Below are positions 1 through 47,297 of a stretch of 47,297 bases of DNA, in pieces. The notes beneath the pieces were generated by a model. That model did no database searches and was not told where the DNA came from. It worked only from the letters and a program-made list of their open reading frames with translations. A program made the position numbers and the translations under genes. Location: IMG/VR virus record IMGVR_UViG_3300048672_000226, positions 1-47,297 of that record. The stretch is one strand, 5' to 3'. How positions within the stretch are numbered: position 1 is the first letter of the stretch; each line of letters starts with the position of its first letter. The stretch is from a virus.

Positions 1-3000
1 GTATTTCAAAAATTCAGAAAGTATATTATACTGTGTCGAACTGTTAATATTATCAGTCAAGCCCTCTTTCAAAGATGTTGTTGTAAACTTAGATTGCAGC
101 ACTGTTTTATTGGAAGTGCTAATACTTTTAAGTATTGTATTTACTGCTTTATCAGATGCTTCAAATGAGCTTATCTCTCCATTTAATGTACTGTAATAAT
201 TAGAAGTATATAAATTAACTAAATCTACATACTGTGTTATTACAGGCTGTGACATAAAGAATACAACATCTTTTAATGGTACTCCGCATCTAACTAAGAA
301 CAAGTATACGCTAGAGGTAGACAATGTTAAATTAATATCTTTAATGTAATCATCCTTCGCAACGTCTACTGCTGCTGACATTAACTGTGATATACTATCA
401 GATATTAACTCCCCTGTTAAAGTATCGGTATCATACATAGATGTTAGAGAAGAGCCGTATCCATCAGTCTTAGTTGTATTATACGTACTGAAATTAAGCT
501 TCAAGTCTATCGCTAGTTGAGCAAACTGTGATAAAGAGTGGTGTGTATTATGTAATGCTACAGAGCCTAGTACTTTTTTACCTCCTTCAAATGAAGTTTT
601 CATAGCTACGTTAGTAGCAGGGTTAAAGTAATTAGCAAATGTAACACCAGAAGTACCTCTAATACCACGAACATCATCTACAGCTGCTTTTAAATCAGAT
701 TCTACAATAGGTAGTAGCATCATATTCTGCACTTCTTCTGTGCCAAGTACTTCTAAATATGCTGTAAGCATTGCGTTATCTAACGCTTTAGCTTTATACT
801 TATTATAATTTTTATCATCTTTTGGGTACTTTGTTGCAAACTCTTCTTCTGTTGTAAAGTCTGGTATAATATTACCTTCTTTATCTACAGCGTATGTATA
901 CAGATTCAGTTTATCAATATCAAAGTCAGAGCCTGCTTTCTTAGTAATTTCATAGGGTACTACAATCATATTACCTAAGTTAGCTGGTAAAAAGCCTTTT
1001 ACTCTAATACGCTCCATTGAGTTATGCCCTTGTACAGGAATACGGAAACCGAGCATTGTTAATAGCTTTTCATTATCTCCTGTAAAGTTATTAACATTAA
1101 AGAACTTCTTATATTGATTTGGTAAATATACTTCTAAATACCCATCATCATAAAACTTTAATTCTTCTCTATCGATTACCTTTCCATTTTCATCTGTAAT
1201 AGGTGTTCTAGTACCATCTTTATTATATATCAAATCTCCACTTTCAAATACCCTGTCAAATACATTGGCAGATTGTGGTAAAGACGTACCAGATACTTTC
1301 TGCTTAATAACCTTATTAACAAATGCTGTAGCTATAGATTCTATTTTACCTTTACTCATTACAAGGTCTATACCTCTACCCATAGCTAGTGTAGATGCAA
1401 CAGACTTAATGATATTTGCTGGACTCTCTCTTTCCTCTAACTGGCTTATTATACTGGAGGCTAAAACGCTTAAATCTGTACTAACAATATTACCATTTGC
1501 ATCTAACGTTGCTTTTATCTCTTTTTGCATATCATCTACTAGGACATCCATCTTAGTAGATTCAAGACTATTCAATTTATCATAAATAGCTCTAGCTGAT
1601 AATTCTTTACCATCTATATGCAAAATGCCACCTTTACGTAAAGTATTTAACAAAATCAATTTTCTATGCTGTGTAGCTTTTGTCTGTTTGGTTTTATCTA
1701 CACGAGCTATATCTACCTGTGTGCCATAGTCTTCCCAATACGAAGTCTGTATAAACTTCTCTACAGTTTCAGCATTGTTTGGGTCTAATGCAAACTTTAA
1801 GCTTATGCCTTTCTTATCTACTAATACTCTACCTACTTTGTTTGCAGAGTTTACCATCATAAGAGGATTATTAGACCTTCTCATAAATTCATCTATTTTA
1901 CCAACAGTATCTGGAAATTGCTTAGATAAACTTCTGCTTATAGGTATAATGGATAATTTATAGAATGTAGCATTATTGCTATTATCTAATACATCTTCAC
2001 CTTCATGTAAATCTGGCAAATACTGCTTACCATAATACTGAGTTTTTTCAGTTGTTATAGATAGTATATCTTTGATAGACGCTTTACCTTGCAAGTCTTT
2101 AATATATACATCCTCCATATCATCACCCCAACGACCTTCTGATATAGCTCTAAATCGTATTGAATCTAAATGCTCGAACCCTTGTGCATCTGTAATATCT
2201 ATATCTGGATTGTTTTTAGAATCAACTCCATACGCTTCATACGCTGCTTTGTATTCATCTTTAAGTTTACTTACAGCTTTATTAAAACGGCTGTCTACCT
2301 TAACGTCATCTACAACCAAAGCTCTAAATGTAGCTTTTTCTGTACCGTTGTTAAACATAAGTGGTTTTAATTTAGAGTTAGCCTTTTGATATACATACTT
2401 AGAGTATTCATCAAATTCGGATAGGAATTTAGAATCTAATCTATACGTACTCTTAGTCGCTAATGCTCCAGCAGACCTTTTAGCAAAATCAGCAGCTCCT
2501 TTATAGTTAGATAAACCTCCTACTATATACTTACCTTGAATAAGCATATTAGCTGTCTGGAAGTGTAGCATATCTAACATTACTTGAGTATTAGATATAG
2601 AGCTATCTTTATCATACACTCTCTTACTATCAGTAAAGGCTTCTTGTAGCTTTAACTGATTATCTATAACGCCTACTCCTGTCTTCATATACATATCCTC
2701 AAGCTTACCTAGTTCTTTTTCCAAGAAGCCATTAAAGGAAGAAAGGAGATTTATCTGCAAGTCTTTATACATATTCTCAATGCTACTAGATTCATCATCT
2801 GTTATCAAAGATAATATATATTTTAACCTACTGTCTACATCAGCTTTACTGTTAGTAGCTTGTAATATAGACTGTGTTACAGGGAATAGATTCTTATTAG
2901 GCTTAGCACTAGACGCTCTAGTATAGTAATATGCTTCTTTTACTTCTTCTCTAAGCTGCTCTAAATACAAATTAGATATATCTGCACCAGTTACATTAGG

Positions 3001-6000
3001 TCTAAAAGAAATCATACCATCCAATACATTGTATGTACTTTTATCCGCAGGGAATATAAATGGTACTAGATTATTAAATGCTAAGTTACTAAACATAAAT
3101 AGCATATCTCCATCAGTTAGCTGATTGGCTTTTTCTGATGATACTGTACCTTTAAAACCTACAAGTGTCTTTACACTAATATTACGTAAATTGTATAAAC
3201 TAAACAATCCACTATTAGCTTGCTTCAAAGCGTTTGATTCAGCTGTAGTAAGAGTTCTTTTTATAGCTCCTTCTATCTCCATACCACGCTGTCTTAACAT
3301 CTTAACTGTTTTAGTAAGATAATTTTGTTGTTGTATTGAATATACCTTTTTATTCTGTGCGTTTGTTACACTGAATGAAGGTACTTGGTTATCATGTTTG
3401 TTAAGTTCTACAAGCAGCTTTCTAAACTTAGACCATTCAGATAAAGCTTTATATGGCTTTTTCTTAGCGTTCTTGAAGTTGAATACCGCTGTATTAGCTA
3501 CATCATCTAATAACTCTTGCACTTTTGCTAAATCAGCACTTCTACTTTTCAGACTTAACTTAATAGGTAAAGTTAGATTTAAACTTTTCAAAAATGATTC
3601 TAGGTCTTTATTAGATAATAGTGTTACTACTTGTTCTGTAGTTAGATTCTTTCTAAGTATTACTGCACGTATCTTATCAAACTGTTTCTTTACAGCAGCT
3701 CGTTGAGTTTCATTGTATAACTCAAATCCGTTTTCATCTAGCTTTACTGATAGTAAGTCTATATTAGTTTTAGCAAACTGGCTTCTAAATGCGTTCTGCA
3801 CTTCCCACTCTTTTACAGATGATAAGTACCTTGTGTTACCTGCTTTAGTAGTACCTTTTAATCGCTTTGCTATTTCTTTATATAGTATAGAGCCTTCTTC
3901 GGCAGAACTTGCTTTTCTTTCTAGTATCTGAAATACTTCATCAATAGAATCAATATCCGACAAATCTCTATACAGTGCATTGATAGTAGAACTAAAAGCA
4001 GTATGCTCTTTAAGTCCTAAACTATTTAATTGGTAAGCATTAGTATTACCAGTATATGAAGCTACAGATAGTAATAATTGTTTTACTATCATGCTCATAT
4101 TCTTTTTACTATCTACTTCATTAGAAGGTATTTGCTCAACACTGCTATCTCTATTAGTAGCTTCGTTTTCTGCTACTACAGGGTCATAGGCATCGTCCTC
4201 TAAATCCAATCCTTTAAACAAATCATCCTCTACTACATCTTTAATTGCCTGTCTTTCTACAGTTGTTATATTGTTATTGTACTTATTAATATAATCGTAG
4301 AATCTAGTTTTAAGCTCTATTTGTGTAGGAACTGCTGCTAGTAAATCAGACATACGGCTATTACCAGCCTTAATTAAGTCTAGTCTTATATTATGGAGTA
4401 AAAAGCTAAATAGCTTATCATCAAACGATTCACCTGCAAAGTTTTTAACTAATTCACCTATTACATCATTAGCTACATCCCTGTATGTTTTATTACCCCA
4501 TTCTGGTCTAGTTGTATTATCATTAAGATAACTGAATACATCAAGTTCAACTAAACCATCTTTGGTTTTAAACTGCCCATTCAGTAAATCAAAGTACCTG
4601 TAAGTCATAGACTTTACAGTATCTTGTTTCTGATTGATACTTAATCTAGGTGTTGTTCTCGATGCTTGTATCTCTGGAGTTACACTATTAGCATACGTAC
4701 CATCATAAATCTTATCAAATACATTCTTGATAGCAGGTGATTTATATAATGTTAGAAACTCTAACATTTTAAATACTCTGTTAAATAGGTATTTAATATA
4801 TTGTCTAAACTTACCCTGTTGTACATCTCTGTTTACAGCGTAGTATCTAAACTCCTCTGCTAACGCTTCACTTACTTCTTCATATTCTGCATTAGGTCTA
4901 TTGTTTAAAGTTCTCCATTCATCATAGATATTCTTTCTAGCCTTATCGGATAAAAATAGTTTTTCTACAACGTGGAACTCTTCGTGATAGATTGTACCTA
5001 TTGGAGCTTTATCAGATACAGATACTTCATATCCTATAACCTCTCCAAGCTTATTCATAGCCTTATTGAATTGTCCGAAAGCTCTACCAGCAATAAGACC
5101 ACGTACAAGGTTTAACTCTACTCCATATTTCTTTAATCTATCAGCATTAGGAGATTTCTTTAAATCTTGAAATTCCTGCTCTGTTAGCTTAGGTTCTGTA
5201 TCTATTAATTCAGAATATGCTAAGTCAAATCCATCATCCTCTACGGCTTGTTTCTTTTTAGTAAGGTCGTCTGGATTTGTACTGAATCCTTCATTTGTTT
5301 CTACTGTTACAGAAGTACTTCCATCACCTGCATCTTGAGCTGGTGGTGATTGGCTTAATACGTCTGCTATAATAGCTGTCGCATCGGTAACTGCAACAGG
5401 CTGTACTGGAGCTTTACCAAGTACTGCTACTGTTGGTTGTACAGCAGGAACATTTTGTTTTGCTACTTGTAATAACTCTGGTTTTATTAACGATTCTATA
5501 GACACCAAAGGTGTTATAGAAGAAAGACTTACTGCTATATTTTGGTTTTCTGCGGCTTTCTTTCTACCTTCAATAGTACGCTCTATAAGGTAATTAAGCG
5601 CACTAACTGTTTGATAATCTTTAAGCAGGCTATCAAAACTATCAATAATACCTCCAAATACAGCATCGACAGAAACACCGTTCTCTTTAGCAGCATTTGC
5701 TTTTTTTAATATGGTATTAATAGTTAATGGCTCTGTACCATCAGCGGGAGCTTCTATTAATGGCGTATCCATCATTGCAGGATTAAAGATATTTACAGGG
5801 TCTTTAATCTTAGATATATCTGTAAATGCTTTTTCTACTTTGGCTTCTTCTTTCTTATTGCGTATAGGCTCTGTAGAAGGTACTATGTATGTACTTTTAA
5901 ACTGTATTTGTGTGGGCGGTGCTATTCTGCTTGTAAACACATCATCTAAAAACTCATTAAGTTCCCATTCAGAAACTAATGATTTACCATCAGCGAGACG

Positions 6001-9000
6001 AGTAGTTATTTTACTAGGTATTTGGTGATACCTATTACGTAAAAACGCTCTAAATTGTTTAGCTTCATCTGTATCTAATTTCAAATCGGATACATTAACA
6101 ATCTTAGTATCATACACAGCTTTTCCATTTTGGTCATTGTGTGACCATAAGCCGTATTCTACTTGCTGTGTTCTTGAATTAGGTACAAAACCTACTACAT
6201 ATAACTTCTCTTTAGCTATAGCCTCATTCTGCTCTTTGCTTAACTCTGGGTCACTCTCATTCTCGCTATATATACGCATATCCCCATCTTTACTATTGGG
6301 GGTATCTCTTTTACCATCTTTTATAATAGTGTTGTCTGGATACTTAGCTTCTAATCCCCAATATAAGCGTTTACGTAATTTCTTGAATAACGACTTAACG
6401 GCTGTAGAACCTTTCAAGAAAGTAGTTTCGTCAATTACAGACAACTCTATAATACTTTTAACCACTTCTTCTACATGGTCATTGCTCAGCTTTTGTGTAT
6501 TTAGGTAGAACGCCTTTCCTGTTTTAGTTTCAAGTAAGTAGCTTCTTCCAGCTTTAAGTACTTTATTACCAAGTTTAGGATGGCTAGTTCCTCTAGCTAC
6601 TATTATTTCATACGTACCATCAAATATCTTTGATGCTAAATCTTTACCGAATATAGTACGTAATGATTTAGGTACTTCACTAAGTACAGGTATTCCAAAT
6701 GATTGAGACTGGATAGCGTATGTAGCGCTTCCATTATCCGCTATTTCGTTAATAACAGATTGTCTGTAATCATTAATACTCTTTAAACCTCTTTCAAGTA
6801 CAGTTTGTAGTTTTCCTTTATCTTCTTCTAAAGAAACTAGCTGTTGTTCATTAGCTTCTGTAGGTGATGCTGAGAAAGCTGCTCTAGCTTGTTGAATCTT
6901 AGTATTAAGTTCTGCTATATCATCAACTTCTCTAAATCTAGTATATCCTCCAGATGTTGTATCTGTAGGCTCTTCTAAATGAGTTATAGCTAGTAATTTA
7001 CCATCTTGAACAATCTCACCGTTGCTGTTTACTCTTACAGGTTGTCCATTATCATATACAAGAACACCTATAATATTCTTATGTCCTGTACCGTAATCTT
7101 CTTTGTACTCGTATGGCAACACACCATTAATAGGCTCTGGCGCTGATGTTCTCCATTGAATATGTATTCTACCCACACTTGCTAAATTAACATTATCTAG
7201 CACTTTAGCAAATGCCCAATGATGTTGGTCATTACCTTTAGCATTACCTAGTCTTTCTGGAACATTGCTAGATGTAATGCTCTTAATAGGATTTTCTAGT
7301 ATACTTGGTCTTTTATCATCTCTACTATTTGCCGTTTCTTCTGCATCAGAGCTGTATGTGCGTGGTGCAGTTATATCTTCTACATACGCCTTAGCCTCTT
7401 TCATGTTTTCCAAATCTACTGCTTTATTCGGAAACAATTCATTCTTTATGTTGTTAAGTAAAGCACTTTCAAAAGCTAGTAACTCTAGCTTTCTTTGCTT
7501 GCCTTGCTCTAGTACTATCTCTTCTGGCAGTTTAAATTGGTTAGAAGAAAGGCGTTCTCTATATGGAGTTTTAGCATTTTTCTCTGCTTCTTTAACGGCT
7601 TCTAGTGAAGCTCTGTTATCTTCTAAGTTTTTCTTGTATGCTCTTAAAACCGCTTGCTGTTTTACTGCTTCTTTGCCTTGTATGGTAGAATATAGGGTAT
7701 TTAAACTATTCTTATAAGTATCAAGTTCTTCTTGAACACTTTCTATAAACTGTGTATTCTCGCCTCCAATAATCTCTGGCGCTCGTTCAAAGAAAGTATT
7801 TCTAACACTAACTTCCTTACCATCTAAATCTATATACTTTAAGTCATTAGGATTAGACAATAGATATTCAGCTATAGCCATACTTTGGTCTACAGTTAGC
7901 TTATTGTTTCTAAAGTCTTCCTCTATACCTATCATATCTATACTTTGTATAGCTGCTGTTATATTAGATGATAGTTCATTATCACTTAATACAGCAGGGT
8001 CAGTAATAGAATCAGCAATCATCTTTTTAATACGATTCGTAGCTATTCTATTAACAACCTCCAAGTACTTAGAAGCTTCTGTATCCTTTGTAGCATATTC
8101 AGAAATTAAAGTTTCTATAGCTTTAATCTTGTTATCTAGGTTCTGCTTAATAGATGAGTATGATTCATCTATATTAATAAGTTTGCCTTTTGATAACGAG
8201 GCTAATTGTTTTTGAGCTATAGCAAGCTTTGCTCTTAAATCTGTTAATGCTGTTTCAAAGGAAGTCTTTCTAGCTAGAAGCCGTTCAGAGAGAGAAGAAA
8301 GATTCTTATTCTGCTCCATGAGTGTAACTACTAAATCATGGTATGCTTCTGAACCTGCATCTAGCGAATCAGATTCTGGTAAAGCTTGGAACGCAGTTTG
8401 TATATATTCAAGAATCATAGCTGTGCTATTATCCATTACATACTCGTCTTGAGCTTTAAGTGTACTTTCTATATCATTGTTTACTCCAATTATAGCTCTG
8501 TTTACAGATTGTAATTCTAGCCATTGTTGAGTTTCAGCTTCTGTATATATCTTTAAATACTGTGGTTGTTCAGCATTGTAAAAGAAATCATCCTCTGAAA
8601 AGTTTTCACGCATAGCTCTACCTACTTGAAATGAACCCCACTGTTTCATTTTACCACCATCTGGTAATTCAATTTCGTGGTATCTTGTAGTTTTGCTAAA
8701 ATCATTTTCATCAAAATACGCTACAGCTAAATAGCCTTTTTCGTCATGTCCCACTACACCAGTTATAGTCGTAGTAGTTTTATTGCCCTCTGCATCTACA
8801 TCTGTATACTTATAATCTATAACACGATTCTTATACTTAATATAGAAAGCGTCTTCTTCTGACATAGTATCTGCTTGACCTTTAGCATCCTCTAGCTTCA
8901 TAATTCTTCCATCGAGTGTATCTAATGATACTCTTGAAACTACAGTATTATTCTGTAGTGTAGAATTGTCAAGTTTAGTTTCTTCTATAACAGCATTTAC

Positions 9001-11652
9001 TCTAGGTCGAATAGTCTTACCAGCACTACTAACCTCTGTTTCAAACCCTACTATTTTAAAATATGTTCTTTGCTTTCCTTTGTTATCCAGTTGTCCTGTT
9101 TTAGCATCTGCTTGCTTATGCTGTACATAATACCAACCAGTGTCCATCTTTATTTCTTTACCTTCTTGATTATGGATAGTTTTTAATCTGTCCAAATACG
9201 TATTGTTTTTTATACTTCTTATATTGTCAAATATCTTACGTACTTCTGCCTTGTCTTTATCAGAAGCTAAACGGTTAGCTAGTTCTATATACTGATTTTT
9301 TAATTTCTGTATATTCTCTAACTCATTAAGCATCTTTTCAGCATCTTGACGTAAAGTTACTTGACCTACGTCTTTAATTTGACGTTCCTCCAAGTCTGCT
9401 AAGAACTCCTGCTTTGCTTTTTTGTACTGCTTGAGATAGTCAGCCTTTATTGATATTTTCTCTTTACCCTCTTTGTCTTTATAGATAGAGGCATACGTAG
9501 CATTATCTACAGAGTCTTTTAGTTGCTGGTCTAGTTTAAGCATCTTTTCTGATGCCTCTTTAAATCCTTTAGTAAAATCATCAGACTTGGTAAGTAGAGA
9601 TGAAGCATCTCCTTCTGGTACTTTTACTTTAAAGTCTTCTAAAGCCTTCTTAGCATTATCTGCAAGAACTTTAGATTTAGTTACAACGTCTGATTGCTGT
9701 AACCACTCTTTATGTAAAGCTTGTACCTCGGTATTAGATTTTACTTTAGATGTTATCTTGTCGTCAAAATTAAATGTAAGTTTCTCTAAGGCTTGCTTTA
9801 ATTTTACTTCTCTATTTGCTGTGGTATCTACTAAACCATTTACAGATGCTATAAAGCCTATTTCATCTTCTGTGTAATTAGAACCATGTCTAGTACTTAC
9901 TTTATCATACGCATCTTTTATTTTAAATGCTTTTTGTTTAAGCTCTCCTGCGAGCGCTTTATAATCAGAACCTTCTACACCTTTAATTAAATTTTTAGCA
10001 TCTGCTGAATTTCCTTGAGTTTCTTTGTTGTATAGCTCTTTTAGTTCAGTAGGGCTAGCATTAGCAAAATCATTTAGTTTATCTATGAAGTCGTTAAACT
10101 TACCTCCACGTATGGCGTGTAAAGCACCATCTACAAAGTTTATATCCTTTAAGGTATCGAATGTAAACCCATCTGCGTTCTTTACTGCTTCTTGCATAGC
10201 AAGACCTACAACACCATTACGTGAAGCTGCATCTATACCTCTTTTAGTATCTTCTTTTAAAATACCAGCTTGAATACTATTCCAATTATATTTCTCATTA
10301 GCGTCTTGTACCCATCTATTTACTTTGTCTTCTTGGTCTTTATCAGCTTTAGCTCCACCAAGTAGATAATGTTTAGCTGCTGTTGTACCCCCACCAATGA
10401 CAGCTCCTGCAAGCATAGACTCTATACCTTCTGGACTAGATAGTCCTTTAAAAGCACTTACAAAAGACTTAACTAGGTCTTCTTTTAAATCATCATCCCC
10501 AGCATAGTAGTTCTCTAAAGTCTTTTGAATAAGGAACTGCTGCCCTTCTTCTGCTGCTTCTGTTCCTGCGCCTGTTAATGCTGTAGCTATAGGTTTTAGC
10601 TTTTCATAGAATTTAGCTGCTGCCCCTTCTGCTTTAGCTAACTCATATCCTTTTTCTCCAAGTCTTACTTTATCAGCTATCTTTCTAGCATTGTTAGCTT
10701 CATCAGCTATACCTGCAAAGTGCTTACCGAATTGAATGTAATCACTTAATCCTGTAACTAGCATATTAAGACCAAAAGATACATTAGCTGCTGTAACAGC
10801 ATCTTTATCTATCTTTTCTTCTTCTTGGTCAGTTAGCGTAGGTAAATACCCTTCTCTTCTTTTCTTATCTAGTAAGTTTTTAGTCATAGTCTCTTTTAAA
10901 GACTTGTATGTATCTAACGACTCTACACTAGATTCAGATACTCCAGAGAATATAGAAGCTCCTATCTTTTGAGCCATGTTTAATGTAGGCAATCCTGCAC
11001 CATCACTTCCAACTGCAATACCTTTCTCTAAAGCGCTTCCAAATGTTTCTTGGGCTGCTCCCTGCAAAGCTCTTTGTCCTATACCTGTAGCTTTAGCTGC
11101 TGCTCCAAGAGCTTTACTAAAACCCATACCGCTTATATATGCCGAACCTGCAAAAGCTAAACCATCCATTACAGAACCTGCCCAGAACTCTTGACTTGCA
11201 AGTTTTCCTAATAATCCCGCTTTCTGGTACTCTTCTGATTGGTAGATAGGAGATACATTAGTCTTTACCTGTTCTGATATATCATTGATGAATCTACTTA
11301 TCGGATTATCTAACAAGTCTGGCAAAGACACATCATCGCTTAAAGCTGCTACACCACCACCTAATACTACAGCTGCTGTTTGAACTATAGAATTAGCAGT
11401 ATTAGCTACAATACCTGTACCAAAATTAACTAAACCATTACCTAAAGCATCTGCCACACTTTGACGCTCTGCTCGATAGTCCTGTAACCTGCTAATACCT
11501 GCTGATGTAATACCTGTATCGTATTGACTATCCAAGTCTTGGTTCAGATTACCTCTAGTAAATATATGGGGCTTAAACTGATGTTCTCTAGCCTTTAGTT
11601 CTTTATCTACATTAGATAAATCATTTATATCTTTACCTTTAACGATTCCCAT
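1..11652 (-). CDS. Giant virion RNA polymerase polyprotein, crAss-like (3' end beyond window)
   Basis: An open frame of 3,884 codons starts at 11652 and is still open at base 1. A DFDID motif at residues 3576-3580 (bases 927-913), inside the context AGSDFDIDKLNLY, is the metal-binding signature of the crAss-like virion RNA polymerase related to the double-psi beta-barrel polymerases. A zincin-type HEEFH lies at residues 2223-2227. Residues 1-2050 hold Gly/Ala-rich hydrophobic stretches (about 75-190) and long charged helical, coiled-coil-like segments. A Pro/Ala/Val linker sits near 2050-2130. Family knowledge: this polymerase is packaged, ejected into the host and transcribes early genes. 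Only about 300 residues follow DFDID here, so several hundred more probably lie outside the window. The start is supported by AGGAGG 9 nt upstream and by the preceding gene ending 2 nt before. The polymerase call is firm; the role of the N-terminal half is not known. Confidence 0.86.
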   Translation of the reverse strand, partial: MGIVKGKDINDLSNVDKELKAREHQFKPHIFTRGNLNQDLDSQYDTGITSAGISRLQDYRAERQSVADALGNGLVNFGTGIVANTANSIVQTAAVVLGGGVAALSDDVSLPDLLDNPISRFINDISEQVKTNVSPIYQSEEYQKAGLLGKLASQEFWAGSVMDGLAFAGSAYISGMGFSKALGAAAKATGIGQRALQGAAQETFGSALEKGIAVGSDGAGLPTLNMAQKIGASIFSGVSESSVESLDTYKSLKETMTKNLLDKKRREGYLPTLTDQEEEKIDKDAVTAANVSFGLNMLVTGLSDYIQFGKHFAGIADEANNARKIADKVRLGEKGYELAKAEGAAAKFYEKLKPIATALTGAGTEAAEEGQQFLIQKTLENYYAGDDDLKEDLVKSFVSAFKGLSSPEGIESMLAGAVIGGGTTAAKHYLLGGAKADKDQEDKVNRWVQDANEKYNWNSIQAGILKEDTKRGIDAASRNGVVGLAMQEAVKNADGFTFDTLKDINFVDGALHAIRGGKFNDFIDKLNDFANASPTELKELYNKETQGNSADAKNLIKGVEGSDYKALAGELKQKAFKIKDAYDKVSTRHGSNYTEDEIGFIASVNGLVDTTANREVKLKQALEKLTFNFDDKITSKVKSNTEVQALHKEWLQQSDVVTKSKVLADNAKKALEDFKVKVPEGDASSLLTKSDDFTKGFKEASEKMLKLDQQLKDSVDNATYASIYKDKEGKEKISIKADYLKQYKKAKQEFLADLEERQIKDVGQVTLRQDAEKMLNELENIQKLKNQYIELANRLASDKDKAEVRKIFDNIRSIKNNTYLDRLKTIHNQEGKEIKMDTGWYYVQHKQADAKTGQLDNKGKQRTYFKIVGFETEVSSAGKTIRPRVNAVIEETKLDNSTLQNNTVVSRVSLDTLDGRIMKLEDAKGQADTMSEEDAFYIKYKNRVIDYKYTDVDAEGNKTTTTITGVVGHDEKGYLAVAYFDENDFSKTTRYHEIELPDGGKMKQWGSFQVGRAMRENFSEDDFFYNAEQPQYLKIYTEAETQQWLELQSVNRAIIGVNNDIESTLKAQDEYVMDNSTAMILEYIQTAFQALPESDSLDAGSEAYHDLVVTLMEQNKNLSSLSERLLARKTSFETALTDLRAKLAIAQKQLASLSKGKLINIDESYSSIKQNLDNKIKAIETLISEYATKDTEASKYLEVVNRIATNRIKKMIADSITDPAVLSDNELSSNITAAIQSIDMIGIEEDFRNNKLTVDQSMAIAEYLLSNPNDLKYIDLDGKEVSVRNTFFERAPEIIGGENTQFIESVQEELDTYKNSLNTLYSTIQGKEAVKQQAVLRAYKKNLEDNRASLEAVKEAEKNAKTPYRERLSSNQFKLPEEIVLEQGKQRKLELLAFESALLNNIKNELFPNKAVDLENMKEAKAYVEDITAPRTYSSDAEETANSRDDKRPSILENPIKSITSSNVPERLGNAKGNDQHHWAFAKVLDNVNLASVGRIHIQWRTSAPEPINGVLPYEYKEDYGTGHKNIIGVLVYDNGQPVRVNSNGEIVQDGKLLAITHLEEPTDTTSGGYTRFREVDDIAELNTKIQQARAAFSASPTEANEQQLVSLEEDKGKLQTVLERGLKSINDYRQSVINEIADNGSATYAIQSQSFGIPVLSEVPKSLRTIFGKDLASKIFDGTYEIIVARGTSHPKLGNKVLKAGRSYLLETKTGKAFYLNTQKLSNDHVEEVVKSIIELSVIDETTFLKGSTAVKSLFKKLRKRLYWGLEAKYPDNTIIKDGKRDTPNSKDGDMRIYSENESDPELSKEQNEAIAKEKLYVVGFVPNSRTQQVEYGLWSHNDQNGKAVYDTKIVNVSDLKLDTDEAKQFRAFLRNRYHQIPSKITTRLADGKSLVSEWELNEFLDDVFTSRIAPPTQIQFKSTYIVPSTEPIRNKKEEAKVEKAFTDISKIKDPVNIFNPAMMDTPLIEAPADGTEPLTINTILKKANAAKENGVSVDAVFGGIIDSFDSLLKDYQTVSALNYLIERTIEGRKKAAENQNIAVSLSSITPLVSIESLIKPELLQVAKQNVPAVQPTVAVLGKAPVQPVAVTDATAIIADVLSQSPPAQDAGDGSTSVTVETNEGFSTNPDDLTKKKQAVEDDGFDLAYSELIDTEPKLTEQEFQDLKKSPNADRLKKYGVELNLVRGLIAGRAFGQFNKAMNKLGEVIGYEVSVSDKAPIGTIYHEEFHVVEKLFLSDKARKNIYDEWRTLNNRPNAEYEEVSEALAEEFRYYAVNRDVQQGKFRQYIKYLFNRVFKMLEFLTLYKSPAIKNVFDKIYDGTYANSVTPEIQASRTTPRLSINQKQDTVKSMTYRYFDLLNGQFKTKDGLVELDVFSYLNDNTTRPEWGNKTYRDVANDVIGELVKNFAGESFDDKLFSFLLHNIRLDLIKAGNSRMSDLLAAVPTQIELKTRFYDYINKYNNNITTVERQAIKDVVEDDLFKGLDLEDDAYDPVVAENEATNRDSSVEQIPSNEVDSKKNMSMIVKQLLLSVASYTGNTNAYQLNSLGLKEHTAFSSTINALYRDLSDIDSIDEVFQILERKASSAEEGSILYKEIAKRLKGTTKAGNTRYLSSVKEWEVQNAFRSQFAKTNIDLLSVKLDENGFELYNETQRAAVKKQFDKIRAVILRKNLTTEQVVTLLSNKDLESFLKSLNLTLPIKLSLKSRSADLAKVQELLDDVANTAVFNFKNAKKKPYKALSEWSKFRKLLVELNKHDNQVPSFSVTNAQNKKVYSIQQQNYLTKTVKMLRQRGMEIEGAIKRTLTTAESNALKQANSGLFSLYNLRNISVKTLVGFKGTVSSEKANQLTDGDMLFMFSNLAFNNLVPFIFPADKSTYNVLDGMISFRPNVTGADISNLYLEQLREEVKEAYYYTRASSAKPNKNLFPVTQSILQATNSKADVDSRLKYILSLITDDESSSIENMYKDLQINLLSSFNGFLEKELGKLEDMYMKTGVGVIDNQLKLQEAFTDSKRVYDKDSSISNTQVMLDMLHFQTANMLIQGKYIVGGLSNYKGAADFAKRSAGALATKSTYRLDSKFLSEFDEYSKYVYQKANSKLKPLMFNNGTEKATFRALVVDDVKVDSRFNKAVSKLKDEYKAAYEAYGVDSKNNPDIDITDAQGFEHLDSIRFRAISEGRWGDDMEDVYIKDLQGKASIKDILSITTEKTQYYGKQYLPDLHEGEDVLDNSNNATFYKLSIIPISRSLSKQFPDTVGKIDEFMRRSNNPLMMVNSANKVGRVLVDKKGISLKFALDPNNAETVEKFIQTSYWEDYGTQVDIARVDKTKQTKATQHRKLILLNTLRKGGILHIDGKELSARAIYDKLNSLESTKMDVLVDDMQKEIKATLDANGNIVSTDLSVLASSIISQLEERESPANIIKSVASTLAMGRGIDLVMSKGKIESIATAFVNKVIKQKVSGTSLPQSANVFDRVFESGDLIYNKDGTRTPITDENGKVIDREELKFYDDGYLEVYLPNQYKKFFNVNNFTGDNEKLLTMLGFRIPVQGHNSMERIRVKGFLPANLGNMIVVPYEITKKAGSDFDIDKLNLYTYAVDKEGNIIPDFTTEEEFATKYPKDDKNYNKYKAKALDNAMLTAYLEVLGTEEVQNMMLLPIVESDLKAAVDDVRGIRGTSGVTFANYFNPATNVAMKTSFEGGKKVLGSVALHNTHHSLSQFAQLAIDLKLNFSTYNTTKTDGYGSSLTSMYDTDTLTGELISDSISQLMSAAVDVAKDDYIKDINLTLSTSSVYLFLVRCGVPLKDVVFFMSQPVITQYVDLVNLYTSNYYSTLNGEISSFEASDKAVNTILKSISTSNKTVLQSKFTTTSLKEGLTDNINSSTQYNILSEFLKY
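1424..1450 (+). repeat. Dispersed motif copy A
   Basis: The pyrimidine tract CTCTCTCTTTCCTCT is followed by AACTGGCTTATT on the plus strand. It lies inside the giant polymerase gene, where the coding strand reads a Gln-Leu-Glu-Glu-Arg segment. It is the most degenerate of the ten copies in its core. Confidence 0.55.
2721..2749 (-). repeat. Dispersed motif copy B
   Basis: On the minus strand a pyrimidine tract (CTCCTTTCTTCC) is followed by TTTAATGGCTTCTTGG. It lies inside the giant polymerase gene, in the frame that reads Phe-Asn-Gly-Phe-Leu. Confidence 0.75.
7577..7605 (+). repeat. Dispersed motif copy C
   Basis: The plus strand reads TTTTTCTCTGCTTC followed by TTTAACGGCTTCTAG. It lies inside the giant polymerase gene. 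The variant AACGGCTTCTAG is shared only with copy D. Confidence 0.65.
8275..8300 (-). repeat. Dispersed motif copy D
   Basis: The minus strand reads TTTCTTCTCTCTCT followed by GAACGGCTTCTA. It lies inside the giant polymerase gene, in a different frame from copies B, F and J (it reads Glu-Arg-Leu-Leu). Confidence 0.65.
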
Positions 11653-11654
11653 GA

Positions 11655-13877
11655 TTATTGTCCTCCTATTCTGTTTAGTAAATTACTTTGTGGTACAAAT
11701 GCTTCTGATGCTTTTGATGGTGTCATGTTTGATGGCAACATTAATCTTCTAGTATAATCATCACCATTCAACTTCATTATATGGTCAAAGTCTATATACA
11801 GATTATCGCTAGTCTTGATTTGGTCTATGTCTGTATATTCTTTAAAGTCTTTACCTTTAGCTTGCTTTAATAATGTATTATACAGTAATAGAGTTTTACT
11901 TTCGTCTAAATCTCCACCATCAGGCACACCCCACTCAATGTAAGTGTTATTAGTACCTTCGTTCATATTTATTTTACGTACTGCTTGGAATTTGATTGAA
12001 GGTAGTACTTTTGAAATCCAAGTATCTGACATACCTTTTTCTTTCAAACCTGCAATTAAAGTTACATACGTTTCATCACCAAGCGCTTTACGTATATCTA
12101 TATTAGGTAAGGCTACAGCACTGTTACTGCGAATAGTGATATTACCATCAGTACGTTTTGATGATTTGTAATCATTCATAGCCTGTATGGTTCTATCTAT
12201 ATTAGATACTTCTTGTAATCCTGTACTTAATATTCTAGTGTCAGCAAATGATTTTTGGCTGTCTTTGTCTTTAATGGCAATGTTTAAATATTTTACATCG
12301 TCTTTATTAGAAGGGTTTACAAATCTAGCTCTCATTACAGCTCCGCCAGTCATATCTTCTCCTTTCTCTACAAATGCTGTATTAGCTATATACCCAGTAG
12401 GTTCTGCTCCAGCAAACTTATATCCACTGCCGTACTTTTCTTCTGCGTATGCTTGTAGGGATTTAGTATCTTTCTTCATTGTACCATCCATAGGAACAAA
12501 ATCAGAAAGACCCTCGTATACATTATTTACAAGTATTCTTTGAGGAGCTTTGGCTACTTCCTCTGACATACCACGTGGTACATAGTACCCAGAGTTACCA
12601 TACTTCTGGTCTTCTAGGGCTGTACTAAATCCCTGCTTAGCCTGTTCTACGCCTAGTTTTTTAAAGAACTTAGATTCATTTTTACCGTATGCTGCTTTAT
12701 CTTTATTGTAAGCCAGTAAAGCATCTTTCTCTTCTTTAGTTTTATTCTCCTTATTTTTTAAGCTGTTATAGTACAGTTCTCCTACTGTAGTATACATCTT
12801 TTTATCCTTTTCAAGTTGTGTATTTTCTACAACTGTGGCTTTGTCGTAGTTCTCTAAATCTTTAGAATTGCCACTTTGAGCTACAGCACCTCTAACAAAA
12901 GCATCTTTAAATGACATTCCAGATTCAGGTTCTTTTAATAAGCTATCTAAATACTCTTGTTGTTTTTGAGCATCCATCCATCCGATATTAGTAGCACTTC
13001 CTGTTTCAGTATAATCGAATGTCGGCTGTACCACATCTACAGAATCACCTGCTGTGCCTCTTCCCATAGATTTTGTATTATCTATCGGCTGTAAGCTTGT
13101 CTCTTTAAACTGTCTGATATTAGCCGCTGAACGTATAAATTGTCTAGCTTCTTCTGGTTTAGATACTCTAAACATTTGACCTAATATATCATCGTTTTGA
13201 GCTACTGTTACTAAGTCATTCTCTAAGCTGTCTAACTTAGCTTTATCTATCATACGATTACCTATTTTGTAATCATACTTTTTACGTCTAGGGTCAGTAT
13301 TAGGTAATGCTTCATAGTCAGATATTTCCATAGTATCGTAGCTATCTGCTGCTATTTGAGATACTAGCTCTTGCGCTCTTTTACCCCAAGCTAATTGCGG
13401 TGCGTATCTATTACTGTATGGAACAAACTTGCCCGATTCATCAAAGTCTGCATGACCTTTTGAAAATTCCAAAGGATTAATACCTTTGCTAATCATCTCA
13501 TTCTTAGCTTCTATATCTTTCTGACTAGCTCTGTAGTTCTCTTCTATGCCTCTTAATGTAGGGTCTGTGTAAAACTTAATACCTAAGTCCTTAGCTTGAC
13601 GTTCAGCTAAATCCCATCTAGTATTACCTCTAGCATCTTTCGCTAAACTGTCTATAGACTGTTTAAGTTTTTCTTTAGCGGCATCTATAACAGCTTGACT
13701 TCTGCCAGATGTATCTGCTGTACGTATAGATTCTAAATACGTGGTTAATTTATCATTAGCCAATTCTGCTCTATCATACCTATTAGCGGTTTCATCAACT
13801 AGCGATTTGTATTCGTCTAGTGGCATACCAGAGTATGTAGGGTTATATATGTAGTTACTAAATTTTGGAATAGCCAT
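11655..13877 (-). CDS. Putative cargo/ejected protein (crAss cargo C2-like)
   Basis: This encodes 740 residues with no signal peptide or membrane segment. The N-terminal 150 residues are helical and charged. A short Trp/Gly segment follows (YAPQLAWGKRAQELVSQIAA, about residues 158-177). The remainder is mixed, with a Lys/Glu-rich helical stretch near 345-410. Its place between the tail-lysozyme cargo protein and the virion polymerase is where crAss-like phages carry a second internal cargo protein, so I infer a packaged, ejected protein. No catalytic motif is visible. The start at 13877 follows a terminator (13911-13937), so this gene probably heads its own transcript together with the polymerase, whose ATG lies 2 nt past the stop. 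The function rests on position and size rather than on a conserved domain. Confidence 0.55.
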   Translation of the reverse strand: MAIPKFSNYIYNPTYSGMPLDEYKSLVDETANRYDRAELANDKLTTYLESIRTADTSGRSQAVIDAAKEKLKQSIDSLAKDARGNTRWDLAERQAKDLGIKFYTDPTLRGIEENYRASQKDIEAKNEMISKGINPLEFSKGHADFDESGKFVPYSNRYAPQLAWGKRAQELVSQIAADSYDTMEISDYEALPNTDPRRKKYDYKIGNRMIDKAKLDSLENDLVTVAQNDDILGQMFRVSKPEEARQFIRSAANIRQFKETSLQPIDNTKSMGRGTAGDSVDVVQPTFDYTETGSATNIGWMDAQKQQEYLDSLLKEPESGMSFKDAFVRGAVAQSGNSKDLENYDKATVVENTQLEKDKKMYTTVGELYYNSLKNKENKTKEEKDALLAYNKDKAAYGKNESKFFKKLGVEQAKQGFSTALEDQKYGNSGYYVPRGMSEEVAKAPQRILVNNVYEGLSDFVPMDGTMKKDTKSLQAYAEEKYGSGYKFAGAEPTGYIANTAFVEKGEDMTGGAVMRARFVNPSNKDDVKYLNIAIKDKDSQKSFADTRILSTGLQEVSNIDRTIQAMNDYKSSKRTDGNITIRSNSAVALPNIDIRKALGDETYVTLIAGLKEKGMSDTWISKVLPSIKFQAVRKINMNEGTNNTYIEWGVPDGGDLDESKTLLLYNTLLKQAKGKDFKEYTDIDQIKTSDNLYIDFDHIMKLNGDDYTRRLMLPSNMTPSKASEAFVPQSNLLNRIGGQ
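11662..11667 (-). promoter_or_regulatory. Strong Shine-Dalgarno for the giant polymerase gene
   Basis: AGGAGG reads on the minus strand 9 nt before the ATG at 11652, inside the last codons of the upstream cargo gene. It is the only consensus-strength ribosome site at ideal spacing that I noticed in the window. Most other starts are preceded only by A/T-rich sequence. Confidence 0.75.
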
Positions 13878-13910
13878 AACACAATAAAAATTATTTAACT
13901 AAAAATACAT

Positions 13911-13937
13911 AAAAAAAAGTAGCTATACAATAGCTAC
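13911..13937 (-). terminator. Intrinsic terminator after the lysozyme cargo gene
   Basis: On the minus strand a perfect 7-bp stem (GTAGCTA/TAGCTAC, loop of 5) is followed directly by a run of eight T. It lies in the 113-bp gap between the stop at 13991 and the start at 13877. The rest of the gap is A/T-rich and holds no gene. Confidence 0.8.
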
Positions 13938-13990
13938 CTTTTAAAATTCCCTCATATAATTTATAACCTAACCTAAAAACTGCATAGTTG

Positions 13991-16900
13991 TTAATCGGGT
14001 ATGCCTTTCATCCTTTCCGCTATCTCCCTATCTGAAAGCCCTAAACTTTTAAACATACTTTTTAAATCCTCTGTTGCTGTAGCAGTAAGTCCTGCACGTC
14101 CTGTTGATTTAGCTTTGAGTATTAAACCTAGCTTTGCTAAATCTAGTTTTCTTAGTTCTTCTTCTTTTAGACCTGTGTTTATATTACCTAGCATTTGTGT
14201 ACCAGCTTGTTGCTGATTGGCTACCTTAGCATTGTTGAAATCAACATACGACTGACGATAGGCATTATTCTGTTGTACGTTTGCTTGATTAACTGCTTGA
14301 TTTTGTGCGGTTAATTCTTGATTATAAGCATCTCTTCTAGCATTTTCAGCAGCAGCTACTTGATTGTTTGAGCTAAGTAGTGTTGCTGTAGCTGCTTGTT
14401 GGGCTGCCTTATCATTAGGCACTTGGCTTAACATACTACGAACTGCTGCTTCGTTACTGTATCTTTGCTGTGCGCTTCTATCTACATACGTATTAGGTAA
14501 AGCTGTAAATCGCTCCTGTGCTGCTGGTGCTTGTAGTTTATTATTAGCTAGTGTATCATTCAAATACCCTAATGCTGATAAAGCGTACGGTGTAATACTA
14601 GACAAAGAACTTGCTGTATCTTTATCTTGTGTAGCTACCTCAGGTGCTTGTAGTGTAGCTGGTTTTAAAGCTTGCATTTTTATAGCACTTGGTGTAAATG
14701 TTAATTTTGAATTTTTTATTGGTTGTATAGCAGGCACAGTTGCAAAAGTTTTAGGTTTTGGTGTTTCAACTATAGCTGGAGGCGTTCCTGCTATTGGCGG
14801 AGCATAGGACTTAGCTATAACTGGTTTTATTACAGGTCTGTTATCTATAACAGGCTTTGTTACTTTTTTTACTGCTTGCACTACAGGTTTTTGTACAGTA
14901 GTCTTTGGGCTTGTCATATAATCAGATATACTAGATATAAAATTACCTACTGATTCAGCAGCATGGTCTAATATACCTTTCTCATTTTTTACATATACTT
15001 CTGGTTTAACTTTATTTACAGTCGGTATTGTATACGGCTTTACATCAGAAACAGATACAGATGATTTAGACAATTCTGAATAAGTAGGGTCATTTACATC
15101 AACATCTAATGGTTTAAAAGACTGCCCTGTGTAAACATAGTTAGTGCCTTTAATAGTGTAAGGTTGCCCTATTTTATACTGTTGTTCATTATTATCTATT
15201 TGTGATGCTGTGACTAGATGTGTTGTTTTAGGTTTTGGTTTAGGTTTTGGTTGATTCAGATAACCACCAAAAGCAAACATTGCAGGCATTTTCTCCTGTT
15301 CTCCTTTACTGGCTTCTTGGTCTTGGAATGTAGCTTCTATAAGCATATCTAGTTTAGGCAACATTGAAGTTGCTGTATTTCTGCTTATATGGTCTGTCTT
15401 CTCTAGCTTCTTCTCCATCTTGCCTTTCATCTTACCTAGCTTAGTAACAAGTGTAGCATACGTATCAGAATCAGCTTTAAATCCTAATGTTTTTAAAACA
15501 CCTTTAAAAGGCTCACTTGGTTTAAGTCTATCACTAAATACTCTTTCTCCTCCAGTTCCTTCTACTCCACCCTCTTCGTGAGTCTCTCCTTTAATAACAT
15601 GAAGGTCAGAAGCTAATTGTTGGCTTTTACCTCCTTCTATATTAACACCATGTCCTTGTACAACCTCTTTGTCTTCTACTTCATACGGTTCATTAACTTC
15701 TCCACCTTTAGCATAAAAGCCACCAGCTTGATTGAAGTTACCTGTATATGCTGCCATATTAACTTTACCTGCTTCGTAAGAGTTTCTAGCTGTTGCTGTA
15801 TTTTGCTGTGCGAATAAGTTTTGTTTCTTTCTAGCATCCATATACCCAGTGATAAATCCTAGTGGTGCTGTTAGTGGATTATTTAAAGCTCCTGCAAAAC
15901 CGCTTAAAGCGGCATTAGGATTCATAGGGTCTATGAATTGTTCAGTAGCTTTACCTAATCCTTGACTAATGCCTGTAGCTAGAGATATTACTCCACCTAT
16001 ATCGAATATATCTTTTTTCATTAGTTGTCCGCCTTTAGAGTACTTTACTAGATTATAGGTTTTATTATCACCAAAAGTATGTGTACCGTATTGAAAAAAG
16101 TCACTTGGTTTTAAACCCTCTTTATTCTGTAGGTGATTCCTAAATCTGCCATTATCTAGCATTATGTATTTAGTTTTTGGATTTTTTTGTATAAAATCAT
16201 CTATAAGTTTTTTACTATTTTCAGGAGTATCTGCATTTATAAAAACTTTATTACCTGTTGTTTCTGAATATAGTATTGCTTTTCCTCCTTGTTTTATATT
16301 ATGAGGTATTAAACGACCTAAACTATCTTCAAGCTTTAATATCGTAGTTTCATTAAATATACCACTTGTTTTGAAGCCTGTTTTGTGTATTGGTATGTCT
16401 TTTGACCTTACGGGGATTATAACAGTTTCGTCCTTAAACTTATCCATTCCTCCTATAATAAGTTTGTCATTTTCTACACCATAGTATGTTTTTATATTTT
16501 TTACTGGTATTTCTTTATCTCCGAATACACCATCCTTGTTTTTATACCATTCTTTTTTAGTGCGTATAGAATTACCTTCGTCTTCTATAAACTCTCCTCC
16601 CATTATAGTATGTCCTTGTACAGGATTATCATTTAAGCTGGCTTTTACTTTAGAGTTCAAGTCTATTGTTATTGGCTTATTGCTGGTTTTACCATAATTT
16701 AAACCTACAGTACTTAGAGCCTTATCTACAACAGGGGTTATATATTTATCTATAATTCCTTTTTCTTCGATAGGTATAAATTGCCTAGAAATGACATCGT
16801 AAGAATATAATTTATTATTGTCAGTATTTAAGTACCTGCCATCTTTAGTTTTAGTATATGTTCTACCTAGAGCGTCTTTAGCATCTATTTTACCACCAAT

Positions 16901-17590
16901 GCTGTATTTAGGTAGTAATCCACCGTATGCGTATTTTAATGCTAGTTGTCCTCTGTCTTTAGCTTCTGTAGCCATTTTATTAGGTATTTCAAAATAACCT
17001 GTCCATAAAGCGGCTGCTTCTTCTTTTGTTATTTCTGGGTCTTGCAAAGCATCATATAAAGTCTTCCCTTTATACCTATTTACTAAATCACCATAACGTG
17101 AATTATAATCTCTGTACATAGGTTTTGAACTCTTGTATATAACAGTCTGTTTTGCCTCCTTCATAGCAAACTCTGTCTGTATTGTAGGGTCATGTATAGG
17201 GCTTTTATTAGATTCAGCAAAACTTTTTAAATTGTCAAGTCTGCCTACTCTATGCTGATATAATCCAAATGAAGGAGTATCTAAATGTAAATCTCCAGAT
17301 GTTCCAGAGTTCCATGCAGATTCTTTTTCTATATTACCCATTATTCCAGCTACACCATTTCTGTTATTAAGGTGCTTCATTAATGTATTAGCTACAGCAG
17401 ACTTAGATTCTTCGGCAGAGTACTTCTGACTTCTATCTCTAGTCTTCGGTATACCTATAGCATAGTCTACCTTAAATGGTTTATTATATACAGAAGTACC
17501 ATCAGCAACAGCTACGTTGCCTTTTATATCTCTTGAATCTATATGTAACCTAGAAGGGTCATTAGCTATTTCGCCTGCTCCTATTTTCAT
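13991..17590 (-). CDS. Tail-lysozyme cargo protein (crAss cargo C1-like)
   Basis: This encodes 1,199 residues. Residues 65-125 match the phage tail lysozyme fold: NGVAGIMGNIEKESAW (78-93), with Glu90 as the likely catalytic acid, then FGLYQHRVGRLDNLKSFA (108-125). Later there is a repeated Lys/Gly-Gly texture (YGGLLPKYSIGGK, YSKGGQLM, YAKGGEVN), and then an HEEGGVEGTGGERVFSDRL segment typical of large internal proteins of Bacteroidetes phages. The C-terminal third is Pro/Lys-rich and then Gln/Ala-rich helical. The expected role is a packaged protein that cuts peptidoglycan during genome delivery. Its ATG overlaps the previous stop (ATGA). The lysozyme domain is well supported; the cargo C1 assignment rests on position beside the second cargo protein and the polymerase. 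Confidence 0.7.
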   Translation of the reverse strand: MKIGAGEIANDPSRLHIDSRDIKGNVAVADGTSVYNKPFKVDYAIGIPKTRDRSQKYSAEESKSAVANTLMKHLNNRNGVAGIMGNIEKESAWNSGTSGDLHLDTPSFGLYQHRVGRLDNLKSFAESNKSPIHDPTIQTEFAMKEAKQTVIYKSSKPMYRDYNSRYGDLVNRYKGKTLYDALQDPEITKEEAAALWTGYFEIPNKMATEAKDRGQLALKYAYGGLLPKYSIGGKIDAKDALGRTYTKTKDGRYLNTDNNKLYSYDVISRQFIPIEEKGIIDKYITPVVDKALSTVGLNYGKTSNKPITIDLNSKVKASLNDNPVQGHTIMGGEFIEDEGNSIRTKKEWYKNKDGVFGDKEIPVKNIKTYYGVENDKLIIGGMDKFKDETVIIPVRSKDIPIHKTGFKTSGIFNETTILKLEDSLGRLIPHNIKQGGKAILYSETTGNKVFINADTPENSKKLIDDFIQKNPKTKYIMLDNGRFRNHLQNKEGLKPSDFFQYGTHTFGDNKTYNLVKYSKGGQLMKKDIFDIGGVISLATGISQGLGKATEQFIDPMNPNAALSGFAGALNNPLTAPLGFITGYMDARKKQNLFAQQNTATARNSYEAGKVNMAAYTGNFNQAGGFYAKGGEVNEPYEVEDKEVVQGHGVNIEGGKSQQLASDLHVIKGETHEEGGVEGTGGERVFSDRLKPSEPFKGVLKTLGFKADSDTYATLVTKLGKMKGKMEKKLEKTDHISRNTATSMLPKLDMLIEATFQDQEASKGEQEKMPAMFAFGGYLNQPKPKPKPKTTHLVTASQIDNNEQQYKIGQPYTIKGTNYVYTGQSFKPLDVDVNDPTYSELSKSSVSVSDVKPYTIPTVNKVKPEVYVKNEKGILDHAAESVGNFISSISDYMTSPKTTVQKPVVQAVKKVTKPVIDNRPVIKPVIAKSYAPPIAGTPPAIVETPKPKTFATVPAIQPIKNSKLTFTPSAIKMQALKPATLQAPEVATQDKDTASSLSSITPYALSALGYLNDTLANNKLQAPAAQERFTALPNTYVDRSAQQRYSNEAAVRSMLSQVPNDKAAQQAATATLLSSNNQVAAAENARRDAYNQELTAQNQAVNQANVQQNNAYRQSYVDFNNAKVANQQQAGTQMLGNINTGLKEEELRKLDLAKLGLILKAKSTGRAGLTATATEDLKSMFKSLGLSDREIAERMKGIPD
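15289..15320 (+). repeat. Dispersed motif copy E
   Basis: The plus strand reads a pyrimidine-rich TTTTCTCCTGTTCTCC followed by TTTACTGGCTTCTTGG. It lies inside the lysozyme cargo gene, antisense to coding. Its core differs from copies B, F and J by one base. Confidence 0.75.
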
Positions 17591-18345
17591 CGTCGTACTG
17601 GTTTAGATTGTATTGATACATCAAATATCTTTAGGTCTAGTTGTAAAGCGTTATTGAATTTAAGCTTTAATATAACATAATCATCCTCTAATCTTCTAAG
17701 CAGTTCGTTAGCTTTAGTAGGATTTACATTACCTGTGTTAATAACACAATCATCCAGAAATTCAGTAAATGTTTCTACATTGTTATTGACAATCATATCT
17801 CTGAACTTATTGAAGTTCCAATAGCTTCTTACCTTTCTTGTATTATATACATCGTAGTTTTGCTGTATAGTTTTGTTTGTATCGAAAGGTATCAATGTTT
17901 GCTCGTTAGTGCTTTGATATGATGTGTGTAAGCTTATACTACTTAACGTCATATTCTGTAACTCTAGGTCACTTGTACCTATAGCTTCTACATCTGTATT
18001 CCAACTCACATTAACCAGCTGCATAGGTAATGTGCCTTTTTCTGTTTTGTATGGTGTTGTAAATACAGGTGTTATATATGATGGATACGTTTTATTTTCA
18101 TAAAATGTTCCTACAGAATCATGGTCATTATGTCTATACAAGAAGCCATTAAAGAGAGAAATGAGAGAACTCGTTTCAGTATCCCTCCCACTCCATATAC
18201 CTTCTGGTATATAGTCATGGAAACTTACCCATGAATTATCTACCGAAGTAAAGCTAATAGTGTAACTAGCATCGTCTAAATCTGTTACATCTTCTAATTC
18301 TACCTCTACGGTATCCTCTGGTATATTACATGGTTGGCAAATCAT
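17587..18345 (-). CDS. Detached muzzle C-terminal-like domain protein
   Basis: This encodes 252 residues. The segment SYTISFTSVDNSWVSFHDYI (about 27-46), followed by a Phe-Asn-Gly-Phe-Leu-Tyr-Arg-His-Asn run (66-74), Gly-Thr-Phe-Tyr and a beta-rich region, resembles the C-terminal part of crAss-like muzzle proteins as I know them. There the segment normally sits in the same polypeptide. Here it is a separate gene, two genes downstream of the 1,339-residue muzzle protein. The C-terminal 80 residues contain two helical segments and then strands. It overlaps its neighbours on both sides by ATGA junctions. I infer a tail component that completes the muzzle. The alternative is an independent tail protein that shares the domain. 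Confidence 0.5.
   Translation of the reverse strand: MICQPCNIPEDTVEVELEDVTDLDDASYTISFTSVDNSWVSFHDYIPEGIWSGRDTETSSLISLFNGFLYRHNDHDSVGTFYENKTYPSYITPVFTTPYKTEKGTLPMQLVNVSWNTDVEAIGTSDLELQNMTLSSISLHTSYQSTNEQTLIPFDTNKTIQQNYDVYNTRKVRSYWNFNKFRDMIVNNNVETFTEFLDDCVINTGNVNPTKANELLRRLEDDYVILKLKFNNALQLDLKIFDVSIQSKPVRR
18139..18168 (-). repeat. Dispersed motif copy F
   Basis: The minus strand reads TCTCTCATTTCTCTC followed by TTTAATGGCTTCTTG. It lies inside the detached muzzle-domain gene, in the frame that reads Phe-Asn-Gly-Phe-Leu. Confidence 0.75.
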
Positions 18346-19328
18346 TGTATTAAATGTTTAAAGTATTTACCAGCTTCTTTCATTTCTTTTACATACATAT
18401 ATGATGCTGTACTTGGATTTATAAACGAGAAGTCATCATTAAATGGCATCTTTAATTTATATGCGCCTTTATCAAACAGCTCTTTATTATCTGACATCAC
18501 ACCAGCATTGTGCATGAAAGGTCTTTCTAGGTATGTTTTAAAATCAGAAGTACCCCAACTAAAATCTAAAAGCGGTGTCTCGATAACTTTGAATTTATGT
18601 TTCCATAAACAAAACAGTTCAGCCCACATTCCCGCTGTCCATATCTGTATCTTCCTATCTTGGTAAAACTGTTCTAATGATTTACTTAATGAGGCATCTT
18701 CTGGAAAGTATACAGAGTGGTATTCAAATAACTCATTCATATATTCCTGCTTGACCTGTGATATTGTATTATATATATTATCACAATCAGCTGATACTTC
18801 ATTCCAATATGCAGCGTTTGTACCAATACCGTAATACTGCGCACCTCCACTGTTATTACGGTTACTTAGAATATTATTATATGTAACGCCTGTAACTTTA
18901 CACATATCGTCTATTATAGTTCTACCCTTTTGTTTAAGGTAGTCATATCCTAGATAACTGCTACATGGCGCTACGTAATATGCTCCATCTTGCATTAATG
19001 TGTAGTTAGGTATATCCCTGTAAATTATATCAGAATCGTGGTACAATATATACTCTTTTTCAAATTCTGGAAAATCTTTAAAGAATTTTTCAAAAAGTTT
19101 AGGTCGGACTATAGGTAGGTATGCAGAAGTATAGTCTTTCTTATAAAAGATTACTCTAATACCTGTCTCTTTTGCAAGCTTAATATAGTTTTGGTCTGGT
19201 GCTGTTTCATACTCTATCACTATAATAACTTTACTCATGTCTATTCCAACACGAATAAAGTTATATACCTGTACTAGCGTTTGCCAATACATGAATACCG
19301 ATTGACTAAAAGAGGTTATATGGTACAT
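18342..19328 (-). CDS. GT-A type glycosyltransferase
   Basis: This encodes 328 residues. Residues 33-39 (KVIIVIE) form a first Rossmann-type strand. The segment YILYHDSDIIYRD (93-105) carries the DxD metal/nucleotide-sugar motif at Asp98-Asp100. GGAQYYG (161-167) and MHNAGV (272-277) match the acceptor/donor-loop positions seen in GT-A enzymes. It has no membrane segment. The open frame begins at 19328, 13 nt inside the previous gene, but the domain starts at Met31, so an ATG at 19238 is a credible alternative start. It sits between a possible glycosidase and the detached muzzle domain. It may modify the phage's own Thr-rich tail proteins or host surface glycans; the acceptor cannot be read from sequence. 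Confidence 0.72.
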   Translation of the reverse strand: MYHITSFSQSVFMYWQTLVQVYNFIRVGIDMSKVIIVIEYETAPDQNYIKLAKETGIRVIFYKKDYTSAYLPIVRPKLFEKFFKDFPEFEKEYILYHDSDIIYRDIPNYTLMQDGAYYVAPCSSYLGYDYLKQKGRTIIDDMCKVTGVTYNNILSNRNNSGGAQYYGIGTNAAYWNEVSADCDNIYNTISQVKQEYMNELFEYHSVYFPEDASLSKSLEQFYQDRKIQIWTAGMWAELFCLWKHKFKVIETPLLDFSWGTSDFKTYLERPFMHNAGVMSDNKELFDKGAYKLKMPFNDDFSFINPSTASYMYVKEMKEAGKYFKHLIQ

Positions 19329-20656
19329 CTGTATAATTCAGCTTTAGTTCCTTTTACTGGTAATGTTACATTTAATCCTGTAGTTGTATCAAATACTCTA
19401 ACAGTCTTTGTACTTAGATTAGATGCCCAGTTATTCATTACTAGAATAACACACTCTGTTTTAGCATCATTGTACTTTAATTGTACAACAGGCTCAGCAT
19501 ATAATTTATTATATGGTACTAGCTTAAATACTCCTGTACGAATATTATTACCATACTGAAAATCTGGAGTTTCCCAGCCATGCCCTGTAGCTTGAATAAT
19601 ATCTTTGTTTGGGCTTATGTGCTGTATAGCTAAATCCCAATATAGTCTATTACCTTTCCACACTCTAGGTAATACTTTAGCCCATGTCTCTGTACCTATA
19701 GATGTTTGAACAAGACCCATTTCCTGCTCTATACTCAAATCATCAGAATCTATTTGAGGCATTACTCCTTCCCAACCTAGTAAACCATCACATCGAGATA
19801 AGCACACTAATGCTGCATTATGTACATACTCTGCATTAGCATTAGCCTTAGCTCCTGATAGGTTAATAAACTGTCCATCTTGTCGCTTTCTTTGCATACT
19901 ATGTAAAAATGGAAATCCATCTACTGTTTCATTCTCCATCCATAATAAACCATACAATGGCATATTACCATATTTCAATTCAGCTAGCTGCTTTTGATAT
20001 ATGATATATGCAGGATAGTCATAGTTGTTATCATTGAAACTGTATATCTGCTGTAACATAGAGTTACAACCTACATCTACCTGTGCTGAATATATTAAGC
20101 TCGTATTGGAATACGGGTTTATCAAATTACTGATATTGCCTGATACATTATACCATTGGCTTAAATTACCTATAGCTTGAAATGAGTATAGACACACTTT
20201 GGTAGTAGGGCTATTTGCAATAACAGCTCCAATCAAACTTCGCAACTTATCCCTCTTAGATATATTACCTGCTACAGCAGCTCCATCATAACCAAGCGGT
20301 GTTTCAGCATTTAGCCAAACTATATCTTCCGTATTTAAAGCTAGTGTCCATTGGCTTTCATCGTGCGGATTAGAAGGATTCCATCCAAAATCTGTAAAAT
20401 TAACACGCTTGCTTGCAGGGTAATTTGTAAGACCTCCTAAGTTTGTATAGAATCTATTATGCCCTATACGCTCTAGCGGAATTTTATTACTAACTATTCC
20501 TGCTACATCCTGTTCTGTTCTTAGCATAGATGCTGATACCTTATTACTAGGTAATGAAGCATCTGGAAATGTTGTATAGTCTGGTAATCTCTTTGACGCA
20601 AAGGACATAGAGTTCCAAAACCATGATGGTGTTGCTGATGTAGTTACCTTTGTCAT
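19316..20656 (-). CDS. Tail-associated protein, possibly glycoside-hydrolase-like
   Basis: This encodes 446 residues and I do not recognise the family. The layout looks like an alpha/beta barrel: strands ending in acidic residues, such as DIVWLNAETP (111-120, Glu118) and PLYGLLWMENETVDG (233-247, Glu241 and Glu243), separated by helices. A C-terminal beta-sandwich-like region follows (about 370-446). Two acidic residues at strand ends would suit a retaining glycoside hydrolase, but this is inference. It has no signal peptide. The ATG overlaps the muzzle stop (ATGA), and the glycosyltransferase frame opens inside its last codons. A virion enzyme acting on capsule or glycans, or a non-catalytic binding protein, are both possible. 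Confidence 0.4.
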   Translation of the reverse strand: MTKVTTSATPSWFWNSMSFASKRLPDYTTFPDASLPSNKVSASMLRTEQDVAGIVSNKIPLERIGHNRFYTNLGGLTNYPASKRVNFTDFGWNPSNPHDESQWTLALNTEDIVWLNAETPLGYDGAAVAGNISKRDKLRSLIGAVIANSPTTKVCLYSFQAIGNLSQWYNVSGNISNLINPYSNTSLIYSAQVDVGCNSMLQQIYSFNDNNYDYPAYIIYQKQLAELKYGNMPLYGLLWMENETVDGFPFLHSMQRKRQDGQFINLSGAKANANAEYVHNAALVCLSRCDGLLGWEGVMPQIDSDDLSIEQEMGLVQTSIGTETWAKVLPRVWKGNRLYWDLAIQHISPNKDIIQATGHGWETPDFQYGNNIRTGVFKLVPYNKLYAEPVVQLKYNDAKTECVILVMNNWASNLSTKTVRVFDTTTGLNVTLPVKGTKAELYRCTI

Positions 20657-23600
20657 TCTGCTACTTGTATAGTATATGAAAATGAATTTACATTATCTGC
20701 ATTAGTGGGGTCTATTTGCACTATTTGTATTTCTACAGTACACCCTTTATAATGCGCTGGTATTGTGTAGTTTACAAGAGGAGAATTAGATACTGCCTCT
20801 TTATTAAACTTCCAGTATTTAGTATATGCTGGATTGTAATTATTCCATGCTGAATCTGTTATTGTTAGTCCATCATTTGCTATCTCTAACTTGCTTGCCC
20901 AGAATAATAGATTACCACCATTATCATAAATACCATAACCAGTTCCTACATAAATACCGCTTTGGTAATGCTTGAACGGTGCTAGTATTCTTGTATTGCT
21001 TGGAGTGCTTAATGCAGAAGCACTGACTGTAGATGATGCTGTTGTTATTACACCATTTACAACTCCAACCTTTTTCAGAATACTATTGCTATCAAAAAAC
21101 GCAATGTATCCAGTACCTAATAACTGTGTACCAAGTGTATCTTTAAATACCACAGAACCGATATTAATACCGTTTGTAGTATATACTGTTTGAAGTGTGT
21201 TCGATACTCTACTAAATACATTTAATATACTATCAAATATATCCGCATCGCTTTGATATATAGTAGGGTTACCTATAAATATATTATCAACTCTTTGCAA
21301 ATTACTAGGCGGTTGCGTTGTAGTTGCTTGAGTTGTAGAGGTAGTCGGTGCAATAGTCGTTGTAGTCGCCACAGTAGTTGTACTTGTTGGTACAGTTGTA
21401 GTTGGCGCTACAGTAGTCGTAGTAGGAGCAGTAGTAGATGGTGCAGTAGAAGGTAATGAAGAATCAGTAACTCTTCTATACCTCCCTTCCTTAAATACTA
21501 TATCTCCAAGACCTAGTGTTCTTTTAAAGAAGCTGTCAGCCTCTTTCCATAATCCTGCAAACCTAGACATATCTTGCTGTTTTAATTGTTTGAACTTTCT
21601 TGTAAGTAAAAGTCTATCATATCGTTCATCATACGCAGCTTGCATTGCATATCCATTATACGGATTATCTCCATAACACTCTTTGTTGTCTTTAAAGAAT
21701 GTACGTAAACCTAAATCAGATATGACTTTTACATTATCAGCAACAATAAACCAAGCTCCTTTATCTACATCATAGAATACATATCCTAACGGACACAGCA
21801 AGCATGAAAACTTATGCTTTGTTCCTAATTGCCCTAGTTTTGTATGTAGTATCTCTTCTGGCTCTGATGCAAATATATCAGACGTTCCTAAATATATTAG
21901 CTCTGTAGAGGTTTGAAGTTGTCTGTTCTTAGGTATTGTTTTATATAAAGCTTCTTCATAATGTATATATAAAAAGTTAAGTCCTCCTTGAAGATTACTT
22001 ATCTTACCTCTATTAGTAGCTCCTGTAAATTTATCACCTTGTTTAAAGTTTCTCCAAAAGTTCTTGTTAGATGCTTCTCCTTTACTACGTATTATTGAAA
22101 ACAGCTCTTTCTGTATAAAGTTATTAAATACCTCTGGTGTTAATATTTCACTAACTTGATACACATTCAAACTGTTAAAGTCTTTACTGTAACCAGACTT
22201 AAACAGATTCGGTTCTAGGTCTTTTCTAAAATCTTTTAAATAGGTATTGTAATAATCTATAAAAGCACTTTTTGGAAAATACCTTGTATAACCATTTAGC
22301 TCATTAACATTCTCATACCTTAATCCAATATTATATTGAGATTCACAGATAAATCTATGCACAGCTTTTATTCCTCCATATATACCATCAAACTTAGACG
22401 TATCATCAGAACCAGAAGTTATATCATTATAATCTTTACTGTTTACTCTGTTAGTTAATCTGCCATATGTATTAAAGCTATAATCACATATAAATATATC
22501 ACCACCCCAAATAGTATTCATACTAGAGTTACTTAGTGATACTATCGTTTGTTGATTAAACTTAGAATAGCAATTTTTAATCACATTTAAAAGAGTAACT
22601 AAAAACGTTTCATAATACGCATTAGAATCGTATGCTGTATTTGCTACATCTGTTGTTATCTCTTGACTTCCCTCATTACGGATTAGAATATTTTGTAAAT
22701 ACCTTGTAGGTAAATCTGTATGTAACGGAGTTACAAATGGCATATCATCAAACTCAAATGTTACACAAGCTTCTGTTAATAGATTGTCTACATCATTAGA
22801 TATTGTATTAAATGGTACAATCTGTGTATCTTTAACAGTTTGATAATCTTCTGTAATACCAACCGATTTAGCATTTACACTATCTGTAAAATCAGCTTTA
22901 AGGAAGTATGATTTATCATTCTTACCACTACCTAAGTCATTGGTAAGAAAAAATCCCTCCATTGCCTTTTTCTGCAATCTGTATTCTAATCTTAATCCAT
23001 TGAATGTAGGATTTATACCACTATGTAAATATTCAAAAGGGTACACTCTAGGTTTATGAGAAGCGTCTAGTCCTGTATTATCTACTTGTGTAATATTCCA
23101 GTTACCTCCCATACTGACACGCTGATTAAGCTCATACCCTCTATCTTTTTCAGTATGGAATATTATAATACTTTGTCCGCTTGTTGTAGAGTTATTGAAG
23201 TCTCTTCTAGCAAAACCTATCTCATATCCGTATGGTATATCTCCATTACAGTCTACTAACGCTGCTAGATTTATACCATTGACTTTTATACCGAGCCTAT
23301 CCATTGTGGACACACCGTATGAATCTTGTGTATATAGATTAGCTTTACACCACGCTAAAGATGGAAATTTGAAATGTCTTACATTACCTCCATTGAAACC
23401 GCAGTTATCTGGATATACCTCATTCCGATTTTCCCAAAATGACATACGTCCTCTTGTAACACCTCCAGATGTTGTAATCACACTACAGGTATCTTTTATC
23501 TGATACCGTAGAAATGTTTCTCCGTTAGCTAATGTAATAGGTGTCTTTTCAAAGTTAGTCCCTTCTCTACCTTGAAGTACGTGCCATCTACCAATACCCC

Positions 23601-24672
23601 ACTGCCAGTGAAAGCGTATATAAAAAGCGTACACCTCTCCATGAGCAAATGTCCTTTCTACATTATTCTTAAATGTGCTTTCTGTTTTAACTTCTTCTAG
23701 TTTAGATAGCCACTCTACAGTGTACGTATTTACCTCTTCTTGCATATTAGGTTCTACATAGTTACCTAATTCAGCAGCGAATAGCTCTTTTTGGACTTGA
23801 GTTAAATGGCGTATTGTTTTATATATGGCATAGTCTATAGAAAATTCAGCAAGGTCTATAGATGTCTTTAACTCCTGTCCTGTTATAGTTACGTCTAAAA
23901 AGGAAGATGTTATATTTTCTTTAGTATAGTATTTAGCTGTAAGTACTCCATCCCTAGTTTCTAAAAACCCGATGTGTATATACGCATACGATAAGTCTAT
24001 GCCTGTTATATTTAAAGCTATTGCTTTAGTAGTATAGTCTTGTGGTGAGTTTCCATCAAAGTCTGTATAATTACCATAGTTATCTTTTACGATATTAATA
24101 GGATTATACATTTTAAATATGTTAGATACTGAACCATCTAAACGCTCTAATTGCACAAATGGTATCCAACTACCAGACTGTAATGACCCTCCTGTAGTAA
24201 TTACCGAACTTTCTATCTTAGGAGCTACCGCATGATTGAATAATAATGTATTTTCACAAGTTACATCAGCATCTTCTGTATTTAGGTTTAGTGTTCTAGG
24301 TGGATTGAAGTTATCTGTCCATGCTATAACCGTCTCATTCTTATTGTTTATATAAAATTCACCATGTATAGGATACAGGGTATTAAATGCAAAACAAAAC
24401 AAGTCTGTTACTTTACGGTATTTACCATACTTATTAACAATACCTATTTCTGAACTACCCCCATTAGTAATAGTAAAAAGCACAAAAGAGCTGTCTGGTA
24501 TATTTATTACACCTACTACAGTTCTTTGTACTCCATCTATAAGAGTAAATCCTTTTTCATTAGTGATTGCTCCTAGCGAATCAGTCTTTAGAATATTCTT
24601 GTTAATGCGAGTAGACCCTTCTGGATTCTGTGAAGGTTTACCATCTAACCACATACCTTTTGAATGTTTCAT
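20653..24672 (-). CDS. Muzzle ('tail stabilization') protein, crAss-like
   Basis: This encodes 1,339 residues. The N-terminus (MKHSKGMWLDGKPSQNPEGS, then a Thr-Arg-Ile-Asn run) and the early DNFNPPRTLNL segment are typical of the large crAss-like muzzle protein that forms the distal tail tube. A long beta-rich body runs to about residue 1060. A mucin-like Thr/Pro/Ala/Ser linker follows (about 1072-1121, repeats of TTTxAPTTT type), then a 218-residue beta-sandwich-like tail. The usual C-terminal segment with the SFHDYIP-like motif is missing here and appears in the gene at 17587-18345. The ATG shares one base with the peptidase stop (TAATG). The family call rests on size, order and the N-terminal motif. 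Confidence 0.75.
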   Translation of the reverse strand: MKHSKGMWLDGKPSQNPEGSTRINKNILKTDSLGAITNEKGFTLIDGVQRTVVGVINIPDSSFVLFTITNGGSSEIGIVNKYGKYRKVTDLFCFAFNTLYPIHGEFYINNKNETVIAWTDNFNPPRTLNLNTEDADVTCENTLLFNHAVAPKIESSVITTGGSLQSGSWIPFVQLERLDGSVSNIFKMYNPINIVKDNYGNYTDFDGNSPQDYTTKAIALNITGIDLSYAYIHIGFLETRDGVLTAKYYTKENITSSFLDVTITGQELKTSIDLAEFSIDYAIYKTIRHLTQVQKELFAAELGNYVEPNMQEEVNTYTVEWLSKLEEVKTESTFKNNVERTFAHGEVYAFYIRFHWQWGIGRWHVLQGREGTNFEKTPITLANGETFLRYQIKDTCSVITTSGGVTRGRMSFWENRNEVYPDNCGFNGGNVRHFKFPSLAWCKANLYTQDSYGVSTMDRLGIKVNGINLAALVDCNGDIPYGYEIGFARRDFNNSTTSGQSIIIFHTEKDRGYELNQRVSMGGNWNITQVDNTGLDASHKPRVYPFEYLHSGINPTFNGLRLEYRLQKKAMEGFFLTNDLGSGKNDKSYFLKADFTDSVNAKSVGITEDYQTVKDTQIVPFNTISNDVDNLLTEACVTFEFDDMPFVTPLHTDLPTRYLQNILIRNEGSQEITTDVANTAYDSNAYYETFLVTLLNVIKNCYSKFNQQTIVSLSNSSMNTIWGGDIFICDYSFNTYGRLTNRVNSKDYNDITSGSDDTSKFDGIYGGIKAVHRFICESQYNIGLRYENVNELNGYTRYFPKSAFIDYYNTYLKDFRKDLEPNLFKSGYSKDFNSLNVYQVSEILTPEVFNNFIQKELFSIIRSKGEASNKNFWRNFKQGDKFTGATNRGKISNLQGGLNFLYIHYEEALYKTIPKNRQLQTSTELIYLGTSDIFASEPEEILHTKLGQLGTKHKFSCLLCPLGYVFYDVDKGAWFIVADNVKVISDLGLRTFFKDNKECYGDNPYNGYAMQAAYDERYDRLLLTRKFKQLKQQDMSRFAGLWKEADSFFKRTLGLGDIVFKEGRYRRVTDSSLPSTAPSTTAPTTTTVAPTTTVPTSTTTVATTTTIAPTTSTTQATTTQPPSNLQRVDNIFIGNPTIYQSDADIFDSILNVFSRVSNTLQTVYTTNGINIGSVVFKDTLGTQLLGTGYIAFFDSNSILKKVGVVNGVITTASSTVSASALSTPSNTRILAPFKHYQSGIYVGTGYGIYDNGGNLLFWASKLEIANDGLTITDSAWNNYNPAYTKYWKFNKEAVSNSPLVNYTIPAHYKGCTVEIQIVQIDPTNADNVNSFSYTIQVAE

Positions 24673-25385
24673 TAGTCGTATCTTCGTATATATGTGATTT
24701 TATAAGAACGCTGTTTATAGAAAAAGCCCTGCTCCACTCTATTTAGTGGGTTTGATGTATTACCTTCAAAGACTTTAAACTTATCTTTTTCTGTACTTAC
24801 TAGCTCTTGACCTAGTGATGTATGAGATATGTACAAACCTACATGGTCTATGCGCTTTGAATTGTCTAGTCTGTAGCCTGTGACATATCCAACTTTTAGT
24901 TCGGAAGGGTCTATATACCATTTACCTTTTTCAAATACAATCTTAGATTTATCAATAAAGTTATTACTTGCCCAATACGGCTTATCTACAGTATATGTAA
25001 TACCTGCTTTTGTAAGTATGTAATATACAGTAGCTCCACAATACGCTGATGCTTTAGGTATCTTATTAAATGATACTATCTCATTAATCTGTGGATTTAT
25101 ATTATGTTCTATTTCTAGTTTACCGTTTAGAGTATTACATATATCTATAATACGTTTTTCTATAGGGGTAGCAGATTTCTTCTTTTTCTCTTGACTGGCT
25201 TCTTGCAAAGATAACAAACTGGGTTTAAATACAGTATTAATATTAACTATAGGCTTATCTAGTTTTATTACAGGTATGGCAGAAACAGTTATAGCTTTAG
25301 CTGGCTTTTCAACCTTTGCTAAAGCTATAACCACTACAAATGCTATTGCACTGATAAGTGTATATATATATTTGTTAATATCCAT
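24672..25385 (-). CDS. Membrane-anchored CHAP/NlpC-type peptidase (endolysin candidate)
   Basis: This encodes 237 residues. A single N-terminal hydrophobic segment (about 7-23) serves as a signal anchor. A Lys-rich linker (about 60-75) leads to a papain-like fold: SAYCGATVYYILTKAGI with Cys116, RIDHVGLYI with His181, and FEGNTS with Asn209 form a plausible Cys-His-Asn triad. It most likely cuts peptidoglycan cross-links or amide bonds for lysis. The start lies 43 nt inside the preceding five-helix membrane protein, an arrangement typical of holin-endolysin pairs. It could instead be a virion-associated entry peptidase, given its place directly before the muzzle gene. No Shine-Dalgarno site is seen. 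Confidence 0.68.
   Translation of the reverse strand: MDINKYIYTLISAIAFVVVIALAKVEKPAKAITVSAIPVIKLDKPIVNINTVFKPSLLSLQEASQEKKKKSATPIEKRIIDICNTLNGKLEIEHNINPQINEIVSFNKIPKASAYCGATVYYILTKAGITYTVDKPYWASNNFIDKSKIVFEKGKWYIDPSELKVGYVTGYRLDNSKRIDHVGLYISHTSLGQELVSTEKDKFKVFEGNTSNPLNRVEQGFFYKQRSYKITYIRRYD
25176..25205 (+). repeat. Dispersed motif copy G
   Basis: The plus strand reads TTTCTTCTTTTTCTC followed by TTGACTGGCTTCTTG. It lies inside the CHAP-type peptidase gene, where it encodes the Lys-rich linker. Confidence 0.7.
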
Positions 25386-26092
25386 ATTACGAAAAATAGT
25401 ATAGCTAGTGATTTGCTAGATTTCTGAACTGCTGTAAGCTGACCCCAAGTACTATTAGAATCTTCCATATTTTCTATAGTGCTGAATAGAAAATGGTACT
25501 CTGTTCTAAACCACCGCCATAATGTAAATATAGCTAAACCGAATATCATAGATGCTACATTCAGTGTTCCTACAATATCTTTTATTACATCAATGCCAAG
25601 TGCTTCAAAATTAACTGTATATAAATATGTAGTAGTACTTAATCCTATATACAATAACCAACTTTGTGTTATATACTTAGCTATAGTTTTTGCTGTAGGT
25701 ACTCCTACTTCATAATCACTTTGGCAGTCTTTGAAGTAGAATGTCGCTGTATTGCTTAAAGCGATGGCAATAGGAATAACAGAAAAAATCTTACAAAATT
25801 CAAATAATTTTGGGGGAAAAACAAGCACCCTATTAAACTCTAAAGCTATGTCTGGGCTTAGTAGTACAAGTAGCCAGAAAAGAGAGAGAAGGAGGGATTT
25901 CTGTGATAAAAAATACTTTATAGTGTTTACTGTACTAGGTACACAAGTATCTTCATCCATGTAATGTATCTCTGTAGCTTGTGCTTCATTTTCAGCTAAA
26001 AGCTTTAATACTGATTCTCTGGTTATGCAATCTTTTCCACCTATACTGGCTATAGCTTCTATATTCAGTATTTGTTTTTCTAGTGTAGGCAT
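25343..26092 (-). CDS. Five-helix membrane protein, holin-like
   Basis: This encodes 249 residues. About 60 soluble N-terminal residues are followed by five hydrophobic segments at roughly 65-80, 100-114, 144-160, 173-192 and 229-246. A cytosolic-looking loop near 205-228 contains acidic residues and Trp. No catalytic motif is present. The last 43 nt overlap the start of the CHAP-type peptidase gene, which suggests translational coupling and a holin or lysis-accessory role. It is large for a holin, so a membrane-integrated entry or exclusion protein remains possible. It ends with TAG, the rarest stop in this block. Confidence 0.5.
   Translation of the reverse strand: MPTLEKQILNIEAIASIGGKDCITRESVLKLLAENEAQATEIHYMDEDTCVPSTVNTIKYFLSQKSLLLSLFWLLVLLSPDIALEFNRVLVFPPKLFEFCKIFSVIPIAIALSNTATFYFKDCQSDYEVGVPTAKTIAKYITQSWLLYIGLSTTTYLYTVNFEALGIDVIKDIVGTLNVASMIFGLAIFTLWRWFRTEYHFLFSTIENMEDSNSTWGQLTAVQKSSKSLAILFFVIWILTNIYIHLSVQ
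25867..25896 (-). repeat. Dispersed motif copy H
   Basis: The minus strand reads CCCTCCTTCTCTCTCT followed by TTTCTGGCTACTTG. It lies inside the holin-like gene, across the first membrane segment, in a different frame from copies B, F and J. Confidence 0.65.
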
Positions 26093-26099
26093 TTTTAAA

Positions 26100-26921
26100 T
26101 TAGTTTGTGTAAAAGTTTTCTCGTATATAGTTTTTACTATTTGTCCATCTAAGTTTAAATAACTCCATTTGTCTAGGAGTTCTACGACGTTGTTGATTAG
26201 TAGCTCTAGCTTGCCATTTCTCTGTAAGTGCTTCTAAATCACCGAAACTGAATATCGGATGTTTTAAACCTTTCATTACCAGACCTCTCATACAGTACCA
26301 CTCTACGTAGGTGATAAGTTTCTGCTCGTCTTGAATTAGAGGATAGCCTCTTTCATCTACAAGTGGTTTAGTATACTGTACTACAACATTATCCGCATTA
26401 AAATTTGTTTTAATACAGCACTCTGAATCTTCCCACCAATAATCTCCAATGCCTGTCTCATTCAAATCTTTATAAAACGTATTGAATGTAAGTATATCGC
26501 CATTAAGATTTTTAAGGATTTGCTCTTTCCAATCGTCTGTCACATTACCACAATCATCAACCTGTAAAGGTAGATTCATACCACACGCTTGTTTAGTAGC
26601 ATCTGCTGTTTGTATAAGTTCTGTTAAAGCTGTATGAAAAGCCTGTATACCTTTTAAGCTTGCTGATGTTATTTTCCTGTTAGGTTTTACAAGTTTATTA
26701 TTTACAAATACATTATACACATCTATAGCTAATGCGTCTTTCTCTATTTTGTAATCTACAGCAGAAGTAACATCATACTCTACAGTATGATTTAATGGTA
26801 TATCTAATATACTTAAAGCTTCACCTATAGATTCATATATATCTATAGAGTACTGGTTTGCAGATACTCCGAACTTTCTTGCTACAGAAGCTATTATAAA
26901 TTCAGAACTTATGTATTTCAT
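26100..26921 (-). CDS. Connector/ring protein, crAss tail-ring type
   Basis: This encodes 273 residues. A helical N-terminus (MKYISSEFIIASVARKFGVS) is followed by a beta region, then a helical region with GDYWWEDSECCIKTN (about 152-166), and a C-terminal helical stretch (WYCMRGLVMKGLKHP through the Arg-rich QQRRRTPRQMELFK, about 208-254). Small helical proteins of this size encoded just before the muzzle are the ring (head-to-tail adaptor) proteins in crAss-like phages, and I infer that role. Adjacent genes overlap or nearly touch: ATGA with the upstream gene and 7 nt to the membrane protein. The last C-terminal residues are basic and aromatic. Confidence 0.5.
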   Translation of the reverse strand: MKYISSEFIIASVARKFGVSANQYSIDIYESIGEALSILDIPLNHTVEYDVTSAVDYKIEKDALAIDVYNVFVNNKLVKPNRKITSASLKGIQAFHTALTELIQTADATKQACGMNLPLQVDDCGNVTDDWKEQILKNLNGDILTFNTFYKDLNETGIGDYWWEDSECCIKTNFNADNVVVQYTKPLVDERGYPLIQDEQKLITYVEWYCMRGLVMKGLKHPIFSFGDLEALTEKWQARATNQQRRRTPRQMELFKLRWTNSKNYIRENFYTN

Positions 26922-27340
26922 CTTTTCTTAGCTACAGGTTTGAATTGTAAATGTTCTTCATACTTAGGTATGGCTCGCTCATGCTGGAATACCGCTTTGA
27001 ATTTATACAGCTTTAATAACTTACTGTGAGTTATCCAACTAAATTCATAGAAATACTTATTAGTTCTATACTGGTTAGGAGCATCTGGATTTAGCTGTCT
27101 TGCTTTTTTTGTAGCTCCGAAATCAATTTGTATAGCTTTTGCGCTTCGCTCTACTTTAACTACCTCTACAGACCCTAATACGTTCATGTTAAACATATAG
27201 CCTTTAAGCATCTGTAACACCATGTGTTTAAAAAACACAACTATCACTTGATTAAACTTGATAGGAGTTATACCAATATGTGTAATTATATTAGGATATT
27301 GTTTAGCAAAATCTTTATATATAGCTGCTGTATTTATCAT
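26918..27340 (-). CDS. Small structural protein, possible IHF-fold-like ring protein
   Basis: This encodes 140 residues: basic, with no membrane segment. Residues 28-62 (IKFNQVIVVFFKHMVLQMLK, then GYMFNMNVLGSVEVVK) show a helix followed by a hairpin-like region. This recalls the HU/IHF-type small proteins annotated among crAss-like tail genes, but the classical DNA-binding arm motif is not obvious. Lys/Arg-rich ends (SAKAIQIDFGATKKAR; final PVAKKR) would allow nucleic-acid or protein contact. It overlaps both neighbours by 4 nt within the ring-protein cluster, which favours a stoichiometric tail-ring component over a transcription factor. Confidence 0.4.
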   Translation of the reverse strand: MINTAAIYKDFAKQYPNIITHIGITPIKFNQVIVVFFKHMVLQMLKGYMFNMNVLGSVEVVKVERSAKAIQIDFGATKKARQLNPDAPNQYRTNKYFYEFSWITHSKLLKLYKFKAVFQHERAIPKYEEHLQFKPVAKKR

Positions 27341-28059
27341 TGGTTTACCTCTATTTCTTTCTGTATAGCTGGCTCTTGAAATACTCCAAGTTCCTTATAT
27401 ATAAGTATTTTAATCAGCTGTACATATTCATCCTCTATAATTAAATCACCATCAGCATCTATACAGTTTGATGTGTTGTAGTTAAAGCACTCTCTCTTAG
27501 AGCTGTTACAATCTTCACAAGCACATTCTGTTGTATCAGTAGGTGTACAGTTTAGTCGTATAGTTTCTACATCAAGTGGGTTAGCGTAGATAGATGCAAC
27601 ATCAACAGATTCCATCCCCCTTGAATTAACAAATTCAAGGTAATCATTTCTGAAATAACAAACAATAGAATTTTTGCTATATCTTGTATACGCTATATTA
27701 GATACCTCTCCTTGATTAATGATAGGTATTATTCTTTTATTCTTACCTTTGAATGGTGTACTTACTTCTACATACGGACTATCAGTACGCATCATAATAA
27801 GCTTAGGTATTTTAAATAAGGTTCTATACACCAATTCATCAGACTTGCAATCTACACACCCAGAGTATACTCTGATTAAAGGTATACAATATATAGTTTG
27901 TATTAAATTCTGTGGTATTATTTTAGTCTTATCGAACTCTGTCTTTATAGCAGTAGCTCTAGCTGATATTATATCAGCCTTTAGCATTTCTTGAAAGCCG
28001 TAATCGGTATCTTTACCCAGTTTAAATGCTATTGATTCAGCAAGCTCATTAAGTTTCAT
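27337..28059 (-). CDS. Connector/ring-type structural protein with CxxC motifs
   Basis: This encodes 240 residues. The N-terminal helix (MKLNELAESIAFKLGKDTDY) and a later LIKILIYKELGVFQEP helix (about 219-234) frame a beta-rich core, the layout expected of a head-tail adaptor/ring protein. Cys pairs stand out: CVDC near 68-71, and a cluster CACEDCNSSKREC near 179-191 that could bind metal or form disulfides in the mature virion. It is packed 2 nt after the 388-residue adhesin-like gene and overlaps the next gene by 4 nt. The role is inferred from position and architecture. Confidence 0.45.
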   Translation of the reverse strand: MKLNELAESIAFKLGKDTDYGFQEMLKADIISARATAIKTEFDKTKIIPQNLIQTIYCIPLIRVYSGCVDCKSDELVYRTLFKIPKLIMMRTDSPYVEVSTPFKGKNKRIIPIINQGEVSNIAYTRYSKNSIVCYFRNDYLEFVNSRGMESVDVASIYANPLDVETIRLNCTPTDTTECACEDCNSSKRECFNYNTSNCIDADGDLIIEDEYVQLIKILIYKELGVFQEPAIQKEIEVNQ

Positions 28060-28061
28060 AA

Positions 28062-29228
28062 TTAACAGTCACCTATACAGGCTGGTCTAGTCATTGCTAT
28101 TATTCTTGTTCGTGTAATTACTCGCTCACAATCTATGTATGTGAAAGTAACAGTTATCTTTTTTATAGTATTAGGTAGTTGCACTGTAATTTGATTACTG
28201 CTTTGCCCGCTAATTATAGAAGCTCCGTTATTAACAGTCCATGTGCCAGATGCTGATGGAACAGCAGAGTATACTACAGTGCTTCCAAGTACTGAATTAG
28301 CTGTAGTTGTAATTTGAGAATTAGTAGGAACACAATACGCTACACCACGTATTAGAACTATTCCTATTTCTATACCATCGCACTTTAATTTATAGGTAAA
28401 TCCAAATGTTCCTATATTAGTAGGTACAAAAGTAAATGTCCCTGTTGGGCTAAACGCTGTTACCTGTACATTAGTTTCTGAACCACTTACTAATTCAAAA
28501 GTAGTTACACCTGTATCACATACAGCTCCTAATTCCATCAAGTCTAAAGTGTGAGGAACATCTACTAAAACAGCATCATCTATATACGCTACAGTGTCAG
28601 CTTGCACTAAGTCTAAAGATAGATTAAATCCTACAGTATCGCAATATATATTATTATCATTAGCTGTATCTATTATAAAATCAACATAATCGCCAGCTTG
28701 AAGTTCTTGAGATAATCCTGTAGTAAATGTAACTATTTGTGTAGTTGTAATAAGTTCGGTTCTTCCTATAATTGGCGTATTCCCATTCTTTATTATAGAG
28801 TATCCCACATTTGTACTACATCCAAAATTACTTCTTTGTATACCCCCAAACATAGATAACAGCGAAGGTTTTGTTATGTGTACTCTAACACATATATTCT
28901 TCCTACCATGTGATAGTACACCCCCTGCTAGATTAGCGTATATTAAATTAGCACTATCAAACGGTTGTTGTATTAAACTAGATGATAGATTTTCAAATGC
29001 GATACCTGTATGAATATCTACATTGCCTTGTTTATTCCATGCTAAAAGCTTAGATATATCTAAGGAGCTATAATTAACAGTTGTTCCGTCAGTATACCCA
29101 TAATCACTTAGCCTGTTAAAACCTACAGGATAGTCTGGGTCAGATACATTCATAAAACCAAACTCAAATAACCCACCTAAAAGAGGGTTATCTGTTCTGT
29201 TTATTAAAGACTTTAGATTATATATCAT
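28062..29228 (-). CDS. Adhesin-like fibre accessory protein with Ig-like domain
   Basis: This encodes 388 residues with no signal peptide. The N-terminal half is Gly/Ser/Asn-rich and strand-rich, as in virion surface proteins. Residues about 225-300 and 300-375 look like two Ig/PKD-like sandwiches; the second (SASGTWTVNNGASIISGQSS, about 328-347) resembles the domains of the Thr-rich protein at 37266-38645. The protein ends in CIGDC. It follows the giant tail fibre by 26 nt and precedes the ring genes. A fibre adaptor or surface-binding role fits, but no family was recognised. Confidence 0.5.
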   Translation of the reverse strand: MIYNLKSLINRTDNPLLGGLFEFGFMNVSDPDYPVGFNRLSDYGYTDGTTVNYSSLDISKLLAWNKQGNVDIHTGIAFENLSSSLIQQPFDSANLIYANLAGGVLSHGRKNICVRVHITKPSLLSMFGGIQRSNFGCSTNVGYSIIKNGNTPIIGRTELITTTQIVTFTTGLSQELQAGDYVDFIIDTANDNNIYCDTVGFNLSLDLVQADTVAYIDDAVLVDVPHTLDLMELGAVCDTGVTTFELVSGSETNVQVTAFSPTGTFTFVPTNIGTFGFTYKLKCDGIEIGIVLIRGVAYCVPTNSQITTTANSVLGSTVVYSAVPSASGTWTVNNGASIISGQSSNQITVQLPNTIKKITVTFTYIDCERVITRTRIIAMTRPACIGDC

Positions 29229-29254
29229 TGCGCATTAGTTATTACCTATCCTTA

Positions 29255-32200
29255 CTATATTATATCATAAGTTGTACCATTAGATTGTACTGTATAACTA
29301 CTATATTGAGTAGTTAAAGTTCTACTTGCAGTTCCGTCTAATGTACCATTAATAGTTACAGCATTAGCAGAGCTGTCTATTTTTTTAATTACAAACACTT
29401 GACCTGTACAAGTACTAGCCGTTGGCAAGGTAACAGCAAATGCTGCTGATGTAGCATCACACCTTATTGTATAGTCTGTAGTTAAAATGCTATATGCTGA
29501 AGTCTGTGTAGTAATTCCTAATACAAGCCCTTTAGTCTTAGCCACACCATTAATCTCAAAATCAGCAGATGGTGCTAGTGTTTTAATACCTACATTACCA
29601 TTTTTATCTATACCCAGAGCATTTACAGCTGTATTTGATGCGTTTTTTGTTCTAAATAGGAATCCACTACTTGCTGTAGCCGCATCAAATAAAGTATCTG
29701 ATGTAGAACCTGTCATTAGTACAGATATGAATATATTAGATATACCTAATCCAGCACGTTCTAATCTAAGCATATTCGCATCTGTAGTGTAAATATGCAT
29801 CTTAGTTAGAGGTACTTGTATACCTAGACCAAGACTCCCCTCAAGGTAGTTTTGTGCTGTTCCTTGAAAATAGGCGTTCCACTTATTAGTGCCTGATGAT
29901 ATATTAGAATCAAATCCTTTAGTATTTGATGAACCTGCTATACCTGTTACTTGAAAACCTACAGCATTTACTCCTCCAGATAGTGTAGCTCTAAAGTTAG
30001 TTATATTAGTAATAGTGCCACTTATCGTACCTAATGCAGTATCAAATCCAAATACAGAAGTAGTAACTGCTGCTGCTATTTGGTTTAATATAGCTCTAAA
30101 CAAGTAAGCATTACCAGTAACATCTGTTTGTATTTGTCCACTACTTCTAATACCTGAAACATCAGTACCTCCTGTAATAACTTTAGTAACACCTAAAGAA
30201 TTTACTCCTGTTGTTGTACCTATAGATACGTTTTGCGACGAATCAGCTTTTAATGCTTCGACTCCACCTGTCACTAGACTTATTGTATCAGCACCGCTTG
30301 AGTTTACACCTGTATTAGCATCACCTATTATAGATAGAGATGGAGCAGCTACTGTGCCTACAGGAGCTTGAAGTCCTTCATTGACACTTCTTGACAACTC
30401 CTTCCATGTGCCTGCATAGTATATTAGTGTGATACTAGCATTACTGGTACTGACAAAAGATTTATTTAAAGCGAAATTTACATTACTTGTAATGCTAGTA
30501 CCTGCTGTTGTAAATAACAATGTGACTATTTTAGAATCTACCCCTCCCAATAAGTTGGAAATAGATATATTAGTCGAATTAGCAAACAGTAAAATATTAG
30601 TTCCTGTACTATCTGGAGTTGTATTACCATCAGTAACATTAGTTCTAAAGTTTACTGCCTCGCTAATTATATTAGCAAATTTTGAATTATAGCTACCATT
30701 TCTATATGTATATGCTATGTTATCTGATAGAAAACCCCCTCCTTCTATTATTAAAGGGTCTGTACCAGCACTTCCTGACACTACCTTTGTATTAACGCCT
30801 CTCCAAGTAATATGAGGTTTATTAGCTCCTGCTATAAGTATTAGAGCGCCAGGCTTTGTAGGACTGCCTGCTGTAAGTACACTTGATATATGGTTTGCTC
30901 CATCTATATTATAAGTACCTGCACAGTTATTGAAGTATATGGCATTGAATTGTTTATCTGTATTACCATGACTTGGGTCTGTCCTATTCTCTGATTTTAG
31001 ATTTACTATAGATACATTATCTGTTTCAGTTAATGAATCAAACTGTAATAAATAACTGTTACCATCACCAGATATATTATGCAGAGCTACTCCTAAAAAT
31101 TGGTCGTAATGTACAAAGTGTATACCTGCTCCATTATTAAATAATAGCTTTAAGCGGTTAAATATAGCTGGCATTGCTCCATAGTTACAAATACCATCAC
31201 TTCCCATACCTCTGACTACTAAATCCTCAATTACAGTAACATCTTGTAATAAGACTTTATTGTTAGATGCATCCATACAATGTAATCCTATGCCTGTAGT
31301 GCTAGCTGTATTACCATATATTCTAAAGTTAGATAGCTTACCAAAGAACCAATAAAAACCTGTATTTAAGTTACCATTAAGCCTAAATACATCATTGGTT
31401 GTTTTTTGCGTAAAGGTAGTTTTTTCAAGATTACTAGCTTCGAGAAATCCACTTCCTCGCATATCTATACCGTATGGAATATATATAGTCTCAACTAAAT
31501 AATTTCCATTATTAGCTATTGCAGGTTTATTAGCAGCAGCGGAAACATCTAACCACTTTTGAATAGCAGTTGTATCGTCTGTAATACCATCACCTTTTGC
31601 TCCAAACCACTTACTATAATATGCAAACTCTGTAATTCGTATCCATCTTCCAGTAGTTATGCCAGTTACTTGTATTACAGTACCTCCATTATCATTATCC
31701 GTAGAAGTAGCGTTCCAGTAAAAGTATCCTTGCGCTCCATCGTTAGGTGTTCCAGAATATCCAGATAGGTAGCATTTAGCTCCATTAGACGCACCACTTT
31801 TTAATCTTAAATTAGCAATACTTGTAACTATGTTTTCGTAATTAGTCCATGTTGTTCCATTATAGTGACAAATAGTATTAAGGTCTGTATTGTAAATCAA
31901 CAGCCCTAAAGCTGGATTTGGCACAGCTTGCATTTCAGCTGTAGTCATTTTTACTATACTAGAACCTTGATTAGATGCTACTGTATATGAATCAGTTTGT
32001 AGTAACTTATTATATATAGTATAATCTGTAATGTTTTTAGAAAAATCTAATATGACAGAAATAGGATAATAGCCTACACCTATATTCAGTGTATCTATAA
32101 ATGTAGAACCAGCTGCCGACAAAAAGTCTTTAGTGTATACAGAATTATTTAAAGTGCCGAATTTAAAAATAAGTGCATCATAGGCAGGATAAGCACTGTC

Positions 32201-35200
32201 TGGTGTTATATATTGCACAAATTTAGTGTATGTGCTTGTTATAGGAATATTCTTAAATTTATTATTTCTACCTATTGCTAATACTGTCGCAGTAGAAGAT
32301 TTAATATATCCGCTAATTCTAACTACATTACCTTTTATACCAGAAGCATTACCCAAAACATTTACATTATATATATTATTCAAGGATGCGCCAAATAGTA
32401 AACTATCACCTCCATCAATTCCTGTACTACTACTAGAAGATATTGTACCATTTGAAGATGAAGATATAATCCCTACCCCATTTACACTCTCACTAGCTAA
32501 TGAAGTAAATGCCCTATTACCAACACTTTCTTGAAAATTTAGATTACGTATCTCTTTATCTATTAAGGCTTCTGTAAAAAATTTAAAGCCTGTTAAAAAT
32601 ACATCACAGCCTTGCGATATATCGCCTGAACCTATATATGATTTAGTCCCTAAAGATGTAGCTACAGTAAGTACTGTATTATCACTAGCTGCTAATATAC
32701 CATCTATATAAATAGCCCAGTTGTTTAAGCTGTCTTTTACTACAGTAATGTTATAATATTTTCCACTTACTACAACACCATTTGCTGTAGAAACAATAGG
32801 TATAGCATTTATAACACAATAAACTGCTCCTGCTGCTGATATACGTATAGCAAATCTACCATTTTGTGTAAATGATATATCTTTTTGTTGAAATAGTGTA
32901 GCATCAGATGTGACATTATAAATCTTTACATCATCAAAATGCAAAGAGTACTCTGTCAAAGTACTTGTTATTAATATACCATTGTTAGATATTTTAGTAA
33001 TTCTATCTTTTTCAAATACTACACCATCTTTATTACAGATATAATCTATGGCTTTCCTTCTATAGCACATAGACATTTTTAAATTATCGTATATATTTAA
33101 AGATGCCGTTTCTCCAATAAATTCATCACACACATCTAAATAAGCACAATCTAAAATTGTATTACTTGTTATAGTATTATTGCCAGAAAATTCATCAATA
33201 TAGACCCCTATATAAGTAATATCATTTAAGTTTTCTGTTCTAGCAGATATACTATTACTCGATATAGTATTTTTTGTAGCTCCTTTTTCTAATACGAGTA
33301 ATTTAGAATCGTACTTACTTATTGCTTTAGATAAAGTATTGCCAGAAAACACATTATTATAAGCTCCTCGTAATACAATACCGTTACCTACAACATCTTC
33401 AATTTTATTGCTACTGTATACACCAGTGTTTGAATTACGACCAGTTATTAACATTACAGCTGATGGTACTTCTATCGACCCTCCTAAAAATGTTTCCGAT
33501 GTATTCACATAACCACTAGGAACATTGGTAAAGTTATACAGGTTGTTGTATAATACTACTGTAGTAGCTGTTAGAAATTTAGGGTAGTAGCTTTCTGAGT
33601 GTGGGTAGCTTGCTTTTAATCCATTTGTTACTGTATTAGGGTAATTAAAAATAACAGGAACTCCATCAAGTATAGATACATCAGAGATTATCTTAACATC
33701 TGTTAAAATAATAGCGTCCGTTCCTGTAACACTAGCTGCTGATGCCTTTATCTTTAATATAGTATTTGCTATATTGGAAGTAGGGGTGAATGTAAAATCA
33801 AAAGATTGTACAGAGGTTGTAGCATTGACAGTACCATAAATTACGGAGTTGTCTGTTGTAGAAAATACAACTTCTCTATTAGACGACGCTCCAGAAACTC
33901 TAACCGTTCCAACAAGTCTATATGCAACACCTGCTTGCAATATTCCATAGGTAAGACTACTGTAAGCAGAAGCCAATACACCATCTACTGAAATAATATT
34001 CAGTGTTTGGGTTTCTTGAATAAAGCTAGATGTTCCTGCTGTAGATATATAAGTAGGGTTTGGAGTTAGATAGTTGAATGGAGTTACTTGAAAAACACCA
34101 TTTACCAAATTAGCTACATTAAATTTAATCGGTGGTAGCACACTTCCTCCAAAGTATATTTTATTATTACCTAATGTTCCATTACCTGTTCTATCTAAAT
34201 AGGCGGCTGGTGTATTTATTCCTCCAGCTATATCGTTATTCTCTATTATATAGTCTGCATTACTTATACTTAAAAATCCTTTTATGCTAGAGTTAAGTAG
34301 ATTAAATTCGTTACAGTCCGTTATATTCAGAGAGTATAACTTACCTCTATAGAATTTACAGCTATCTATTGTAAAGCCCCACGCCTCTAACATAGTTAAA
34401 GCGTAGTTAGCTACATTACTAGCATCGAAGGATATATTAGATATTGTTATGTTTGGATACGACTTTGCTAAATTAGTAACTTCTCCATTTTGTTGTGGGT
34501 ATGTTCTATCAGGGTATAGCTCAACAAAGTTTGTTGAGAATGTACTTGAATAATTTTTTAATGTTGTTCCATTCAAAATAGAATCTGCTCCTGCTGCTAA
34601 ACTTCTACTAGCTCCCACCATACTAACATTCTTCTTGATAAAGAATGGTGATGTTAAGTATGTTTTTGCTAAAAATTGTATAGTGCCTCCTTTTGATAAA
34701 GATGCAACATAATTAATACAGCTTGTAATAGCAGTATAATCATTTGTTGCCCCATCACCTTTTGCTCCAAACCACTCTACGTAGTAATTATCAACAACTA
34801 CTCGAATCCACCTACCCACAGATATTCCAGTAACAGCTATTACTGTGCCGTTATTATCTGATAGAGTGGATGCAGCATCCCAATAAAATGTACCTTGTCC
34901 ATTATCATTGTTTGAAGTATGACATAAAGCGAAAACTAGATTTAATGAGCCGCCAGATGTATTACGTAAATCTGCAACTGTATTTACTTTAGATACTCTA
35001 TCTACACGTTTATAGCGTTTACCTGTTGTAGTAACAATGGTATTATATCCATCATCAGCTGTTGTAGTATCTGTTGCATCATACTCAAATATTCCTTCTT
35101 TAGTGTTATCTGATATAAATACTATTGGATATATAGAGCCTGTAGAGGTTTGTAAATTAGTTATAGTAGAGTATAGCTCATTACAGGTAATATTATTTCC

Positions 35201-35248
35201 TGTAGAGTCTCCTGATACTAATTGATATGGTTTTGTGGGCTGTATCAT
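29255..35248 (-). CDS. Giant tail fibre/spike with two pectate-lyase-type beta-helix modules
   Basis: This encodes 1,997 residues. Two matching units occur. Each has an entry segment (QGxFYWxA, then GTVIxVTGIxxGRWIR) that leads into WFGAKGDG at residues 159-166 and again at 1214-1221, the start of pectate-lyase-3/GH28-like right-handed beta-helices. NxxxSxNxI-type beta-helix turns fill about 640-730. A LamG/concanavalin-like sandwich lies near 790-890. The C-terminal part has fibre-shaft motifs (SIIGDANTGVNSSGADTISL; IDKNGNVGI near 1893), typical of phage tail fibres, and ends in a compact trimer-tip-like domain. Expected role: host-surface binding and possibly glycan depolymerisation. The gene starts just after a terminator and ends with TAG. 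Confidence 0.83.
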   Translation of the reverse strand: MIQPTKPYQLVSGDSTGNNITCNELYSTITNLQTSTGSIYPIVFISDNTKEGIFEYDATDTTTADDGYNTIVTTTGKRYKRVDRVSKVNTVADLRNTSGGSLNLVFALCHTSNNDNGQGTFYWDAASTLSDNNGTVIAVTGISVGRWIRVVVDNYYVEWFGAKGDGATNDYTAITSCINYVASLSKGGTIQFLAKTYLTSPFFIKKNVSMVGASRSLAAGADSILNGTTLKNYSSTFSTNFVELYPDRTYPQQNGEVTNLAKSYPNITISNISFDASNVANYALTMLEAWGFTIDSCKFYRGKLYSLNITDCNEFNLLNSSIKGFLSISNADYIIENNDIAGGINTPAAYLDRTGNGTLGNNKIYFGGSVLPPIKFNVANLVNGVFQVTPFNYLTPNPTYISTAGTSSFIQETQTLNIISVDGVLASAYSSLTYGILQAGVAYRLVGTVRVSGASSNREVVFSTTDNSVIYGTVNATTSVQSFDFTFTPTSNIANTILKIKASAASVTGTDAIILTDVKIISDVSILDGVPVIFNYPNTVTNGLKASYPHSESYYPKFLTATTVVLYNNLYNFTNVPSGYVNTSETFLGGSIEVPSAVMLITGRNSNTGVYSSNKIEDVVGNGIVLRGAYNNVFSGNTLSKAISKYDSKLLVLEKGATKNTISSNSISARTENLNDITYIGVYIDEFSGNNTITSNTILDCAYLDVCDEFIGETASLNIYDNLKMSMCYRRKAIDYICNKDGVVFEKDRITKISNNGILITSTLTEYSLHFDDVKIYNVTSDATLFQQKDISFTQNGRFAIRISAAGAVYCVINAIPIVSTANGVVVSGKYYNITVVKDSLNNWAIYIDGILAASDNTVLTVATSLGTKSYIGSGDISQGCDVFLTGFKFFTEALIDKEIRNLNFQESVGNRAFTSLASESVNGVGIISSSSNGTISSSSSTGIDGGDSLLFGASLNNIYNVNVLGNASGIKGNVVRISGYIKSSTATVLAIGRNNKFKNIPITSTYTKFVQYITPDSAYPAYDALIFKFGTLNNSVYTKDFLSAAGSTFIDTLNIGVGYYPISVILDFSKNITDYTIYNKLLQTDSYTVASNQGSSIVKMTTAEMQAVPNPALGLLIYNTDLNTICHYNGTTWTNYENIVTSIANLRLKSGASNGAKCYLSGYSGTPNDGAQGYFYWNATSTDNDNGGTVIQVTGITTGRWIRITEFAYYSKWFGAKGDGITDDTTAIQKWLDVSAAANKPAIANNGNYLVETIYIPYGIDMRGSGFLEASNLEKTTFTQKTTNDVFRLNGNLNTGFYWFFGKLSNFRIYGNTASTTGIGLHCMDASNNKVLLQDVTVIEDLVVRGMGSDGICNYGAMPAIFNRLKLLFNNGAGIHFVHYDQFLGVALHNISGDGNSYLLQFDSLTETDNVSIVNLKSENRTDPSHGNTDKQFNAIYFNNCAGTYNIDGANHISSVLTAGSPTKPGALILIAGANKPHITWRGVNTKVVSGSAGTDPLIIEGGGFLSDNIAYTYRNGSYNSKFANIISEAVNFRTNVTDGNTTPDSTGTNILLFANSTNISISNLLGGVDSKIVTLLFTTAGTSITSNVNFALNKSFVSTSNASITLIYYAGTWKELSRSVNEGLQAPVGTVAAPSLSIIGDANTGVNSSGADTISLVTGGVEALKADSSQNVSIGTTTGVNSLGVTKVITGGTDVSGIRSSGQIQTDVTGNAYLFRAILNQIAAAVTTSVFGFDTALGTISGTITNITNFRATLSGGVNAVGFQVTGIAGSSNTKGFDSNISSGTNKWNAYFQGTAQNYLEGSLGLGIQVPLTKMHIYTTDANMLRLERAGLGISNIFISVLMTGSTSDTLFDAATASSGFLFRTKNASNTAVNALGIDKNGNVGIKTLAPSADFEINGVAKTKGLVLGITTQTSAYSILTTDYTIRCDATSAAFAVTLPTASTCTGQVFVIKKIDSSANAVTINGTLDGTASRTLTTQYSSYTVQSNGTTYDII

Positions 35249-35265
35249 ATTTTCAATTCAATGTT

Positions 35266-35292
35266 AAAAAGCCCTTGTTTAAGGGGCTTTTT
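35266..35292 (-). terminator. Intrinsic terminator between the Ig-like protein and tail fibre genes
   Basis: A GC-rich stem (GCCC/GGGC, with one bulged C and a short AAAC loop) is flanked by A on one side and T on the other, so it can act on the minus strand and possibly in both directions. It lies in the 56-bp gap between the stop at 35305 and the start at 35248. Confidence 0.8.
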
Positions 35293-35304
35293 AATTGGCT
35301 TTAA

Positions 35305-35784
35305 TTAACAATTAGGGCATGGTGAAGGCGATTCACAAGTAGCTTCTAATATACTAATGGTTACAGTAGTGTTAGCTGTACCACAAGAATAGTGTACTGT
35401 AGCTGTAAAAGTATCAGTATCCGCTGTTCCAGCTGTTGTAGGCTCATACGTAAGCAATCCATTAGATTGTCTTGTAAGCATATCACCAACTTCTACATCT
35501 ACTCCTAACAGTGTTAATGTTCCTTTTGTTGGAAGAGCTGTAATCTCTACAGATTCAAAAAGGCATGGACACTCTGCACATACAGCAGATTCTATAGCTG
35601 GTATTCCGATTGCATCACAACATACTTCTAATGTGTCTAACGTAGCTACAGATACAGTACCACTGCATGAGCTAGATGTTATTGCCCATGTTGTTGTAGG
35701 ACACGCAGGCGCAGATGGTTCTGCTGCTACTGCTGGACAATCTGGACAGTCTACGTTCTCTAAATAATCAGCATTTGTAGGCAT
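35305..35784 (-). CDS. Cys-rich Ig-like surface/decoration protein
   Basis: This encodes 159 residues, Cys- and Thr-rich and acidic. Cys pairs appear at CPDC (13-16), CCDAI, CAECPC and the terminal CPNC. Residues about 80-145 (ITALPTKGTLTLLGVDVEVG onward to DTFTATVHYSC) match the tandem cadherin/Ig-like repeats in which a 'PxKGTLTL' strand precedes a 'LTYxP' strand. It has no signal or membrane segment. It is the last gene before a terminator and a likely capsid decoration or fibre-base protein. The Ig-like call is good; the exact location on the virion is unknown. Confidence 0.55.
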   Translation of the reverse strand: MPTNADYLENVDCPDCPAVAAEPSAPACPTTTWAITSSSCSGTVSVATLDTLEVCCDAIGIPAIESAVCAECPCLFESVEITALPTKGTLTLLGVDVEVGDMLTRQSNGLLTYEPTTAGTADTDTFTATVHYSCGTANTTVTISILEATCESPSPCPNC

Positions 35785-35797
35785 AACTTTAATTTAT

Positions 35798-35965
35798 TTA
35801 TCTATGAATTGAAAATACGGTTCTCTTTGGTATATTGCTTTTATAAGCTTCTTGCTGTTTCTTCTTTACGTATATATTATACTCTCTAATAGGTATTATA
35901 ATTATACACACAATACCTATTAGAGTTAAAATAGCTTTAGCTTTTAAGACTGACGACTTTTCCAT
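35798..35965 (-). CDS. Overlapping small membrane ORF, 55 residues
   Basis: An ATG at 35965 opens a 55-codon frame that overlaps the last 29 nt of the 116-residue gene in another frame and ends 14 nt before the next gene. The product has a charged N-terminus (MEKSSVLKAK), one very hydrophobic segment (about 11-26, AILTLIGIVCIIIIPI) and a basic, Lys/Gln-rich tail. Overlap of a small membrane ORF with a membrane/coiled-coil gene is the layout of phage spanin or holin accessory genes. There is no lipobox, so an outer-membrane lipoprotein spanin is not supported. A perfect inverted repeat lies inside the frame. The assignment is tentative. Confidence 0.42.
   Translation of the reverse strand: MEKSSVLKAKAILTLIGIVCIIIIPIREYNIYVKKKQQEAYKSNIPKRTVFSIHR
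35884..35925. repeat. Perfect 14-bp inverted repeat
   Basis: The arms CTCTAATAGGTATT (35884-35897) and AATACCTATTAGAG (35912-35925) are exact complements separated by 14 nt. No T-run follows on either strand, so it is not a standard intrinsic terminator. It falls within the 55-residue ORF, across its membrane segment. Confidence 0.85.
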
Positions 35966-36287
35966 ACACTTGTGAAATTATATCATTATTACGCTCTAGC
36001 GCTTTTGTGTTATGTTCTATAATTTCCATCATACGCATTTGCGTTACTCCTAAATCTCTTTGTATTTGAATAATCTCGTCTCGTATTTTAGCATTATCGG
36101 CTTTTAGTTCTTTGTTCTCTTGTTTTAAATCAGTTATTTGTTTTTCATGTGTACTATTCAAATCCTTTATCTGCTTTATAAAAAACCTATACAGTCCTAC
36201 ACATAATAAAAACAGAATACCTACAATGCCTATTTTCTCTATATCGAGAGCTGACGTTACAATATCAGATGTTACTTGTAAAAGCAT
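35937..36287 (-). CDS. Membrane-anchored coiled-coil protein (spanin/holin-like)
   Basis: This encodes 116 residues. One N-terminal transmembrane segment (about 18-36, IEKIGIVGILFLLCVGLYRF) is followed by a long heptad-rich coiled coil (about 40-90, with KQITDLKQENKELKADNAKI inside it) and a helical C-terminus. This inner-membrane-anchored coiled-coil shape is that of an i-spanin or of small membrane proteins encoded with lysis genes. The following 55-residue ORF overlaps its end. The gene sits between a fibre-like gene and the Cys-rich Ig-like gene, away from the peptidase/holin pair. A virion or membrane-tethering role cannot be excluded. Confidence 0.5.
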   Translation of the reverse strand: MLLQVTSDIVTSALDIEKIGIVGILFLLCVGLYRFFIKQIKDLNSTHEKQITDLKQENKELKADNAKIRDEIIQIQRDLGVTQMRMMEIIEHNTKALERNNDIISQVYGKVVSLKS

Positions 36288-36335
36288 AATTTATAGATGG
36301 GGCTAGTGGTGTAATTTAGTTAGTTTATAGCTATA

Positions 36336-36821
36336 TTAAGCTCTACTTTCTTCATACCACACTCCACCTCTGCTAAGTAACGTTATTGTTTTGTCTGCTG
36401 TAAGTACAGCATTAGCAGCGCCAGATAAGTATATTTTAGCTGTATTGTGAGTTAAGGTTAGAGTGCCTCCACCAGCAGTACCTACCATTATAGTGAGCCT
36501 TTGACCATCGCCCAGCTCATTTGTAATGTCAGTAATACTACCATTTGTTCCTGTAGGTATAGTAACATACCACACATCGCCTTTATAAGTACTGTAATTA
36601 AATGTATTAGCTCCAGTAGCTCCTGCTACAGTTTTGAACTCTTGTACATTGTCTATAGGTTTCCAGTTACCAGCGCTGTTTACATAGAACATTCGTCCTG
36701 TTGTTGTATTGATACCGAACTTAGTACCTGCTGTAGCTCTACCTTTTAAGTCTTTTGTAGATTCTACTACTAGACTAGGATTAGACACATTTGTCTTATT
36801 TGGAAATAAATCAGTAGCCAT
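36336..36821 (-). CDS. Small fibre-like structural protein
   Basis: This encodes 161 residues rich in Gly, Thr and Asn. The N-terminus includes TAGTKFGINTTTGRMFYVNS (31-50), which resembles the shaft-entry repeat of fibre proteins. The rest is beta-strand-rich and ends in a WYEE segment (about 155-158), with a Leu-Thr-Leu-Thr strand like the tip of the giant tail fibre. It has no membrane segment or catalytic motif. Head fibre or short tail fibre roles both fit. It is the first gene after the terminator at 36855-36886, so it may head a transcript. Confidence 0.5.
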   Translation of the reverse strand: MATDLFPNKTNVSNPSLVVESTKDLKGRATAGTKFGINTTTGRMFYVNSAGNWKPIDNVQEFKTVAGATGANTFNYSTYKGDVWYVTIPTGTNGSITDITNELGDGQRLTIMVGTAGGGTLTLTHNTAKIYLSGAANAVLTADKTITLLSRGGVWYEESRA

Positions 36822-36854
36822 TACTATATATAGTTTTACGTTAAATATTCGATT

Positions 36855-36886
36855 AAAAAACAGCCTGCACTATCAATAGCACAGGC
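36855..36886 (-). terminator. Intrinsic terminator after the 117-residue gene
   Basis: On the minus strand an 11-bp stem (GCCTGTGCTAT paired with ATAGTGCAGGC, two G-T wobbles, two-base loop) is followed by six T. It lies in the 89-bp gap between the stop at 36911 and the start at 36821. Confidence 0.85.
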
Positions 36887-36891
36887 GTTTC

Positions 36892-36905
36892 ACATAAACC
36901 AATTT
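36892..36905 (+). promoter_or_regulatory. Third copy of the ACATAAACCAATTT element
   Basis: ACATAAACCAATTT is identical to the element found 14-15 nt upstream of two minus-strand starts, but here it reads on the plus strand, between a stop codon and a terminator. Its role is unknown. Confidence 0.4.
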
Positions 36906-36910
36906 AATGA

Positions 36911-37264
36911 TTACACTACAAGTAGAGTATATACTTGTAGTAAAGAGCCATCAACATCTGTAACTACTTGCCTGTATGTCGTTACACCGTCTATTGTTTG
37001 TCGTATTATAAAACCTGTTGTTACAGGTACTAATTTATCTTTATTAAAAGAGAGTACCAGCTTTCCTCCTTGTCTGGCTACATACATAGTAGAGTATTGA
37101 AGCCCTATGCAATTATCTAACGCCTCTTGAAAAGTACTAAACTTTTCTTTTGATACCAAGCCGAGAGAATGATTAGTAGTTAAGCACTCCCCAGAATCAA
37201 AACAAGTCTTAGAGATTTTAACTATTGGTCTGCAATCAACAAATGTATTTACTATACTTCCCAT
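36911..37264 (-). CDS. Hypothetical small structural-region protein
   Basis: This encodes 117 residues and was not recognised. It looks like a single alpha/beta domain: Cys at 11, 21 and 27, a helix near 44-55 (STFQEALDNCIG), then four strands ending in the hydrophobic VYTLLVV. It has no signal peptide, membrane segment or catalytic motif. It lies 1 nt from the Thr-rich Ig-like gene and is the last gene before a terminator, so it belongs to the capsid/decoration operon. A small accessory capsid protein is the simplest guess. Confidence 0.45.
   Translation of the reverse strand: MGSIVNTFVDCRPIVKISKTCFDSGECLTTNHSLGLVSKEKFSTFQEALDNCIGLQYSTMYVARQGGKLVLSFNKDKLVPVTTGFIIRQTIDGVTTYRQVVTDVDGSLLQVYTLLVV
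36915..36941. repeat. Perfect 10-bp hairpin at the 3' end of a gene
   Basis: ACTACAAGTA (36915-36924) and TACTTGTAGT (36932-36941) are exact complements with a 7-nt loop. They form the last codons of the 117-residue gene, about 30 nt before the terminator stem, so the transcript end carries two hairpins in tandem. Confidence 0.75.
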
Positions 37265-37265
37265 C

Positions 37266-38645
37266 TTATGTAACTATTACAGATATTATATCAGAATCAA
37301 AATTACACTCATTAATTACATTACAGGTAATAGGTTTAGTTCCTGTTGTATTAAATACTACTACTACAAAAGCAGCTCCATCACCACCAGACAATACAGT
37401 AGTTCCTACAGGTATTACCCAATCTATGGCTGTTGGAGTACTTCCAGAATATGTTACATTGTATGTTCTAGTTTGACCTATAGCGGCTGTTAAAGCTCCA
37501 GATACAGTTACTCCTGCTATAGGAGTACAACCGCAATTCGGATTCTGTATAGTAAATGTAGTACTGCAACTACCCTCAAAAGCTCTAACAACTATACCAC
37601 TTAAATTAGTAGAGTTTAGTATATATGAATTACCACTAACAGTTGAAATAGTTCCTCCAGATATAACTTCTAGTTGCCCATGACTTAAAACCACATTAGC
37701 GTTAAATGTAAATACGCTATTACATACTGCATTTTGAGATACTATTGTCGGTGTTACGCAATTAACTGTAATAGGTAATGTAGCATCGCTAGTTATTCCG
37801 CACTTAGTTACTTGGCAGTATAATAATGTAGTACCCACAGTAGTGAATTGTACTTCACAATAGTTATACCCATTACCACCACTTATTAATGTCTGACCTG
37901 CTCCTAATACCCACACAAACGTACCTCCTGTAGAGCCTGCATAGGTAGCTGTAAACATAACAGTTTGTCTATTATTGAATACATTCCCACCTGATATATT
38001 CACCGAGCTAGGAGGTGTACAACCTGCTGTAGTGCTTACTGGAACTGTTGTAGTGGTAGGTGCTGCTGTTGTAGGTATCATAGTAGTCGTTGGTGAAGTT
38101 GTTCCACTAGGACTACAAGCTGTAATAAATCCTTGTATTTCTTGAATACATCCTTTTATTCTAGCATGGCAACTAACTAATACTCCATTTGAAGGTACTG
38201 TAAGGATATATGTGTTTAAAGTATCACCATCTTCAAACTCCATTGTATTAGGATTCCAGAACTCTACTTGATGTCCTGCATTACCTGTTACAGATATTTG
38301 AGATTGTGTTGTACCATTTGGTAAACAAGTAATTGAATACGGTAGCCAAGACAGCGTTAAACTACACATAGATGTAGTTGTAGGCGCTACTGTTGTAGTT
38401 GGTGCTGTTGTTGTAGGCACAGTAGTGGTAGGTGCTGTTGTAGTTGGTACACAACCTGTCGCTACATCATCTACAGGACAGTCGCATAAGTCTAAATACG
38501 GACTGATATAATCAGGGTCTCCCACCACGTTACTTTTAGTAATTTGGTGTCCATTAGAATCTATAACAGGCAGTCCGCTATTCTTATATACTTTAAGAAG
38601 AGTAACTACTTTTACAGTACCTGTATTTCCAGTAATAGTTGGCAT
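37266..38645 (-). CDS. Thr-rich (mucin-like) multi-Ig-domain surface protein
   Basis: This encodes 459 residues. An N-terminal beta domain with LCDCP (53-57) is followed by a Thr/Pro/Ala linker (about 67-92, PTTTAPTTTVPTTTAPTTT) and a beta domain. A second Thr linker comes next (about 179-204), then tandem Ig/PKD-like domains. Two of these share the pattern GQT(R/V)xx(N/T)(V/A)TYxGST..(T/A)xxWVxxxGxxxxSGG(N/D)G, which indicates internal duplication. It has no signal peptide. Such proteins decorate phage capsids or fibres and can bind mucus glycans. The Thr-rich linkers resemble that of the muzzle protein and are candidate O-glycosylation or flexible spacer regions. The role is inferred. Confidence 0.62.
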   Translation of the reverse strand: MPTITGNTGTVKVVTLLKVYKNSGLPVIDSNGHQITKSNVVGDPDYISPYLDLCDCPVDDVATGCVPTTTAPTTTVPTTTAPTTTVAPTTTSMCSLTLSWLPYSITCLPNGTTQSQISVTGNAGHQVEFWNPNTMEFEDGDTLNTYILTVPSNGVLVSCHARIKGCIQEIQGFITACSPSGTTSPTTTMIPTTAAPTTTTVPVSTTAGCTPPSSVNISGGNVFNNRQTVMFTATYAGSTGGTFVWVLGAGQTLISGGNGYNYCEVQFTTVGTTLLYCQVTKCGITSDATLPITVNCVTPTIVSQNAVCNSVFTFNANVVLSHGQLEVISGGTISTVSGNSYILNSTNLSGIVVRAFEGSCSTTFTIQNPNCGCTPIAGVTVSGALTAAIGQTRTYNVTYSGSTPTAIDWVIPVGTTVLSGGDGAAFVVVVFNTTGTKPITCNVINECNFDSDIISVIVT

Positions 38646-38649
38646 TATC

Positions 38650-38991
38650 TTAGCATTGTTTACAACATAGTTCGTGTGCTATCCAGTTTGTCTCTAATAA
38701 CTCACATTCAGTTACATGAGCTACCCATTCTACTTCTAAAGGATTAAATGCTTCGTATTCTACAAAGTCTATTTGCGGAACTCCGCAGTCATTACACTCC
38801 TCGGTAAAGTCATTAGATAAGCATTGTATATTAGGGTAAGCGCTTAAATTGCATATACCTAATTCATCTATAGCAAAAGATAGCAAAAATGTATTGATTT
38901 CTTCTGTCTTTGCAGTATCTACAAAAAACTTATAATCACATACATTTTTGCTAGATATTGATGTTAGCCTATCTAGTATATTTTCTAGCAC
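38650..38991 (-). CDS. Small Cys-rich hypothetical protein
   Basis: This encodes 113 residues and was not recognised. The first 40 residues are helical, the rest strand-rich and acidic. Cysteines cluster in CNDCG (about 67-71) and in the C-terminal HELCCKQC (106-113), which suggests metal binding or disulfide locking. It overlaps the previous gene by 7 nt and lies 4 nt before the Thr-rich Ig-like gene, inside the post-capsid structural operon. A small connector or decoration protein is likely but unproven. Confidence 0.45.
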   Translation of the reverse strand: MLENILDRLTSISSKNVCDYKFFVDTAKTEEINTFLLSFAIDELGICNLSAYPNIQCLSNDFTEECNDCGVPQIDFVEYEAFNPLEVEWVAHVTECELLETNWIAHELCCKQC

Positions 38992-39635
38992 GATACGTTA
39001 AGGTTATACTTATTGTTAAAGTACTCTGTTAAATTCTTTATATCTGTAGTCTTATTCTTAGATATAGCGTTCTGTAAAGCTATGTATCTGATAACGTCTG
39101 TACACAAATCTACAGGAGCGTCACTTTTACCACAGTCTTTACAACCAAAGGAATCCTCTATTGAGTTAATAATAGAATCCTTTATAGAGTTTGTATTAAT
39201 TATATTAACATCCTCTTTATGCGCAAATCTGAATGATGTAGCATACGGCACTTGGTCATTCACTACAATGGTATTTCCTGTAGATGCGGCTTTTACTATT
39301 TTGTAATATACGTTATTGATTATAACATAATCATACGTATTTAATTGCACAGTTAAATCTACCGTACTGTTAATTTTATTTAGGGTTGTAGTACAGGTAT
39401 AGAAGCCAGTTAAGAAGAAGAAGGAAAGCAGAACTATCTTTCCATCTGTAACAGGCTTATTATAAATATACTCACCTTTAATAAAGCTTCTAGCTGTAGC
39501 TGTATTAATTATACTGTCCTTTAATGCAGTACCTTCATATATAAAGACTTGTTGTAGTTCATCTATAGAGTAAGATGAACTACAAGTGTCTCTGTATATT
39601 GAGATTAAGTCTTTATTTGGTATTGTGCGTAACAT
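38985..39635 (-). CDS. Structural-operon protein of unknown function
   Basis: This encodes 216 residues. It begins with a soluble helical region and includes the hydrophobic stretch VLLSFFFLTGFYT (68-80), encoded by one copy of the dispersed motif. A beta region follows (about 95-135), then a C-terminal helical domain with FGCKDCG (about 165-171). It is not long or clean enough to call a membrane segment with confidence. It shares a TAATG junction with the upstream gene and overlaps the next by 7 nt. Its position after the capsid gene fits a head-completion or connector protein. No family was recognised. Confidence 0.45.
   Translation of the reverse strand: MLRTIPNKDLISIYRDTCSSSYSIDELQQVFIYEGTALKDSIINTATARSFIKGEYIYNKPVTDGKIVLLSFFFLTGFYTCTTTLNKINSTVDLTVQLNTYDYVIINNVYYKIVKAASTGNTIVVNDQVPYATSFRFAHKEDVNIINTNSIKDSIINSIEDSFGCKDCGKSDAPVDLCTDVIRYIALQNAISKNKTTDIKNLTEYFNNKYNLNVSC
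39400..39428 (-). repeat. Dispersed motif copy I
   Basis: The minus strand reads CTTTCCTTCTTCTTC followed by TTAACTGGCTTCTA. It lies inside the 216-residue structural gene and encodes its hydrophobic stretch. Confidence 0.65.
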
Positions 39636-40546
39636 TATACGATAGGGCTATCTATGAATGTTTTACCTAGTTGGGCTTCAATTACTTGGCGGAATCCTGT
39701 TCCTGCTACACTTCCTGCTGGAACTGCAATTACCAGAGTATGCTCCATTTTGAATACAGATTGGCTTTGGTCTCCACCTGCATCATTAGGGTTAGAATAC
39801 GTACCAATGTACAAGTCGAATGTATCAGTACTTGTTTCTGGTAGGATTTCTGGAAATGGGTGTTGAACTTCTGTAAAGCTCATGTTACCTAAAGATGGTC
39901 TGTACTTGAATTGTAATTCACGTACTTGAGCAGCACTACCAGAACCAGCAGCAGCTTCTACAGTCTTTTTAGCATCCCATGTTACAGAACAACAGCCATT
40001 GCTACAGTTGCTTGTAGGGTCTGGTACAAAATACGCACCGAGTGTGAAATCTTGACCTAATTCCTTTGTAGTTACAATCAAACCACCTTTATCAGCTACG
40101 GCTGTATAGTACTTTGAAGCATCTATCTTTTTCTCTAAAGCACAATACACTTCAAATGGAGTTTTTAGATTACCTGTAGCAGAAAATGTTTCTGTCCAAT
40201 GGTCTCCAGAACCCAAGTTATTTGTGCCTGTAATGCTTATTACCCATTCGTCATACACTGATGTGTTTTTGTGGGCTGTTGAAAAACGCCATACTGGCTT
40301 TACACCTTCTGAATATGGTATCTTTGTCCAATGCGATGCTGCTGGTCTTACATCTATAATGCCTGATGGTAAGTATTCTCCACCTACATATACCTGTAAC
40401 CACTCAGCTTTAGTAAGTTTACCTACTGGTTTCCATAGTTGGTCATTAAGACCCATACCATATATACCAATCTGACCTACTGTCAAGTCTGCTATTGCTT
40501 TATTTTGGGCAACTGCTAGATTTTTAGCTACTAGAATACGGTTCAT
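39635..40546 (-). CDS. Beta-rich structural protein (auxiliary head or tail component)
   Basis: This encodes 303 residues with no signal peptide. It opens with LVAKNLAVAQNKAIADLTVG and then alternates strands (WRFSTAHKNTSVYDEWVISI, about 87-106), with a short helix near 133-144. A CSNGCC motif sits near 181-186, and a C-terminal sandwich ends in a helix (FRQVIEAQLGKTF). It is well folded and of the size of crAss-like auxiliary capsid or tail-tube proteins encoded after the major capsid protein. Junctions are 4 nt (ATGA) upstream and 1 nt downstream. The assignment between head and tail is open. Confidence 0.5.
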   Translation of the reverse strand: MNRILVAKNLAVAQNKAIADLTVGQIGIYGMGLNDQLWKPVGKLTKAEWLQVYVGGEYLPSGIIDVRPAASHWTKIPYSEGVKPVWRFSTAHKNTSVYDEWVISITGTNNLGSGDHWTETFSATGNLKTPFEVYCALEKKIDASKYYTAVADKGGLIVTTKELGQDFTLGAYFVPDPTSNCSNGCCSVTWDAKKTVEAAAGSGSAAQVRELQFKYRPSLGNMSFTEVQHPFPEILPETSTDTFDLYIGTYSNPNDAGGDQSQSVFKMEHTLVIAVPAGSVAGTGFRQVIEAQLGKTFIDSPIV

Positions 40547-41346
40547 TCTATTTGTTCTTGTTTAAAGTTTACTATTTTCTGTTGAGATTCTTCCATAACA
40601 ATAGATAAACGCTCTACTGTCCTATCTATTATATAACTTATAGCGAAGTCTTCAAATTCTAGTGTTATACCATTAGCATAATCAGCCTTTCTAGGTTTTT
40701 TAAAATAGGTTAATTCTACAGAAGCTATTTCAAAATCAGGTGTATATACTATTAAAGAATCACCTACTATCTCACTTACTGGACTTTTCTGTGTACTCTT
40801 TCTAAATGAGGACTGTAGAATACTTTGTATGTTTTCAGACTTTACTAATCTGTTAAGTCTAGCCATTACAGGTACTTCTACTACACTACCAAATGATAAG
40901 CTAGTAGTCTGTAATGCTGTAAATATAGTATCAGCATATCTCCAAATACCAGACAGCTCAAAAGGTTCTACAACTTTATAAGTTTTTCCAGATACTACAG
41001 AAGTAAGCTTTGTAGATGCTCCACAATTAGCTATTACTGTTGATACATCTTGTAAAAGGTGTAAGTAATCTACAGGTAATATTGACTTATAACTATTCCC
41101 TATCTTAGTAGGTGTTATTGTGACTTTTTGTTTTAGTACTCTCGTGAAGTCTAATTGCCATTGGTTTCTTTCTACGTTATTAGAATTAACCTTTTCGTCA
41201 ATATCCCTAAATATCTTTCGCAGTTCTAAATCTACTGTACTATTTATAGCGATGTCTATTTCAGAATGTGATATATCTGAATAGGCAAAGACCCCAACGC
41301 TTTGAAGTCTTTGCTCTATCGCTATATGAATATTCCTAATAGTCAT
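40543..41346 (-). CDS. Head-tail connector-like protein
   Basis: This encodes 267 residues. The helical N-terminus (MTIRNIHIAIEQRLQSVGVF; then SEIDIAINSTVDLELRKIF), the central beta domain (about 65-150) and the C-terminal helix (FAISYIIDRTVERLSIVMEE) resemble head-completion/adaptor proteins. The layout also parallels that of the 240-residue ring-type protein at 27337. It has no catalytic motif or membrane segment. It sits in the middle of the post-capsid operon with one-base and four-base overlaps. I infer a ring or connector role; an auxiliary capsid protein is the alternative. Confidence 0.48.
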   Translation of the reverse strand: MTIRNIHIAIEQRLQSVGVFAYSDISHSEIDIAINSTVDLELRKIFRDIDEKVNSNNVERNQWQLDFTRVLKQKVTITPTKIGNSYKSILPVDYLHLLQDVSTVIANCGASTKLTSVVSGKTYKVVEPFELSGIWRYADTIFTALQTTSLSFGSVVEVPVMARLNRLVKSENIQSILQSSFRKSTQKSPVSEIVGDSLIVYTPDFEIASVELTYFKKPRKADYANGITLEFEDFAISYIIDRTVERLSIVMEESQQKIVNFKQEQIE

Positions 41347-42218
41347 TACAACATCTCTTTAGCTACCGCCTCTTTAGATATTAGTGTTGCTTTTAAAGCG
41401 CTATCAGCTTTTAAAACTTTTACAGTTTCATCAACAGTACCAGCTAGTTTTTGGTCTATGTGGTATATGTCAGAACCTATAATATTCAACACTCCGTATT
41501 CAAGGCATCGTAATACGAATGATTTATCTTCAAGATAGTCAGTATTACTGAAAACAGATAAAAATACGTCTGGTTTTTCATTTAAAAGGCGTTGCACTTG
41601 ACCAGTCACTTCGAGTTTTGTACTATGTTCGATTTCATACACATTAAGCCCTAGTGAATCCTTGCTTACAATAAGTCCTTGTTTCAACAAGTCTGTGTTC
41701 TCTTCGGTCATTAACTTACCGTACAACACATAGGCTTTGTTTGTAGCTTCGGTCTGTGCTTGCTTTTTCTTCAATTCTTCTCCTAAGTCAATTACCTTAT
41801 AACGGTAAAAGTCGATATTCTCAAACTCGTCTTGGGTTTTAGCTATATTACGGTCTTGTAAGATAACAGAACCTATTACATAGTCTTTAGGATTAGCTGG
41901 AAATGGTATCTCTTTACCAGAAGCATCCTTAGTAATAGTGATAGACATATCTATCTCTACTCCTTCGGCAGGTACATCTATAGATAAATCAGCATAATAG
42001 TCATCTACTTTAGCTAAAAATCCTTGAGAGTCTGCTTCTGCTCCTACGAGTTGGGGCATGATTGCATTAAGTCTTTCTGGTGTAAGACCTTTTAAAATGC
42101 CTTTTGATGCCGATGATAATGGTGGACTATATTTGTTTACAGCTTCATTAAGTATCTCTTGTGGTAAGTTCTCATTAAGTACCACTGGCATCAGCTTTAA
42201 TATTCTTTCTTGTAACAT
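41346..42218 (-). CDS. Conserved-position structural protein after the capsid gene
   Basis: This encodes 290 residues and no family was recognised. It has a helical N-terminus (ILKLMPVVLNENLPQEILNE), a beta-strand block (about 75-140), Lys/Gln-rich helices (EELKKKQAQTEATNKAYVLY) and a C-terminal helical region. Its place directly after the capsid terminator, and the ACATAAACCAATTT element 14 nt before its ATG, suggest it is the first gene of a new transcript. A head-assembly or capsid-accessory role fits the neighbourhood. Confidence 0.45.
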   Translation of the reverse strand: MLQERILKLMPVVLNENLPQEILNEAVNKYSPPLSSASKGILKGLTPERLNAIMPQLVGAEADSQGFLAKVDDYYADLSIDVPAEGVEIDMSITITKDASGKEIPFPANPKDYVIGSVILQDRNIAKTQDEFENIDFYRYKVIDLGEELKKKQAQTEATNKAYVLYGKLMTEENTDLLKQGLIVSKDSLGLNVYEIEHSTKLEVTGQVQRLLNEKPDVFLSVFSNTDYLEDKSFVLRCLEYGVLNIIGSDIYHIDQKLAGTVDETVKVLKADSALKATLISKEAVAKEML

Positions 42219-42232
42219 TGTATAATGATTTT

Positions 42233-42246
42233 AAATTGGTTTATGT
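42233..42246 (-). promoter_or_regulatory. ACATAAACCAATTT element upstream of the 290-residue gene
   Basis: On the minus strand ACATAAACCAATTT ends 14 nt before the ATG at 42218 and follows the capsid terminator. The same 14 nt recurs at the same distance before the gene starting at 44823, so it may be a promoter or a 5'-leader element. It does not match the standard Bacteroidetes promoter. Confidence 0.5.
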
Positions 42247-42254
42247 AACTATAT

Positions 42255-42286
42255 AAAAAGTACTTTGAGTGATTAACTCAAAGTAC
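42255..42286 (-). terminator. Intrinsic terminator overlapping the capsid stop codon
   Basis: On the minus strand an 11-bp perfect stem (GTACTTTGAGT/ACTCAAAGTAC, 5-nt loop) is followed by five T. The TAA stop of the capsid gene (42273-42275) lies in the loop and the last codons form the ascending arm. Confidence 0.85.
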
Positions 42287-43781
42287 AGATTATTTTACCG
42301 CAAGTATTAGGGTAGTTTAAATGTACCCCTTGTGTACACATCATGTGAACTCCGCTGGCATCAATGTCAGTAGCACGTGACTTATACATATCCATATTCA
42401 TGTTCGGCATTTGAGCGCCTCCCAATACATACCATTCGCTATATTCACGACCTTCTTCGTAAGTTAATACGATGTTCGATTCCTGAGCGCCTTTGCCATT
42501 GTTAGTTACATCTACCAATGAGAAGTCTAATGCCATACCACAGTACGATAAGATACTTCTATTAGTGTGGATTGGATGTCGAGGTGCTGCTTTGGCTCTT
42601 GCTCCAAAATCAAATGCAGGGTCATGCACAAACTTGATTACTCTACCTGTTGGGTGTAAGTACTCTGTGAAGTATGCACCATATTGCAAATTCATACTAT
42701 CCTTGCCTCTGATGAACTTATCAGTCAAAGTTAAGAACCCACTTGAAGAACGCTTCATTGCTTTATCAATCTCTGATAACAAGCCAGAACCTCCTACAAT
42801 TACATAGTCACCAGATTGGTTGTTACCGCTCATGTGGTTATTGTAGAACATCACAGATATGAAATCGTCAATCTTAGTCTCTGTAAGCATATTGTACTCC
42901 AATGTATTAGGGATTTGTTCCCACATACCCATACCAGAAGTTACTACTTCTTGTGTATCAGAGTCAATGTTATGCACTACGCCATTCTTGTCAGCATTGT
43001 ACGTACTGAATATGAGGTCTTCGTTCTTTTCTTGTTTAAATAACAAGTCATTTACGTACATCTCCCAATCAGTCCAGAATTGCATACGCTTACCATCTAC
43101 AGTCATGTCGAATACAATCTTCTTATTAGCGATATTACCTGCTAGATTGTATGAGCGTCTGATTAGAGATAGCTGATTACGCAATCTGAATGGTGTTTGA
43201 GGTTGTCTGTGGTCTGTTCCACGAGAGCGTTCCTGCCCTACTTTAACAACTCCAGCTGCCCATACTGCACCTACTGACAAAAACTCGTCTGGTACATACG
43301 ATAACATATTACGACCTACGATTTTAGCGGTATATACCCACTTGCCTGCTTCGTTCACAGGGTCTCCATAGATTTGTAATGTTACACTTTTTTGCAAGCT
43401 TCCTGCTGTAATAAACTGATTACGCATAAAGAACTTGAACTTGAAAGCCAACTTAACAAAGCTACCATTCTGCCCAGCCTTTCCTTGATTTGGGATTTTG
43501 TGAGAAATGGTATCTGTTGTTTTCGGCTTTCCGTACATTTGAGCATAGTACGCAAGGTCTAATGACGATATAGCTTTTTTTCTACCCATTCCATCTAAGT
43601 TGTATAACATAGGGAAGTTCATAGAGCCGTACTTACCACCACTTCCATACGCATAGGTAATGGCAGAGTTGATGAATTGAGGCGAAGTTAATCGGGCATT
43701 AGCTAATAGCGTTCTGCTAGAAAAGGAGTTATCGTTATATACCTCCTCCGAAATCTTCAAATCGGGATTAAATGGTAACAT
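42273..43781 (-). CDS. Major capsid protein, crAss-like (HK97-fold type)
   Basis: This encodes 502 residues. The size, the position after portal and scaffold-like genes, the N-terminal arm (MLPFNPDLKISEEVYNDNSF) and the mixed alpha/beta body (LMFYNNHM-type segments, FGARAKAAPRHPIHTNRSIL, WYVLGGAQMPNMNMD) fit crAss-like major capsid proteins. There is no sign of a long prohead-protease-type N-terminal delta domain. The absence of internal stops and a good ATG at 43781 support the boundaries. The stop codon lies inside the loop of an intrinsic terminator, so capsid translation and transcript end are coupled in space. Codon use and A/T content match the neighbours. Confidence 0.85.
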   Translation of the reverse strand: MLPFNPDLKISEEVYNDNSFSSRTLLANARLTSPQFINSAITYAYGSGGKYGSMNFPMLYNLDGMGRKKAISSLDLAYYAQMYGKPKTTDTISHKIPNQGKAGQNGSFVKLAFKFKFFMRNQFITAGSLQKSVTLQIYGDPVNEAGKWVYTAKIVGRNMLSYVPDEFLSVGAVWAAGVVKVGQERSRGTDHRQPQTPFRLRNQLSLIRRSYNLAGNIANKKIVFDMTVDGKRMQFWTDWEMYVNDLLFKQEKNEDLIFSTYNADKNGVVHNIDSDTQEVVTSGMGMWEQIPNTLEYNMLTETKIDDFISVMFYNNHMSGNNQSGDYVIVGGSGLLSEIDKAMKRSSSGFLTLTDKFIRGKDSMNLQYGAYFTEYLHPTGRVIKFVHDPAFDFGARAKAAPRHPIHTNRSILSYCGMALDFSLVDVTNNGKGAQESNIVLTYEEGREYSEWYVLGGAQMPNMNMDMYKSRATDIDASGVHMMCTQGVHLNYPNTCGKIICTLS

Positions 43782-43809
43782 ATATGTACTTTGTTTTAAT
43801 TGTGTTTAC

Positions 43810-44823
43810 TTATTTACCTCCAAAATATGTTTTGTTCATTTGCGCTAGTGCTGCTAGTGTGTCAGTAGGATTACTAACATCTACTTTACCTGTAGTCTTA
43901 CCTACAATGCTTTTGACATTAATAGTCTTAGCCTGTGCTGCCTTTGCTGGTTCTGCTACAACTCCCTTAAACTTATTAAGTATCAAGTAGTCGATTAAAA
44001 GCATTTCCTCTGCTGTAAGGTTTTTTCTAGCCTCTATAGATTTAGATACTCCTTTGGCATCAGGTAATACATACTCTTTCAAAGCTTTCAGTTCAGTAGC
44101 TGGCACATTAAACTTTGTAAAACCTTTTGTAAGTATGCCAGATACTTCATCCCATTGAGCTTGAGCTACTGCTCTATCTGCTGCTATTTGACGCTCTTGC
44201 TGCTCCTTATAGGTCTGTACTTGATTATCATTATCCTCTTGCAATTTAGCTTGTGCTGTTAAAGCAAAAGCGTGCAGTTTGCCCTTATCTTTAAGGTAAT
44301 CTATCTGGTCTTGTGCGTCTTCTTGTGCTTCCCCTTTCAAGTTTATTAGATACGCTAAAGCAAATTGCTGTTGCAGGTCTACATCTTCTGTGCCTATTGC
44401 AGTACTTGTAAAATCTAGTGCTTGTGGTATCGCCTTGTAAGTTTCAATAGTACCTCCTTTCTCTAACCATTCCGCAACTTCTTGCAACTCTGGATTGTTT
44501 GATAATGGATTAGCTGATGCCAAAGCATCAATACCTGTTTGTATAGCTTTCTCTATACCCTCTAAACTTAAATCCAGTTCAAACGTATCTGGTAAATTAA
44601 GCTTAGTTTTAAGCAAAGTTGCTAAAGCTGTTGCATCATCTTGCTCTCCATCAACAGCCTGCTCTGTTTGTGCTTCGCCTGTTTGTTGGTCTGGCTCTTC
44701 TGTTTGTTGCTCTACAGTTTCTGGGTCTTGTCCTTCACCTGCTGGGTCTGCAACATCTGGTACTGCTGGAATTGAATCAAACAACCGTTGTGCTTGTTCT
44801 TCCAAATTTACTTCTACTGCCAT
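43810..44823 (-). CDS. Acidic scaffold-like head assembly protein
   Basis: This encodes 337 residues from the ATG at 44823; an in-frame TTG at 44832 would add three. The N-terminal 60 residues are very acidic and Gln-rich (DPAGEGQDPETVEQQTEEPD). Long helical stretches follow, including a Gln/Glu/Ala coiled coil (AQAKLQEDNDNQVQTYKEQQ, about 190-215), and then a Lys-rich C-terminus. No enzyme motif is seen. Acidic, helical proteins between portal and capsid genes usually act as scaffolds or head-assembly factors, and that is inferred here. The upstream 58-bp gap carries the ACATAAACCAATTTT element. Confidence 0.6.
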   Translation of the reverse strand: MAVEVNLEEQAQRLFDSIPAVPDVADPAGEGQDPETVEQQTEEPDQQTGEAQTEQAVDGEQDDATALATLLKTKLNLPDTFELDLSLEGIEKAIQTGIDALASANPLSNNPELQEVAEWLEKGGTIETYKAIPQALDFTSTAIGTEDVDLQQQFALAYLINLKGEAQEDAQDQIDYLKDKGKLHAFALTAQAKLQEDNDNQVQTYKEQQERQIAADRAVAQAQWDEVSGILTKGFTKFNVPATELKALKEYVLPDAKGVSKSIEARKNLTAEEMLLIDYLILNKFKGVVAEPAKAAQAKTINVKSIVGKTTGKVDVSNPTDTLAALAQMNKTYFGGK

Positions 44824-44838
44824 AATAATCAAATATTT

Positions 44839-44853
44839 AAAATTGGTTTATGT
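44839..44853 (-). promoter_or_regulatory. ACATAAACCAATTTT element upstream of the scaffold-like gene
   Basis: On the minus strand the element ends 15 nt before the ATG at 44823. It is the same sequence and nearly the same spacing as the copy before the gene starting at 42218. A start-proximal promoter or leader element is likely. Confidence 0.5.
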
Positions 44854-44881
44854 ATATTTACCTAAAAATTTACCCATTTAT

Positions 44882-47266
44882 TTAGGGTTTATTCTCTTTA
44901 GCTACTCTTAATTGGTTGTCTGATACGTATTTCTTTACTGCAATATCTTGCATCTTTACATCTAGTCCTTTGCTTTGAATAATAGCATCTTGTATATTCT
45001 TTTGCTCTTGTTGTAGCAGTTGCTGTGTCTTTATATACATATCCATAGCTTTAGAATCTCCATTACCATTTTCAGCAGCCATTAGCTTCTCTAACTCTAT
45101 TTGAGCTTTACTGTTTATTTCATACAGTTTTAGTTGTACTTGGTCTGAATGTTTTTGATAATCTATCTGTGCTATTCTTTCTGAACTTTGTTGCTCTGCT
45201 TGGGCTGCTTGCTCTTGGCGTTGTTGCATCTGGTTTTCCATATCTTCCATCATAGAAATAACACTATTCATGTTACCATTTGAATTGTATAGTTTACCTA
45301 TCATACTAAACGATGCTCCATTTTGAGCAAATGCTTGTGCTAGTTGTCTAAGCTCTTCGTAATTACGTTTTGCCTTACCACCATTTAAAGCAAATATACC
45401 ATAATCTACAAAACCTAGATGATTTTTCTCAATTTTAAATCTTTCGATTTCACCATCACTACGTAGGTATGTAGATGTTACTCCTTTCCTATAACAGAAA
45501 TTACTTAAATCTAGTAATCCTTGTAACTCCTTTTCCATGAAGTCATTGAACTGCGTAAAGTATTCTTCTGTAGTAAGTTCTGCTTGTGCTTGTCCTTGTT
45601 GTACATTAGACACAGCATCTGTAGCTTGTATCTTAGCTTGTCTGAATCTATTAAACCCTATTAAATCTTCTGCTTCTTGCTTTACTTCTGTAATCAGATT
45701 CATTAATAACTGTATAGAGTTACCTAGACTTAAATCCACAGTCTTAATCATTTGAGCTGCTAATGCTGCTTGTGGACTTGTTTCATCTACAAATAAGATT
45801 TGTGTAGCATCAGCATAATACAGAGACTGTGTGATAGTATCTTCTTCATCTGATGTAGCTTGAAGTGGTGTTTCAGCTTTACCTTTTAAAGAATTAAATG
45901 CTAAGTCTTGTTGAGCTTCTGATTGCTTTATACCATTAAGTAAACCTAGTGGCATAATAAGGAGTTTATCCTTATTCTTATTAACAATAGTCTGTAGCTG
46001 GTATTTTAAAACGTTTACTTGCTCTTGGTATGATTCTAATTTTCGTGCAGGTGCTTGAGTGAATCTAAACTCACTCATAAATATTCTACAGTTATAGTAC
46101 TTTTTAACTGCATTAGGATTATCGTAAGTAGCTCTTTGGTAATCTGATTCTTTCTTACCTATGATATATCTATTATCAATACAAAAAGCTTCATACTCTC
46201 TATTAATCCATCTAGTTTCTGCTTCTTGTCCTTCTTCAACTACATAATCCTCGTCTACATCCATGTATTTAGATTCTCCGAATACATTTGTATAGGTAAC
46301 TCTTTTTATTTTCTTTTTACCTGTCCATTGGAAATGCTCTACTTGAACTAAATCAGTAGTATAGTTTCTATTCATATCTATACCATACTGATTCCTGTAG
46401 AAAGAAGTCAAGAAGCCATTAAAGGAGGAGGAAGATGAACCATAGTTCGTTGCATCTTTACTCTCTAGCTCTTTAAGCATATCTTCTGTAAAGTCCTCAA
46501 ACTCTGAAAACTTATCTACCACTTCTGATAAGGTGTACCAGTTTACATACCGTACAGCTTCTGCTTGTTCTCCGTACTTCTCATTCCCACTAAATGCAAA
46601 AGCTATTCTATCTGGTTCTACCCTTTCATAAAAAGGCTTATCATTATTAACCCCTTTAAAACTAACACCTATTAACCCTGTTATAAAATCAAAAAACATT
46701 ACAGATGCCTTTTGAGCATAGTCTAACTCACGCATCATGTGTCCCAGTATACGTTGCCCTTCTTCTGACTTTTCATCTTTGATAGTCTTTGATTGAGCTT
46801 TTATTACTTCTGGGTGTGTAGGAGGATTAATTGGCTGTCCATTTTCATCTGTTTCCCCTTCTACATACTTTCCTTGCTGTATGAGTGTATTTATAAATAC
46901 TTGTTGTAGTGATTCTGCATACTTTTCATGCTCAAACTGCTCTACACGATTAATATAATCAGAATCTTGGGCGAGGACAATCGGGTCAAATGGTCTAGCT
47001 CGATATTCAGCCAACCATTTTAAAAAGATAGGGCTTATAAAATCGAAATTTTTAAGCTGTGCTGGCATATTATTAGCTCTGTCAATACCATACTGATTAG
47101 TAATGTATGTATACTTAGTATAGTCTAGTACACCAGATACTATTTTCTGTAAGTATTCTAAATCAGTAGATGATATATATGGCTTACTCAATCTTTGAGA
47201 CCAATATTTCACATTATTTTCAAACCATGTATCCGTTTTGGGGTCTGTCTGTCTAGGCTTTATCAT
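44882..47266 (-). CDS. Portal protein, crAss-like
   Basis: This encodes 794 residues. The N-terminal region (WFENNVKYWSQRL; AQLKNFDFISPIFLKWLAEY, about 67-86; then an Arg-Ala-Arg-Pro-Phe run) is the pattern seen in crAss-like portals. A long helical and beta body follows (SVMFFDFITGLIGVSFKGVN, about 195-214). A strongly helical Gln-rich C-terminal region (QMQQRQEQAAQAEQQSSERI, about 685-704, and onward) would form the portal barrel or crown. Its size fits the family. It is the first gene in the window and starts the packaging/head block; the terminase presumably lies to the right, outside the window. The start at 47266 is preceded by a purine-rich AGAAAG stretch. Confidence 0.83.
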   Translation of the reverse strand: MIKPRQTDPKTDTWFENNVKYWSQRLSKPYISSTDLEYLQKIVSGVLDYTKYTYITNQYGIDRANNMPAQLKNFDFISPIFLKWLAEYRARPFDPIVLAQDSDYINRVEQFEHEKYAESLQQVFINTLIQQGKYVEGETDENGQPINPPTHPEVIKAQSKTIKDEKSEEGQRILGHMMRELDYAQKASVMFFDFITGLIGVSFKGVNNDKPFYERVEPDRIAFAFSGNEKYGEQAEAVRYVNWYTLSEVVDKFSEFEDFTEDMLKELESKDATNYGSSSSSFNGFLTSFYRNQYGIDMNRNYTTDLVQVEHFQWTGKKKIKRVTYTNVFGESKYMDVDEDYVVEEGQEAETRWINREYEAFCIDNRYIIGKKESDYQRATYDNPNAVKKYYNCRIFMSEFRFTQAPARKLESYQEQVNVLKYQLQTIVNKNKDKLLIMPLGLLNGIKQSEAQQDLAFNSLKGKAETPLQATSDEEDTITQSLYYADATQILFVDETSPQAALAAQMIKTVDLSLGNSIQLLMNLITEVKQEAEDLIGFNRFRQAKIQATDAVSNVQQGQAQAELTTEEYFTQFNDFMEKELQGLLDLSNFCYRKGVTSTYLRSDGEIERFKIEKNHLGFVDYGIFALNGGKAKRNYEELRQLAQAFAQNGASFSMIGKLYNSNGNMNSVISMMEDMENQMQQRQEQAAQAEQQSSERIAQIDYQKHSDQVQLKLYEINSKAQIELEKLMAAENGNGDSKAMDMYIKTQQLLQQEQKNIQDAIIQSKGLDVKMQDIAVKKYVSDNQLRVAKENKP
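46409..46436 (-). repeat. Dispersed motif copy J
   Basis: The minus strand reads ATCTTCCTCCTCC followed by TTTAATGGCTTCTTG. It lies inside the portal gene, in the frame that reads Phe-Asn-Gly-Phe-Leu. Confidence 0.75.
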
Positions 47267-47297
47267 ATAATTTCTTTCTAAAAAATGGGTGTACTGT

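Follow-up and report, generated by a model that had tools for sequence, protein, structure and literature searches.

A tail muzzle gene divided into two genes at a beta-hairpin loop in a crAss-related phage fragment

Our results indicate that the muzzle, the nozzle at the tail end, is encoded by two genes in a virus of bacteria represented by the 47,297-base IMG/VR fragment IMGVR_UViG_3300048672_000226 (hereafter the window). The muzzle of the gp44 family is a single polypeptide, whereas the two halves here are separate genes 2.3 kb apart: a 1339-aa protein carries the N-terminal part and, judging from profile matches, a 252-aa protein is the end of the muzzle (Table 1). We consider that the locus as a whole is best explained by a split muzzle that is rebuilt from two chains and holds an acquired module in the break, to which we assign a probability of roughly 0.78. 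The relationship of this phage to the crAss-like phages is drawn from a CrAss_Ring_1 match and from muzzle homology on a 47-kb fragment.

Table 1. Coordinates of the muzzle locus and of other window genes mentioned in the text
Feature	Position	Strand	Basis or remark
459-aa gene	37266-38645		shares a domain with a fibre of another phage
Tail ring protein 1	26100..26921	-	Pfam CrAss_Ring_1, E 4e-9, 36.7 bits (cut-off 27); upstream of muzzle
249-aa apparent membrane protein	25343-26092		between ring protein 1 and muzzle
237-aa protein	24672-25385		between ring protein 1 and muzzle; weak endolysin-family match (phrog_21357, E 0.0012)
Muzzle N-part gene, 1339 aa	20653-24672	-
Muzzle N-part proper (residues 1-1027 of the 1339-aa protein)	21592..24672	-	ends ...AAYDERYDRLLLTRKF; includes first strand of the split hairpin
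Hairpin loop, first half (residues 1028-1073, KQLKQ...EGRYRRVTDSSL)	21454..21591	-	comparison by eye
Thr/Pro/Ser-rich linker, 50 residues (1074-1123 of the 1339-aa protein)	21304..21453	-	sequence itself
Acquired C-terminal domain, 216 aa (residues 1124-1339)	20656..21303	-	match in the 685-aa protein of G001
446-aa gene, same cassette as the acquired domain	19316..20656	-	match in G001
328-aa glycosyltransferase-like gene, DSD motif	18342..19328	-	phrog_4417 profile
Muzzle C-part, 252-aa protein (second hairpin strand to muzzle C-terminus)	17587..18345	-	profile matches
WVSFHDYIP motif (residues 39-47 of the 252-aa protein)	18205..18231	-
1199-aa tail-lysozyme protein	13991..17590	-	Phage_lysozyme2, E 4e-14; directly after C-part

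Two proteins and one muzzle profile

A first-pass annotation of the sequence had read the locus as one muzzle split across two genes, and this interpretation is supported. On a full-length profile of 1660 positions, derived from nine unsplit IMG/VR muzzles, model positions 3-1357 were matched by the 1339-aa protein (E 2e-79) and positions 1399-1657 by the 252-aa protein, without overlap in coverage; thus the two genes tile one muzzle, and together they show the whole-chain homology of the gp44 family from position 3 to 1657, with diverged stretches in mid-chain. A profile made from 16 intact muzzle C-termini, with the window left out, matched the 252-aa protein over model positions 5-223 of 227 with E 4e-26, and matched none of the others among the 519 open reading frames of the window. 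As had been remarked earlier, the WxSFHDYIP segment is absent from the 1339-aa protein and present in the 252-aa protein, where it reads WVSFHDYIP. The segment lies ~200-310 residues before the C-terminus of intact muzzles, and a motif scan of IMG/VR found it in 15 stretches, whose complete motif-bearing reading frames were all 1580-2050 aa long. Conserved residues are retained in the C-part.

The proposed alignment to crAss-like muzzles succeeded in part. In pairwise comparisons the 252-aa protein aligned with terminal regions of muzzles, namely residues 1550-1780 of the 1783 of Fpv1 (E 3e-8), residues 923-1046 of the 1144 of cr127_1 (E 7e-7) and the ends of nine IMG/VR muzzles, but direct BLAST against crAss001 gp44, the example that the first-pass annotation had named, found no similarity, and gp44 reads FTSFMSYEG at the place of the motif. 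The link to gp44 runs through intermediate phages. That protein, a hexameric nozzle with ring-joining and propeller domains (PMC10172136), belongs to the same family profile, as the full-length profile matches its residues 8-391 and 1190-1304; unlike the muzzle of the window, it is one chain of 1371 aa. Neither the muzzle nor the 252-aa protein received a functional name from scans of Pfam, NCBIfam and PHROG, a sequence search of the PDB returned nothing convincing for any part of the locus, and a single-sequence IMG/VR scan with the 252-aa protein found no confirmed relative. An AF2 model of this protein from nine sequences had a pLDDT of 35.

All four genes (1339, 446, 328 and 252 aa) lie where the first-pass annotation had placed them, on the minus strand, and the gene order is that of the gp44 family, with the CrAss_Ring_1 gene upstream (two extra genes between) and the Phage_lysozyme2 gene directly downstream; the intact muzzles of cr127_1 and L057 are directly followed by endolysin or cargo-type genes. 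Most relatives have a ring-protein-sized gene directly before the muzzle, compared with the 237-aa and 249-aa genes in the window. From the 1339-aa gene through the 1199-aa gene, successive genes overlap by 4-13 bases, mostly as ATGA, and the 252-aa gene starts in such an ATGA overlap with the preceding gene. An alternative genetic code joining the halves is excluded, because the ATGA overlaps shift the frame, so that read-through of TGA would not join them.

The hairpin loop and the acquired cassette

The position of the break corresponds to a beta-hairpin loop. The two matches to the full-length profile are separated by 42 model positions, and in unsplit relatives a median of ~41 residues lies between the N- and C-profile matches. 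Previous work attributed length variation of the muzzle to insertions into the crass and IG2 domains (PMC10172136), whereas the break in the window, which in crAss001 terms falls beyond the IG2/crass insertion at about residue 1195 of gp44, near the C-terminal end, lies elsewhere and leads into two genes; the corresponding loop of gp44 has no insertion. Both loop halves are still recognizable by eye, with '...DIVFKEGRYRRVTDSS' on one side and 'VELEDVTDLDDASYTISF' on the other, compared with 'TPLEFDDTDYFTDSGWTVSY' in L031, and the first half was likewise matched by eye, at low similarity, to the 40-80 residue loops of L022, L030 and L036. Because loop residues are kept on both sides, nothing of the ancestral muzzle seems to have been lost. 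Some unsplit genes carry large domains inserted at this loop, of 966 aa (L060), 378 aa (L064), 371 aa (L075) and 192 aa (L072). The same cut in related phages suggests that the hairpin loop is a recurrent place for adding tail-tip parts, and a slot for surface modules is its best reading.

Past the break, the 1339-aa protein extends through a Thr-rich linker to a domain of 216 aa, in agreement with the earlier description of its end as such a linker followed by a different domain. The linker end and the domain are 50% identical in protein sequence (54% for the domain alone) to the C-terminus of an unrelated 685-aa fibre-like protein in the distant phage IMGVR_UViG_3300032225_002102 (G001, also L001), where the linker end aligns with a TP-rich stretch, and the 446-aa gene has a 58% identical counterpart of 461 aa immediately behind that fibre gene. 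At the DNA level, the cassette is 68% identical over 789 bases. In contrast, G001 keeps an intact muzzle of 1731 aa that is ~25% identical to that of the window, and other genes common to the two show 29-36% identity over short stretches, a pattern that fits horizontal transfer of the cassette. The comparison is thus consistent with the linker end, the domain and the 446-aa gene being a transferred cassette, and tracing it to another phage refines the first-pass annotation. G001 is its single occurrence besides the window: the acquired domain had no other match in an IMG/VR pattern scan, in phages or in the PDB, a single-sequence IMG/VR scan with the 446-aa protein found no confirmed relative, and a GTDB genome scan for the 446-aa pair, which requires exact peptide patterns, found none.

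The two genes between the halves had been described as possibly glycosidase-like and as a DxD glycosyltransferase. For the former, the suggestion was not borne out, as the 446-aa protein, which had no match at all in Pfam, NCBIfam, PHROG or the PDB sequences, could not be placed among glycoside hydrolases; its AF2 model from two sequences was uninformative (pLDDT 30), and it may have a hydrolytic role, which we regard as putative. For the latter, the 328-aa protein matches phrog_4417 over the family length (E 1e-54, profile 4-291 of 293) and its DSD motif is invariant in four members of that family, but PHROG lists no function for phrog_4417 and a sequence search of the PDB found no match. Relatives of this gene occur in 72 phage records. 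It had no counterpart in the records of 12 muzzle relatives, several of which are fragments, so its link to the muzzle is one of position only.

Other modules of G001 were also seen. A domain of the 459-aa gene of the window is also present in the middle of the 685-aa fibre (36% over 104 aa), and two window genes thus draw on modules of one G001 protein. Around the muzzle and fibre genes at L014/L015 (G001), genes judged by eye to be 2OG-Fe(II) oxygenase-like and glycosyltransferase-like, one of the latter with a weak phrog_4417 match, adjoin those for fibre proteins rich in long Thr-Pro repeats; this neighbourhood is possibly a cluster for the decoration of virion proteins.

Recurrence and origins of the break

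The break recurs in other phages at one structural place, a further refinement of the first-pass annotation. We sorted loci from motif and alignment scans of IMG/VR by whether the N- and C-profiles fall in one reading frame; calls are less certain for loci with fragmentary N-terminal frames, such as L183, L190 and L195. Unsplit relatives, which the first-pass annotation had suggested looking for, were found at 91 loci, ~70 of them distinct after 95% dereplication, whole at the hairpin loop. The crass/IMG group comprised 90 unsplit and 5 split loci (70 and 5 once C-parts at least 95% identical were removed) and the Baltivirus-like group 75 split loci (46 dereplicated, phi13:2 and ctfjg026 being among the 75) along with the unsplit Gundel_1, phi38:1 and elemoF, counts that are not frequencies because split sequences served as seeds for the second scan.

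The recurrence can be well illustrated by Cellulophaga phage phi13:2 (Pachyviridae, Baltivirus), whose gp120 and gp121 are split at the same hairpin and are both annotated as structural by similarity to phi8:3. The tail of gp120 after the break holds a bacterial Ig domain, and gp121 has 241 aa, the length of phrog_18548. Unlike the window, phi13:2 belongs to a separate lineage, carries another appended domain and has no gene between the halves, only a 4-base gap. The same split is found in ctfjg026 (MW202828) and many Baltivirus-like contigs of IMG/VR, mostly with one gene between the halves; that of ctfjg026 (183 aa) is annotated as 'putative glycosidase' and belongs to a family, constant at the N-terminus and variable beyond it, that is unrelated to the 446-aa gene of the window. 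A similarity of the 446-aa gene to the Baltivirus-like intervening genes in general was looked for and not found, and such a relationship is rejected. Most loci of the Baltivirus/environmental lineage carry a fast-evolving gene in the break: between random Baltivirus-like pairs, appended tails are ~41% and intervening genes ~40% identical, compared with 64% and 66% for the flanking muzzle parts. Such fast change would fit host-contact modules. The intervening genes of Baltivirus-like loci such as L018 and L118 are 179-575 aa long, have a conserved N-terminus (MATxxTYYLDxxSL..ATxVYSDxxL..APDGFYSDGxIVREQ) and a variable rest, and resemble an exchangeable tip protein.

In the crass/IMG group, the C-part of L053, L056, L065 and L079 is encoded by a gene of its own, with a separate start, next to the N-part gene and downstream of it. 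The N-part tails of the last three (540-870 residues) contain a DxSxS-like stretch (DDSGSMNS in L056) that is von Willebrand A-like, and a Pfam scan of these tails gave no match. At two other split loci, L183 and L195, we recognized by eye between the halves 2OG-Fe(II) oxygenase-like genes (390 and 418 aa) and glycosyltransferase-like genes (217 and 227 aa), a parallel to the enzyme gene of the window. The muzzle of Maribacter phage Panino (L200, 2777-6690) is annotated as two genes of 946 and 320 aa; its break lies upstream of the hairpin, with ~43 model positions missing, and is either a different break or an artefact of sequencing or annotation.

In the tree the window is nested among unsplit muzzles, so its split is derived, and since the Baltivirus-like split forms cluster with Gundel_1, phi38:1 and elemoF outside, that lineage likely had one derived split. 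Together with the crass/IMG group, at least two and probably three origins are indicated by these phylogenies. The same placement of unsplit forms around the window and outside the Baltivirus-like split clade makes it very improbable that a separate 252-aa gene is ancestral and was fused to the muzzle in other phages. A separate conserved family of this type, which the first-pass annotation had counted against a split, does exist in Baltivirus as phrog_18548, but this family is itself a homologue of the C-terminal muzzle part, produced by a split in parallel, and it thus strengthens the split reading. We give scarcely any weight to an assembly error or a decayed, non-functional muzzle: the window is a single contig, but all frames are open across the overlapping genes, G+C is even across the region, the C-part has kept its conserved residues and independent phages have the same break.

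The idea that an insertion divided one tail gene seems broadly right as to cause, but gene insertion is not needed to split a muzzle, since phi13:2 and the L053 group are split with no gene between the halves. These same phages lend some support to a different order of events, in which the loop first acquired a stop codon followed by a new start and the cassette and the phrog_4417 gene later joined an already divided gene. One old split may even be common to the window and the L053 group, whose single origin was not rejected (p_AU 0.077); however, two changes in the crass/IMG group are needed in the best tree and in all 200 bootstrap trees, with long branches that weaken either reading, and the appended domains of the two differ entirely. 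We consider the split-first order somewhat unlikely. Alternatively, the 446-aa and phrog_4417 genes might be passengers unconnected with the muzzle, their targets being the host cell or different proteins of the virion. Relatives of the phrog_4417 gene adjoin capsid or connector genes in the siphophages Planchet and iLp84 (Enterococcus and Lactobacillus phages), and in G001 the counterpart of the 446-aa gene comes after a fibre rather than the muzzle. Yet the domain that the 446-aa gene accompanies is precisely the one joined to the muzzle, and other split phages also have a gene between the halves, including the enzyme-like ones of L183 and L195. This alternative is plausible, with clearly less than an even chance in our estimation.

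A proposed two-chain muzzle as a carrier of surface modules

Our preferred explanation, a split muzzle rebuilt from two chains, would start from an ancestral muzzle gene that was split in the hairpin near its C-terminal end. As the four genes all overlap, they should be translated from one message. The strands on either side of the break would pair between the chains, so that one subunit of the hexameric muzzle is rebuilt in the virion from two polypeptides, a prediction made from sequence that draws on established knowledge of the muzzle (PMC10172136). The break would give the N-part a free C-terminal arm in place of an internal insert, and such an arm could be of any length and be exchanged by recombination. 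The acquired domain may hang from the virion surface on the flexible Thr-rich arm, where it could contact the host surface. Because the pair travels together, we speculate that the 446-aa protein works with the acquired domain. Glycosylation of the Thr-rich arm by the phrog_4417 protein is conceivable, but this is a guess that we think rather unlikely to hold.

It would be tempting to generalize that one nozzle hairpin is an insertion site across Bacteroidota podophages, where the gene has repeatedly been cut into a two-chain subunit that offers an exchangeable slot for surface domains and for enzymes serving or decorating them. We hold this idea tentatively, at a little under an even chance. 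A literature search found no description of such a muzzle split, most subscription journals being outside its scope, and automatic annotation labels the C-part of the muzzle an orphan hypothetical protein.

The muzzle forms the gate of crAss-like virions, and descriptions of it present one conserved chain. A two-chain muzzle that is always cut at one hairpin, in no fewer than two lineages and probably in three, would provide a natural map of where this protein tolerates cutting and cargo, and the modules of split muzzles are candidate host-contact parts in phages without known receptors.
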